64,000 bases of DNA, taken from Blastobasis lacticolella. Its lineage: Eukaryota > Arthropoda > Insecta > Lepidoptera > Blastobasidae. The position numbers were made by a program, and so were the translations under genes. Positions 1-64,000 of the stretch are shown piece by piece. Under the pieces are notes generated by a model. It did no database searches. It saw only the letters and a program-made list of their open reading frames with translations, and was not told the origin of the DNA. The stretch spans positions 16,281,349 through 16,345,348 of the forward strand of contig LR990058.1 in the NCBI GenBank assembly GCA_905147135.1, written 5' to 3'. Position 1 is the stretch's first letter, and the number at the start of each line of letters is the position of its first letter.

Positions 1-440
1 GCACGCTTGATCGTTTGCTTTTATCTACAAAAAATTATACAGTACAATACAATACAATAAATTATATTTCAGACAATATGTAAGTAAATTGTCTTCGCTA
101 AAAGTTTCCGCCCTTACTTTATGGGAGGAGTTAATATGCGGAGTAAAACGGTCGGCGGCGGTGCGGTCCAGTTATGTTATGATTATTTAGAGCGGTCAGA
201 TATCGTACTGTTGTACGTTTAATTTCGTAGAAAGGATCGGATGTTGTTGCTGGAATATCTGTGTTTAGGGGTGTGTAAGGATCTGTTTGTGTAACTTTTG
301 TAACTTTGTGTAACTTTTTGGACTTAGTCAATCTTGGTTTTGTTGGTCTAAAAATTGTTCTTTTCAAGGTTACACGCTTGATCGTTTCGTATGTCTGTAA
401 AAAAATTATACATTACAATAAAATACATTTTATACCAGAC
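1..440. repeat. Pair of short direct repeats with a small reading frame between
   Basis: About 65 bp starting 'cacgcttgatcgttt' at 2 recurs at 372, followed in both copies by an AT-rich stretch and 'cagac'. Between them a minus-strand frame of 78 codons (131-367) is open; its product is rich in Lys, Thr and Pro and I do not recognise it. It could be a scrap of a mobile element bounded by its own repeats, or chance. Confidence 0.45.
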
Positions 441-1057
441 TGTACATAAATATTCGTAGATTAGTTATAAGGGTTTTTTTTGTTAGGCTAGGTTGTATTT
501 ACTAATTTGTTGTATTTGTATTCTAATTTTAAGGTGTTGTTCAATAAAGACAGTCGTACATAAAAAAAATTACATACTATTTGTCCATATCTTGTCAGCA
601 CAACTTAATACTATTTACGATTAAGCAGGTACTAAAAATAATTTTCTCATTTTCCTCTTTTTGTAATCTCAGTAATAACCCGGGGGTATTCTCGAACACT
701 ACGAGGTCGGCGAAGGGGTGACGTTGTCGTTGACGTTTTTGACGTTAACGAGTTAAAGATCGCTTGCATCTATAATAATTAATTGCCTTGTTCCATCCAT
801 AATAGAACGGGTTGGTATTATATTTTACTAGATGTCCCCCGCAGTCATTCCTAAGTTCTGCTAAATCGCCTATTTAGACACAAAACATGGGTATGTCTAC
901 ACATTTTTTATTTTGACATCACAATACTCATCATACTTTCATGGAACATGTTACATTTCCAAATCTAAATTAAACTTATATCTATTTAAAACCTACTTAA
1001 ATAAAGCAACTTACTTTATTTCGCGGGATTCTGCTACTTTTTCCGGATATGAACTAC
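441..1057. other. No gene seen
   Basis: AT-rich sequence with no convincing reading frame. The phrase 'aaggtgttgttcaataaa' at 531 recurs at 40190, next to the mariner element, so part of this stretch may be repetitive. Confidence 0.4.
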
Positions 1058-1061
1058 CTAC

Positions 1062-3038
1062 TGTAATGTTTATATTTTTGCTTATGTAATGTTTATATTT
1101 TTAGTGGGTGAAGTTGCGCTTAACCTAGAGGCTCGGAATGAAAGATGGTGTTTGAATTTGAAAGCACTGCTTTATTAGCATCGAGTTTGATTACACACAA
1201 AATGTCCTTAGGTTATAGCGGCTATAAATAATCAAATTACAGATTATATTAATACAAGGGTTACATAGAGGGTTTGATCGATAACGCATACGAGGAGTCT
1301 ATAATATTTTATATTTAAATTCACTCAGCTGCCAGTCAAGGAGTCTTGACTAAAGTCGAGCAGGAGCATCCCCTGAAGCAGCTGGCTAAAACTGCTCCAA
1401 GCGGACGGCTGTCCAACCCCAATTATGGGCTGGTACCAAGCACCTCCTGAAATGATCACACCGTTGCAATCATTCAGGGGGGAAAATAATATAAAGGAAG
1501 CGAGCAATCTATTCGTTCTCAGCTGGCTTTGGGGGGAAATGGGTGTGACAATAGGCTGTCAATAACAGGGGTAGAGAAGCAAAAGCGTGCGGCATGCCAG
1601 GCTAGCGGCATAACCTCCAACGCCAGATGATGTAGGGTGGCAGGATTTAGCAAAGGCAGTGCAGCACGCGGTCACGCCAGGTTGCGTGGCATAACCTCGA
1701 ACATCAGATGATGATGGGTGGCAAAAACAAGCAAAGCACTGTAACACGCGGTCACGACAGGTCGCGCGGCATAACCTCCAACACCAGATGATGATGGGTG
1801 GCAGAAATAAGCAAAGCACTGTAACACGCGGTCACGACAGGTCGCGCGGCATAACCTCCAACGACATAACGTGGCATAACGACAAGACGGGGCCATGCTA
1901 GGCCACGCGTGGCACAGCTTCAATCACTTAACAGCGGGATGGAGAAATAGCCAAGTAAAGCTTGCTTACCTGTTGGAGGTGGGTCCCAAAGCTTCCTACG
2001 CGTCGCGGCCACTGGCGACGGGCGTAGGCAACTGGGCGCGGGACGGTAGGAGGCGTGCCTCCTACACTACGTCGGCTGAAAACACCAAAAAGGTTAACAT
2101 GGGCTTCATCGCGCCACGCGGATGTCAACAAGCCATCGCGATATGCTACTTACGTGGGAAATTCCGGGAGAATACTCTCACCACCAACTACCGCAGTGTC
2201 CCGTTTATTTGAAAAGGTGACAGGCTAGCATGTGCTGCGCAGTCGCATGTGCGTGGCCGCCTTTCGGGCAGGACGTAGCCGACAACACGTGGACACAATA
2301 TTTTCCACAATATCTATCACTATTCTGACTGGTTCTGCTGAAAATATTAAGGAATTAGCACCGCGCAAACAAACAACAATGAAATCTAGCGGCTCCGATA
2401 ACACTTACGAGATTCACTAGGTATTTATTTTTAACAAGACACCAGTAACTGTGGGGGCTTCGGTCAGGCAAAAGGACGGAGAACCCGCGTGCTCCGGGCT
2501 TTATTCCTCGGCCTCCGCCCTAACCTACTCGCCAATAAAACCTATAACAAAAAAACGGCTTGGGGTTGTCAAGCTATAACTTTTATCGAAATTCAGCGAA
2601 AGGTTAAAAATCATACAGCCAAACGGTGACGCTAGAAACGAACAATTCAAATTAAGGTGAAAGCCAAGTTTCACCCAAATAAAAGGATTACAGGCAACCT
2701 GAAACGAATCTATGTAATATAAATTGACGTAATTCCGATTCAACTCCATCGGAACCTGTAATAAAAAGACCAAAGACCATTTTGGTGATTCCGAGATAAA
2801 ACAAATTATCCATTCTATAACATTCCAGTTATAGAATGTAAAATATAAAAAGAAAAGAATGAAATGGAATCAACCATAATAAAAATATTTATTAGTTTAT
2901 TTATTTCTGCAGGAAATTAGTTTTATGTCAGCAACACCAGCGTTTAGTTTTCTAAAAATTGACAATTCGGCAAAGGGAATCAGTCATCATACAGCCATGC
3001 GTTGACTGATATTTCTCAGTCGAGAAATATATGTTACA
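1062..3038 (-). repeat. 3' LTR of the LARD-like element
   Basis: Nearly identical to 7584-9560. Differences I noticed: 'gcttatg' here versus 'gctcatg' in the other copy near the edge, and g at 1634 versus a at 8156. The left edge holds a 22-bp tandem doublet 'tgtaatgtttatattttt'. Small frames inside are present in both copies but look like chance. Confidence 0.9.
1607..1870. repeat. 80-bp tandem repeats inside the 3' LTR
   Basis: The phrase 'ggcataacctc' starts at about 1607, 1688, 1768 and 1848, giving a period of 80-81 bp and three full units plus a partial one. The last full units are nearly identical. Confidence 0.85.
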
Positions 3039-3046
3039 CACCCCGC
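3039..3046 (-). other. Probable polypurine tract of the LTR element
   Basis: On the minus strand GCGGGGTG sits immediately before the 3' LTR (TGTAACA), the place where plus-strand DNA priming occurs in LTR elements. It is short, so moderate confidence. Confidence 0.55.
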
Positions 3047-4450
3047 AAACCAGGAGAATTTTACGACGGAAGCAAGCTGAAAGAGGAAAATTCCAGCTCG
3101 CCCCGAGCTTAAAACTGAAAAAAAAATAAGCAGAAAACCTTAAGAATCGGAGTTCTTAAAATTAAAGAAAAAGGCATATATTCCAAAGCCTAAAGCTAAT
3201 ACAGCACCTGTATAAAGCGCCATATAAATAAGGTTTCAATTACCAATTAAGCAACAAAGGCCTTACTATAGATTTAAAGTTCTAATCTAACATCTAGAAT
3301 TATTTATTAAAGATACCGATAAAGGTAAGGTTACCCATACTGTGAGAGTAAAAGGCGTAAAGTAAAAATAATGTATCCCATTCTTTAAAAGGGTTTAATA
3401 AAATTTAAGGTTACCTATTTACTGAGTAAATGGGCATAAAGTAAAAATAATATATCCCATACTGTAAAGGTACAGGCTAAACAGCATAAGTGTTGGTTAT
3501 GTCCAACTAAACTAAAGTAAAGTAGGCTATGCCTAACTATTTAAAATTAAATTATGTTCTAACATTTAATTCTATTAATTTAAAAAATATATATATTTAA
3601 AAAGTGTAGTAGTGGTTGCCGACTACAAAATATCTATATGAGTACAAATTTTTTTTAAAAGAATTCAATGTAATATTAAATGTTAATATACATATAACTG
3701 TTGAAAAATATATGCTATAAAATATATATTATTTAATAGTAATAAATATAAAGTAGTAGTCTGCAAGTTTAGATGGACTGGGCCAAGGGGAATGTGAGTC
3801 ACTGCCCGCTCAGAATGGAACGTGTTGGCTTATTTAAATGTCACGATCCGCATTAGTGTAGGCTTGTTTATTACCTATGACACAGAACAACAAAATCTGA
3901 AGACTGCTGGAAGAAACTGTAATAAACAATAATAATACGAATACATAAGGTATGTATGGTTTCGGTGGATCCTGTTGGAAACTGCATGATACACGCGGAA
4001 CCTATACAATGAGGGAAATATAACAGAGGAAAAGGAGGTCACCAATCCAGCTCACCAGAGTCACTGCCCGCTCTGAAAAAAATATGGTGTATTATGGCTT
4101 ATTTTCGGTGTTACCAACCGCACCAGTGAAGGCTTATTTTTACTGGAGTGGATCCCATACCTAATCCAGGAAAAATAGTAAGGTAAATTGGAATATAAAA
4201 GAAAGAACCTAGTGTAGCCACCAAACAACTGACTAGTACAAACAATGCTTTTCATTCCGACAAACAAACCAAAAAAATCCAGCTCCCGGGACAGGTGTTC
4301 ACAATCTTAAAATCTCTGCAGTCCAGGGGTTCGGTCGAGTCAGAGGAGTGTTGATATAGCAACATTAAGCCGCAACAGCATAGTACGTATACTATAAACT
4401 GTAGCATAACTGGCCGGAGCGTCAATAGGCTCGGACAGTATCAAGGTATA
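3047..4450. other. Non-coding interior of the LTR element
   Basis: AT-rich, with loosely repeated phrases such as 'aaggttaccta' and 'aggctatgcctaacta'. No reading frame resembling a retroelement protein on either strand. Confidence 0.6.
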
Positions 4451-4451
4451 C

Positions 4452-5175
4452 CGGTGCAGCGTCAACATCAGGCTGCAACGGCGTAGGTATAAATGACTGG
4501 CACGGCATCACGGGGCCGGAACAGCATGGGGTATCTGATGCAGCATCTACAGGCTGCACAGAGCAGGGAATACTGCCGCGGCAACACGGGGCCGGGTCAG
4601 CATGAATGTATACTGATGCAGCGTCACAGGCTGCAACAGAGCAGGGAAAACCGCCGCGGCAACACGAGGCCGGGACAGTTCATAAGGTAAACTGGTGCAG
4701 CGTCGTTGGCTGCAACAGCATTGAGGGTTACTGCCACGGCACACGGGGCCGGGTCAGCGTAATAAGTAGTATAAACTGGTGCATCATCACTGGCTGCAAC
4801 AGCATGAGGGTTACTGCCACGGCACACGGGGCCGGGTCAGCGTAATGAGTAGAATAAACTGGTGCAGCATCACTGGCTGCAACAGCATGAGGGTTACTGC
4901 CACGGCACACGGGGCCGGGTCAGCGTAATGAGTAGAATAAACTGGTGCAGCATCACTGGCTGCAACAGCATGAAGGGTTACTGCCACGGCACACGGGGCC
5001 GGGTCAGCTTAATAGGTATACTGGCACAGCACAGTAAATAAGGTTCAGTTTATGTTGGAGTGCAACATAACTGGTAAATATAATAGGTTACTGGTGCAGC
5101 GTCATATGGCTGCATCAGCATAAGGGTTACTGCCACGGCAACGAGGCCGGGACAGTGTAATAGGTATACTGGCAC
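4452..5175. repeat. GC-rich 83-bp tandem array
   Basis: Units start 'ctggtgcagc' and contain 'ggctgcaacagcatgag' and 'cacacggggccgggtcagc'. Adjacent unit starts at 4776, 4859 and 4942 give a period of 83 bp. Outer units are more diverged, and the array breaks up after about 5030 with one further unit near 5090-5170. Overlapping open frames on both strands here are a by-product of the repeat period and are not genes. Confidence 0.85.
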
Positions 5176-5329
5176 ACATGGCACAGTATATAAAGGTTCA
5201 GCCGGTTGGAGTACAACCTAACTGTTAAAAGTGCTGGGTAAAGCAATAAAGTAAAAGTCCAGGAAGGTTATTGCTGGGTAACAGCAAAAATACAATTTCA
5301 GTGAATGTCAGGCCGTAACATTACTGTTA

Positions 5330-5925
5330 AAGGTAGATGCTGGGGACAGCAACAAAATGGTAAATTTCAGTAGATGTTAGGTGATAACATCACTGTTATG
5401 AAGTAGATGCTGGAGTGCAGCAACAAAAGGGTAAATATCAGTAGATGTTAGGTTATAACACCACTGTTATGAAGTAGATGCTGGAGTGCAGCAACAATAG
5501 GGTAAATTTCAGTAGATGTTAGGTTATAACATCACTGTTATGAAGTAGATGCTGGTGTGCAGCAACAAAAGGGTAAATTTCAGTAGATGTTAGGTGATAA
5601 CATCACTGTTATGAAGTAGATGCTGGAGTGCAGCAACAAAAGGGTAAATATCAGTAGATGTTAGGTTATAACACCACTGTTATGAAGTAGATGCTGGAGT
5701 GCAGCAACAATAGGGTAAATTTCAGTAGATGTTAGGTTATAACATCACTGTTATGAAGTAGATGCTGGTGTGCAGCAACAAAAGGGTAAATTTCAGTAGA
5801 TGTTAGGTGATAACATCACTGTTATGAAGTAGATGCTGGAGTGCAGCAACAAAAGGTAGACAAGTAAATGTTAGGGTGTAACACTACTGTTATAAAGTAG
5901 ATGCTGGTATGCAGCAACAATAGGG
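5330..5925. repeat. 71-bp tandem array with 213-bp higher-order structure
   Basis: 'aagtagatgctgg' recurs at 5401, 5472, 5543, 5614, 5685, 5756 and 5827, an exact 71-bp period. Three unit variants (differing in 'aaaaggg'/'aataggg', 'atatcag'/'tttcag', and 'ttataacacc'/'ttataacatc'/'tgataacatc') occur in the order 1-2-3-1-2-3, so 5401-5613 is repeated as 5614-5826. Flanking units are degenerate. Confidence 0.9.
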
Positions 5926-7565
5926 ATAAAATGAAAATATCTGTAAGAGTCTGCTTACAGTAAGTATAGTCTATAAAAATAATAAAAAACTTTTATTGGA
6001 CCGCAAGCTGTAACATAGATGTAGATATGTGACTGGAACCACGTCGCACAACTTGGAACCTAAAAATAGAATCAAAAAAAAAATTTGAGAAATCCTGAAA
6101 TAAAAATTTAAAGCACCCTCAAGCAAAGCTGAAGATAGTGAAGGCCAAAAACGCTGAAATAAGTGCACAGCTGAAAATTATAAGCAAGGGCAATCACCTA
6201 TAAGCTGTAGTTTAAAGTTGTAGTAGGTAAATATTATTTTAAAAGAAATCCAGCTGTAATTCCCAAAAGCAGTTGAAAGAAGTAAAGTTTTAAGTCATAA
6301 GGTTATAAGTAGGTATGCATGATCGATCAGTACAAAATTATCATAATTAATTTTTAGAGAAAATCAAAATTTAAATTTTTAAAAATTTGCAATGAATGTG
6401 AAATTTATTCCATAATAAAAATATTCTTTATCTATATGAACAAATGTAGGTATAGTATAACTGTCAACACAATATAATATGAGTCCAAGTTGGCTAGCGA
6501 GGAGCCAGTCTTAATATTAGATTTTAAGTTTTTCAAGCGGGTTCCATACAACAAAAGTACAAATAGTTACATACCTTGTAACAAGTATGTTTAAATAATA
6601 AAGTAAAAGTTAATGAGAGATAAGTTACTACATGTCAGTAAAACAAGTAGGTATAAATAACCAAATCAAGTTACTCAATGTGACTTGTTACATAGTATCT
6701 TGTAAAACAGACCTATAGAAAAATTAAGGTGTACATACCTAACTAAATTCTTAAAAGTAATAGTTACTTAATGATCCAATGTGAAAATCAGTTCTGTGTT
6801 TATCATCACACTTATTAATAAAAATACTATGTTTAAATAGTGTAATAAACTAAGTAGGTAAGAACTTACTTACTAAAGTTATAGTAGTATCCATACTATG
6901 TATGGTGTACAAAACTAAAATAATAAAATTTGTTGCAACAAAATTGAACCTAAATTAAATGAAAACAAAACAATATATGAAAAATATTCAATTTTATTAC
7001 AACAAAAGTGCCTTTGCCTTGACCCCCGTGTCAGTTACTTATGTTATTCTAGATAAATAACATTTAAAATATTCAAATAATTTGACTTCAGCCACTTACT
7101 GTGACTAAAATTGTTATACTTATTAGGTAAGTATGTATGTATGATGCAGCAAAGTAAATAAATAAACTTGAATGAAGGAATCGATAATTAAAAAGTGAAC
7201 TCATCACATAAGAATGTTTATGAGTTACACTCAAAAAAAACTACTGCATCAAATGGAAATAAAAAAAAATCTCCTCAACCAGTCAGAACTATTTAAAATG
7301 CCTATAGCCTTAGCATTTAGCCAAAAATAAATTGTTTAAATGTAGCAGAGCTACAATGATATATTACAAGTACTTATTAAAATAATGCTTGCAAGTTATT
7401 TAGTACACTGTCCTTAAGTAGACCTAATACTGTAAAAATATTAACATTTACCAAAATAAGTAATAAACCATTAAACTTAAATCTATTAAGCAATGGTGAA
7501 TATACGTTATCGATCAGACTCCAATTATGTAGCAAAAACTCAAAATTGTGAGTATACTCTCTAAT
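5926..7565. other. Non-coding 5' interior of the LTR element
   Basis: AT-rich with no retroelement reading frame. It is the element's leader region downstream of the primer site on the minus strand; a packaging signal would be expected here but I cannot identify one. Confidence 0.55.
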
Positions 7566-7583
7566 TACTCTGTTCGGGCGCCA
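7566..7583 (-). other. Primer binding site, tRNA-Lys type
   Basis: On the minus strand TGGCGCCCGAACAG (first 14 of 18 nt) begins directly after the CA end of the 5' LTR. This is the complement of the 3' end of tRNA-Lys(UUU), the primer also used by lentiviruses; the last four bases (AGTA) do not fit. Confidence 0.85.
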
Positions 7584-9560
7584 TGTAATGTTTATATTTT
7601 TGCTCATGTAATGTTTATATTTTTAGTGGGTGAAGTTGCGCTTAACCTAGAGGCTCGGAATGAAAGATGGTGTTTGAATTTGAAAGCACTGCTTTATTAG
7701 CATCGAGTTTGATTACACACAAAATGTCCTTAGGTTATAGCGGCTATAAATAATCAAATTACAGATTATATTAATACAAGGGTTACATAGAGGGTTTGAT
7801 CGATAACGCATACGAGGAGTCTATAATATTTTATATTTAAATTCACTCAGCTGCCAGTCAAGGAGTCTTGACTAAAGTCGAGCAGGAGCATCCCCTGAAG
7901 CAGCTGGCTAAAACTGCTCCAAGCGGACGGCTGTCCAACCCCAATTATGGGCTGGTACCAAGCACCTCCTGAAATGATCACACCGTTGCAATCATTCAGG
8001 GGGGAAAATAATATAAAGGAAGCGAGCAATCTATTCGTTCTCAGCTGGCTTTGGGGGGAAATGGGTGTGACAATAGGCTGTCAATAACAGGGGTAGAGAA
8101 GCAAAAGCGTGCGGCATGCCAGGCTAGCGGCATAACCTCCAACGCCAGATGATGTAAGGTGGCAGGATTTAGCAAAGGCAGTGCAGCACGCGGTCACGCC
8201 AGGTTGCGTGGCATAACCTCGAACATCAGATGATGATGGGTGGCAAAAACAAGCAAAGCACTGTAACACGCGGTCACGACAGGTCGCGCGGCATAACCTC
8301 CAACACCAGATGATGATGGGTGGCAGAAATAAGCAAAGCACTGTAACACGCGGTCACGACAGGTCGCGCGGCATAACCTCCAACGACATAACGTGGCATA
8401 ACGACAAGACGGGGCCATGCTAGGCCACGCGTGGCACAGCTTCAATCACTTAACAGCGGGATGGAGAAATAGCCAAGTAAAGCTTGCTTACCTGTTGGAG
8501 GTGGGTCCCAAAGCTTCCTACGCGTCGCGGCCACTGGCGACGGGCGTAGGCAACTGGGCGCGGGACGGTAGGAGGCGTGCCTCCTACACTACGTCGGCTG
8601 AAAACACCAAAAAGGTTAACATGGGCTTCATCGCGCCACGCGGATGTCAACAAGCCATCGCGATATGCTACTTACGTGGGAAATTCCGGGAGAATACTCT
8701 CACCACCAACTACCGCAGTGTCCCGTTTATTTGAAAAGGTGACAGGCTAGCATGTGCTGCGCAGTCGCATGTGCGTGGCCGCCTTTCGGGCAGGACGTAG
8801 CCGACAACACGTGGACACAATATTTTCCACAATATCTATCACTATTCTGACTGGTTCTGCTGAAAATATTAAGGAATTAGCACCGCGCAAACAAACAACA
8901 ATGAAATCTAGCGGCTCCGATAACACTTACGAGATTCACTAGGTATTTATTTTTAACAAGACACCAGTAACTGTGGGGGCTTCGGTCAGGCAAAAGGACG
9001 GAGAACCCGCGTGCTCCGGGCTTTATTCCTCGGCCTCCGCCCTAACCTACTCGCCAATAAAACCTATAACAAAAAAACGGCTTGGGGTTGTCAAGCTATA
9101 ACTTTTATCGAAATTCAGCGAAAGGTTAAAAATCATACAGCCAAACGGTGACGCTAGAAACGAACAATTCAAATTAAGGTGAAAGCCAAGTTTCACCCAA
9201 ATAAAAGGATTACAGGCAACCTGAAACGAATCTATGTAATATAAATTGACGTAATTCCGATTCAACTCCATCGGAACCTGTAATAAAAAGACCAAAGACC
9301 ATTTTGGTGATTCCGAGATAAAACAAATTATCCATTCTATAACATTCCAGTTATAGAATGTAAAATATAAAAAGAAAAGAATGAAATGGAATCAACCATA
9401 ATAAAAATATTTATTAGTTTATTTATTTCTGCAGGAAATTAGTTTTATGTCAGCAACACCAGCGTTTAGTTTTCTAAAAATTGACAATTCGGCAAAGGGA
9501 ATCAGTCATCATACAGCCATGCGTTGACTGATATTTCTCAGTCGAGAAATATATGTTACA
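7584..9560 (-). repeat. 5' LTR of the LARD-like element
   Basis: Partner of 1062-3038. It is bounded on the left by the primer site and on the right by the CTAC duplication. The 80-bp internal repeats recur at about 8129-8392. A promoter and polyadenylation signal are expected within it but I did not identify them with confidence. Confidence 0.9.
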
Positions 9561-9564
9561 CTAC

Positions 9565-10660
9565 CCAATGATTTTTGGGAACAATGTAGCTTTCCAATTA
9601 CTGAAAGTATTTTCGAAATCGTTAGGTAGTAAGTTGTTTCGGAGTTTATCGTATACAAACCAGACAGATAGACGTGGCGGGGGTAGTTTTTTTGTACTAT
9701 TTACAGATTCTGCTGGACATCACACCGCCCATATACGCAACAAAAAACGCTCTACAGAAGTCCTAATTCAAATACCTCTTTGAATTACAGCTTACAATTC
9801 AATCGTAGTCAAAAAGGAATTGAATTAAAATTGCTACTAAAACGGAAACGAAACATGAACAAAAACCTTAATAGGTTCGCATGAAAAGCCCTGTTTTGTG
9901 CAACAGGAAAAGGTGCCTCCAGCAATATATTGCCATTCACACACTCCTCCCAACACGTAGGCAACTCGTAGGCAATTTGCTGGCGGCAAGTGGAAAAAGA
10001 AACTATTGAGCCGCCAGCCCCTGAATATGTGACCTGTGAAATCGGCGGCTAGTGATGGGCGTGTGAATGACTCGTTCGAATGGACGCTTCGGTTGCAAAA
10101 GGAGCTACTTTTTCAAATTAGTTGAATGAAAATAATAATAATGATGAATGACTTTACAGCAATCGAATAAAAAATATTGATTTAGTAACTATTTATCTAT
10201 TTTCTATATTATTCTAAAACTGTAAGAAATTCGTGTCTGTAAATCTAAGATTAATTGAAAAAAAGGGTCAGGGTAGGATTCTGAGATGTAACCATTAGAA
10301 AAAATGGGTTTCATTTTCGTATATATGTTTGTTATCTCTTTACTGGATTAATTCATAACATTACAGGAAATAAACATATAGTTCATAATGCAAAACCGAG
10401 CTTATCCCACGACGGGATTTCTTCAGCTAACCTGTTTGTTTTGTCTGTCTGTTTCGCAGGTTTGCACCTGGTTGCGCTGATTTGCTCAAGGTTCAGCTCA
10501 TACATCATGTTCAGTTTATTTTGCACAAAAGCAAGCATTTCTTGGACTACTTCGGACAGACGCCATGACTTATAGCGAAAATATCTAACTACATTAATAA
10601 ATTACCTATCTACATTAAAAAGACGAACAAAAAGGCTTAGATGACGTAGCTACTTGGCGT
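9565..10660. other. No gene seen
   Basis: AT-rich sequence with no frame that looks coding and no repeat I could match within the window. Confidence 0.5.
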
Positions 10661-10674
10661 GCGGCCGCGCCAAT

Positions 10675-10850
10675 ATCACTACTATATTCATCATCGTCAT
10701 CATATCAGCCAAAAGACGCCCACTGCTGGGCATAGGCCTCCCCCAGAGATCTCCACAAAGGCCGGTTCTGTGCTTTCCGCATGCAGCTGGTACCTGCGAT
10801 CCTTACCAGGTCGTCGGTCCACCTTGTGGGAGGCCTACCCACCCTCACTA
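10675..10850 (+). repeat. Dispersed insect repeat (tail of a retroposon)
   Basis: The core 'cactgctgggcataggcctc' followed by 'agatctccacaaaggccgg' and 'aggtcgtcggtccacct' is a widespread lepidopteran retroposon motif that I recognise from general knowledge. Its start is blurred by a 'catcatcgtcatcat' run. Confidence 0.65.
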
Positions 10851-11265
10851 TATTACAAGTATTGTAACCTAAATAATAAATATATTAAATTTTTTTTTAC
10901 CAATCTCCCATCACTATCGCCGAGGGAAAATGAAGTCGATTTTTTGACAAGGTGAAAAATGAAGTGCCGAAAATGACAGTCGACATGTCCATTGTGTTGT
11001 GTGAGCTCGCAATTCGGAGAGTGAAAGGTGGTGAATATAAGTATATAGGGGTAGCTACACGTGTAATATGTGTTAACAATGTACAGGTTGTAATAAGATT
11101 TTTGGGCGTATCAGAAAGACGTGAAACAAGTTGCCAGAAGATGATATTTCAGCCACGAGTGTGAAGTAAACTAATTTAAAAACTGAATTGTACCAATTTA
11201 AAGATAAAAATCGTTTACCTATTTCAATAGAGTTGAATTTGAAAAGGGTCCATATTTGATTCGCG
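10851..11265. other. No gene seen
   Basis: Short overlapping frames on both strands (about 60-100 codons) without recognisable content. No repeat match found in the window. Confidence 0.4.
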
Positions 11266-11269
11266 AAAA

Positions 11270-11410
11270 TAATGAGAGGAGTTGTAAGTTTTACGTGTGT
11301 ATCTGTTAATCTGTGGGTCTGTCTGTAGCATCGTAATTCTCCTAGCATTATAGATTTTGATGTGGTTTTCTTCATTTGATAGCCAGTTTAATCGAGAGAA
11401 TTCATAGCTT
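11270..11410 (+). repeat. Repeat R-H, copy
   Basis: 'gtgtatctgtta...ctgtctgtagcatcgtaattct' and 'ggttttcttcatttgatagccagtttaat' match copies at 11985-12115 and 30721-31290, and in reverse 44995-45180. It is probably the 3' tail of a LINE. Confidence 0.6.
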
Positions 11411-11984
11411 TGTTTTATTAAAATCGGTTTAATGTTTAGAAAATTTTTAGGTACTAGTGAACTCGCTAGGACCCTACCCTACACATTTGGCTATCTGTCC
11501 AAGACCTGAACTGTCTGAGACCAGAACAAAAAATGATGGTACCTACTATACTACCTACCTGACGATAGTGTATTTTAATCACTCAATTTACATTTATATT
11601 ATTGTATTTTTTACATTATTTATTCTATTGTAATCATTGTATTTTGGGTTCTTTATTGCCTTTAATAAAGATATTTATTATTATTATTTTAACTTAAGTA
11701 AAAGTCCATAGAACGTCTAGAACATTTATCCCCAACCTGTATTGTCAAAATAAAATGAACAGGTATTTCGGTCGACTCTAGGTATTTTCACTAATGGAAA
11801 CGTAGAAAATTGAAAGGTATTTTGTTTCGAATAAAACGTGTGGAATCCTCTTTTTTTCTCGTTGTTTGCTCGAATGGATATGGATTTTGTTTAAAAATAA
11901 ATTAGTTTTACCTTACTTTGTTTGGACCTATTTCTGTTTCTTTATTTGTTAATATTTTATTATTTCTGTTAATTGCTTTATTTT

Positions 11985-12115
11985 AACCCCCGCAGAAAAA
12001 AGAGGGGTGTTATAAGTTTGACATGTGTATCTGTGTTTGTGTCTGTCTGTGGCATCGTAGCTCCCGAACGGATGGACCGATTTGGATGCGGATTTCTCTA
12101 TATAAAATATTATTG
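11985..12115 (+). repeat. Repeat R-H, copy
   Basis: Carries 'ggggtgttataagtttgac' then 'gtctgtctgtggcatcgtag' and 'ccgaacggatggaccgattt', the best-preserved head of this family in the window. Confidence 0.65.
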
Positions 12116-13080
12116 TTGGGTGCGGTATTCCTTATAATGGAGGTACCACAGAGAAAAAGGGGAATAAAAACTACGCTACGGGTAATAAAACATTGGGAAT
12201 ACATGCGAATGGTGAAATACATGAACGAAAACAAACCCGAGTGGGGGAAAACGCGTATGAGAACAAAAATATTTGGGTAAAAATAAATTTTATAATTAAA
12301 TTTTATTTTTAAACGAAAATAAGTCCGAGTTGGGAAAAACGGGAATATGGGAATAAAAATATTAGAAAAAAAAAATATTGGCTAATTAATCTATACAGTC
12401 CCCTCAGGCGGTCGCCTTCATTCAAATGGGTTATTCAGATATCCCACCTCTCTTGAAATTAGACATAGACACAGACGTATCTTTATTTGGTCCAATAACC
12501 GATTAAAAAACCTAAAACAAACAGAAATTAGTACGTATGTATGTAAATTATTTATTGAAACAACATAGTACATTACAAAAGAAACCACTTACAAAGCAAA
12601 GGCGAGCTTATCCCACAACGGAATCTATTTTAGCTAACTTTAGACAAGCCGAAAGTGGAAGAGGCAATACTTAAAAAATAATCAACGGCTTAATTTAAAT
12701 ATATTAAGAGAGACCAGTAAAATCAACGCTCTGAAAACGCAGTTGATCTGCAGATTGAGGATGTTGGCGAAAATGGGTACAATAAAGAGTTATAAATAAA
12801 TAAGATTAGTGATACTCCTACAGTTACTAAAATCCTATATGTATCTAACTCCTCTAATTATCATACCTATTAACCGAATTCCAATTCTTCCAGGCATCAA
12901 AAAACTAAAAAGTCCAGTTAAAAAGCAAACACATTAATAGTGGCGACGGTGCATTTATATGCAAATTAGACTGGATTGTTTCAGCAGACGCCGCCTGAAT
13001 CCGGCTGATACTGGTTCGGCTTGGATATAGGGCTGGGTTTGTGGCTGAATTGATTCGGGTTCTGTATATTTTTTTTTATT
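12116..13080. other. No gene seen; degenerate tandem phrases
   Basis: Between about 12220 and 12370 the phrases 'acgaaaacaaacccgagt' and 'acgaaaataagtccgagt' and two 'gaataaaaatatt'-like runs suggest a decayed two-copy repeat. The rest is unremarkable AT-rich sequence. Confidence 0.4.
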
Positions 13081-13085
13081 ATTAT

Positions 13086-13310
13086 TTAAACTAGCCAGGC
13101 AATAGACCGCCCGTCATCTTACCTGGAGTAGCCTCGTCCAGGCGTCCAGATTATAATGATCGGGGAACACACTCGCAGGCAACGTGTTCCATTCCTTAGC
13201 CCGGGGCCTAGAATGGGGCCGGCGGTATGAGGTCGTGTAACTGCTTCGCACACTCCGAAATGCAACCTATAGAAGACCGAGAGACGCGCAACCCTAGGCC
13301 GATGCACACA
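13086..13310 (-). mobile_element. LINE-B 3' fragment
   Basis: Reading the minus strand, a decayed LINE C-terminus (VFYRLHFGVCE) precedes 'ggaacacgttgcctgcga' and the family tail. Matching copies lie at 33175, 34803, 46485, 54100, 57830 and 59560. Confidence 0.65.
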
Positions 13311-13399
13311 CATATACAGTACATAATTATGTTTTTTTTTTTTTTTTTTTATACCACTAAGGTGGCAAACAAGCTTGCGGTCTGCCTGATGGTAAGCAG

Positions 13400-14230
13400 T
13401 CACCGCAGCCTATGGACGTTTGCAATACCAGGGGCATCACCCACGCGTTGCCGACCTCGTAAAAACCTCTTAACCCCTTTCTTGAAGAACTCCATGTTGT
13501 ACTCTCCAGGGAAAACCTCTCCAGGTAGTTCATTCCACAACCTTAATGTGCGTGGGAGAAAGTTCCTTTGGAACCGCACAGTTCGCGACCAATTTGGCTC
13601 CAAGGTGTGAGGATGAACTCCCTGTCGATGGCGAGCGGTGCGATGAAAGAATGTAGCTGTAGGCATCATGTCAAACAGTTCTTCAGAACAAACACCGTTG
13701 TACAAGCGGTAGAACACACAAAGGGAGGCGAAATCCCTCCGCTGACTCAGCGGCTCAATACCACTTGTGAGCATAGTATCATCGACAATTCTTACAGCGC
13801 GCTTTTGGATCGAGTCACAAGGACCAAGCTGATATGCCGGTGCTCCCGCCCATAGATGAGAGCAATACTCCAGATGGGGTCTGACTTGAGCCTTGTACAG
13901 GAGAAGCCGTTGCCCCGGCGTGAAGTATTGCTTTGATCTGTTAAGCACACCCAGCTTTTTAGATGCGAGCTTGACCTTTTCTTCCAAATGACTGCGAAAC
14001 TGGACGTCGCTGGAGATGTCGACACCTAGGATATGTATGCTCTTAGAGTTGGTAAGCGGTGTATCCTGGAACTGAGAAGCTACAACAAATGGAGTTTTCT
14101 TGGCGGTGAACGCGCATACTTGTGTCTTAGTGGGGTTGAATTGGACTAGATTTAGTCGTCCCCAATCGGAGATTCTAGATAAAGTATTCTCGATTTTAGA
14201 CACAAGTACTTCGCGACTTTCCTCCACTAT
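13400..14230 (-). CDS. LINE-A ORF2, C-terminal part
   Basis: Open for 275 codons from just inside the SINE junction to a stop at 13400. It contains the post-reverse-transcriptase segment typical of CR1/jockey elements: 'SDWGRLNLVQFNPTKTQVCAF', 'ILGVDIS', 'YKAQVRPHLEYCSHLWAG', then 'FYRLYNGVCSEELF' and 'RTLRLWNELPGEVFP'. This region lies downstream of YADD in the full protein (thumb and connection). It is in the same reading sense as the upstream reverse transcriptase and is separated from it only by the insertion at 14238-14530. No stops, so the element was recently active or has decayed little. Confidence 0.85.
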   Translation of the reverse strand: MVEESREVLVSKIENTLSRISDWGRLNLVQFNPTKTQVCAFTAKKTPFVVASQFQDTPLTNSKSIHILGVDISSDVQFRSHLEEKVKLASKKLGVLNRSKQYFTPGQRLLLYKAQVRPHLEYCSHLWAGAPAYQLGPCDSIQKRAVRIVDDTMLTSGIEPLSQRRDFASLCVFYRLYNGVCSEELFDMMPTATFFHRTARHRQGVHPHTLEPNWSRTVRFQRNFLPRTLRLWNELPGEVFPGEYNMEFFKKGVKRFLRGRQRVGDAPGIANVHRLR

Positions 14231-14237
14231 GGCACGA

Positions 14238-14530
14238 GGGAATCAGAATCAGAATCAGAAATCATTTATTGTGTAACTGTAGTGTACATTGTAGGTGATA
14301 TTTTATTTATAACAGAACTATATCAGTTTACCCAAATTTGGGTGTACAATAGTATATTATAATATTACAATTTCCATTACTATTAAACTAATAATGTCAT
14401 AACAATATTTAGATTATGTCAATTCAATTACAAGTAATTATGTCATGTTTGTGTACAATAAAGAATAAAGAATAAAGAAAGAATAAAGAATGTCATCATA
14501 ATATCCAATTATTGTCACAGATTGAAAAAT
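14238..14530 (-). mobile_element. SINE-like insertion in LINE-A with 8-bp target duplication
   Basis: The 8-mer TGGCACGA flanks the insert (14230-14237 and 14531-14538). Removing the insert and one duplicate rejoins the LINE-A frame at the codons for TGRA-IVEESRE. On the minus strand the insert ends in (TGATTC)n, the typical simple-repeat tail of lepidopteran retroposons; a second run of 'gaataaa' units lies near its other end. No coding content. Confidence 0.85.
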
Positions 14531-16050
14531 TGGCACGACCCGTATAAAAGGCGTCTCCAGTACTGTCATCCGCATAGCAATGAATGCCGTCAATGGACAG
14601 CATATCATTGATATGAAGGAGGAACAGGGTTGGAGACAGCACCGAGCCTTGCGGGACACCAGTATTAATGTCCAAGCTATCGGAGCAACAGCCGTCAACT
14701 ACAGCTTTGATGCATCTGCTGGACAAAAAGCTAGTTACCCACTTGCACAATCCCTCGGGAAGCCCGTATGATGGTAACTTCGATAGAAGACCCCTATGCC
14801 AGAGCCGATCGAACGCCTTCGCCATATCAAGGCCAACAGCCAGTGCCTCACCTTGACTCTCAACAGCTAAAGCCCAACGGTGTGTTAGATACACTAGAAG
14901 ATCACCCGTTGAGCGACAATGTCGGAAACCATATTGACGGTCGCTCAAGAGATCGTGCTCTTCTAGGTAACCAAGGAGCTGTGCGTTTATTACTCGCTCC
15001 ATCACCTTAGAGAGAAGGGAGGTTATAGCGATAGGCCTGTAATTCGATGGGTCTGATCTGTCGCCCTTTTTGGGCACAGGGTGCACGTGGGCAGTCTTCC
15101 ATGAAGACGGAACTATTCCAGTCGAGTATGAAAGCGCAAATAGGCGCGTTAGTACCGGACACAATTCGGGAGCACACACTTTAAGCACCACTGCCGGAAT
15201 ACCATCAGGCCCACTCGACTTTCGAACGTCTAGAGAGAGCAGAGCCCGCCGTACCTTTCGCTGTGAAATGGATATTTCCGGCATTGATTTGCCGCACCAC
15301 GGGATGGTGGACGGGTCGGCTCCTCCGTCATTCAGGGTCGAGTTTGAGGCAAAGAGAGCACGTAATAAATTGGCTTTCTCTATTGCACTATGGGCCAGGG
15401 TATCATCAGGTTTACGCAGTGGTGGAAAGGACGACTGACTAAAGTTTTCTTCGGCAGCTTCGGCGAGCGACCAGAAAGCCCGACTACCAGAGGGGTAGCT
15501 CGTGAGACGCTCGCCAATTCTGCTAACGAAGGCGAATTTTGCTCTAGCGATAGCTCTCTTGCTGTTCCTCGAGGCAGCATTTAACTTCCGCTTTGCATCA
15601 GCAATATTCGGGTCCTGATTGAGACGAGCAGTGGTCCAAGTTTCGTACGCAGATTGCTTCGCTCGTCGAGCCTCTCTGCATGGCCAATTAAACCACGGTC
15701 GTCTCCGTGCCCCAGCAGCCACTAGCGGGTTAGGAATGAAGCAGTCCATACCCGCTAAGATGGTCTCGGTGACTGCGTTGGCACAGGTATCAGGATCATC
15801 CGATGCAAAGCAGAGCTGCTTCCACGGGTACGATGCGTAAAATTCACGCAATCCATCCCAGTCTGCTGACTTATAATGCCAAACACGACGCCATCCAGTG
15901 GGCCCGGGAGAGTCGGATAGTGTACAAGGCACTTGTGTGCGCACAAGGCAATGATCCGACGAGCCAAGAGGCGCATCCACGGAGATGGAGTACCCACTAG
16001 GGCGCGTAGTCAGCAGAAGGTCCAGCAAGGAGCTTGTATGGTCCTCAAAC
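14531..16050 (-). CDS. LINE-A ORF2, endonuclease C-terminus and reverse transcriptase
   Basis: An uninterrupted frame enters from the viral junction at 16050 and runs to the SINE junction. Counting from the first Met (16028): the endonuclease end motif SSDH at residues 23-26; reverse transcriptase motifs SSGPDG at 271, YRPIA at 330, GLDMAKAFD at 399-407 (catalytic Asp in motif A), GVPQGSVLSP at 457-466, and YADD at 485-488 (catalytic motif C). The protein would nick target DNA and copy its RNA there. There is no real start here: the codons before the Met (EDHTSS) belong to the same protein, whose first part lies beyond the viral block. All catalytic residues are intact. Confidence 0.9.
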
Positions 16051-16076
16051 AGGAAAGTTTTCGATCTCGAAAGTTA
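16051..16076. repeat. Left junction inverted repeat (host-integration-motif-like)
   Basis: Read inward-to-outward it is TAACTTTCGAGATCGA followed by AAACTTTCCT. The right junction has TAACTTTCAACATCGA then AATTATCCCT. LINE-A sequence begins immediately outside ('gtcctcaaac', 16041-16050). Confidence 0.8.
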
Positions 16077-17078
16077 GTGACATATAAATATATATAAATA
16101 TATGTGTAGCGAATTTAATTTTTGAATAAATTATTTACTATTTAGATATAAGTGTAAAACAATTTGCGAATAAAGATGATAGTGTATAGCTTTTTACGAT
16201 TAGAATTAAAATTGTGAACAGATGAGGCCCAATTATATTTAATATAAGGGAAAATATTCACAGAACAACAGCAGAGTAGGTAAAGAAAATAAAAACTCGT
16301 TAAACCCGTATGAAGAGGAAATTTTTTGGGAAATACAATATATGAGCACAAAATTATCCTTATCGACCGTAACATTTCAGATATAAATAATTTCTTCGTG
16401 TATCGATATTGTAACTTTATACCTAACTATAAGATAAAATAATTATAACTATAAAATAACGAATACTGGGAATTTCAAAGCGATAAGCCCATAACCAATT
16501 GTTGATTGACGAATGTGTTCTTGATTAAATAAACAATTCTGGAATACCCAGTAATGAGGTCATGATGGTTAATTTCATTTACAATAAGTAATAAAGATAT
16601 CGACACTTGTTCACTTCAAATATCGTTGGTACCTACAAATTTGGATCGACAGTGTGCCTATTTTACTATCGGTCAACATTGACCTGTGAACTGGGTTTTT
16701 CCCAGAATATCACAATAATATTGCCAACGTTTAAAGAATAGCTATTACAGTATGATATAATATGGACCTATTTTACCTAGAGCTATGGTCACTACAGGAA
16801 AAATAAAATTAATTATTCATACAATACCGTTTTCAAACCACGTCCCGAGCCACAACGACCAATTGTGAGTGAGTAATTTGGTCCTAGTAGCCCAAGATAA
16901 ACTATAATGAACTATAAACTCTCCATTAGCTAAATACTTATCAGCTTTTAGGTTTATTATCGTTTTCCTACGTCAATTGCTATCAATTCATTTTAATATT
17001 TTGAGTTGCAAGGATGATATTAAAAAGTGTGTAGAAGGAGGGAGTAATAAAAAATTATTAATATGTTAATTAAATAAC
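16077..17078. other. Viral block, left non-coding part
   Basis: About 1 kb of AT-rich sequence with no credible frame. The density of coding sequence (two genes in 5 kb) is typical of bracovirus circles, which are mostly non-coding. Confidence 0.55.
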
Positions 17079-17084
17079 TTTAAT
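17079..17084 (-). terminator. Possible polyadenylation signal for the PTP
   Basis: ATTAAA on the minus strand, about 80 nt past the PTP stop. It is a weak variant signal in AT-rich sequence, so only tentative. Confidence 0.35.
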
Positions 17085-17163
17085 TTAAGGTAAAACACTT
17101 ATAATAATTATAACAATCTCAATACTGAAAAACTAGTCTTAAAAATAAATTACAATATGAATA

Positions 17164-17922
17164 CTATGCTTTTTTAGAAGCTAATTTAACATATTCTAAA
17201 ATTGTAAGATAACAAAATACATAATAAGTGGACAAAGATAAGCAGTTGTTTCTTTGCTTGCGGAGATCTCTTACTACTGTTGCTAGATCGATGGTCGAAC
17301 TCTCATTGTATCTCGATATGCTGATGTCTAGAGCGCAGAAAGCTCCTGTGCGATTTAATCCAGCAGAGCAGTGGACCACCATAGGAGGAAAGTTGGAACT
17401 CTTGTTATCAAACTCCACATGTGCTTGAGCCTTTCTGACTTTGAGAACAAAGTTAAGAAAGTTTGATCGGCTTTGAGGCACGCTTTTATGAGGCCAATCG
17501 GTGTAAGTGAAGTGTGTGAGGTCTAATGAGTCTCCACTGTCGTCTGTCATCCGTAGCTTGGTCACTATATGGTTACAAAAGGTCTTTACTTTCTTTGTTT
17601 CAATGATGAAGTCACCGAACCACACTGTCCTTCCTTTCTTCGGGTCCCAGTACTGGTAACAGACTTCCTGTTCTTCTTCGTGTGTTTTTGTCAACATAAC
17701 GATAACTCTGGATTGATATCCAAACACCATTTTCCAAAAATCTTCGGCTGTTGACTGAAGTGGGCCCTGACAGCACAAATACTTGCCTCGAGTTTTGTAC
17801 CCGTTGACGTGATTGGCGTTAATATAGTCGCTTTCTCCGTTTTCTGCTGGTAAGATCACTCTGTTATGATCAAAACAAGGTAAAAACCAGTATCTATTTT
17901 TCAAAATATTTTCTTCCTTCAT
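17164..17922 (-). CDS. PTP: Bracovirus-type protein tyrosine phosphatase, WPD aspartate lost
   Basis: Intact 252-residue frame from the first in-frame ATG. It is a single classical PTP domain without introns, transmembrane segment or regulatory domain, as in bracovirus PTPs, which are injected effectors acting on phosphotyrosine signalling in host cells (for example haemocytes). Visible motifs: KNRY at 8-11 with DHNRV at 18-22 (phosphotyrosine loop), DYINAN at 32-37, QGPLQSTAEDFW at 52-63, and the signature HCSAGLNRTG at 184-193 with nucleophile Cys185 and Arg191. Odd: the WPD loop reads WPH (143-145), so the general-acid Asp is His, and the Q-loop position usually held by Gln looks like Tyr233. 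It may therefore bind rather than efficiently hydrolyse phosphotyrosine. About 54 residues short at the N-terminus compared with the roughly 300 usual for the family; see the upstream entry. Function in the present host is unknown. Confidence 0.88.
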   Translation of the reverse strand: MKEENILKNRYWFLPCFDHNRVILPAENGESDYINANHVNGYKTRGKYLCCQGPLQSTAEDFWKMVFGYQSRVIVMLTKTHEEEQEVCYQYWDPKKGRTVWFGDFIIETKKVKTFCNHIVTKLRMTDDSGDSLDLTHFTYTDWPHKSVPQSRSNFLNFVLKVRKAQAHVEFDNKSSNFPPMVVHCSAGLNRTGAFCALDISISRYNESSTIDLATVVRDLRKQRNNCLSLSTYYVFCYLTILEYVKLASKKA

Positions 17923-18079
17923 CGATATGCTGCAACTGTACTCAACTTTTTCGTCTAATATTCTCCGTTGTTCTTGTTCGAGGATCTTGATTATTCTTTC
18001 TTCATTGTAACTAACGCCAGATTCTTTTTTCGTATTAATCTTTTGAAATCTTTTTAAATTTTTTTTGACATTTATACAT
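17923..18079 (-). pseudogene. PTP N-terminal coding remnant with a frame offset
   Basis: The PTP frame stays open for a further 53 codons upstream of the ATG at 17922, up to a stop at 18082-18084, and reads like PTP N-terminal sequence (charged, with EQEQRRILDEKVEY just before the ATG), but contains no ATG. The only well-placed ATG, 18077-18079, is in a frame shifted by one base; the frames would meet at the run of eight T at 18059-18066. So the original start was probably at 18079 and a one-base slip broke it, leaving 17922 as the first usable start. A sequencing error in the homopolymer is the alternative. Confidence 0.65.
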
Positions 18080-18086
18080 TTTTAAA

Positions 18087-18229
18087 TAAGTTTTACAATT
18101 GTGTAATTTTCTATAAGATTGTATCCATTTTGACGATCTCTTTTATAGATATATGATGATAAATGTAATATTATTATGTAAACTGTAGAAGAGTAATAAA
18201 TAAATCTAAATCTAAATCTAAATCCCACC
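18087..18229 (+). mobile_element. Short retroposon in the PTP 5' leader
   Basis: 143 bp ending in a (CTAAAT)n tail, flanked by the 10-bp duplication CATTTTTAAA (18077-18086 and 18230-18239). A 3' tail plus a target duplication is the mark of LINE-mediated insertion. It lies within the viral block, so it arrived after (or in the wasp before) integration. I could not match its body to another copy in the window. Confidence 0.75.
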
Positions 18230-18272
18230 CATTTTTAAAAATTTATTTTCACAGGATGAGAGTCCTTGTTTC

Positions 18273-18305
18273 GACTGAAGATCAGTATCGACTGAAAATA
18301 TTATA
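18273..18305 (-). promoter_or_regulatory. Probable PTP promoter (TATA and initiator)
   Basis: On the minus strand TATAATA (18305-18299) is followed about 28 nt later by TTCAGTC (18279-18273), which matches the arthropod initiator. If the retroposon is ignored, the leader from here to the ATG at 18079 would be about 53 nt, close to the 52 nt seen for the ankyrin gene. The retroposon now adds about 150 nt to that leader. Confidence 0.5.
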
Positions 18306-19077
18306 CTGATCGTGACACATTTATACTAATGAATTTCAGCATTAATATTAACTTTTTCCTCCCTGAATGAACAATTTAACCAATATGACGCACGAGGTTT
18401 CAGTTTATTGAGTTTGATATTTATTTCAACATCATTAAAAATTAATTTTATCTATAAAAATTCCCATGTGGTTAATTAACAAGCCTATCAGTGAGTTCAA
18501 ATGTTATCATGAACTTCTCTTCCTTTAAAAACCTTACAAATTACAATTAAAACCCTTTATTTGGAGTTTAGGAAACTAAAGCGATGATATGGAGCATCAT
18601 GTTTCAGTATATGAAATTAACTATTTCTTATATTATTTAACATTACTAATTTTCAAGTAATACTTCCTCTACAGGAAGTGAATCACCATAATGTAGTTAA
18701 CTTTAGGCAGTCAAAGGACCAATATAAATAGGATTTCTCTATGAATTGTATCATAACTTTATTTTTGATTGTACGAACAGTACCTTTGATTTTTTTTCTG
18801 ATTTTTGAAAGAAAAATTTAAAAAGAGGAAGGGTGTAATTGTATCGAAAGCTCTGCAAAAGATAAGACAGGTGAACAAAGACTCTATCAGCCAAGCAGAG
18901 AATTAAGTTTTTTGTTACAACGTATGACATAAATTCGTTATAAACAATATGAAGTAATGTAGATTGGTAACGTCCCATATGGAGCACGCGGTAATTCGGA
19001 CGGCGATAACATTTAACCTATGGGAAAACCCGCGATAGAAAGTATTTTTGTTTATGAATCCCTCTATATCAGCCGAC
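18306..19077. other. Intergenic region between the divergent viral genes
   Basis: AT-rich. The 'cagtatcgactgaaaatatt' area near 18283 repeats 'tcgactga'. Open frames here (for example 78 codons on the minus strand at 18751-18987) have no recognisable content. Confidence 0.45.
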
Positions 19078-19106
19078 TATATAAGAGTCTTCCAGTAGGA
19101 AGCAGT
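19078..19106 (+). promoter_or_regulatory. Ankyrin gene promoter (TATA and initiator)
   Basis: TATATAA at 19078-19084 precedes GCAGTATT at 19102-19109, an initiator-like sequence, with 26 bp from the first T to the likely start A at 19104. This leaves a 52-nt leader before the ATG at 19156. Confidence 0.65.
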
Positions 19107-19155
19107 ATTATTGCGATTCGGGACTTCAAGAAGTGACATCTTACTCTCTCTAAAA

Positions 19156-19689
19156 ATGGATTCTGATAAATTAAACGACACATTCGGTCCAGATCCTACA
19201 AGCAGAAACTATACGATATTCCATTTGATTGCTAAATCTGACTGTCACGATATTTTGGATAGAATATATAACCATTCTGGAGATAAAGACTTTCAGCACA
19301 TACTAAAACTCAAGGATGACGACGGAAACACGTGTCTCCATACTGTCGTAAGGTGCCGAAGTGGAAGTGATGCTGACGATATGATATCGTTGATGGTAGC
19401 TATGGGAGCAGACTTGAATGCCCAGGATAATGCAGGAGACACTGTTTTGCATAAAGCAGTGAAAAAGGGGGACCACGAGCTGATAGAAGGATTAGTAGAG
19501 ATGCACGCCGATAAAGACATTAATAATGAAGATGGATTGACGGCTTATCAAATTGCTGAGCAAAACAATGATGAAGAAATAATGAAGATGCTTATAATGA
19601 AGATTGAAGAAAATAATAGTTCTGGATGTTCAGTAAGCCCGTTTAACTTAAGTGAAATTCTAGGTTTTCTATCAAATTCAACAGATTAA
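19156..19689 (+). CDS. Viral ankyrin protein (IkappaB-like, vankyrin type)
   Basis: 177 residues from an ATG in good context (AAAATGG) 52 nt after a clear promoter. The frame is open for 15 more codons upstream but only with TTG, so 19156 is chosen. Four ankyrin-type units: about 19-50 (TIFHLIAKSDCHDILDRI), 56-91 (DGNTCLHTVV ... MGADLNAQD), 93-124 (AGDTVLHKAVKKGDHELIEGLV) and 126-149 (DGLTAYQIAEQNNDEEIMKML). There is no signal peptide, no N-terminal phosphodegron and no C-terminal PEST region. That is the known design of polydnavirus ankyrins, which resemble IkappaB without its degradation signals and can hold NF-kappaB (Dorsal/Relish) inactive in host cells. The frame is intact, so it may still be expressible in the present genome. 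Identity as an IkappaB-like ankyrin is firm; the bracovirus source is inferred from the neighbouring PTP and junctions. Confidence 0.88.
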   Translation: MDSDKLNDTFGPDPTSRNYTIFHLIAKSDCHDILDRIYNHSGDKDFQHILKLKDDDGNTCLHTVVRCRSGSDADDMISLMVAMGADLNAQDNAGDTVLHKAVKKGDHELIEGLVEMHADKDINNEDGLTAYQIAEQNNDEEIMKMLIMKIEENNSSGCSVSPFNLSEILGFLSNSTD

Positions 19690-19756
19690 CTACTTTTATT
19701 TTTACTTGTGAATTGTGCAAGCTTTGATTTTATAAGCCATAGTTTTTAAGTGTTTT

Positions 19757-19762
19757 ATTAAA
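19757..19762 (+). terminator. Possible polyadenylation signal for the ankyrin gene
   Basis: ATTAAA about 67 nt after the stop. A canonical AATAAA occurs only at 19982-19987. Confidence 0.4.
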
Positions 19763-21053
19763 TGGGTGAATGATAATTGTAATTAGAATGTATAAGTTTT
19801 AAATGATTATAATCTTTTACCCTTATAAATTTATCTGTATAAATTTTGCGTGGGCATAAACGGATGTCCTTTGGTTAACCAGTACCTAAAGTTCTTATCA
19901 ACGAACACTGAGGGAAACCAACCCGTAACTATGATTCAGAATGGGTACTTTTGATAGGAATTGTCACTGCAATTTTCTCAAAATAAAACGATTCGCATGT
20001 CTCTCGTTTTAGGTCTTTGAAAAAATAAAAACAGGGTTACATATTAAATCCTTAATTTCATTAGGTGTTTAAAAAAATTTTTTACAAATTCCTTACATAA
20101 CTTTGGTATCTTTAGTTTATTTATAAAATACAATCACACTAGAAATTACATAAATCTTATACTAACTTATCTTATGACTGAATTTATTCTAAAAAAATAT
20201 TAATAATAATACCATCAGTCGTGATAAGTATAAGGATGCAGAGAAATTTCAGTTTTTTATCTAAAATCCAATATCTTTTTCTAAATTATGTTTTACTTAA
20301 CTTTTTAAGTACTATTCGATCTTACAATGAAATGTTCTTAGAACTACGTTTACATTTTACGGGCAAAGACACATACTTAATGAATCTTCAAATTAAACAA
20401 ATTTAGTTAATAAAAAAATTCATGTTTTGTTTATTTTAAGTTTACAATAAATATTTTTTTCTGTTTAGATTATTTTATTATTTTTTATTTAACTGTCAAA
20501 CGTGATAGTTCCTCCAAATCACTTAGAGCTAACACACGTATGAGTAATTAAATTTTTCAAGGATTCTTTGTTCGTAAAAAATGCAAATACGCTCAATATT
20601 TCATCACTAAATATCAAAAATTTATTTAATACACAACCAGAAGATCACTATTAAAAAAATTAAAATTTTGAGTTAAAATACTATAGATAAAGGTCACAAA
20701 TCAATAGTCATAATTTCCGTGAGCCCTTAGTTCAAACATGATATCAATTTTAAAAAACTACAGCAGGAAAAAGACTTCACTAACTTATAAATAGTTCCAT
20801 TTACAAGATCTTATTAGTGAGCAACCGACTGGAGGCAAAAGAAATAAGATTTGACCTGAGCCTGATCCCAGCATTGAAAAACCCGAATGTTAAATAATAG
20901 GATGATAAAAATATTACTAAGCGGCAAATATCTTGAGGAAAAAAGGTTCCAAAAAGAATCACTTTGTAGGGTTTTGAACGTGCTGAATGACACACAATTT
21001 TGCAGTTAAAAAAAAATTTCTTTAAATTTACAAATTTAATTGGTTTGAAATTT
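19763..21053. other. Viral block, right non-coding part
   Basis: Very AT-rich with no credible gene; a 61-codon frame at 20221-20406 is unsupported. If the circle was complete, its wasp-excision junction may lie here or in the left non-coding part. Confidence 0.45.
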
Positions 21054-21079
21054 TAACTTTCAACATCGAAATTATCCCT
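21054..21079. repeat. Right junction inverted repeat (host-integration-motif-like)
   Basis: TAACTTTCAACATCGA followed by AATTATCCCT, the inverted partner of 16051-16076 (20 of 26 positions match). LINE-A sequence resumes at about 21080 ('gtcaacatctgg'). Confidence 0.8.
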
Positions 21080-21640
21080 GTCAACATCTGGGATTCTAGT
21101 TGGCGAGCGAATCAATTGTGAGAGACCATAGACCAGAGCAAATTCGTGAGCAGACCTTCCCGCATAGTTAGTAGACCGAGAACCGAGCCACTCCGTATGG
21201 TGGGCATTAAAATCTCCTAAAACCACTAACTCAGCGGAAGGATACTGCTCAAATACTTTATCAGTCGTCACTTTCAGGTGCTCAAAAAGTCGCATTGTGT
21301 CCGAGTCACCGCCATGAGACCTGTGTAGGGCTGCGTAGATACGGGTGTGGCCGCCGTAATTCACACGAACCCACATTATCGACAGGTCCCTGTCTTCAAG
21401 GCCGTGTAAACGGCGACAACAGATATCCTCTCGAATGAACATACACACACCGGCACGACGCACAAAATTATGTTCGAGCTTGTACCCGGGGTAAGTAAGA
21501 TATGATGTATCAGCCGGGCAGGATATCTGTGCCAGCGTCAGAAAAAGAAGGGCCGGCTGCGCAGACTCGAGGTGTTCATGCACTGCGTTTTGTGTTGCTA
21601 TGTAGACCCCTAATATTACAAATATCCACCTTCAGTGTGG
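21080..21640 (-). pseudogene. LINE-A ORF2, endonuclease N-terminal half
   Basis: Reads 'VDICNIRGLHSNT' (start of an exonuclease-endonuclease-phosphatase-type domain), then after a one-base slip near 21590 continues through 'LTYPGYKLEHNFVRRAGVCMFIREDI' and the catalytic GDFNAHHTEW to 'RIPDVD' at the viral junction. The remaining frame past 21080 is viral sequence read through by chance to a stop at 21053. The C-terminal SSDH motif of this same domain lies 5 kb away at 16028-15950. Confidence 0.85.
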
Positions 21641-22235
21641 ATGGGGTTGCCGCTGTTGAAACAGTATTTCTTTTTTTCTTTCTGGCCATATTTGGGGGGT
21701 AATTGAAAGTTTGAAGGGGAAACGTTGCTCCGGCAGCAAATAGGCAAAGGGGCTGCCATAACTGCCACGTAGTCTGGAAAGTATGCGGTCTGCTGGCGCG
21801 GCGGGCGGAAGGGCCCCTAGTCCCCCCCTAACGTGACATCCGGGTCCACTCTGGTCTCCTCCTACGGCATGAATATCACGCCAGGGACTTTCCGCGAGAC
21901 TGGCAGCTCAGCCTCCCAGGGCGGAGATTACGTATTCCCTGGGTTCGGGAGCCCGTTCAGCCTGCGGGCGGCCAGCGGACAGCCGTTTCACTAGGTCTCC
22001 CTAACCGCCGCGCCAACACACCGCCCCCGCTCAGCCATGTAACAGCGAATATGACAGCTAGGGCCTCCACTGCCAAAGCCACGGTTCCCCATGGAGCACT
22101 GGAAACCTTACTCACCGGCAAAAACACAACACTACTAAAATAGTGTTGTTTGACTGCTGTATTCTGTAAGGTGGAGGTACTTCCCCAGTCGGGCAGCTCC
22201 GATTCGGGTGGGATGACCCACCATGCCCTACGAGA
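21641..22235 (-). mobile_element. LINE-A 5' region
   Basis: GC-richer than its surroundings, with 'gtgggatgacccaccatgccctacgagagg' features near 22205-22235 that look like the 5' leader of this LINE family. No intact ORF1 is visible, so this part is decayed or ORF1 is missing. Confidence 0.6.
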
Positions 22236-22294
22236 GGTATGTTTATGTTGTTGTGTATGTGTATGTTAATGTGTTTAGTTTGGAATTCACTAAC

Positions 22295-22425
22295 ACATGG
22301 AGAACATGGAGTTCTTCAAGAAAGGGGTAAAAAGGGTTTTACGGGGTCGGCTACGCGTGGGTGATGCCCCTGGTATTGCAAACGTCCATAGGCCGCAAGC
22401 TTGTTTGCCAACTTAGTGGTATAAA
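22295..22425 (+). mobile_element. LINE-A 3' fragment
   Basis: 'catggagttcttcaagaaag' through 'gcaaacgtccata' to 'ttgtttgccaacttagtggt' plus an A-run. It is inverted relative to the main LINE-A. Confidence 0.8.
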
Positions 22426-22699
22426 AAAAAGAAAAGACACCCATATTGATAAACAATAATTATACTTGGCTAAGTAACGTTTATATACATTGTCACAGTG
22501 CAATACGGTTCCATGATTGGTCAATTTCGTTAATTTTGACGGGCCCATAGTGCCGATCGCCACTCAAGTATTTTCGCGCACAGTACGTTTCAGAATGCGG
22601 ATGAAAAGTACTGAACAGATTTCGAACATTTTTCTAATATAATTTTCACTAATCCCAACTGACAGAGTGTTTTTTTTATAAAATATTTAGTCTGCAATC

Positions 22700-22990
22700 A
22701 CGAACCCGAAAAAAATACGAAAGGATACTCTCTAAAATCATGAGTGAAGCTTAAAAATGGCCGCCCATTTATGCGTGCTTTGACACTGTCACTGACGTGA
22801 CAGCGCGGTACGAAATCAAACAAAATGACAGCGAATTGCTAGACCTCGTATTATCTTTGTGAGTGTGTGTAGGTCATGTAGAACAAAATAAATAGTCAAG
22901 AAATTATCGCTCCTTGCGTGCTTCACTTCTCTTTAGTGTAAAATGGCGTCCCTATTTTTTCCATGTCAGGGTCTGTAATGTAAATTATAT
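22700..22990 (+). repeat. Repeat R-I, copy
   Basis: 'ggatactctctaaaatcatg' through 'ggtacgaaatcaaacaaaat' to 'gtgtaaaatggcgtcc'. A second copy, interrupted by R-J, is at 63025-63430. Class unknown. Confidence 0.7.
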
Positions 22991-23154
22991 CCTGAAAGTT
23001 TGAGTTTTCTACCATTATCCAGACCATGGATGTGAGGATCGGAAAGTTCAGCGAAACGCCTCGAAAAAAGGTAATGTTGTGACCTCTATATTTAAATACC
23101 TACCTAAATAGTTTTCGGCCATCTTGGCTATACTGCATTTTTATAATCGACCTG

Positions 23155-23300
23155 ACGACATGCGTGGTTCAGTTGGTCAACATGCTGTCTGCCACGCAGA
23201 GGGTGTTCGATTTCCGGCCGTCCAGAAATTGACATAATGAATTTTTATTTTTGTTACGGGTCTGGGTCTTATATGTATAATAAGTATGTACGATAAAAGC
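23155..23300 (+). mobile_element. SINE-2 fragment
   Basis: Head 'ttcagttggtcaacatgctg' and body 'gaaattgacataatgaattttt ... ttacgggtctgggt' match other SINE-2 copies; diverged. Confidence 0.65.
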
Positions 23301-23344
23301 CGGGTATTTCCACAAATTTCCAAAAAAGTGTTATTATTAAGAAA

Positions 23345-25540
23345 TGTATACTTGCTATACAGGTATAATTTTATTAGATATTTTATAGTAAATTAACCTA
23401 TACATAGACATAGACAGTATTTTATTCGGATCTTCATTACATCCTTAACCTAAGGTAAGTACAGTAAATTATAATTATTGAAAATTACATAAGACCAGCC
23501 AGTGATGTAACGGAATCCGAAATGGACCAGTCTCAGCATAATGCTGTGAGGGCTAATGCCTGTCACAGCGCTGGTTTTTAGAAAAGCCCATGCTAACAGT
23601 AATTTCTGTGTACCTTCATATGACATATTTTGAAGAGCTTCTTGGCATCTGTGACAATATAAATGTGTAGTGAATAACCACGAATGTCAGAAAACCTACA
23701 ACGTGTGAAATGTTTAGTCGACTAATATTTTAATTGCAAAATTACTAGCGCGTCTGTAAAGGTCTTTCCTAAAATGCCTTATTTACCAAAGAACCCATTC
23801 TTATAATGCCTGAAAGATTAATTCGCAAACTACACATGTAGAAAAAAGTTCTCAAATGAAAAATAAATTCATAACAAGCTTTTATTGCGCGGAGTACCTA
23901 CTCATCAGGACCATTCCAAAGAGCACAAACACAGGTTATCTTATTGCATTCATTAGTTTATATGACCACCTTCCGACTCCATCATCAGACCAGCTTATGG
24001 TTCCATATTAATGCATTGTCATCCATCCTAAGGTATACCAAATTTCTGCTCAATCAGATAGCAACAAATGGTCAAAAAATTGTTTGCAAATTTTGACGGA
24101 CAACTTAAATACGAACAGTGCATGTTAACCCTTTGTAGCTCAAGATCTTTAAAACAACGAACAAAATTCAAACTCACAAAAATTTATAGGTTATCCTATC
24201 TATATTTTTGACTCGATACTAAGTTATTCTCTGGTATTTTATAGTATTGCTACACAGTATAAAATATTTTAGAGGGATTTTTTGGATATATCACATAAAG
24301 TTATAAAGTTTTAAATGCAAAAAGATCGATTGGCATTCGACCAATCCCATGCCAAAAGAAAGCCACACAAGACCGCATAACAACTCGCCCAATACCTCCA
24401 ATGTTAAGTCAATAGAAACCATCTAATTCCGCCGTGACAACAATAAATCCTGCGGAACCCAATCCATTCACTGGCAGACAACATTTCGTTACCCGCGGAA
24501 CTCCGAAACCGAAACTCCGTGTTTCTTTTTCACAGACCATTTGGCTGGAGAATGGTCACTTTTCTACGTTACTGTTTAGTGTATTCGCTCCCGATAGGTT
24601 TATATAGTCTGCTGCTTTTTTGGGCAGCTAAATCGAATTGAAAATGTGTTTTTTTTTGTAGATCCAGCCCGTTTTGGGAGCAGGAGGTGCAGTAAAGTAT
24701 TTCTTTGTTTATTTTCCGCTGGAACCCATTAAATGGACGACGGGTTTGTTTTTGGATGGTATTCCAGGTGATTGTTTTAAGGGTTAATTGATTTTCATTG
24801 CAATGTGTAGGTGGGTTGTTATTTTGGTAAATTTATCTTCTAAATATACTGTATAATACCTTTTTCCTTTAAAATGTATTGTAGAATAATTATACCTTCT
24901 AAGTTTTATTACGGTACTGTTTCGAACGCACAGATAACGACTCAATTTTAATCTTGTCATAGTAATGGTTCTTAGCAAACAGATTGGAAAGTAAGCTACC
25001 TTAGACTGGCAATTCTTTTTTGCTCTGTGGTTCTTCCAGTGTGTTTCCAGATATAGCTTCCTTTAAAGGATCAAACTTTATCTAGTTATGTAAGTATTGA
25101 TAAGCTTTTTTACCGGAAACTGTGCAGATTAAGCAAGAATAATTTAAAAAATAAGCCCTTTCTGCCGCTTTTAAAAATGACTAACTTTGACTGACAACCT
25201 AATAATCAATTAAGTTGGTAACGCCTTTCGCATAAGTCAATCGAGAGAGGAAATTCGTAATTTAATACATCAAAGAAATTGTGAAGTCAATTGCCTGATT
25301 ATTACAAACTTCGGTGATAAGTATTGGAGCTGATGGATTTTACCCGAAGAGAGGGGAAGTCCCACCTCACTATGGCAACCTGGTGGAGGCCTTAATGAGC
25401 AATTAATTAAATTTCTTTCCGGAAAAAGATTGTGTTTTAATACGAAGGATAATTATCAAAGAGCCATCCATACTTTGTTGAAAATATTCCGTTAAATTAT
25501 CACTAATTGCTAGCGTTACGACGTTGGAATGGAATGGAAA
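23345..25540. other. No gene seen
   Basis: AT-rich. A retroposon tail may start at about 23410 ('tagacatagacagtatttta'). Small frames have no recognisable content. Confidence 0.4.
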
Positions 25541-25559
25541 AATTTACAGTGGATTAGAA

Positions 25560-25810
25560 TGTTTATTTCAACAGTAATGTTCAGTAGTTCGAAAGAATGT
25601 TTCTCGCTCGTACGATTCGGATGTGGAATGAGCTCCCAGCTGCCAGTGTTTCCTTTGGACTATGACATGGGATCGTTCAAGAGGTATATTAGAGGTCTCC
25701 TTAGAGGCGGGCAACGCATTGGTTAGCGCCCCTGGTGTTACTGATGTCTACAGGCAGCGGTGGCCACTTTCCCGGTGGCCCGATTGCTTGTTTGACTGGC
25801 GTTATAAATA
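25560..25810 (+). mobile_element. LINE-C 3' fragment
   Basis: Carries 'cgtacgattcggatgtggaa', 'gactatgacatgggatcg' and a tail near 'cggtggccactttcc'. Other copies: 28500, 40560 (reverse), 58980. Confidence 0.75.
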
Positions 25811-26189
25811 AAAATAATATATATGCAACAAGTGAAGGACAAAGTTGGAGCCGGGTCGTATCAGGACATGAAATATAAAACGTTATAACGAAATGGCGAG
25901 CACCGACAAGAGCGAGGCTCTTAAATGAAGACCAAAAACAACGAAACAATAAAAACATATTAAATAAACCAATTGTAATCCCAAAAATGAGAGTCTTCCC
26001 CCAAAACCAAAATTACATGCAATAAAAATCGCTAAACAGACAATGGCATGCAATAAAATGAAAAGGTACAGAGGGGGACATTATAAAATGAACCACGGTT
26101 CCGTAGGAATGTAAAAATTTACACGCGGTGTAAGGTTATGCCTAGTTGAAGGGTAAGGTTGCCACCACGATTAGGTATAGACAAGGGAC

Positions 26190-26420
26190 TTATCCTACTT
26201 CAAGGCAGCCCCAGGGCACTAAGTACCACGCACACCAAGGTTGTGGAATGAACTGCCTGGAAGGTTTTCCCTGGAGAGTACAAATGGAGTTCTTTAAGAA
26301 AGGGGTGAAAAGATTCTTACGGGGTCGGTACGCGTGGGTATTGTAAACGTGCATAGGGCTGCGGTGACTGCTTACCATCAGGTAGGCCGTAAGCTTATTT
26401 TCCACCTTAATGGTGTAAGA
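26190..26420 (+). mobile_element. LINE-A 3' fragment
   Basis: 'gttgtggaatgaactgcctg', 'gagttctttaagaaaggggt' and 'gcttaccatcaggtaggccg' match LINE-A. Confidence 0.8.
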
Positions 26421-27270
26421 AGAACTATTACACGGGTCTTCGTCTCCCTTTTACTCTCTGGGAGGTGGTCTACGGGCCTGTGAGATTTTTCTCGTGTCCG
26501 GGCTTCTTCTCGGTCAGGGCACGGCCTGGCTGGTCAGTGGGTGAGGTGCCATTTCGGCTCACTCTAGGCATTCAGTTTCGCTCCGGGCATGTCGAGGTCC
26601 CACAGGATCTCCATGCCTTGGTCTAGGATGGGCCTCGCATCCACCTCTCTGTCGAGTGCGGAGCGCAGCCTAAAAAGAACTATCATTATAGTCCAGGAAC
26701 TGATTTTCGAGCCGTACCCTAAAGTGGCAGGTACGATCGCGCACAGTCGCCGCAGGTGTGCGCCGGAAATCCTTTGGCACTTACAAATTTGGATTAGGCC
26801 GGTAAAATTTTTCGCCCGTCCTGTAATTATGCGATACATGCATATTTCATTGCGTCCCGTCGGCTCGGCATCGTAAATGTGAACGCGAAAATTGGCCCAA
26901 TTAAGCCTCCAATGGAGCAAGTATTTTATTCCGGTTTCAGACTGAATTTTGACGTATTTCTAGGCGCCCCAGGTTTTGCAGTCGCGAGCTATCGAATATT
27001 GGAAATATTCTCGAACACGATATTCTGCCAGTTAGTAGTCAGAGCGTTTTGTATTTTGAATAACAAAAAATATTTTTGTTATCCGAAATACAAAATCTAA
27101 GGAACCTTTAACTGCAATTTTTGGACTTTCTACTAGACCAAGAAATATTATAGAGGTTTGATCCACTTGCTACGACCATGACAGACAATGATATTTTCGC
27201 TTTTTTTTTAAATATAGAACAGAGATAAAAGGTTGCGCAAGTATGGGTGTTGTATAATAGTCAGTCACAT
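26421..27270. other. No gene seen; possible retroelement scrap
   Basis: 26430-26690 is GC-richer and the minus strand reads 'RSALDREVDARPILDQGMEI', perhaps decayed retrotransposon coding sequence, but I cannot place it. Confidence 0.3.
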
Positions 27271-27274
27271 AGGT

Positions 27275-27510
27275 TTTAGTATCGCAAAACTGAAGTGGCA
27301 AATGTGCAGGCCACATAGCTTGCAGAACCAATGGCAGATGGGGCGGAAAGCTTTTCGAGTGGCGACCACATATTGCCGCCCACGAGATGGGCGCACGACC
27401 TTGTAAAGATCGTGTAAGCCGATGAATGCAGGTGGCAAAGTCGATCGCTCGATAGAGGCTTACGTTCAACAGTGGACATCCTATAGCTAAGCTGTTGATA
27501 ATAATATTTG
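27275..27510 (+). mobile_element. RTE-like LINE C-terminal fragment
   Basis: A broken plus-strand frame reads like the region after the reverse transcriptase of RTE-type LINEs ('TNGRWGGKLFEWRP', then 'DRGLRSTVDI'). No intact frame. Confidence 0.55.
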
Positions 27511-27539
27511 TCATCAAAAGTCATCATTATCATCGTCAA

Positions 27540-27935
27540 TCCCGGCTTCTGCCAGGGTCCACTTTTCTACTTTGTTTTCTCCACTTTGCCAGATCTTCGG
27601 CATCATCATTCCTAAGTCATACGCCGTTGGCTCTCAGGTGCGACTCGGCGATGTCAACCCATCGTTTTTTGGGTCTCCCGTGGGATCTCTTTCCTGGTAT
27701 CGGCAGGTTTAGGCACCTATTTCCTACGTGTCGCCAGCAAGCACAGCAAGCTCTTCGCTTTTATTCACGATATCTGTCACGCCAAGGCTGCCACGCATGT
27801 ACTCGTTACGCACTCGATCAAGTCGCGTAACGCCACATATTCTCATTTCTTTGGTGCACCTCAGCATTTTCATTTCTTTGGCGTGGAGTTCGCGAAAGTG
27901 CGGCCCCAAAAACCCAATGAAGGCAAACAATTACA
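27540..27935 (-). mobile_element. RTE-like LINE fragment
   Basis: On the minus strand 'KEMKMLRCTKEMRICGVTRL' and 'DRVRNEYMRGSLGVTDIV' resemble the C-terminal region of lepidopteran RTE-type LINEs, followed by a broken 'RDPTGDPKN'-like tail. Confidence 0.65.
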
Positions 27936-28495
27936 ACAGTTCTGTTATGAAGGCATAAAAGCAAAATGGCCGTCGACAATTATTTAACTGTCGCGTTGTC
28001 GTCTGCTTAAAAATCCCGATTTCGTGGTACACGCAATAATGGCGTCGTAAAAAATAATGGCGCAGCTTAACTGTGTTTGATGGGACGGTGTGACATGGGA
28101 CGTGCGCTGTGCATTTCATTGGCTTTAATACCTACCCAGCAATGGATGGTGTGCGGAGAAATATGTACGAAAAATTCACGCTCAATTATATTTCGGAAGC
28201 AATACTTTTGTGTGCACCTGTACATTAATAATGATAAAGGTATTTGGGTGTATTAGTGTGTATTGTTTGCAGCTATGTGATCGTCGATTGTCAGAAATAC
28301 ATTTTTAAATAAAATATTGTTGTAGTTTTGTATTAGGGAGTTGTGTGAGGATAGAGCAAAGTAGCGGTCCATAGTCTCTGCCTATCATCCTACATGTGGG
28401 GCGGAGGCGATGTATATCTGTAATTTTAAAATAGGTACGTTCACCAAATAATTAACTGCCACTGTATTCACCGTATATCATATAAGTTGATCTGG
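27936..28495. other. No gene seen
   Basis: AT-rich; no repeat recognised. Confidence 0.4.
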
Positions 28496-28499
28496 TGAC

Positions 28500-28815
28500 C
28501 ACAAAACAATTGCGTCATTGCACCACCCACCGAGGGCTGGGTATTCATCCCCACTATGTAGACCTGTTGGTGTCCACGCGAAAGTTCGAAAGAATCGTTC
28601 TTGCACGTACGATTCGAATTTGGAATAAGCTCCTAGCTATAGTGTTTCCTTTAGACTATGACATGGGATCGCTTAAGAGGTATATAAGAAGTCTCCTTAG
28701 AGGCGGGCAACGCATTGGTAGCGCCCCTGGTGTTGCTGATGTCCATAGGCGGCGGTGACCACTTTCCATCAGGTGGCCCGCTTGCCTGTTTGTCTTCCGT
28801 ATTAAATAAAAAATA
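28500..28815 (+). mobile_element. LINE-C 3' fragment
   Basis: An 87-codon remnant of the LINE C-terminus (GLGIHPHYVDLL ... RTIRIWNKL) runs into 'gactatgacatgggatcg' and the tail 'gtgaccactttccatcag'. Confidence 0.75.
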
Positions 28816-29479
28816 ATTTAGTCACGTCAAGAGTAGAGTAGATATTCTTTCTTTAGCCACACGCCGTATTACATGACAGGTCAAATACCTTAACTTTAAG
28901 AAATAACAAATTAACTGTCCGCAGGAGAAACAACTTTATCTTTCGCCGCGTTCTACGTATAAAACATAATTTAAAAATGGTGTTTGAAAAAAATTGCTGA
29001 GTTCGCATACCTACATGATTGCGTAGCATTATTGCACCTCGGGGCCTACTAAGGGACGTTAAAACTTTCCCAATCAATACGAAAAATGTAGCCAGCATTC
29101 AAAACATTTTATATTAATGTTTTCCACTGACATAATTGTGAGTTGTCTGCCATGTCATTTAAGGCCTCGAAAGCTTTTTTATTGCCTCAGGGGCCATATG
29201 GTCAGATTACCCACCTGATGAAAAGCGGCCAACGTCGTCCAGGGCCTCGAGTCCGCTAATTTACTTGAATCGAATTGTAACTGAAAATTAATTGTAGGAG
29301 AATTGCAAAAACGTGTAAAACTGCCATTAAGCTGCGATTGCGATCCGATTACAGTTCAATTCAGTAACAGTAGCAGAATACTAAAAACGCGTACAACTGC
29401 CATTGAGCTACGATCAATTATAATTCGATTACATTTTGATCGAAGCATTAGTAAATTAGTGGACACGAGGCTGGTGTGT

Positions 29480-29715
29480 GGTGCCGCCACCTCAAAGAAT
29501 AGCACCACCCCATCTCTTCCCGTGGGTGTCGTAAGAGGCGACTAAGGGACAAATCCGAAAGGTGGGCAGCAGCATCTTTCTGGGTAGATTTACATCAACT
29601 GCACTGCGATCTCCAACCCGCCTGCCAAGCGTGGAGATTATGGCAATGACCTCCCCTTTCGTGGGAGAGGCCCGAAGTCCTGCAGTGGACTGTTGTGGGC
29701 TGTGATGGTGATGGT
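29480..29715 (+). repeat. Repeat R-E, copy
   Basis: 'gtgggtgtcgtaagaggcga', 'gcgatctccaacccgcctgc' and 'gtcctgcagtggactgttgt'. Other copies: 31425, 37730, 41005, 50045, 55140. Confidence 0.75.
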
Positions 29716-30105
29716 GGACACGAGGCCCAGGACATCAGCAACCTAAGAGGATTACGAACCTTTGAGGTGTTTGTAGACATGCGTTTTGGTGACCCCTAAG
29801 TATATAGTGCCAAGAAAAGCCTTAGCCCGCCATCACATATTTCAGGTGCGCATTAAAAAGGCTCGCGATGCCTTAACGTTAGTTGGGTACCAGGCATTTA
29901 GGCATAATTTTTTATTACCTACCTACAGAGGCATTTAGACTGATAGTCCGACTAACGGAACGTGGCTACCGTCGGACAGCAACCTAAGGAACCTAATCCC
30001 CCATCTGATGCAGAGCCGGCCTTTGATGTACCTGTTGCTTTAGAACGGTATTATAATAGACACAGGATGCCCGCTGCTGGTTCGCTGACGAAAAAGGGGG
30101 TGTTA
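29716..30105. other. No gene seen
   Basis: Unremarkable sequence with scraps of simple repeats. Confidence 0.35.
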
Positions 30106-30109
30106 TAAG

Positions 30110-30370
30110 ATTAAATAAATATAAATAATCGTGAACATATTCACACAGCGCCATTTAGCCCCTAAGTAAGCAAAGCTTGTGTTATGGGTTCCAGATAACT
30201 GATAAACTACTTATATACTTTTAAAAGCATACTTATTATACATAGAACACCCAGACCCGTAACAAAAATTAAAATTCTTCATTTCAATTTCTGCCCGGCC
30301 GGGAATTGAACCCTCCTTGGGACCTCTTGCGTGGCATACCGGCATGTTGACAACTGAACCACTCAGGTCG
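30110..30370 (-). mobile_element. SINE-2
   Basis: tRNA-like part (B-box-type 'ggttcaattcccggccggg' on the minus strand) and body 'cgccatttagcccctaagta' in this orientation. Confidence 0.8.
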
Positions 30371-30407
30371 TCAAAAGATTGACGCGTGTATCTGTGGATT
30401 TGTGTAA

Positions 30408-30720
30408 AGCGTCGGTGGCCGAGTGGTTAACGTATCGCCTCGTAAGCTAGAGGTACCAATGACTCTTTTCTGAGTTATGTGCATTAGCTGAATGATAACA
30501 GATGCTCTTACGGCGAAGAATAACATCGTAATGACACCTGCACACTCAGGCGAATGAATATGTGAATGTGCAACCATGATCCAATCTGGTCAGCTTCCCC
30601 TGTTAGCAGGATCACGGGGGTCAGATGGCAATCGCTCTACTGTAATTATCATCTCTGCAAAATCCTGTACCATGGTCAAGGTGGACTGCGGGCTTTCGTG
30701 CGCGAGAGCACAATACAAGA
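30408..30720 (+). mobile_element. SINE-1
   Basis: A-box-like head 'ggtggccgagtggttaacg' is typical of tRNA-Ser/Leu, then 'gatgctcttacgg', 'accatgatccaatctggtca' and 'caaggtggactgcgggcttt'. It is among the more complete copies. Confidence 0.8.
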
Positions 30721-31290
30721 TGATCTGTAGATTTGTGTAGGTGTGCCTGTCTGTGACATCGTAGACCCAGATAGACAGATTTCAATGGTATTTTCTTCAA
30801 TGAGGAGTTTTCCAGTAGGTATTGATAGTTTGATTTCAAAAAGCATCAATAGATGGCGCTCCTACAATTTTGATAATCTTCTTATAATCTGTATGATAGT
30901 GGCAGTAATTTCAGGCAGCCAACTAATACTAAACTTAAAAATAAAATGTTTATTAATATAAACATAACTGTTAAAGGTTGAACAAAGTGTAAAAAGAAAT
31001 ATTTATTGAAGTTGGCACTATGTTCCATTATTATTACAACCTCTAAAATGTTTGAAAACTATTGACAAATACAATATAATCCAATACAACGTACCCAGTG
31101 TTTATATCCTGTTTGCTAAGAACCTATTTCAAGCGATTATCAATTACCAAAATTGTCGGGGCGCCATCTAGTGAGTGGTTAAGAATGCTTTAGAGATACC
31201 TATTGGAAAACTGCTCATTGAAAGCCAGTTTAATCTAAAATGGTTCTCAGATTTGTTTCATTGAAATCGGTTTAGAGTTTACGTTACGGT
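30721..31290 (+). repeat. Repeat R-H interrupted by a MITE
   Basis: R-H sequence runs 30721-30799 ('gtgacatcgtagacccagat ... ttttcttca') and continues at 31219 ('gaaagccagtttaatc'). The MITE at 30800-31218 sits between. Confidence 0.7.
30800..31218 (+). mobile_element. MITE with 'atgaggagttttcca' ends, copy 1
   Basis: Terminal inverted repeats ATGAGGAGTTTTCCAGTAGG and its partner 'cctattggaaaactgctcat'. The interior matches copy 2 (57062-57475) in the opposite orientation, including 'atcaatagatggcgctccta' near one end. Confidence 0.8.
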
Positions 31291-31424
31291 TTACTGTTTG
31301 ACCGAATTTATCTCGTGTTGGCCTCTACATCCATCAGAGAAACTGCCCTACCATTAATAGTGACGCTGTTTAAATCATATATAATAGACGTCGAAGGCCA
31401 ATGATGATGTTGATGTCATACTTT

Positions 31425-31705
31425 ATTATTATCATCACAGCTCATAACAGTCCACTGCCGGACTTAGGGCGTCACCAACGAAAATGTAGGGTAGTTGCCA
31501 TAGTCTTCACGCTTTCCAGGCAGGTTGGAGATCGCAGTGTTATAAATGAAACATTGGAAAAAGCTGCTGCCAATTTTCCAGCGTACAGAGACTCTAGATC
31601 TTTTGCCTCGATAACATTAGTCGCCTTGTACGACACCCACGAGTGTAAGGAGTTGGACTATTCTACTCTGCCGGGCACCATACGGCTGATTTATTGTTAT
31701 CAGTA
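31425..31705 (-). repeat. Repeat R-E, copy
   Basis: Reverse of the 29480 copy: 'acagtccactgccggactta', 'ggttggagatcgcagtgtta' and 'gtacgacacccacgagtgta'. Confidence 0.7.
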
Positions 31706-32650
31706 AAAAAATGTTTGGTGCGTGTTTTCATGCGTTTGAGACTGATGCTTAATTTTATGGCACTCAGAATCAGTTAACATTCGCACATAAAATATTAATC
31801 TTGATGTCGGTAATTATTTATACTATAAACCAATTACATGTAAGTGTTGAGCATTTATGGTTTTACAATCGGCATCGTAACTCATAATCTCACATCTTCA
31901 TGCGGCAACTACCCACAATTACTCAATAAAAGCTTATCTACCCCTTTCGTTTTATCTGCCGACATAAAAACGCTCATAAACGCGTTAATAAAAAAATTCT
32001 ACCCTCTATAAATTATGGCGCAGCCGACTTTAAATCTGGTAGTATGTTATCAATTTCAGACCAACTTTATAAGACTGAAACCACCAAGAACCCTTAACTT
32101 TATGCAAATAGTAGATAGCCAGCAAAGTTTAGCTTAACCCCGGTTTAAGTAAAACAAAGTGCCTTTGACTTCACTTTAAGAGTTAAGAAGTTGGATGGGG
32201 GGAGGAAAAAAAAATCGCAGTATATTTGCTAATGGAGCGGTTTATTTCGTTAAAGAGGAGTTTGATTTGCATTTAGATCGCGAACTTGAATGCAATGAGA
32301 ATTTTAGATCGCTCCCGGAGAAAGTTCCCAGTGTTTATTTTATTTCAGTTTTTCCCTTTTCGCCTATAATATTCACGGCTTTATTCTTCATAAGCTGAGA
32401 ACTGGCGGTATTCGTGGATCGTCGTAAAACTGTGTATATATTGGACTGTAAAGTGGGATTCGTTTCGGAAGCTTCAGTGTCGGTCCAAAAGTTAGTTTTC
32501 CATTAAAATTTCTGCTCAAGACTCCATTGAAATGGTGCTGTGTAACCTAATAGAATTTCAGCCGCCTTGCAAAATTTTAAAATGAATTTCTCTTTATTCA
32601 GCTACTATTTTTATAGTACTTTTAGAGTTACCTAATTAAGTATATTTTTT
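31706..32650. other. No gene seen
   Basis: AT-rich; a 67-codon frame at 32195 has no recognisable content. Confidence 0.4.
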
Positions 32651-32664
32651 CATTTGTGATATTC

Positions 32665-32900
32665 AATTCAATTCAATTCAATTCCTTTATTTGCATATAA
32701 ATATGGTACATACAAGGTCTTAATTCTATGAAGTCTCACATATTTAGTCAATTAACATGACATGCAAAAACTAATATTATATATTTTTTTGTCATATATT
32801 TAACATTAAATTCTAAAAATTCCTTTATTGTGTAAAATACATACTGCATAAGCCAATCATGCAAAGCCCTATTAAATTTATGTGGGACTACCTTTTTTAT
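32665..32900 (-). mobile_element. Retroposon 3' end with (ATTCA)n tail
   Basis: Four 'attca' units followed by 'cctttatttgcatataaata' look like the reversed 3' end of a LINE or SINE. Confidence 0.5.
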
Positions 32901-33024
32901 TTCGTTTGGGATTTTATTAAATATAATATTTTGTAGTTCTACTTAATTATATGTCATCAACAACAGTTCATAACCTTGGTTTAACTTTGTCATGACTCTG
33001 TTGGAATCAAGCTTCCTTCACATA

Positions 33025-33155
33025 TTTATTTATTTATTAGAAATTTCTTTTAGAAATAAGTAGTGCCTGTTGTGTCAGTTATGTCTATGTTATATCTCTG
33101 TATTTCTTAATTGTGTGCAATAAATTGTTAAATAAATAAATAAATAAACAAAAAG
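33025..33155 (+). mobile_element. Retroposon 3' tail ('gaaatttcttttagaaataa' family)
   Basis: 'aaatttcttttagaaataag' and 'gtgcaataaattgttaaata' followed by (AAAT)n. Similar tails at 60105-60255 and 61205-61325. Confidence 0.65.
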
Positions 33156-33174
33156 GTACAATGGCGGACTATTT

Positions 33175-33445
33175 TTTATGAGACTAGTTAGACATTTGAC
33201 CGCTATCTCACCGTCTGGTAGTAAGTGACGATGCGGCCGAAGATGGAGCATACCTGTATAGAATCAGCTTCACTCTAGCCTTGAAGGCGTCCAGATTATA
33301 ATGATCAGGAACACACTCGCTGACAATGTGTTCCATTCGCTAGCCGTACGCATTATAAAGGTTGAACCAAAGCGGCTCGTCGATAGAAGGAAGATCCACG
33401 ACATAAGGATGTAGCGTTCGCCCGACTGGTATGAAAAAAAGAGTT
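33175..33445 (-). mobile_element. LINE-B 3' fragment
   Basis: 'gacatttgaccgctatctca', 'gtgacgatgcggccgaagat' and 'ggcgtccagattataatgat' in reverse of the element's sense, then decayed coding sequence. Confidence 0.7.
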
Positions 33446-33484
33446 AAAAAAGGTAGGCATCATAGAGAAGTACGTACATAGGTA

Positions 33485-33747
33485 GAGCTCGTCTAGTCTA
33501 AAATGACGCGCCCCACTACTTAGTTAGTTGATTTCGATGTGTGAGTGCAAATATTAATAACGACACTTCATCTGTGTGGGAGCGTCGACTGCTCCAATCG
33601 AACGACGCGAGCTCCTACGTTGGTGTCTCACCGGCAACTGAATGACCAATTACAACGGCATTTGTGTATGTATTGCGTCCATATTTTAAACTGGCTTGTG
33701 TGCGTTAATGCGATAGTGGGGCGCGTCATTTTAGATTAGACGAGCTC
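33485..33747. mobile_element. MITE with 33-bp inverted ends and TA duplication
   Basis: 263 bp. Ends start GAGCTCGTCTAGTCTAAAAT and match in inverse orientation over about 33 bp with one mismatch. TA flanks both sides (33483-33484 and 33748-33749). It has no coding content; the TA target suggests a Tc1/mariner-type mobiliser. Confidence 0.8.
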
Positions 33748-33939
33748 TAATAATAATTGAACTACGTCGCGTTCTTAAAAAATGTACGATATATACCAGG
33801 TTTATAAGGTGTAAAGCCTCTGTCAATCCTGAGGAGCCTGCAGGTGCTCAACAACCTCCTTACCTATGTCTGTCGCCAAGCAACAATTCAATGTTTCGGT
33901 AATTCGGTAAAAATCGGTTTGAAGGATAGGGTAGCTAGT

Positions 33940-34125
33940 GCAGTTACAGGCTTAAGGCATTTCATCTTAGTCCTTACAGTGGCAACGCACCTGCGGTTCT
34001 GCATTTTTGTTACCTGCAACCGAAATGTATGAATAGTAGATGTTATGGGCGACAGTTACTACTTACCATCAGGTGGGCTGTCTGCCGGTTTGTCACTGCG
34101 TAAGTGTGTAGTATAAAAAAACGTA
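33940..34125 (+). repeat. Repeat R-J, copy
   Basis: 'ggcatttcatcttagtcctt', 'gcggttctgcatttttgtta' and 'ttaccatcaggtgggctgtc'. It also occurs at 63172-63330 and, in part, near 37160-37225. It is probably a LINE 3' end. Confidence 0.7.
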
Positions 34126-34714
34126 TGCAACACAACCTTATGACTCGAATTGATCCTCGACTTGAATTAAATTAAGAATTGAATTAAATCTCCCACAATC
34201 ACAGAATACAATACCACGTAATTGTAAAATAACATCGAAATTTTCATTTTCAATTTCAAATAATTTACGCCTCGCTTTTTAACGTAGACAATTAGTGCAC
34301 TTGGATCCTTTGTCTTCAGCTTTTGTATTTGAAAAATGCATTAGTGGCACGTATGTAGCAATCAGGGATTATAAATTGTTTCCCTTATCTTTCCACGTTT
34401 GAAGAACGGAATTAGTTTTTAATTGTACACAGGAAATTCACTTGTCGGGCCCGTAAACGATTGTTTTCCCAAGTATGGTGTGTTTTATTTTTGTACACGC
34501 GAGTACAAGCAATTTGTTCAGTTTTTATCTTGTTCTTCATTCGGAGTGTTGTGCTTGGTTATTTTGTTAGTTTAGGTATGGCTTTTTGGGTGGTTTTGCT
34601 AGTTGTTAGTTATTAAAGACAAGTGTATTTGGATCTAACATAATTACAACCTTTACGAGAGATAAATATGATAATGTAATTATTAGTATAATTGGACACG
34701 CCACTGGTCGCGTC

Positions 34715-35150
34715 CACAAGCACCGAAGGCCTAATGGTTAGCCGGTAGCATTCGTAAGAGACACAGAGTTCGATCCCTGGTGCCGCTATGTACGAATGCA
34801 TTTTTTTTATATTATGACAAGAAAGGCATTTGACCGCCATCTCACCTGTTGATAAGTGACGATGCGGCCGAAGATGAAGCACGCCCGTCCAAAACAGCCT
34901 ATTCACTCTAGCCATAAAGGCATCCAGAGTAATTTACATTAGTTGATCACTAACCGATACTAATACGGTGAGGGAAAACGTCATTGTGATGAAACCTACA
35001 TTGAATGTGAACTGGCTTCTGATGTATAACCATTATCCAATATGGTCAGGTTCCCCTATTAACTGTAATCCTAGATAATGGTCAGGACGGAGCCCGGGCC
35101 TTCGCGCGTGATTACACAACCGGGATATTGACGCCAAAATTTTTTTTTAC
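34715..35150 (+). mobile_element. SINE-1 interrupted by LINE-B
   Basis: The head 'cgaaggcctaatggttagcc' to 'tgccgctatgtacgaatgca' ends at 34800. The SINE continues at 34929 ('tacattagttgatcactaac ... gtcaggttcccc') after a LINE-B insert. Confidence 0.7.
34803..34928 (-). mobile_element. LINE-B 3' fragment inside SINE-1
   Basis: T-run, then 'aggcatttgaccgccatctc', 'gatgcggccgaagatgaagc' and 'taaaggcatccaga'. Confidence 0.7.
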
Positions 35151-37725
35151 TACAATTTTATTACAGCAAGGTCTGCTGGGAATGCATCCAGAGATATAAC
35201 GTTAAATCATCGGAGTACTAGTATGAGAGAACAAGAACAAAATGAGTAGATAAATAGATGCAACAACGAATAGTGATTAAGATCTATGAAAGTTTCTCGC
35301 TCATAGGTACCGATATTCGAAAGTGAAGTTATCCCCCGACCACATTTATTTTATTTTATGTATTATTTATTTACATTGTTTCGCAGGATACTCCCTAGAC
35401 GCCCTGGGTGGCGATAGTAGAAAGGAAACACACAGTGACATGTTGGCCGCCCCAGGGCCGGAGCACACCCACCCCATGCCGACAATACCGGGCAGAGTCG
35501 GACAGCGCCCGATAATGTCAAGTTCATCTGGACCACGCTCGACATACCGATTATATAATTATAATTATATCATACCTAAGAAAACTATCTAAAACTACAG
35601 CAAGAATAAGCCAGTCACCAAAGGCAGCCCCCCGTTCACGAGAATAACGCAGGGCCCAGCCATCAACCAATTCAACCACATTAGAAAGAAAAGAGCGACC
35701 CGGCCCCCTCGCGACGTCAGAAAAGAAAAACACTCTGTAACAACAACCCGTGAGCCCCATCAAATTACTGACACCTCGAATTATCCAGATAAATATCAAT
35801 GAAAACATCATCGTTCGGATCCGAAAGGCAGAACAATGAAATTCGATGCGTGCCATTTTAATAGCAGGCGTTTGTTTTAACAACGCATAACGGCTATCGG
35901 CCTTTGAGATCTGAGACGATCAGCAGTATGCAATTAGCCAAAGGATTGCTAAAAGCCCAGCCCGTGCTGTGCGCTTGCGCTTATCGGGCGGCCATCTTTG
36001 TTAAGGGGATGCGCTTCATACAAAATTTTTTTTTTCAGTCCTAGAGAAGTGCAGATAAACCAATAAGCAAGTAGGGCCGGAACGGTCCGCGCTCGACATT
36101 TATATAGGTACATTATACTTAAAAAATCTACCTGAATATTTCAATTTTTTATTCGAAGACAATTCCAATTATTATGTTAGTTATACGACAGACAAACAGG
36201 CAAGCGGGCCTATTGACACCAGTACTACCAGGTAGCTGCCAGTGCATTTGCTCACCTCTAAAAAGAGCTCTAAGGATCTGTTTATATGTCACCGCGTAGC
36301 AACCGTACACAAAACGTGTAGCAATGCGGTGAAGTGTCTATGCGTGTGTCACAGGGTGACTGTGCGGGGGCAAAACGGGCGGATTTTTACAAATAATAAA
36401 ATATTTGGGACAAATCGTGCAGAAATTGCGTACGAGCTCTTATAATACCTCTTGATCGATCTTATGTCTTATATTTCCCATTTCTCAATATTTCTTTTCT
36501 TTTCTATTCAGGAAATTCATGCCTCGAATTCGGTAGCGTCACTTTACCAAATTTTTCGAGCCCATTCGTCGAAATGCTATCGTCGTCCCATATCTGCTAC
36601 TAATTTATCTGACAGGTGAAGTGTTGTTCAACTTTTAATTGGTCAGCACCGAAAATTATTTGCATTGCATGCACCAGATTTGGGAGCGGCACTTTAATTT
36701 TATTAAGTCCTTGATTGTTATCTTGATGAGTAGAGACAAAGACATTTTGATTTACGACGTTATTTTTTTTATCTAAAGCGATAAGGAATCAAAATTCAGT
36801 TTCATGCCTAAAATGTTTAGTCGAAATTTTTATTTTTATAGCTCTGTAAATTATATACGACGTCCAGGATTATAGTATAGATTTATGATAGCTGTAACTA
36901 GTTTGTCCTGTCTATTTACCTAGTGTTTTAGACTTTTCAAGTGATGACGAAGTTTCAATTGTAGTCAGGAGTGCTCCACTGCAGTGAAGGCCCCTTTGTA
37001 ACCACCTGATCTGCCAAATCTTGACTATGGTCAAAGCGGACCCCCTATAACGCGCACGTGATCACAACCGGGATATTCATGTCAAGATGATTAGTCGGTA
37101 TGATTCCATACGGAATACTACTTGAAACTGAACTATAAAGTAGCCAGAGAAAATACCTACAGGCATTTTGTCTTAGCCTTTACAGCGAAAATGCACCAGC
37201 GATTCTGCATTTCTGTTAGCTGCAGACAATAATATGAGTAAATTTAAAACTTTTAAATGTTACGACTCCTTAATTTCAATGTCATATGCAAATCTCGAGA
37301 CTTTAAATGGATATGCCGATAATGTTTCTATAGGACACTATCGTTTATTGACAGCATTAAAATCTCTTTAAGGCTTTACGAGGTTAACGAACTCTTCACA
37401 AATCTCTGCGCCGCCACATCGCAAAAGAGCATCACACATTTTCGTTTATCACCGACAGTTTCTGACTATATTATCAGAGGATTGTTTGGGCTGTGGCGTT
37501 TTGCATGGTGCATCGGCATCGGTAGGAAAACAAAGTGCAAGGGCCAACATGCAAATATTGGTTTTGCGATTTAAGAGCTGTGATTAATTATATGTCAAAG
37601 TTTATTGTCTTGGGGTGTTTGTGCTTACGGTAAACAGTTTGTTTGTATTGCAAGTACTTTGAAGGATGGGATCGTGATTCTGTTGACTTATGCGTGTGCA
37701 AGGATAATGCTATATGTGTAGATAC
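35151..37725. other. No gene seen
   Basis: Mixed sequence. A 110-codon minus-strand frame at 35551-35883 is unrecognised, and R-J-like sequence lies near 37160-37225. SINE-1-tail-like 'gatctgccaaatcttgacta' occurs near 37010. Confidence 0.35.
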
Positions 37726-37729
37726 GTTT

Positions 37730-38010
37730 ATCATCATCACAGCCCATAACAATCCACTGCAGAACTTAGGGCCTCTCCCACGAATAGGGGAGGTTAGTGC
37801 CATAGTCTCCACGCTTGGCAGGCGGGTTGGAGATCGCAGTGTTGTAAATATAACAATGGAAAACACTGTTGCCCATTGTCCAGCCTACGGAGAATCTAAA
37901 TCTTTGCCACGGAAATGTTAGTCGTCTTGTACGACACCCACGAGTGTAAGAGGTTTGTGCTATTCTACTCTGCAGGACATCACACGGCCAATCTGATACC
38001 TTTATCGTAG
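37730..38010 (-). repeat. Repeat R-E, copy
   Basis: 'aacaatccactgcagaactt', 'ggcgggttggagatcgcagt' and 'gtacgacacccacgagtgta'. Confidence 0.75.
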
Positions 38011-38049
38011 GAATCTATAATTGGCTAAGAAATTTATAACAATATAAAT

Positions 38050-38405
38050 AATATTCCGAGTGGCGAGTGGTTAAGGTATCAGCTCGTAAGCGAGAGGTAC
38101 CGGGTTCGAACTGCTTTCATCTACCTACAACTCTATGCTGAGTTATGTGTTTCTATGTTGTGCTTTTTGTGAATGCTGACCGATGCTCTTACGGTAAGGG
38201 GAACACATCGTGATAAAACCTGCACATTCAGACAACTGAATGTGTAACCATGATCCAAGCTGGTCAGGTTCCCCTGGGAGCACGTTCACCGAGCTCAGAT
38301 GACAGTCGGTTTTCTGTAACTATCTGATCTGCCAAATCCTGGATTTTGGTCAAAGCGGACCCCGGGCCCTCGTGCGTGAGAGTACAACCAGGACATTAAC
38401 GCCAA
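38050..38405 (+). mobile_element. SINE-1
   Basis: Head 'gagtggcgagtggttaaggt' with B-box-like 'gggttcgaac', then 'gatgctcttacggtaagg', 'atgatccaagctggtcaggt', ending 'gacattaacgccaa'. Confidence 0.8.
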
Positions 38406-38419
38406 GTTAATTATTATTT

Positions 38420-38640
38420 AGTGGATTTTGTGCAGAATAACTTCTCCCGCATCTGTCTTCGGAGAGTCTTTGATTTCTTTGGTCACATTACCAGAAAGAG
38501 CGTCGACAACCTAGAAAAGCTGTGTCTAACGGGCAAAGTGGAGCGATCATGGTCGAGAGGAGGCCGAAGTCCTATGCGCTGGTCGGATAAAATTTGCTCA
38601 ACGCTATCCACATGGCGCTGAATAGTCCACGAAAAAGTAC
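38420..38640 (+). mobile_element. RTE-like LINE C-terminal fragment
   Basis: A 66-codon frame reads 'RRVFDFFGHITRKSVDNLEK', then 'GKVERSWSRGGRSPMRWSD', the conserved C-terminus of RTE-type LINE proteins. It is truncated at the 5' side. Confidence 0.75.
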
Positions 38641-39021
38641 TTCAGCGAGGTCACGACCCTCAGCATGAGGAGATACGACGCAAGGAGAAGGGGAGTGCAA
38701 GTAAACCATACGCACCATAGAGAGACTCGATGTGGAGAGCTTTGACATAGCGGCTACAATTCCTCGTATGCTGTTATAATCGTCAATACATACATAATAG
38801 TAACAATTCTTAATTAGGTCAACGCACGACATAAGGTTACAAGCTTATGTTTTATTTTTAGACCGACCCCAGATAAAATATTACCCTGAAAATACTTACT
38901 TTAATATTTAATTAGGTTACTACGGAAATACTAATTCTATTAGACGTTCTGGTTCACAATTGCGATAAACTTGTGTCCGTTTTGCTTTATCGGGAAACGT
39001 TAAACAAAATAAAGTTTAATT

Positions 39022-39245
39022 GTCGACCTGAGTGGTTCAGTGGTCTGCCACGCAAGAGGTCCCGGGTTCGATTCCCGGCCGGGCAGAAATTGAAATGATG
39101 AATTTTAATTTCTGTTACGGGTCTGGGTGTTCTATAATAAGTATGTATTTAAAAAAAAAGTATATAAGTAGTTTATCAGTTATCTAGCACCCATAACACT
39201 TAGCTTACTTTGGGGCTAGATGGCGCTGTGTGAATTTGTCCACGA
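39022..39245 (+). mobile_element. SINE-2
   Basis: 'gacctgagtggttcagtggt', B-box-like 'gggttcgattcccggccggg', and body ending 'tagatggcgctgtgtgaatt'. Confidence 0.85.
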
Positions 39246-39329
39246 TTATTTATTATTTATTTATTGATTATTTTTGTATACCTACTCATTTTTTTTCATC
39301 AATGAATATTTTAGTTAATGTTTTATCAG

Positions 39330-39425
39330 GTTTGGATCAGCAAATGGGTAAGCCTCGCTATCCAAAGGGGCAACGCGGCCAGCCTTCTGGGCACCTTTCC
39401 GAATTCGGTGGACCTGGGTTAATTT
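39330..39425 (+). mobile_element. Possible LINE scrap
   Basis: One frame reads WISKWVSLAIQRGNAASLLG then a stop, a phrase I associate with decayed LINE tails. Weak. Confidence 0.35.
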
Positions 39426-39500
39426 TTTTATTTGAAGGTTACTTAGAAGGGCAGGGCCTTTTTTTCGCAGGCAAGGTCGTATTTTAAATTTGTTGTATTG

Positions 39501-40171
39501 TACGAGGGTTGCCTTTTATATTTCGTGATTAGAGAACAAAAACAAAAATCAATCATCTAAAATCGCTTTATTGTTTTTCAAAATATTCCCCATTAAAATC
39601 TATACACTTTTGCATGCGTTTGAACCAATTGTCGAAGCACTTTTGCCACTCTGATTGGGCTATCTCCAAAACAAATTTGATGACGATTGACAAATTGTGT
39701 GGGATCCAACGCGAACTAATTATTTTGACAGTCAAATGTTCATGCAATATTGAATGTATGCTGGTCCCACTAATGCCTAAGGTTGCCTCAATCTCACGAT
39801 AGGTCACATGACGATCTTCCAATATCATTTCGCGCACAGCATCAATGGTTTCCGGAACAACAACTGATTTTGGACGACCTTCACGAAATTCGTCTTGGAT
39901 TGAAGTACGACCTCGGTTGAATTCACCATACCATCGATAAACACTGGTCCTTGATGGAGCTTCATCGCCAAAAATTTAATTAAGTTTTTCGATGCACTGT
40001 TGTTGAGTTAATCCACGTCGAAAGTTGTAAACAACACTAATAGCGCTCGTATGTCAAAACGTTCTGAGTACGTATAACCTCAAAAATGACAAACTTTACG
40101 ATACAGCTGTCAGTTGCCAGATTGCACCACTAGGGTTGTCCAATCCCGAAATATAAAAGGCAACCCTCGTA
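39501..40171 (-). mobile_element. Mariner-like element, internally deleted
   Basis: Terminal inverted repeats begin TACGAGGGTTGCCTTTTATA at both ends, over 25 bp perfect, with TA at the outer edges. Read on the minus strand, the transposase starts near 40050 with helix-turn-helix sequence, has a stop near 39978 and continues 'SRTSVYRWYGEF' and 'ILEDRHVTYREIEATLGIS'; it then jumps at about 39650 from N-terminal to C-terminal sequence ('WFKRMQKCIDFNGEYFEKQ', ending 39568). The catalytic DDD region is gone, so the element cannot move itself. At 671 bp it is about half the usual 1.3 kb. Confidence 0.88.
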
Positions 40172-40555
40172 TTACTTTAAGGTGTTGTTCAATAAATTTT
40201 ATATCGTTGCTTGTATTCTAGAGTTTGGGATGGAATTTATCCACGGGAACAAGGTAAACTATTACTAATAAATAAATAAACTTATAACAGAGAGTCACGC
40301 AAATAAAGTTGTGGACATAAGCTATTTAAGAGGAGTACCAGAAACCAATATCTACGCTTGTAGTTTGTCAGATTATCGTTAAAATTGTTGTTTTAAAGTT
40401 ACATGTGATTTAAAGTTTGTTTGAAATGTTGCGTTATAGGTTACGATCAAACTTTTTTTTTTATAATTGGACTAATCCAGGCATTAACTACATTTGTATG
40501 GAGTGCTAGCGTTAAATCATCATCATCATCTCAGTGGTAGGAAACCCACTGCTTT
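40172..40555. other. No gene seen
   Basis: AT-rich flank of the mariner element with a 'catcatcatc' run. Confidence 0.4.
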
Positions 40556-40559
40556 TTTT

Positions 40560-40815
40560 TATGTTACACGGCAGACAAATAGGCAAGCGTGCCACCTGAT
40601 GGAAAGTGGTCACCGCCGCCTATGGACTGATGTCCATAGGCAATACCAGGGGAGTCACCAATGCGTTGCCCGCCTCTGAAGAGACCTCTAATATACCTCT
40701 TGAACGATCCCATGTCATAGTCCAAAGGAAACACTGTGTCTGGGAGCTCAGTCCACATCCGAATCGTACGAGCGAGAAACGTTCTTTCGAACTGCTGAAC
40801 AAATACCTTCCGCTA
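40560..40815 (-). mobile_element. LINE-C 3' fragment
   Basis: Reverse copy: 'gccacctgatggaaagtggt', 'cgatcccatgtcatagtcca' and 'catccgaatcgtacgagcga'. Confidence 0.8.
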
Positions 40816-40839
40816 CGCCTTCCATACCAGTCTACACTA

Positions 40840-41005
40840 TGTCTCTTCGATCCATCGACTTCTTACATTATTAACAAGGTCGTCCATTATATGGGGGGAG
40901 GGGTGTCCCACGCTGCGACTGCCGGTATGTTGTCGGCCCTTGAAAACCTTTCGGCCATCGGTTCTGCAAGATATGTGGTATATGTGGCCATGTGGTGTCC
41001 GGCAG
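40840..41005 (-). mobile_element. RTE-like LINE C-terminal fragment
   Basis: Minus strand reads 'CRTDGRKVFKGRQHTGSRSV' and 'PHIMDDLVNNVRSRWI', a decayed relative of the 27275 fragment. Confidence 0.55.
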
Positions 41006-41245
41006 AGTAGAATAGCACAAACCCCTGACACTCGTGAGTGTCGTACAAGGCGACTAATGTTTTCGAGGCAAAAGATCAAGAGTCTCCGTAGTCTGGAAAA
41101 TGGGCAGCAGCATTTTCCATTGTTATATTTAAACACTGCGATCTCCAACCCGCCTGCCAAGCGTGGAGATTATGGCAATAACCTCCCCTTTCGTGGGAGA
41201 GGCCCTAAGTCCTGCAGTGGACTGTTGTGATGGGCTGGTGACGTG
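41005..41245 (+). repeat. Repeat R-E, copy
   Basis: 'gagtgtcgtacaaggcgact', 'gcgatctccaacccgcctgc' and 'gtcctgcagtggactgttgt'. Confidence 0.75.
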
Positions 41246-41790
41246 GTATAGGGATACCACGACTTCAGGTTACTTTGACACATTGCGGACTAAATTTATT
41301 TCACTCGCAATAATAAACTATATACCTAGAGGAAATATAACTCGACGCTATTCAGTATTCTATAACCTTAATAAGCCGCCTTAATTGTTGTACACCATTT
41401 AAAATTAGTTGGTTTATACTGTCTAACTTAGGTGTCAACGTCTACTACGTCAAATGTTGACACAAGGAGGTATTTTTCTGAAACGTCATTATTCTAATTT
41501 TACCATAGGGCCATGTTAGTTTCTTTTTCCGTCACGTTCCTTATTATCCGTGTCGCATTGTTGGTGGCATTTGAATACTGTCATATAATACTACATGCTT
41601 CCGGTGTTGCTACATAAAACGCAGAACTAGCGCCACCATTGACAGGTCACCTCTGTCGCTGGTCAAGCTAATAAGTTTTTGAGCCTAAGATCGATATTAA
41701 TATTAAGAAGAACATATGATACTGGCACGTTTTTTCATCTTAATACACTGTCTTTTGTTTTTTCTCACAATATTTGTGATCTAATTACTA
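41246..41790. other. No gene seen
   Basis: AT-rich; nothing recognised. Confidence 0.4.
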
Positions 41791-41794
41791 AACA

Positions 41795-41870
41795 CTACAC
41801 GGGATTCGATCCCGGTACCTCTCGCTTACAAGTCGGCTACCTTAACCACTTGGCCACCGAATTGGCCTTG
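41795..41870 (-). mobile_element. SINE-1 head only
   Basis: 'cgggattcgatcccggtacc' (B box reversed) to 'ccttaaccacttggccaccg' (A box reversed), tRNA-like part without body. Confidence 0.7.
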
Positions 41871-42149
41871 GCCTTAATTATGCCGAATCCATACATGATC
41901 TACTAATAGTTTGAGTCTATAGAACAATTTAAGTATTATACTTAATAACTGACCTACTACTTTTCTGATAACTCGTAAAATAAAATTATAAAGTAAACGG
42001 AAAACGAGATAAGTGTGAAATATAATTGCGCTAGAGGGTTCTTCTTGGTATTCTTAGATACACTTAAATAGTAACGTGCGTTACATATTATTTATATATT
42101 TATTTACAGAAATTGTAAAATAACAGTTAAATAAAATAAATAAATTATC

Positions 42150-42395
42150 GTGGACAAATTCACACAGCGCCATCTAGCCCCAAACTAAGCAAAGCTTGTA
42201 CTATGGGTGCTAGCTAACTGATATACTACTTATAATATACTTTTAATTACATACTTATTATACATAGAACACCCAGACCCGTAGCAGAAATTAAATTCAT
42301 CATTGAAATTTCTGCCCGGCCGGGAATCGAACCCGGGACCTCATGCGTGGCTGACTGGCTTGTTGACCACTGAACCACTCAGGTCGTCAGTTATG
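42150..42395 (-). mobile_element. SINE-2
   Basis: 'gcgccatctagccccaaact', 'cccggccgggaatcgaaccc' and 'gaaccactcaggtcgtcagt'. Nearly full length. Confidence 0.85.
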
Positions 42396-42469
42396 TATGT
42401 ATTGTACTGCGTGCAGTCTTATAGTCAATAAGTTGACCTGCTTGCTTGTCTGCCTCCCTCTCGTCGTCG

Positions 42470-42565
42470 TCATTATCTTGGCGTTAATCTCCCGGTTATG
42501 CTCTGACGCGGGAGGGTTCGGGATCCGCCTTCACAATGGTCCAGGATCTTCAGATCAAGGCCTCG
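42470..42565 (-). mobile_element. SINE-1 tail fragment
   Basis: 'ttggcgttaatctcccggtt' and 'ggatccgccttcacaatggt' match reversed SINE-1 ends. Confidence 0.6.
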
Positions 42566-42911
42566 ACTTCGCTAATTGAGTTGGTTTGATAGAATTTTAA
42601 ACGACAATTTCGTATGCAGAGCAAGGGACCCTGAATATATTCACAGAACCTACTTAGAGTCCTGTTGATCGCGTGTCCGTTTCGCGTGCTGCCAACACAG
42701 AGTGCTGGTGGCATGGTAATTAATATTTATTAATTTAATTACACGTTTCATTACTCTATGTAGAGTATTGTAGAGCCACCTGATAGGGCACAGGGTTTCT
42801 GACGCGTTAACGGTAATTAGGGACCTTCAAGTGTTTCGATTAATTGCTCCTCGAATGTTAATTATTGCGGAAAATATTTTTTTTTCATTACTAATTATAA
42901 TAGTTTTAAGA

Positions 42912-43075
42912 TGAGCGTCGGTGGCTTAATGGTTGAAGGATCTGAGGTATCCGAGGTACCGGGTTCAAATCCCAGTTCCACCATGTCCTAATGACTCTTT
43001 ATTAAGGTATGCAAAACATCGTGATGAAATCTGCACATTCAGGAATGAATGAATGCGAATGAATGTGTAACCATG
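42912..43075 (+). mobile_element. SINE-1 fragment
   Basis: 'gagcgtcggtggcttaatgg', B-box-like 'gggttcaaatccc', and 'atcgtgatgaaatctgcaca'. Confidence 0.7.
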
Positions 43076-43079
43076 ATTC

Positions 43080-43565
43080 AATCTGATAGCAGGGTCAAGT
43101 TAACCATGTTACAAAACAACCAATGTTAGATAACTATCATCAAAACTGGTCAGGTATCCCTGATACCAAGGTCACGGCGGTCAGGTGCCTGAATATGCAG
43201 GTTTCATCACTATGATTTCCCTCAAAGTAAGAGCATCGGGTAAGCGATGTGTGAGTTATGCACATTAGAGCATAATTACACGCACACTAAGGTTGTGGAA
43301 TGTACTACCTGGAAAGGCTTTCCCTGGAGAGTACAACATGGAGTTCTTCAAGAAAGGGGTTAAAAGGTTTCTACGGGGACAGCAACGCGTATGTGATGCC
43401 CCTGGTATTGCAAACGTCCATAGGCTGCAGTGACTGCTTACCATCAGGCAGGCCGTAAGCTTGTTTGCCACCTAGGTGGTATAAAAAAAATTAAGAAAAG
43501 TGTCATTGGTACACGGCAGCACTGGGATTCGAACCTGGTACCTGTCGCTACGAGCCGGACCCCCT
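43080..43565 (-). mobile_element. SINE-1 interrupted by LINE-A
   Basis: Reversed SINE-1 body runs to about 43275 ('gtgagttatgcacattagag') and its tRNA-like head appears at 43505 ('ggcagcactgggattcgaac'), with LINE-A between. Confidence 0.65.
43280..43490 (+). mobile_element. LINE-A 3' fragment inside SINE-1
   Basis: 'ggttgtggaatgtactacct', 'catggagttcttcaagaaag', and tail 'cttgtttgccacctaggtgg' with an A-run. Confidence 0.8.
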
Positions 43566-44029
43566 CGACGTCTCAATATTTAAGTAATCATTAAAAATAA
43601 CATTAAAGAAAGACATTAACAGATCAAATAAAAGCAGAAATAAGCAGGCAGGTGTTTGCAATTAAAACAATTTCACTGTTCAATGCCTTTGAAGGCTGAT
43701 ATAATTTGTTTTTGCCTAGTATACAACACGCAATTTCTTTGCCCTTTATTACATTGTAATAACGGCTATAATCCATTGACAACGACGTTTTACAAAGTAC
43801 TTAATTGTATTTTGTGCCGTGACAACTTAAGTAACAAGAGTGCTAATCGAAGGAATAAATCTATTAGTAAATAGACAGGAATTATGATTAGATCTAGCTA
43901 GTGTCGACGCTCTGTCGCGTCCATCGTTATTGCAAAAATATAATAACTAATGTAGAGAATTCATCCAAGTGTTTTTATTTCACCAATCTGTTTGTTTTCA
44001 CGCATTTTATATTTCTTTGAATGAATGAA

Positions 44030-44160
44030 TAACGCTTTATTGCACAATCAAAAGTATACAATGGGTAACTTAAATTAACAGCAGGAGAAGCAACAGGCGG
44101 CCTTATCGCTTAAAGCGATTTCTTCAAGGCAACCTTTTTTAGGTAGTTAACTGTTGACAG
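44030..44160 (-). mobile_element. Repeat R-K, LINE 3' hairpin
   Basis: 'ggcggccttatcgcttaaag' and 'gctttattgcacaatcaaaa' are the reverse of the copy at 51355-51475. It contains the palindrome 'atcgcttaaagcgat'. Confidence 0.65.
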
Positions 44161-44574
44161 AAGTGCAAGATAAGGAAATAGGCTGAGAGTAAGCACGTTC
44201 AACAAAAAGACATAGTGGTGTAATTTTAAATAATACTAATAAAACAATAGATAAATTTATATACCTAGCATAATACTATAAATACATATTTAAAAACAGA
44301 ATAGTAGAGAGTAAGGTTTATCTGGAATGATATACGAGTATAGCACACATATAAGGTTATCACCCAACAAGAGTTATGAGAAGCAATAGACTGTGGACCT
44401 TTACTAGTGGACCTGGCGCGACTTCGTTCGCGTACACCTTCTTTATATCTACCTACCCTTTTTTTCTTGCTTACAAACCTTCCTCTTGAATGACTATATT
44501 GCGTAGTTTACAATATCTAAGAGTAACGGAAAGCGACTTTGTTTTACACTATGTATAGATAAATGAGAGGCTAC

Positions 44575-44690
44575 TCTCGACGTCCGAATGGGAAACGTCA
44601 AGTGGAACGTCCTAGATTCCGCTGGCTGGATGAACTGCTGAAGGATCTATCCGAGCTTCAGAAGCCGTGAAAGAAGGAAACCAATCAGGA
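44575..44690 (+). mobile_element. RTE-like LINE C-terminal fragment
   Basis: Reads 'RPNGKRQVERPRFRWLDELL', similar in style to LINE C-termini; short and isolated. Confidence 0.4.
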
Positions 44691-44994
44691 AATTTTAATT
44701 TCCATTATAATTGTGATACCCTTTGCTACCCTAGATACATACTCATGCCCATACCCGTATCTCACAGGGGTAGGCAGAGACTGTCGAGTAAAACACGCTA
44801 AGCTCCTGACACACCTCTTTGGCCTCTTCCACATTCAGATAAATTTATACATCTAACCAATTTCTACTAATTGTTAAGAATAACTGGGGTACAAGGTCAT
44901 ATAACTTAACTTAAAGTAATAACCTAAGCTAACTGACAGAAAAATTCGGTTAAACCCCGACTAAGTTTACTTGAACTCAATTATTTCCTATACT

Positions 44995-45180
44995 ACAAAA
45001 CCGATTTAATTGAAACAAAGCTGAGAACCATTCCGATTAAACTGGCTTTCAAACAGCGAGAACCGTATCTAAATAGATCCATCCGTTCGATGTGTATCTG
45101 TGGTTTTGTCCGACAGATAACAAAACCACAGACACACATATCATACTTATAACACCTCTCTGTTTTCGTCGTGGGTTGAA
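44995..45180 (-). repeat. Repeat R-H, copy
   Basis: 'aaaccgatttaattgaaaca', 'gattaaactggctttcaaac' and a local hairpin around 'tctgtggttttgt' / 'acaaaaccacaga' at about 45097-45135. Confidence 0.6.
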
Positions 45181-45559
45181 AACACCGTCGCTGTAAAAGA
45201 AACAAAAAAATTTAATAATACTTTTAGACTTTTAAATATTGCAATTCAATTACATTTTTTTTCTGCCATACCTTGCGCTCGACTTACGCAGACCTTACCA
45301 ATACATGCAATTAATACCCAGTAGATCCTATCTAGCGTCTCTCAGTCTAGCCTTTAGACGTGCAGGTGCCCCACTCACGCGCTTTTCGACACAGCTGTCC
45401 GTGAGTCATTGGCAGCTGTCCGGCCGTGAGTAGCCGCTTTAGGGTCTAGGTTTCCACTGCAATTGGGAACTGGGTCACTCTGATTAGAGCTAAACAATAA
45501 CCATGCCATTGCCATTACATTATAATTTATTGGATGGATATAAGTTGGTATATTTCTTG

Positions 45560-45645
45560 TTAGAGCGTCGGCGGCCTAATGTCTAATGGATTGATCTTGT
45601 ACCAAGTTCGATCCCCAGCGCCGCCATGTAGCAATTATGACTTTA
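45560..45645 (+). mobile_element. SINE-1 head
   Basis: 'agcgtcggcggcctaatgtc' to 'ttcgatccccagcgccgcca'. Confidence 0.65.
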
Positions 45646-46480
45646 TCTGAGTTAAGTACCTATGTATTACGCTGATCTGAAAGTTTTTAGCCAAAACTTA
45701 TCACCCTGTTGTTTTAATTTGTATAGCGATAAAACACAAAATTTTATTAAAACTCCTTGACCAAAAATCGCTACTCGACATTTAGTTATTTTTTGTAGAT
45801 GGTTTAAAATAACATGTCTGCGACGTATCAACCTCTACGACGGAGGTAACGCAGGTAACATTTCGTCGTAAGATGAATTATGATTATGTTATTATTATTA
45901 ATCATTTATATCAGACCATTTAAATAAAATTTTTAACGTTTTTAGAATCAAATTAAAATGTATTATCATTTTCACCGTATAAAACAGGAATTTCATAGAA
46001 AAGACTATAATTTATCAAAATTGGCTCTGAAAGTACCTAAGTCATCAAAGCAAATTACCAGACACAAGAATAAGCTAGCACAAAAAACCCCGCACACCTA
46101 GAATAGAGCAACTTTATCAACCCCAGTGTTGCCAGAGTAAGCTTGCAGAAGCGCCCACGACACTAATTTGACGCGCGGCGTCCGCGTGCTTGTTACGAGA
46201 GTGTTGCCAACGCAGCGGTGTTACCTTACTATATTGGTAGAAAATTCTCAGAGAGAGCTCGCTACATTTTTGCAGAGTCGAGTGAGTAATAGGTTCTGTG
46301 TTTTTAGAACAAATAATGTCCGTAATTTTAAGCTGAAACCTTAAGCTGAAAACTGAAATGTTGGCTATGGTTTGTGGGTGCAACAGTCACACATCTGTAT
46401 ATACCCTCACCTAAAGCTTGTACAATGCTAGACTTGTTCGGAACCAGTAGAAACGCTGTATGCCTCGTCGAAAACTTTTG
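45646..46480. other. No gene seen
   Basis: AT-rich; an 88-codon minus-strand frame at 46117 has no recognisable content. Confidence 0.4.
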
Positions 46481-46484
46481 TGAC

Positions 46485-46640
46485 TAGACAGGCATTTGAC
46501 CGCTATCTCACCAGTTATTAAGTGACGATGCGCCCGAACATGGAGCACGCCTGTCTAGGAACGATCTATTCGATCTATCCTTGAAGGCGTCCAGATTGTA
46601 AAGATCAGTAAAAACACTCGCAGGCAACGAATACAGGGCG
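46485..46640 (-). mobile_element. LINE-B 3' fragment
   Basis: 'ggcatttgaccgctatctca' and 'gaaggcgtccagattgtaaa'. Confidence 0.75.
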
Positions 46641-46919
46641 AATAGGACGAGTTTAGTCCAACGGTATGTAGGTACCTAGGTACCTAATTTTTTATTTTTT
46701 ATTTGTACGCCCTCACGAGGGCAAGCCAAATTGGAGCTAAACCTAGCAAGTATGTAATACTCTGTAGGTACCTGTGAACTACGGTCCCAGCCTGCATTTC
46801 CCCCTTTTAACTCCGATATCGGTGGCTTACACCCGTGTTCAGCAATCTTACTATGAGATTTCGAGAACGCAGAGGCTGACGGAGATGACGCGGGCGACCC
46901 GAGTTCGATCCTCACTGTA

Positions 46920-47135
46920 GAGACTTCTTTTGTCTCCCATCCATATGGGGTGTCGTATTCGATGAAACCTGAAATGCCTTATCGGCTATGGTACTCCAGC
47001 TGATAAGCACCTAGGTCTCTTGCGAGTCCAGCATAACCTGCCGGCCGATCACGATGGTACACATGAATGTTCTCTGCTTTCCTAACTCGTTAGTCCGGAG
47101 AGTGCCTATATACCCTTTGCGGTAGGCGCAAAAAA
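46920..47135 (+). repeat. Repeat R-L, copy
   Basis: 'gatgaaacctgaaatgcctt', 'cacctaggtctcttgcgagt' and 'ggagagtgcctatataccct' match 56275-56480. Unclassified. Confidence 0.7.
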
Positions 47136-47204
47136 ATTATAAAGCTACCGTATTGAACGCAGGGCGTTCACTTAGCAGACGAAAATTGTGAGAATGCATG
47201 GTAA

Positions 47205-47470
47205 CGCTACTTTACGAGGGCCCGGGGTCCGCCTTAACCATAATCCAGGATTTGGCAGATTAGGTAATTGCAGTGGAGCAAGACATGTGACCACATGATG
47301 TACATGTACCCTCCGTGATTCTGCTACCAGGGGAACCTGACTAGATTGGGTCACGGTTACACATTCAGTCGCCTAAATGTGCAGGTTTCCCTCACCGTAA
47401 GAGCATCGGTTAGTATTTAACTAATGTACATTACTCAGAAAAGAGATATTCGAAGCCGGTACTTGGATAA
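47205..47470 (-). mobile_element. SINE-1
   Basis: 'gggcccggggtccgccttaa', 'aggggaacctgactagattg' and 'ctcaccgtaagagcatcggt'. Confidence 0.75.
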
Positions 47471-47814
47471 GCTAATAAAAAAAATTTCAGACAATGTCCA
47501 TATTAGTGTAAGTAAAAACGTTCTTGACTTACAAACTACATTAGATTTCATTACATTATTCAATGTAGTTTGTAAGTCATGAATAATACCAAAATTTAAA
47601 TATCAAAATTTAAATTAAATCACCTAAATTCTTCTAAGAGTACAAAATGTCAAAATAATAATAATTTAGATAATCACTCGGCCACCGACGCGTACTCACA
47701 TCTCGGGACATTTCTCCCGTTCGGACGACCAGTGAGTAGGACAGGAAATTGGTTTATAATAACTTATCATATTACAGCACTATTTTAGCAGTTTATCAGT
47801 GTTTAAAATTTTTG

Positions 47815-48055
47815 ACGACCTGATGAGTGGTTCAGTCGGTTAACCTCTGCCATGCAGAGGCCCTGGGTTCGATTCCCTGCCGGCCAGAAATTTAAATAAT
47901 GAATTTTAATTACTGTTACGGGTATCGGTGTTATAATGTATAGTAATATGTATTTACGGTACGGTAGCCTGTATTTTAAACAGTTTCGAACACCCATAAC
48001 ACAAGCTTGGCTCATTTGGGGCGATTGGGGCTAATCAAAACATGGAAATTGGGAA
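47815..48055 (+). mobile_element. SINE-2
   Basis: 'gacctgatgagtggttcagt', 'gggttcgattccctgccggc' and 'ttacgggtatcggtgttata'. Confidence 0.8.
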
Positions 48056-48590
48056 TTGTCCAAGCATATTTTTTAATAAGTAACATAATTTGAGTTGACC
48101 CCGTACGTACACAATAATTCAATGACCGAATAGTAGGTGAAATCTGAACGCGCGGCAACAGTTCTTGAGACATTTCGATAACACAACAACTGAGATGTTC
48201 TCCCTTGGCAACTGCGATTACCCAAGGGCCCTAAATTTCCTAACATGTATTCTCCGAAACAACAAAGAACTGAAAAATTCTTCGGACCAAACCTTCTGAG
48301 AGTAACGAACAAAAATGTAATGTAACAATTGAATTATTACGTAACTGAGGGTACAGGTAAAACGTCGCGCTGACCAATTACCGTTCTGTCGTCGAACCGG
48401 AAAAACTCGACTCTTCCCTCAGATAAGATTGTCAACAATGGAAAAAAACTGGCATTGAACGCAGTACATGCGGGGAGGGCAGATGTTGCAAATGTCCGCT
48501 GCAATAAGTTAGTTAACTACGGCGCCAGCACAGTCTATTAGTTGCTATGTATGTTTTCAATACTAACCAAGTGTGTACTCCCCGTCTTGC
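48056..48590. other. No gene seen
   Basis: Nothing recognised. Confidence 0.35.
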
Positions 48591-48594
48591 AGAT

Positions 48595-48705
48595 CCTGTA
48601 AAAAGCCTGTTCATCCTGTTCTGGAAGAAATCCATGTTAGAATCTCCAGAACAACTTCTCCAGGGAGCTCATTCTACAACCTTAGAGAACGTGGTGAAGT
48701 GTATG
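48595..48705 (-). mobile_element. LINE-A 3' fragment, old copy
   Basis: 'tggaagaaatccatgttaga', 'ctccagaacaacttctccag' and 'ctcattctacaaccttagag' are a diverged version of LINE-A (compare 13480-13560). Confidence 0.6.
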
Positions 48706-50040
48706 AAAATAAGAAGCCGAAATTATATTTTTCCACCATGTATTGAAACTACAAAGATAACGATTCTTGTATACTCGTTATCCTAATAGCAGGAATTGAA
48801 GAAAATTCTTGTAAAATAGGTTCTCGTGGTCCCCATTGGTGGTGTTGCTACGATACACGCTCAGCCGATCCAACATAACTGAATATGATTAATTTTAAAA
48901 CAGGTACATTTTGTGTAAAGTGTCACGTTTACAAAAGATGTTTATCGTAGCCATTTAAATAAATAAAAAATAAAAAGGTATTTATTTAGCATTTAGCTCA
49001 AACATATAAAAAAAAATTACATAAAATTAAAATAAATTAAACAAGGAGAAAAAAAAATATGAAAGAAAAACAAAAATATACATTATTATTATTTATTATT
49101 ATTTATAGTTACCATTAAAATAGAACAGAATACCTACTGCAATAGGTGAAGTACCCTTGACAATAATATTTATTAGGTGCACACAGAAAGTTTGCTTAGA
49201 CAAAAGGAACAAATAAGATCAAAGAAAAAATGGAATCTTATAAAAATCTATACATTGTATAAAACAAAATCGTTTCCCTCCGTCTGTCCCTACGTATCTA
49301 TATAAGTTTAGATCTTCTTAACTTCTTCGCGGTTATGAGAGCGCGTGTGGCTGCATATTGGGCTAGACTGAGGTGCTCCGATAACAGCATACTGAAAACA
49401 GTAAGTAATGACCTTGACAGACCAATCTTTAGAAGATGGTTGACTTTGCATTTGACCGAGAATCGAAAATGACATCGAAATATTATAATTTTGTAATTAT
49501 TTTTTATTTTCAATTTTACTATTGTATATTTATGTCAATTTGTGTGTATTTAATTGTATATTTATTTTAATTGCAATATAGGTCTATTGCCTGGAATAAA
49601 TAATAATAATAATAATTATATTATTATAAACTACGCAACGGATTCTAATGCGGTTTTCAATAATAGATAAGAGTGATTCAAGAATAAGCAAGAAAAATGG
49701 GTAGACATAAATAAGTCCACTAGTCTAAAAATAATTTGCAAATTTATCTATCATTCCCACATATACTGCGCAAAAAACAAGAATCAGCTTCCTTCCATGT
49801 TATGTAGCGGCAGAAGCAGAAAATCATTTTCAATAAATACGATGAAACAATTGTTTGGGGTTTTCACTTCAACTTTTTTTTAACTGTTGTTTGCAAAGTA
49901 ATTAGTTTGTTATTGATGATGGGGACAATTGTTTACGAGAAAATTGAACGTTTTCCAGAAGCCACTCGCTAAAGTCCAGTTTTGATGCGGGTTTTTCAAC
50001 AAACAAAGAAATTACTATGTAATCAATACTTTCCTTGTTA
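48706..50040. other. No gene seen; retroposon tails
   Basis: Very AT-rich. Tail-like runs near 48955-49100 and 'taaataataataataataat' near 49597 suggest further LINE ends. Confidence 0.4.
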
Positions 50041-50044
50041 GTTG

Positions 50045-50310
50045 TTAACCTTAGGTACCAAACTGGCCGTGTGGTGTCCGGCAGAGTAGAATAGCACCAA
50101 CCCCTTACACTCGTGGGTACTACTGTTTTCAAGGCAAAACTTCTAAGGGTAACTTCTCCGTGGGCTGGAAAATGGGCAACAGCGTTTTCCAATGTTATAT
50201 TTATAACACTGCGATTTCCAACCCGCCTGCCAAGCGTGGAGATTATGGCAATATCCTCCCCTTTCATGGAAGAGGCCCTAAGTCCTGCAGTGGACTGTTA
50301 TGGGCTGTGA
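50045..50310 (+). repeat. Repeat R-E, copy
   Basis: 'ggccgtgtggtgtccggcag', 'aacccgcctgccaagcgtgg' and 'gtcctgcagtggactgttat'. Confidence 0.75.
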
Positions 50311-50394
50311 TGATGACTAGTACTAAAACGCACTTCTTTGGAGCATTATCTTCCATATACCGAATATGGGCGTGGAATCCATTAAAATCCATGG

Positions 50395-50770
50395 AACATG
50401 GTTTAATAAAAATAATCATCTTTCGCGTTAATGTCTCGGTTGTGCTCACGCTTGAAAGGGCCCGGACTCTGCCTGGACCATGATCCAGAATTCAGTAGAT
50501 CAAGTAATTATAGCGGGAGGACTGCCATCTGATCTCCGTGATCCTATTAAAAGAGGAACCTGAACAGATTGGATCATGGTTACACATTCAGTTGCCTGAA
50601 TGTGCAGATTTCATCACGATGTTTTCCCTCACCGTAATAGCATCGGTTAGTGTTCAACTAATGTACGTTACTCAGAAAATAGTTATTGGCACATGGCGGC
50701 ACTGGGGTTCGAACCTGGTACCTCGGGATACGAGTCGAACCACTTTACAATTTGGCCACCCATAATAATT
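50395..50770 (-). mobile_element. SINE-1, long copy
   Basis: Reversed: 'taatgtctcggttgtgctca', 'ttggatcatggttacacatt', 'ccctcaccgtaatagcatcg' and head 'ggggttcgaacctggtacct'. Confidence 0.8.
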
Positions 50771-50799
50771 CATCAAAAATATGTTACGGGGTGCCAATC

Positions 50800-51015
50800 G
50801 ACTATTCTGCCCCAAGACTGTTCAGTCAGTCCAGGGTCCCAGCGCAAGACCGTGGTCACCCTCGCTTCGCTGGTATTAGGAGGCGCATCTAATAAGTAGG
50901 GAGCCTCTTGCGGTGCTGAAGTTCAAATAGCCTAAATACAAAACGGTCACCCATCCAGCTACCGGCATCGGCGTGTTGCTTAACTTTTGTTATCGGTCTC
51001 GCAAGCACGCTGTTC
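50800..51015 (-). mobile_element. 5S-rRNA-like repeat, copy 1
   Basis: 'acggtcacccatcca' and 'gttgcttaacttttgttatc' with 'aagcacgctg' (50943-51012) follow, on the minus strand, the order of conserved blocks of insect 5S rRNA (GTTAAGCAAC, GATGGGTGACCG). The left part (50800-50942) is shared with copy 2. Consistent with a 5S-derived SINE (SINE3 class). Confidence 0.65.
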
Positions 51016-51350
51016 TAGCTACAATTTAGCTACTTGGACTTAAGTTCCTATCTCGATAACAATAAGAGTTAAAATTGAACTGTAAGTACGGTAGGACGAT
51101 CCACCAAGATTTTCAATCAGACACCTACACGTGACCTTGTCTCGATCAATCAGGCTTTCCCGTGTTTCGGGATGACCGATGGTGTCCCACCTTGAAGATG
51201 AAGTGCCCACTTTCCCAATTGGTTATTGTCAATTTGGGGGCGCGTTTGAGATATATCTTTAAGAAAACTTAGTAAAAAAGTGCTGTTATTAAAATATTTT
51301 TCTTTGTATTTTTTATTTGCTCTTGCACTACTATGACATACTATGACTTA
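51016..51350. other. No gene seen
   Basis: Nothing recognised. Confidence 0.35.
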
Positions 51351-51354
51351 CCTC

Positions 51355-51475
51355 TTCAAGGTTGTCTGGAAGAGATCGCTTAAAGCGATAAGGCCGCCAT
51401 TTCACCCATATAAATTGTTATTTTTTTTCTTTTATGTAACTAGACTTGTGTGTGCAATAAAGAGTTTTTACTTAA
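51355..51475 (+). mobile_element. Repeat R-K, LINE 3' hairpin
   Basis: 'ggttgtctggaagagatcgc', palindrome 'atcgcttaaagcgat', then 'gtgcaataaagag'. Confidence 0.65.
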
Positions 51476-51604
51476 TTTACTTACTATAATAGGTAAGTAG
51501 TGAAGTGAATTTCACACCGCTTGATATCCTCGACGCGGCAACAGAAATAACTCGCAGTTTACTTCCAGTGAAAGTTGTCTAAATTATAGGTAGGAAATTT
51601 TTAA

Positions 51605-52055
51605 TGTGCTTGGACGAATTCACACAGCGCCATGTAGCCCCAAAGTAAACAAAGCTTGTGTTATGGGTGATAGATAACTGATAAACTACTTGAATGGTTC
51701 AGTTGGTTAACATGTCGGTCGCCACGCAGAGGTCCCGGGTTCGATTCCCGGCTGTGCAGAAATGTAAATGATTAATTTTAATTTCTGTTACGGGTCTGGG
51801 TGTAGTGTGTATTAAAAAAGGATATAATGTGTATATGTAGTTTATCAGTTATCTAACACCCATAACACAAGCTTTGCTTCGTTTGGAGCTAGATGGCGCT
51901 GTGTGAATTGTCAAAGCATATTTGTTTTATACTTTATTTTAAATACTTACTTATTATACATACTACAGCCAGATCCGTACAATAAATAGATATTCATTAC
52001 TTCAATTTCTGCTCGGCCGGGAATCGAACCAACTAAACCACTCAGGTCACATAGA
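51605..52055. mobile_element. Three overlapping SINE-2 pieces in alternating orientation
   Basis: 51605-51690 is reversed ('gcgccatgtagccccaaagt'), 51690-51912 is forward ('ggttcagttggttaacatgt ... gatggcgctgtgtgaattgt'), and 51913-52055 is reversed ('tgctcggccgggaatcgaac'). This looks like one SINE-2 inserted into another. Confidence 0.7.
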
Positions 52056-52530
52056 AATATGAGTGTAGATAAAATAGTGTTTGCATCTGCAATTAGATAT
52101 TAAAACACTTGTGTCAAACCATTTTCATATGTACAGATAAGCAGGCACTCATGTTTTAATACCCCCTTTCCCTTTCCCGGTTCCGTAAACTACGATTAAG
52201 ATTCAATTTAATGTTATTGTCATACGGTTGTTATTCCATCGCGATATCGCCTGTTCGTGGCATTCTATTAAGTTTGAATACCTTCTGTCAAAATGTCATG
52301 TCAATATCTCAATATTCTGTTGGTGAAGTGAATTGAAATTACTTGTTGAGTACGGTCGCGGTTTAAAATTGTTTACCGGTTTTCTTACTAGTTTCTTTAT
52401 ATTATAACACAGTGTAATTAAGTCTGAAATAGCTGGAGACGGGTAAATTCATAGATGTAGGACGTAAAATTGTTTTTTCGACGTGTGTGGGTAAATCATG
52501 TGTTTAAAAATAATCTTGTTGGTGTTAATG
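52056..52530. other. No gene seen
   Basis: AT-rich; nothing recognised. Confidence 0.4.
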
Positions 52531-52534
52531 TATC

Positions 52535-52735
52535 GGTTATTCTCTCGCGTACGAAGGTCCGGGGTCCGCCTTGAACCTGAACCGGGATTTGGCAGATCAG
52601 GTAATTACAGTCACAGGAGCGACTGCCATTCGACCTCCGTGGTTGCTACCAGGGGAACCTGACTAGATTGGATCATCATATTCATTCCCCGATATATGCA
52701 GGTTTAATCACGATGTTTTCCCTCACCGTAAGAAA
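52535..52735 (-). mobile_element. SINE-1 fragment
   Basis: 'gtccggggtccgccttgaac', 'aggggaacctgactagattg' and 'gttttccctcaccgtaagaa'. Confidence 0.75.
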
Positions 52736-52929
52736 TTAAACATGTGTTAATGTCACGTAATTTTTTTTAAACTCAGACTGCACTATTAGCTTTCTCAACT
52801 TACCGAAAATAAGTGCTCAAATTCATTCAAGTTACTTAAGTAGGTATACCAATCCCGGAAAGTGTGTCAAATTATTCTTGCAAGATTTGATCCGAAGTAC
52901 AAACATTGAAAGTTAATTAAAAGCTTTTT

Positions 52930-53150
52930 TTTTGACAATTCACAGTGCTGTCTGGCCGCAAAGTAAACAATGGTTGTGTTATGGGTGCTATAGACAACTG
53001 CTTAACTACATATATACTTTTTAAATACATACGTCTACTTATTATACCCAGAGCCGTAACCGAAATTCAATTTCTGTTCGACCGGGTATCGAACCCGGAA
53101 CCTCCGCGTAGCAGAGCGGCATATTAACCACGGAACCACTCAGCGTCTAA
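52930..53150 (-). mobile_element. SINE-2, diverged
   Basis: 'gttatgggtgctatagacaa', 'cgaccgggtatcgaacccgg' and 'ggaaccactcagcgtc'. Confidence 0.75.
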
Positions 53151-54095
53151 TATTATTGGTTAGAATGTTTTTCATTGTAATTTTCTTTATTATTATTACA
53201 AAATATGACATTTCGAACCCGCATTTCGAACGTAGCTTATAACAGTACCTGATGATACTCTCATGGCCACTCCTCAAAAAAAACTAGGCGTAAGTCTTAA
53301 TGTTATCTACACGGATATAGCTGTTCTCTAACGACTACCCGTCGGATATAACAGTAACAAGTGTGGTTTAGCCTTATCGTCTGTCACGACGTACACCTAA
53401 CGGTCAGCTTTATCTTAGATCTCTTTAATAGGCGGTGATAATATTAATGGTATAATCTCTAGGCTCAATATAATTAGCTGTTCGCGCGATTTCACTTGCG
53501 TTTTGAAAGTTTGTGCCTAGAAAATTCTAGTCTCTAATTCCAGTCCTATCCTATTTTACTATTCAAAATGAGAATAAATTTCTTTTTACTATTTTAATTT
53601 ATGTTTAAAACAGTTACATTATGAAGTCGTACTGCCAATTACAAAACTGCAATTTTTAATTTTATAATTAATTTTGCTAATATACCATATAAGGAAAAAA
53701 AGGAAAGGAAAAAAAATCCTAATATAATTAGTATATTAAAATTAAGTATAATGTTTTTTTTTATTATCTAGACAGGTACACGGACAGGTACCACCTGATG
53801 GAAAGTGGCCTCCGTCGACCAGGACATATAGCCATAGTGGCTTATAGGCCAGAATAGCACATTTTTGCTATATATTATGCCGAAGTTCGAATCGAACCAA
53901 ATTTTATGCGGACGAAGTCGCATGCAGAAGTTTATATTTAATATTTCCGTCAGGCCCTATTATTTGTCCTGGGATAAATGGTAGCCTTAAATATAATATA
54001 TCATTGAACTTGAAGCCTGGTTTAAGCCTTACTGACACAATTTTTAGGATTCTGGTAGGAAACCGATTTTAGTAAATCTGAATTGAAACTTTTTT
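53151..54095. other. No gene seen
   Basis: AT-rich. 'cacctgatggaaagtggcct' at about 53793 is a LINE-C-tail-like scrap. Confidence 0.4.
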
Positions 54096-54099
54096 TTTT

Positions 54100-54245
54100 A
54101 TTATTATTACTTTACTAGCCAGGCATTTGACCGCCACCTCACCTGGTGGTAAGTGACGATGCGGTCTATGATGGAACATGCCTGTCTAGGAACAGCCTAT
54201 TCACTCTAGCCTTGAAGGCATCCAGATTATATTGATCAGGGAAAA
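54100..54245 (-). mobile_element. LINE-B 3' fragment
   Basis: 'gccaggcatttgaccgccac' to 'ttgaaggcatccagattata'. Confidence 0.75.
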
Positions 54246-54314
54246 CTACGTCTCCATATTAAGTTCTATATTGTACTTATCTTTACTTCTTGGCTATAAA
54301 TAGAAAAAATAATA

Positions 54315-54550
54315 TATATGCTTAAACAAATTCACACAGCGCCATCTAGCCCCAAAGTAAGCAAAGCTTATGTTCTAGGTGTTAGATAACTGACAAGTTA
54401 CTTATATACTCATTTTTTTTAAATACTACACCCCGACCCGTAACAGAAATTAAAATTCATCATTTAAATTTTGGTTCGGCGAGGAATCGAAGCCGGGGCC
54501 TCTGCGTGGCAGACCGGCATGTAATCCAACTGAACCACTCAGGTCGTCAA
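54315..54550 (-). mobile_element. SINE-2
   Basis: 'gcgccatctagccccaaagt', 'accccgacccgtaacagaaa' and 'gaaccactcaggtcgtcaaa'. Confidence 0.8.
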
Positions 54551-54644
54551 ACGACATATGTACCTATACATCATTTCCTTGACTGTAAAAGCACGTTGCA
54601 CACATTAACATTTTTCTTAATTATACTAGACATGCCTATATAAT

Positions 54645-54745
54645 ATATTGAACGCGGTCCGGCTCGGCCTGGCATTGTCGAGCACGGTCCGGTCGTGGTG
54701 GGCGTGGGGTGGGTTTGCTGCGGCCATAGGGCGGTCAGCGTGTCA
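54645..54745. other. GC-rich patch
   Basis: About 100 bp of clearly higher GC than its surroundings, with 'cggtccggctcggcctgg' partly repeated as 'cggtccggtcgtggtggg'. Origin unknown. Confidence 0.4.
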
Positions 54746-55135
54746 CTGTGTGTTTCCTTCCTACTTTCCTACCCCCCTCCTTTTTGACGATTGAAAGAGA
54801 TATTTAATGTCCTAATAAATAAAAAAAAATTGAATTTTGAAATTTTGAACAATATTTTATTTTAAAAATGTCTGTGTAACATTAGTGGCAGATGTCTTCT
54901 TTTAGGCTAGGCCTGTGTTAGACGACACCGCTCTTCTATGTGTACATGGAACCAGCACAATCCAGCAAATGAACACATATTTAATTATTATACGTATCTT
55001 AGTGACACGGAAGACAGTTGGTTACATTTGAAAAACTGCCGGCTTCTAATCACGCTGGTTTTAGCACGACGGGTGTACAGTCACCCGCGCAATTTTTGAC
55101 ATCTACTATCAATAGAAATAGTAATAATATATTAT
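54746..55135. other. No gene seen
   Basis: Nothing recognised. Confidence 0.35.
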
Positions 55136-55139
55136 ACCT

Positions 55140-55350
55140 TACACTCGTGAGTGTCGGACCAGATGGCTAATGTTTTCGAGGCAAAAGATCTAATCTTTAC
55201 AGACTGCAAAATGTGCAGTAGCGTTTTCCATTGTTATATTTATGACACTGCGATCTATAACCCGCCTGCCGAGCGTGGAGATTATGGCAATAACCTCCCC
55301 TTTCGTGGGAGAGGCCCTAAGTTCTGCAGTGGATTGATATGGGCTGTGAT
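55140..55350 (+). repeat. Repeat R-E, copy
   Basis: 'actcgtgagtgtcggaccag', 'aacccgcctgccgagcgtgg' and 'aagttctgcagtggattgat'. Confidence 0.75.
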
Positions 55351-55394
55351 GATGATTATACCGTCACTGGATCTTCAATTACTTACTATACCAA

Positions 55395-55515
55395 TTCATA
55401 GGGCGGTTTTTACGGGGTCGGCAACGCGTGGGTGATGTTCATGGTGTTGCAAACGGCCATAGGCTGCGGTGACTGCTTACTATCAGGCAGGCCGCAAGCT
55501 TGTTTGTTTGCATAA
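55395..55515 (+). mobile_element. LINE-A 3' tail
   Basis: 'ttacggggtcggcaacgcgt', 'aggctgcggtgactgcttac', and an A-run. Confidence 0.75.
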
Positions 55516-55624
55516 AAAAAATCTCATTCGCGTCTTCCCAGGATGTTCGAGTATGTAAACCCGTTTCATCAGGTCTTTCACTTTGTCTAGTAATTCGATA
55601 ATGGAGGCACTACTTACAGTACCT

Positions 55625-55870
55625 TTTTTTATACCACTAAGGTAGCAAACAAGCCGACGGCCTGCCTGATGGAAAGCAGTCACCGCAGCCTATGGACGTT
55701 AGCAATACCATGTGCATCACCCACGCGTTGCCGACCCCGTAAAAATATTTTCATCACTTTCTTGAAGAACTCCATGTTGTACTCACCAGGGAAAACCTCT
55801 CCAGGTAGTTCATTCCACAACCGTAGTGTGCGTGGGAGGAAGTTCTTTTGGAACCGCACAGTTTGCGACC
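55625..55870 (-). mobile_element. LINE-A 3' fragment
   Basis: A 71-codon remnant of the C-terminus (RTLRLWNELPGEVFPGEYN) close in sequence to 13400-13590, facing the 55395 copy. Confidence 0.85.
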
Positions 55871-56270
55871 TAAAACATGTATCACCCAAAAACATTCAGT
55901 AAATGTTTGCCTGCGTATTCTGTAAGGTACTTCTTCAATCGGCTGGGGTATCCCGCTATATGTTACCCTTCTTCAAAAGGAATCAATTTAAGGAGACAAT
56001 TATAAGCGTTTTCTCAAAAATAATAACAATAAATCATTTATTCATAACATTTAATAATAAAAATTTATTTATTATTTACTTATTTATTTAACATGGATAC
56101 AATATTATCGAAGAATAACATTTTTGTAATTTGTTGTAATTCGACCCACTTTACGAGTGTCAACGAAGTTTGATTACGCTGACGAGAGATGTCGCTGCTA
56201 GCATTTTACATCGCGCTATCGATACTCGGATGGCGTTATCTTAAAGAATAACTAACCAAAACCGTAAAGT
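55871..56270. other. No gene seen
   Basis: AT-rich; nothing recognised. Confidence 0.4.
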
Positions 56271-56274
56271 GAAG

Positions 56275-56480
56275 CGATGAGAGAGACGATGAAACCTGAA
56301 AAGCCCTTATGGCTACAGGTGCTCCCAGGGGGTGTTTAGCACGTATGCGCCTAGGTCTCTTTTTTGGCGAGTCGTGCATAACCAGTACGGCCGGCCGGCT
56401 GGTACTCATGAGAGTTCACCTCCTCCCTCCCAACCGCTATACCGGAGGGTGCCCATATCCTTTGCGTTGGGCGAAAAAAA
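56275..56480 (+). repeat. Repeat R-L, copy
   Basis: 'gatgaaacctgaaaagccct', 'cctaggtctcttttttggcg', 'ggagggtgcccatatccttt', A-run. Confidence 0.7.
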
Positions 56481-56645
56481 AAAGAGTTAAGATTCTTTTC
56501 TGTTCTCCATTTTTTGCATTTGTGTTACCTTTGGCCGGTATGGTTTTATACTGGCTGGTTGGTTATACGAAATTATAATAAACTATTAGAGAGACGTACT
56601 AGGTAAAATGCGTACTGAGTCTTGCGAGTTTGGCAAAAAAATCGA

Positions 56646-56677
56646 GTACCTATACCTACCTACCTACCTACCTACCT
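56646..56677. repeat. (CCTA)n microsatellite
   Basis: About six 'ccta' units after an imperfect start. Confidence 0.85.
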
Positions 56678-57061
56678 GCATAGCGCACTTGACATAATAT
56701 TCCGAACGAAATATAGTAAAGACAATCATAAATAGAAATAACCAACAATAAGCAGATCTGGCCGTATCTATCTAAATACATTGCCACAAACATATAACCC
56801 GGTGACAGCGTCGCTGTTGTTGAAAATACTTGACAACAAAAACACATTTTAAACTGTCGACACTTAGTTCCAAAATTGGCCACTGGGTCAGATTAAATTG
56901 TGGCAATGTAGCTCTTATGCGGAAGGCCTTGCGAATTCAAATTCAACACATAAGGAAACAATGTGAGGTCGTTGTGTGCTATATTTGCGCACACGCATGC
57001 CTACAAAATACAACCAAAGTTAGACAGATAAGCGACTGCATATTTACATACATACATCCTA

Positions 57062-57475
57062 ATGAGGAGTTTTCCAATAGGTATCTAAAGCATTCTTAAC
57101 CACTCACTAGATGGCGGCCCAACAGTTTTGGTAATTGATAATCGCTTGAAAAAGGTTCTTAGCAAAGGGGATATAAACACTGGGTACGTTGTATTGGATG
57201 ATATTGTATTTATCAATAGTTTTCAACCATTTTAGAGGTTGTAATAAAATGAAACATAGAGCCTATTTATAAAAATATGTCTTTGTACATTTCGTTCAAC
57301 CTTTAAAAGTTATGTTTATATTAATAAACATTTTATTTTTAGGTTTAGTATTAGATGGTTGCATGATATCACTGCCAAAATCATACAGATTTAAAAATAT
57401 TACCAAAATTGTAGGAGCGCCATCTATTGATGCTTTTTGAAACCAACTGACAATACCTACTGGAAAACTCCTCAT
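57062..57475 (-). mobile_element. MITE with 'atgaggagttttcca' ends, copy 2
   Basis: 414 bp, inverted ends ATGAGGAGTTTTCCAATAGG / 'cctactggaaaactcctcat', with 'ta' on both flanks (57060-57061 and 57476-57477). Same element as 30800-31218 in opposite orientation. Confidence 0.85.
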
Positions 57476-57829
57476 TATAACTATCATTTTGGCATTAATG
57501 TCTCGGTTGTGCAAAATAGTACTTAGTCTATAATTCCTACCGAAAGTCAATGCGGTTCTTGCAGGAACGGGTCGAGAACCCAACCGATTTTCGACTAAGC
57601 ATTTCAGATTACACCCAGAAAGTTCTCAGGGGGAGATCCAAGGTCTCCAAATTGTTTCCATTACATGAAACTTGCCCATGTGCCCCTTTTTGGCAAAGAA
57701 GTTATTAATTATAGGTACAAAAAATATCACGATTGGTTGCTAAACAGCATAGTTCATATAAAATGTTAGAAACTTGATTTTACGAGCGATCAATCGGCAT
57801 CTGTGAGCCAGATTTGTTAAAAAATACTT

Positions 57830-57985
57830 GCGAGTGTGTTCCCTGATCAATATAATCTGGATGCCTTCAAGGCCAGAGTGAATAGGCTGTTCCTAGAGGC
57901 ATGCTTCAGCTCCGGCCGCATCGTCACTTATCAACAGGTGAGATAGCGGTCAAACGCCTGTCTTGTCTAAATATTAAAAAAAATA
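57830..57985 (+). mobile_element. LINE-B 3' fragment
   Basis: 'gtgtgttccctgatcaatat', 'ctggatgccttcaaggccag' and 'gagatagcggtcaaacgcct', A-run. Confidence 0.8.
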
Positions 57986-58004
57986 TGTCGCAACCCAATG
58001 CCGA

Positions 58005-58345
58005 GCGTCGGTGGCCTAGTGATAACGATTTCCGACTCGCAATGCGAGAGTTACCGAGTTCGAATCCCGCTTTCGCCGCGTACCAATGACTATTTTCTGA
58101 GTTATGTACATTTAGTTGAATACTAACCGATGCTCTTAAGCTGAGGGATAACATCGTGATGAAACCTGCACATTTTAGGACGGAGCGTAACCATGATCCA
58201 ATCTGATCCACCTGTTAACAGTGTCACGGAGTCAGATGGCCGTTGCTCCACTGTATTTACGTGATCTGCCAAATCCTGGATCATGGCCAAGGCGGACCGG
58301 GCCTTCGTGCGCGAGTACAACCGGGACATTAACGCCGAGATGACC
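58005..58345 (+). mobile_element. SINE-1
   Basis: 'agcgtcggtggcctagtgat', 'gagttcgaatcccgctttcg', 'accgatgctcttaagctgag', ending 'cattaacgccgaga'. Confidence 0.8.
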
Positions 58346-58555
58346 AATTCGGCGTCTACGAGCCTGATTTGTTAAAAAACATTTGCTGCAACCCAACCCA
58401 TATATTTACACACAATAAGGACGTAAACCTTAAAAATATTAGCTCGGAATATACTCAGTCATGCGCGGTATAACTATAGGTAAACATTGAACGTGAACAA
58501 GTGCCACGCGCACGTTTCGAGTGCCATGACCTGGCTCAATGCTACGATGCGATCA

Positions 58556-58590
58556 CCGACACACACCCACACACACACACTAGCACTAAC
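58556..58590. repeat. (CA)n microsatellite
   Basis: Mostly 'ca' units with interruptions ('cacacacccacacacacacac'). Confidence 0.85.
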
Positions 58591-58839
58591 ACTTGCACAC
58601 ATGCACGGATTCGCACGAAATCGCAACAAAACGTGTGCATACGGCACACTGATGCGTGTGTTTACATTTTGCAAGCGTCGGTCCGATATAAAGTGCTATA
58701 GGTATTTGCAGCGTCTGTTTACATCGCGAATTAGTCTATCCGGAAAAAGGAGGATGTCGTTGACATACTATTCCTGTCCCGAGATTCTTCCACGTGTTTA
58801 GACTTTTTATATTAGAAGGGGAAAACTCTCTTACGGATA

Positions 58840-59215
58840 AAATTGTGATGAATTCTGCACATTCGGGCGACTAAATGTGTAATAATGATACAATCTGGCC
58901 AGGTCCTATTAACAGGGTGAACGTCAGATGGCACTCGCTTTACTGTAATTGCTTGATCTGCCAAATCCTGAAATTAGAGAAATAGACTATGACATGGATT
59001 CGTTCATGAGATATATTAGCAGTCTCTTCAGAGGCGGCAATGCATTAGTAGCGCTCCTGGTGTTGCTGCGGTCCATAGGCGGCGGTCACCACTTTCCATT
59101 AGATGGGCTGCTTGCCTGTTTGTCTGCCGTATAACTTAAAAAATCTGGACCATGGTCAAGGCAGACCCCGGACCCTCGCGCGCTAGAGTACAATCGAGAT
59201 ATTATCGGACCACTA
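58840..59215 (+). mobile_element. SINE-1 interrupted by LINE-C
   Basis: Body to about 58975 ('ttgatctgccaaatcctgaa'), resumed at 59146 ('ctggaccatggtcaaggcag'). Confidence 0.75.
58980..59145 (+). mobile_element. LINE-C 3' fragment inside SINE-1
   Basis: 'gactatgacatggattcgtt' to 'gcttgcctgtttgtctgccg', A-rich end. Confidence 0.75.
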
Positions 59216-59554
59216 ACGCCAAGATTATTATAATGATAAGTGTTATTTTGCGGGATTCCTAAATAATTGGAACATTATTTAAAAAAATTACACTCACAAC
59301 ACAACACAACGACACTTTCGCTCCTCTATAGAATATCCTCATGATTACTTATTCCTAAATATAACACACAGAACTTTCGTCTTTCTCTGCCAATAGATAA
59401 AGGCAATTATCGCCTGTCCATTCTTAGACTTGAGCAAGTTAGTTAAAACTTGCAAGTGCAGGCGCCGCAGGCAGTACTCATTATGAACTTGAAAATTTGC
59501 TTATATTTTACGCCAGCTTTGTATTATTATCTACTTTATTTGTTTTTTTATTGG

Positions 59555-59885
59555 AATGGAACACGTTGCCGAGTATGTTACCAGATCATTATAATCTGAG
59601 GGCCTAGTGTGAGTTCCGCTTCGATTTTACTTAACTATCGCGTTTGCGTTTACGTGAAAATTAGTATGGAAAAATATATAGCGCCGCCTAGTGGTACGTA
59701 AATGAAGTTTTTTTCTTCATACTAATTTCGACGTAAACGCAAACGCGATAGTTAAGTAAAATCGAAGCGGAACTCACACTAGGCCCTCTGGACGCCTGCA
59801 AGGCTAAGTGAACAGGCTATTCCTAGATGTCACTTACCACGGGTGAGAAGGTAGTCGGAATGCCTGGCTAGTCTATTAAAAAAAA
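59555..59885 (+). mobile_element. LINE-B 3' fragment interrupted by a MITE
   Basis: 'tggaacacgttgccgagtat ... ataatctg' resumes as 'ctggacgcctgcaaggctaa' after the MITE. Confidence 0.8.
59599..59787. mobile_element. Hairpin MITE, 3-bp CTG duplication
   Basis: 189 bp, almost all inverted repeat: arms begin AGGGCCTAGTGTGAGTTCCG and pair over about 60 bp around a short centre. CTG flanks both sides (59596-59598 and 59788-59790). A 3-bp CWG target is typical of PIF/Harbinger transposons. Confidence 0.85.
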
Positions 59886-60100
59886 TAGAACAAACCTTAT
59901 AAAACTATACATATGCGTGACGTTACTAATGTATGAATGTAATAGTTCCGTTTAAAAAACCAGTAAAAGAGCACTATCTTTCCTTTTGTTATCCATATGT
60001 ATGTATATATTTATATTTGTATATGTGTCTATATGTATGTATTATGAACTATTATGTATTGTGTATGTATTTATATTTCGTTGTACTATAGTAGGTAAGT
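59886..60100. other. No gene seen
   Basis: 'tatgtatgtatatat'-type simple sequence. Confidence 0.4.
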
Positions 60101-60104
60101 AAAT

Positions 60105-60255
60105 TTAAGGTGCACGATTTTGCCCTCTCTCTTCCGTTGGTCAGCTGGAAGATATTTCTTTAGAAATAAGCTATCTGTTGTGATTTTTTCTGTATGTCTA
60201 TTTTGTATACTATTTATTGTGCACAATAAAATGTTAAGTAAATAAATAAATAGCT
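60105..60255 (+). mobile_element. Retroposon 3' tail
   Basis: 'ggaagatatttctttagaaa' and 'gtgcacaataaaatgttaag' with (AAAT)n, same family as 33025 and 61205. Confidence 0.65.
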
Positions 60256-61200
60256 TGTGTCGGCGACTTCGACTACCGTATAACATTTGGTTACGATGCC
60301 GTGTTCCCACAATATCTACATATTATTCTTCAAAAACAATACCTGTTTATGTAAAGTTTACTATGCGTTCTCATACTGCTTGTATGGTATCTGAACTTGT
60401 GGTTACTGGGCTTCGATTCTGGTACGGAAATCGTCTCGTTGCAGTAACATTACAATTGCATCGCATGTCAAACGTGTGATTGTTATTCAAATGACAGATG
60501 TTGAGTTGCAACTTTCATGAGTTCGAACTTTTCCACAATTCGTTTTCTTGTACTTTAGTTGCATTATGGTTTTATATGGCTGTTAGTACTCCATAAATAA
60601 ATAAATTACCAAGTTGAATCTTTCTTAGTTGTCAAACTGGCTTCAATTCTGTCAACGAAAACGTGGCAAAGGTCGAACAATGATTTAACTGCAATTTAAC
60701 TGGGATGATGCTGGGACTGATTCGATACCTCGACGTAGTTATAGTATAATCACAGTTACATTGCCACATAATAACAACTGCATTGCACACCGGTATCGGT
60801 ACCCTGGTGAAACTATCCGTAACCCAAAAATATAGCTAAACATAGACCTCGTTACTCCGTCCTTATCAAAGATGGATACTTTAATACAACGCCAAGCCTT
60901 ATGTGAGACGTCGTTTAATCTTTAAACTTGCTAAGTAATAAAAATAAGTACTTCAACAAGCATCGTAGGTGACCTAAGTTGAAAGCTCAAGTTGTCTTCA
61001 GGGAAATCTGACGGAGGCACACGGCGACTGGATGGATTGTAAATTCAAGACCTTCCGGGCTTCAGAGCGGTGGCCAGATTTGTTCAGACGTATTCACCTC
61101 TCTAATAGAAATCCTTATTTGTATGTGGTACTACCAGTATTTAAATAATAGTAGGTACCACAAGTAAAATATATGCGCACGTCGATCTGCTTTACTTATC
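60256..61200. other. No gene seen
   Basis: Nothing recognised. Confidence 0.35.
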
Positions 61201-61204
61201 TCAT

Positions 61205-61325
61205 CTCTCTTCTGTAGGCCTTCTGGAAGAAATTTCTTTTAGAAATAAGTAGTGTCTGTTGTGTCGTCTATATGTATGATGTTTTTCTATGTATTTTACT
61301 GTGTGCAATAAAATGTTAAATAAGC
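61205..61325 (+). mobile_element. Retroposon 3' tail
   Basis: 'ggaagaaatttcttttagaa' and 'gtgtgcaataaaatgttaaa'. Confidence 0.7.
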
Positions 61326-62030
61326 GGGAACTGTTGCCCTTAACATCTATGCGAGCGGCCACACAGAAAAGACGTAAGACGCAAACACGTCGCAGACGCA
61401 GCGCCCGTTCAATTTACTTTCATATAAAATGTAAAGAAACGTCGCGACGCAAAACATACAGCAAAGACAGGACGCGGACAGGGCGCGGACCCGTTGCAGA
61501 CACGACTACGATTTATGTATTTAGGTCCCAGGCAACAAAAATGCAGAACCGCAGATGCATTGTCACTGTGAAGACTAAGATGAAATGCTTCATGTTTATA
61601 ATTGCTATGGCTCCCTCATCCTTCTAATCGCAACAATGCAAGCATTGTTGCTTAGCGGTGGTGTCACCCAGGACTCCTCAGGCTTAATAGAGTCATACCT
61701 ACGTAGCTGTCAAAAATCTATGTAGGTACATATACAGGCTTAATCGTCTTGATACTTGCAATAAACGCAACATTAACCGATATGAAGGCGACAAAATTAA
61801 TATGAGAATGCAATTAAAGCGACAATTATTGCAATCATTATCGTCACGAATAACCCGCTAAGAGTTTCCTGTACAATTAAAATTTTATTCGACGAGGATG
61901 AAGTACTGTTACTTCTGTATTAAGTAGCGTAATTGCAGGATGGCCGTTCATGTGTTTTATATCGACACGGAGTAGGTTACTGTGCGATAATCGATTATGA
62001 TAATCGATATATTTAATACAAAAAATATTA
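61326..62030. other. No gene seen
   Basis: A basic 112-codon plus-strand frame at 61289-61627 begins in the retroposon tail and has no recognisable domain; probably chance. Confidence 0.4.
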
Positions 62031-62034
62031 GTTA

Positions 62035-62380
62035 ATGGCTTAGCGTTGATGGTGAAGGAGTCCGACTTGTACCCCCCGAGGTACCGGAATCCCTGTGCCG
62101 CCATGTATCAATGGCTATTTTCCGACTTTTTGTACATTAGTGGAACATTTACCAATGCTCTTACGGTGAGGGAAAACCATGTGATGAAACCTGCACGTTC
62201 AGGTCAGTAAATTTGTAATTATGATCCGATCTGGTCAGGTTCCATTGTTAGGTCACGGAGGTCAGATGGCAGTCGCTTCACTGTAATTATCTGATCTGCT
62301 AAATTCTGGATCATAGTCAAGGCGGACCCTGGGTCTTTGTGCGCAAGAGTACAACCGGGACATTAACGTTGAGATGACTT
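62035..62380 (+). mobile_element. SINE-1
   Basis: Diverged head 'ggcttagcgttgatggtgaa', then 'accaatgctcttacggtgag', 'gatccgatctggtcaggttc' and 'cgggacattaacgt'. Confidence 0.75.
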
Positions 62381-62439
62381 ATCAGAATCGGTTGGACTTG
62401 GAATCCTTGTCGAAGTAAGTAAATAATAATAATAATAAT

Positions 62440-62680
62440 AATCGTGGACAAATTCACACACCGCCATCTAGCCCCAAAGTAAGCAAAGCTTGTGTTATGG
62501 GTGCTAGATAACTGATAAACTACTTATATACTTTTAAATACATACCTATTATACATAGAACACGCAGACCCGTAACAGAAATTAAAATTCATCATTTCAA
62601 TTTCTGCCCGGCCGGGAATCGAACCCGGAACCTCTTGCGTGGCTTGTGTTGACCACTGAACCACTCAGGTCGTCAGTAAA
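62440..62680 (-). mobile_element. SINE-2, well preserved
   Basis: 'cgccatctagccccaaagta', 'cccggccgggaatcgaaccc' and 'gaaccactcaggtcgtcagt', preceded by (AAT)n. Confidence 0.85.
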
Positions 62681-62699
62681 TCAACCTACTTTTCCATTT

Positions 62700-62900
62700 A
62701 CTTTGACAAGTCTCATGTTCCACAGCTGAAGACCTTGGTTATCCACGCTTCGCCAATGATTTAGGAAGTACACCTCACGAGTAGTTAGCTTGGTTCGATA
62801 CTGAAGTTCGAATAGCTGTACAAAACGGTCACCCATCCAGTTCCCGACTCTGCTTACGTTGCTTAACTTTGGTTATCGATCTCGCAAGCACGCTGCCACT
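62700..62900 (-). mobile_element. 5S-rRNA-like repeat, copy 2
   Basis: 'acggtcacccatccagt' and 'gttgcttaactttggttatc' at 62825-62896 match the complement of conserved 5S rRNA blocks somewhat better than copy 1; the upstream part ('gctgaagacc ... cacgcttcgcc') is shared with copy 1. Confidence 0.68.
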
Positions 62901-63024
62901 AGATCAGGGCTGTTTCTAACAAACATTTACAGGACCAGACGTTAAATAATTATAAACTTAGACTAGACAGTGGAATAGTAGACGTTGAGCCCTCGTTGTG
63001 TGCACGGAACTGAAGTAAATACGG

Positions 63025-63430
63025 ACGTATGGTATACTCTCTAAAATCATGAATGAAGATTTAAAATGGCTGCTCATTTATGTGTGTGTGTGCTTTGAAA
63101 CTGTCACTGGAGTCACGCGGTACAAAATCAAACAAAATCGCAGCGGATTGTCAGACCTGGTGTAAATGACAGGTATGAGGCATTTCATCTTAGTCCACAC
63201 AGTGACGCACCTGCGGTTCTGCATTTTTGTTACCTGCAACCTAAATGTATGAATTGTAGATGTTATGGGCGACAGTTACCACTTACCATCATGTGGGCTG
63301 TCTGCTCGTTTGTCACTGATTAGCATAAAAAGGGTATCTGTATGAGTGCGTAGGTCATGTACAACAAAATAAGCTGCCATGAAATGATCACACCTTGCAT
63401 GCTTCACATCTATTTAGTGTAGAATGGCGT
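63025..63430 (+). repeat. Repeat R-I interrupted by R-J
   Basis: R-I from 'atactctctaaaatcatgaa' to about 63171; R-J at 63172-63330; R-I again from 'gagtgcgtaggtcatgtaca' to 'gaatggcgtccg'. Confidence 0.7.
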
Positions 63431-64000
63431 CCGTATTTTTTTTTCTTCCGTGTTTAAGCCCTTGTTGAATGCTAAAAGAAAGACTACTTCAGTACCGTCG
63501 CTCGTCTCTCATAACAATGCAGGTGTGAACGTTCTGTTGTTAGGAGAAAAAAGATGCTAAAAGGCTGGTTGTATTGTCTGAGCCTTTGCTTGGCTGCTTT
63601 TAAATAATACGGCTACGCTGTAAATAGTTAATAGCTTATTGCGTAGAGATTTTGAAAATGTTTGTAAAAGAGTTTCTTAAGATTATTAAGAGGCATAGGA
63701 CGTAAATGTGTATGGCTTATTTGTTAAGAGATTTTGAAAATGACTTTTCGTTTCGGCCAATACATCCATACATTAAATTACACTAAACACGTATTTACAC
63801 TCCACACGTTGTATTTATCTATTTAAAACGTCTTCGTCCTTGCCTCACTCAGCAGGTCTCACTGAAAACCAGCGCCCTGGTCTCCGCCAGGGCATGAAGC
63901 TGAGTGAGGTCCCTTTTACACACCACACCACATACACATGCAACGGCTCTGTTCTTCAATTTTCTTTTATTCATATATGTTTGTCTAGTTGTTGTTTCCT
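63431..64000. other. No gene seen
   Basis: 'gcctcactcagcaggtctca ... ctgagtgaggtccc' at 63843-63911 is an imperfect hairpin that I associate with a lepidopteran repeat; otherwise nothing. Confidence 0.35.

Follow-up and report, generated by a model that had tools for sequence, protein, structure and literature searches.

Integration of wasp-virus DNA in caterpillar chromosomes is already known, in the passages cited here as an end point or as a decaying remnant: the bracovirus insertions described in lepidopteran genomes (e.g. Danaus) are, in the parts of PMC4574769 devoted to them, rearranged remnants with no complete circles. In Cotesia, six duplications mediated by the host integration motif (HIM) are found in one wasp species, and the passages that report them describe none as spreading onward (PMC8549517); one scenario raised in the same paper is that the integration of polydnaviruses has its origin in a transposon system. 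Host integrases are reported to act on bracovirus circles (PMC8460044), and in fish a herpesvirus–piggyBac fusion, Teratorn, has been described (PMC10175614). The integrated bracovirus form is flanked by the inverted HIM repeats of 5 and 8 nucleotides, ACCAG and GAAATTTA. The circularisation junction of a bracovirus segment (DRJ/WIM) contains AGCT, a motif too short to be diagnostic by itself. Non-autonomous DNA transposons with terminal inverted repeats (TIRs) show, besides these repeats, a fixed short target duplication, internal-deletion derivatives and a presumed mobilisation in trans. A 2023 survey reportedly covered polydnavirus insertions in many lepidopteran genomes; among the matches listed for bracovirus combined with transposon-like terms, titles and abstract openings contain no description of a bracovirus segment as a transposon.

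We analysed a stretch of 64,000 nucleotides of the moth Blastobasis lacticolella (hereafter the window), in which a segment of a wasp virus seems to lead an independent existence as a transposon of its intended host, carrying effector genes with it. Like the Danaus-type insertions, this element places bracovirus-type genes in germline chromosomes, but it does so as precise, dispersed, repeat-bounded copies (PMC4574769). It shares with the Cotesia HIM duplications the presence of whole bounded segments outside proviral loci (the bounds being J1 and J2 in Cotesia), whereas the 3-bp target duplication of the moth element has no counterpart in the description given of those duplications (PMC8549517). 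As with Teratorn, a DNA virus has probably turned into an intragenomic mobile element, but Teratorn carries a piggyBac transposon while the moth element is one virus segment, without a transposase in the frames read (PMC10175614). The terms 'target site duplication' and 'target site' are absent from the main text of the bracovirus integration papers searched for them, and a 3-bp duplication is therefore not a described feature there, though it may occur. With non-autonomous TIR DNA transposons the element has in common its TIRs, its fixed 3-bp duplication, its deletion derivatives and its dispersed copies, defective ones included; unlike ordinary members of that class, it has as its cargo genes of effector type that lack introns and belong to bracovirus clades.

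The features of the window copy are collected in Table 1. As the earlier note had proposed, a discrete block interrupts one LINE, of which RVT_1 and Exo_endo_phos parts lie on either side, and two intronless genes, a protein tyrosine phosphatase (PTP) and an ankyrin-repeat gene, are each present as a single uninterrupted frame (PF00102 and Ank_2). In-silico excision of the element together with one CAA leaves an uninterrupted LINE frame, whereas joining the LINE halves at 16051/21079 gives a frameshift. The reading of the block as a single arrival whose two junctions are intact is correct, and its ends, which had been placed at 16051 and 21079, lie at 16049 and 21081.

Table 1. Positions of the element, its flanks and its genes in the window
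Feature	Position	Strand	Remarks
Whole putative mobile element	16049..21081	+	5,033 bp in window copy, both end repeats included
Left target duplication, 3 bp, CAA	16046..16048	.	
Right target duplication, 3 bp, CAA	21082..21084	.	
Left TIR, 28 bp, layout 5+15+8	16049..16076	+	imperfect; 22/28 identical to right repeat
Right TIR, 28 bp	21054..21081	-	
Host LINE, reverse-transcriptase part	14496..16048	-	RVT_1 in frame 14496-16028 (-)
Host LINE, endonuclease part	21085..21583	-	Exo_endo_phos in frame 21053-21583 (-)
PTP-A, protein tyrosine phosphatase	17164..17922	-	PF00102, E 3.1e-70; 252 aa from first ATG
185-bp extra piece, TCTAAA-type tail	18035..18219	+	private to window copy
TATA-like stretch 5' of ankyrin gene	19077..19085	+	by eye
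Ankyrin-repeat protein, 177 aa	19156..19689	+	Ank_2, E 6.1e-15; frame 19111-19689, ATG at 19156
Site of L039 extra region with fourth PTP (PTP-D, partial frame)	~19771	.	longer copy
Site of L043 extra ~2.2 kb with PTP-B and PTP-C	~20211	.	longer copy

The block is not unique and belongs to a dispersed family: 40 pairs of a left and a right end occur genome-wide, with spans of 3.5-26 kb (19 of the 40 paired copies are 4,836-4,863 bp long), and element copies were read at 31 loci. All 26 of the 31 examined copies that have both ends inside the stretch read show an exact 3-bp target duplication, compared with matching 3 bp in 84 of 650 mispaired ends used as a control, and two longer copies also carry such a duplication. 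The target of piggyBac is TTAA, and the 3-bp duplication, together with a Pfam examination of frames of the window copy and of L043 in which no transposase gene appeared, separates the element from Teratorn-like fusions. PIF/Harbinger elements duplicate a 3-bp TWA; among the 26 copies TAA is found in 9 and TTA in 0, the third base being A in 22, a pattern unlike that of PIF/Harbinger. Segmental duplication or assembly error would be another source of multiple copies, and indeed L017 and L034 on contig C17 share their left flank and represent one segmental duplication, while a pair on contig C3, bounded by the second end family described below, is an inverted duplication with its flanks. However, in the remaining copies read to both ends the flanks differ and each copy has its own target duplication, and many copies bear private mutations or nested inserts; simple segmental duplication is thus discarded except for L017/L034, and we regard duplication or misassembly as a highly improbable origin of the family.

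The earlier note had read the block as a near-complete circle. The common form, of about 4.86 kb, is derived, as comparison of the copies shows, by internal deletion from a longer segment that carries at least four PTP genes, and a deletion series runs from the longer to the short form. A lone circle is rejected because the element occupies 31 loci and is internally deleted, and the copies have transposon-like ends and target duplications. The 173-bp and 391-bp extra pieces in L036-L038, considered as host transposon insertions, are instead remnants of the longer segment. Several intronless genes and much noncoding DNA are present in the element copies, as in bracovirus segments.

The assignment of the genes to bracovirus effector families stands for PTP-A and PTP-B, which place in separate bracovirus PTP clades (support 99/94 and 100/99). 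A viral origin is putative for the ankyrin protein, for which a search returned two matches, one in Cydia pomonella and one weak. The only partner of PTP-C in the tree is one Cotesia typhae genome protein, with long branches, and scans of viral contigs with PTP and ankyrin queries gave no relatives. The presence of bracovirus-type genes in a lepidopteran chromosome is supported by these PTP clades and by the chorion matches, 51 in number and clustered on contig C28 of the genome, 0 of 14 control genomes being matched. Neither lepidopteran cellular relatives nor wasp-type flanks, two of the findings named beforehand as telling against a viral insertion, were seen.

The copies L015 (contig C21) and L016 (C17) are identical over 4,863 bp, have TAA and TCC as target duplications and flanks without similarity, and have in common a PTP stop codon that is absent from the other 29 of the 31 aligned copies; this identity and the shared stop at unrelated sites indicate that a broken copy was copied. 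Nested young groups of copies with zero-length ends are also found, and the coding changes shared among copies (11 nonsynonymous, 4 synonymous and 1 stop) look neutral. These properties bear on a scenario in which wasps repeatedly delivered circles, each of which used its HIM to integrate in the germ line, with no movement inside the lepidopteran. Such a scenario has precedents, as 12 to 85 HIM-mediated integration events per haploid host genome are reported in parasitised caterpillars (PMC8549517); furthermore, the element ends resemble HIM repeats, and other segment families in the genome also look amplified, with many copies each and 151 ankyrin matches. Nevertheless, the occurrence of a broken-PTP copy at two sites, the origin of the commonest form by deletion and the apparent neutrality of the shared changes all argue against it, so that repeated delivery is weakened and we consider it rather unlikely.

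The ends have the layout ACAGG-15-GAAAGTTA, compared with the published HIM repeats ACCAG and GAAATTTA; the match is 7/8 and 3/5 bases and refers to the published repeat motifs rather than to actual HIM sequence or spacing. The imperfection of this match, and the fact that DNA transposons commonly have imperfect inverted repeats and duplicate 3 bp, would fit a resident transposon family that captured bracovirus genes and whose end repeats owe nothing to HIM. However, the 28-bp layout is shared by a second family of ends (an ungapped comparison of the two families gives 54 matches in the first 120 bases), which also bounds bracovirus-type DNA with another PTP where sampled, in the few members read, and two non-exhaustive searches with the end patterns revealed neither a cargo-free member nor an autonomous partner, transposase or integrase with these ends, the 26-kb copy and most other long copies lying outside the set read. 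Capture by a resident transposon therefore seems quite improbable. A pattern search for additional end families gave none, and the 8.5-kb C3 pair was dismissed as an autonomous partner, being an inverted duplication that carries another PTP.

Since the two-gene copies are dispersed and each one read through has end repeats and a 3-bp duplication, the wasp-virus DNA is likely a jumping gene. The reading that we favour is that a bracovirus segment, likely acquired in the germ line from a wasp, is now a dispersed TIR family and probably a non-autonomous DNA transposon moved in trans. The segment would have entered the germ line of a lepidopteran lineage from a putative parasitic wasp, and an enzyme provided in trans, either an integrase or a transposase and presumably a resident one of the DDE type, would act on the virus-derived ends inside the moth lineage. 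The terminal repeats may descend from the virus's own HIM arms, and copying would have happened in the lepidopteran rather than the wasp. Telling against this reading are the failure of the searches to reveal a transposase or integrase with these ends, the imperfect HIM match, the amplification of several segments, the PTP pN/pS ratio and the state of the PTP and ankyrin frames, most of which are still open. To a broader proposal we give equal credence for and against: HIM arms would be working transposon ends, several segments would each form a trans-mobilised family in one lepidopteran lineage, effector genes (PTPs and ankyrins) would have been carried to more than 100 loci, and deletion derivatives would out-multiply their full-length parents. 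Two questions become testable: which enzyme acts on HIM, the mobile copies revealing its ends and its 3-bp target, and whether polydnavirus integration comes from a transposon system. Silencing, expression and population history can also be measured on tens of natural copies that are nearly identical.

The ankyrin gene is open at its 177-aa length in 27 of 31 copies, and its pN/pS over all pairs of copies is 1.23. The PTP frame is still open in 21 of 31 copies, with a pN/pS of 0.49, a value that leaves space for some constraint. In the window copy, the start of PTP-A is truncated by the 185-bp piece, which neither the reference copy nor any of the other 30 has at that place; the frame extends without ATG to 18081, and the 252-aa ATG frame compares with at least 291 aa in 21 of 31 copies. 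A 382-bp insert with the same TCTAAA-type tail is present in copy L032.

The block described in the earlier note is present in the window. It holds two uninterrupted frames, one for a PTP (minus strand) and one for an ankyrin (plus strand), and lies between two parts of one LINE. The ends proposed for it (16051 and 21079) had to be moved, as comparison with relatives places them at the positions given in the table. With these ends the unit is bounded by a 28-bp imperfect inverted repeat (22/28 positions) with CAA on each side. Once it is excised together with one CAA, the LINE can be read through the site in a single unbroken frame; joining at the first coordinates does not restore this frame. 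The window PTP has the P-loop HCSAGLNRTG. The WPD loop of this family usually carries D, and the H found at this position makes catalysis by the window PTP uncertain. The window also contains an 80-bp unit repeated in two arrays that are separated by 6.5 kb, and about nine tandem copies of a 71-bp unit. Elsewhere in this genome, 51 matches to the Pfam family Chorion_1, a lepidopteran family of moth eggshell proteins, are clustered over about 0.5 Mb of one contig, C28; the 14 control genomes gave no match.

Coordinates of the element copy and of other features in the window and in the B. lacticolella genome (G000)
Feature	Location	Remark
Window copy of the element	window 16049-21081	
Arrays with common 80-bp unit	window 1605-1862 and 8127-8384	
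71-bp tandem array	window 5294-5930	
Second end family	G000 C3:15544322-15552818 (L044-L047)	inside an inverted duplication that includes the flanks
Chorion_1 cluster	C28:3440044-3943683	

The genome comprises 577 Mb in 45 contigs. When it was searched at the DNA level, the best 31 of 478 candidates were scored and gave 72 match rows, which assemble into at least 31 loci, window included; the other 30 were taken with about 1 kb of flank each. Searching with the end pattern detected 49 left and 45 right ends (none of either with the reversed pattern), and relaxing the pattern added one left end. Forty pairs in correct order and strand, with no more than 40 kb between partners, can be formed from these 50 left and 45 right ends; they span 3,540 to 26,083 bp, 19 of them 4,836-4,863 bp. 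The pairs left unread are mostly long, two long copies having been read whole. Ten left and five right ends are unpaired, and two of these left ends, on contig C6, resemble the second family. Thirty-one copies were examined for a target duplication; five lack one end in the stretch read, and all 26 others show an exact 3-bp duplication, while mispaired ends match at 3 bp in 84 of 650 combinations. The duplication is TAA in 9/26, its third base is A in 22/26, and two longer copies also have one (AAA and TAT).

The mean divergence of one copy from the others ranges from 0.47 to 1.69% (31 copies), and the closest pairs do not differ. The copy tree shows nested young groups (12, 10 and 4 copies) whose ends have zero length, the pattern that successive source copies would produce. 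Of the 25 inner branches, only 6 have strong support. There is no difference between copies L023, L024 and L025, which lie on three contigs. L015 (contig C21) and L016 (C17) agree base for base over 4,863 bp and have a PTP stop codon in common that is absent from the other 29 aligned copies; their duplications are TAA and TCC, and their flanks show no similarity. Thus, a copy whose PTP was already broken has been copied again. An argument against this reading is that deliveries by wasps could likewise account for the high copy number of several segments; a PTP stop in a wasp allele is also conceivable. Mean pairwise divergence is 0.68% in the ankyrin gene, 0.58% in PTP and 0.70-0.74% in noncoding sequence. 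Over all pairs, ankyrin has a pN/pS of 1.23 and PTP one of 0.49, so that PTP may have been under some constraint. Coding changes in common comprise 11 nonsynonymous, 4 synonymous and one stop. The ankyrin frame is still open over nearly its whole length in 27/31 copies and the PTP frame in 21/31, which at such low divergence does not prove selection.

The longer copies differ in gene content. In the 17.9-kb copy (L039, L040) PTP-A is accompanied by part of PTP-D and by fragments resembling PTP-B and PTP-C. In the 20.5-kb copy (L041-L043) the frames of PTP-B and PTP-C are long and open, and PTP-A is broken. Both copies contain nested LINEs. A 173-bp piece of the PTP-B/C region is left in L036 and L037, and pieces of the PTP-D region in L036 and L038; the PTP-B/C region is still present in L038. 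These remnants, together with the longer copies, indicate that the short form is an internal-deletion derivative of a longer one. The copies that are long or hold remnants rank among the more diverged.

Both ends of the first family, and those of the second, have the layout ACAGG, 15 nt, GAAAGTTA. In CvBV and CcBV, the inverted repeats of the bracovirus host integration motif (HIM) measure 5 nt (ACCAG) and 8 nt (GAAATTTA); those of MdBV measure 5 nt (ACTAG) and 9 nt (PMC8460044, PMC7843510). Compared without regard to spacing, the element ends differ from the CvBV/CcBV repeats by one base in the 8-mer and two in the 5-mer. According to PMC8460044, integration of some circles requires two host retroviral-type integrases, and integration is seen when virions are injected into flies whose hemocytes express these enzymes. 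A resident DDE-type enzyme of the integrase kind, or a transposase, would recognise the element arms. No enzyme moving the element was found in the copies read, which include two of the long ones; any of the remaining long copies, among them one of 26 kb, might hold it. No wasp donor of the segment was identified. PMC8549517 describes duplicates bounded by the HIM arms J1/J2 in wasps and reports an excess of 1-2 bp microhomologies; 'target site' is absent from its main text.

The protein search with PTP-A gave two Cydia pomonella proteins (84% and 78% identity), followed by a further record (66%), a stick-insect protein (65%) and Glyptapanteles bracovirus PTPs (63%). The PTP tree has 44 rows, three from this genome and 41 hand-picked from 112 proteins returned by the protein searches. 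The bracovirus affinity claimed for the PTP holds in this tree, as PTP-A and PTP-B fall in two separate bracovirus PTP clades (99/94 and 100/99), the outgroup not forming one side of any branch. Each adjoins Cydia proteins, apart from cellular PTPs. PTP-C is the least securely placed of the three: it groups, on long branches, with a single protein from the Cotesia typhae genome (100/99). In Cydia, the homologues of PTP-A (P0001) and PTP-B (P0061) lie on contigs of equal length (23,442,694) and are therefore probably on one chromosome. The ankyrin was likewise attributed to a bracovirus; its protein search gave one Cydia protein (78%) and one weak match, and its viral origin is argued from the neighbouring genes. 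Two stick-insect (Bacillus rossius) proteins, P0004 and P0064, lie inside bracovirus PTP clades, reflecting either contamination or bracovirus-type DNA in a non-caterpillar insect. Two Euphydryas editha proteins, P0012 and P0068, are nested among Cotesia bracovirus PTPs, as expected for a butterfly with bracovirus insertions.

The relaxed end pattern matched 132 ends (100 of them listed) and a pattern of the second end type 78, with none in either control; 32 of the 78 are not on the first family's list, and sequence was read for part of these. Sampling of the second family (one locus, two 600-base pieces) showed a further PTP; in the PTP at the C3 locus the usual active-site signature is changed. 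The window ankyrin has at least 151 matches in its own genome (150 of 384 candidates scored), a figure that counts similarity to this ankyrin, whether viral or not. Those listed include about 47 loci at 82% or more and about 40 at 46-51%, 15 of which have equal score, span and frame; the many remaining are mostly at 28-36%, again with repeated scores. When 32 of the 151 matches were compared with the 32 second-type ends, six ends had an ankyrin match within 30 kb on the same strand, in four cases 8.7-9.05 kb inward. Several segment families look amplified, the first being the one studied in depth. Ankyrins at about 50% and at 28-30% are paired at seven places, 5.3-10.9 kb apart on the same strand (16 full-length versus 8 matches), as if arranged in a two-ankyrin segment.
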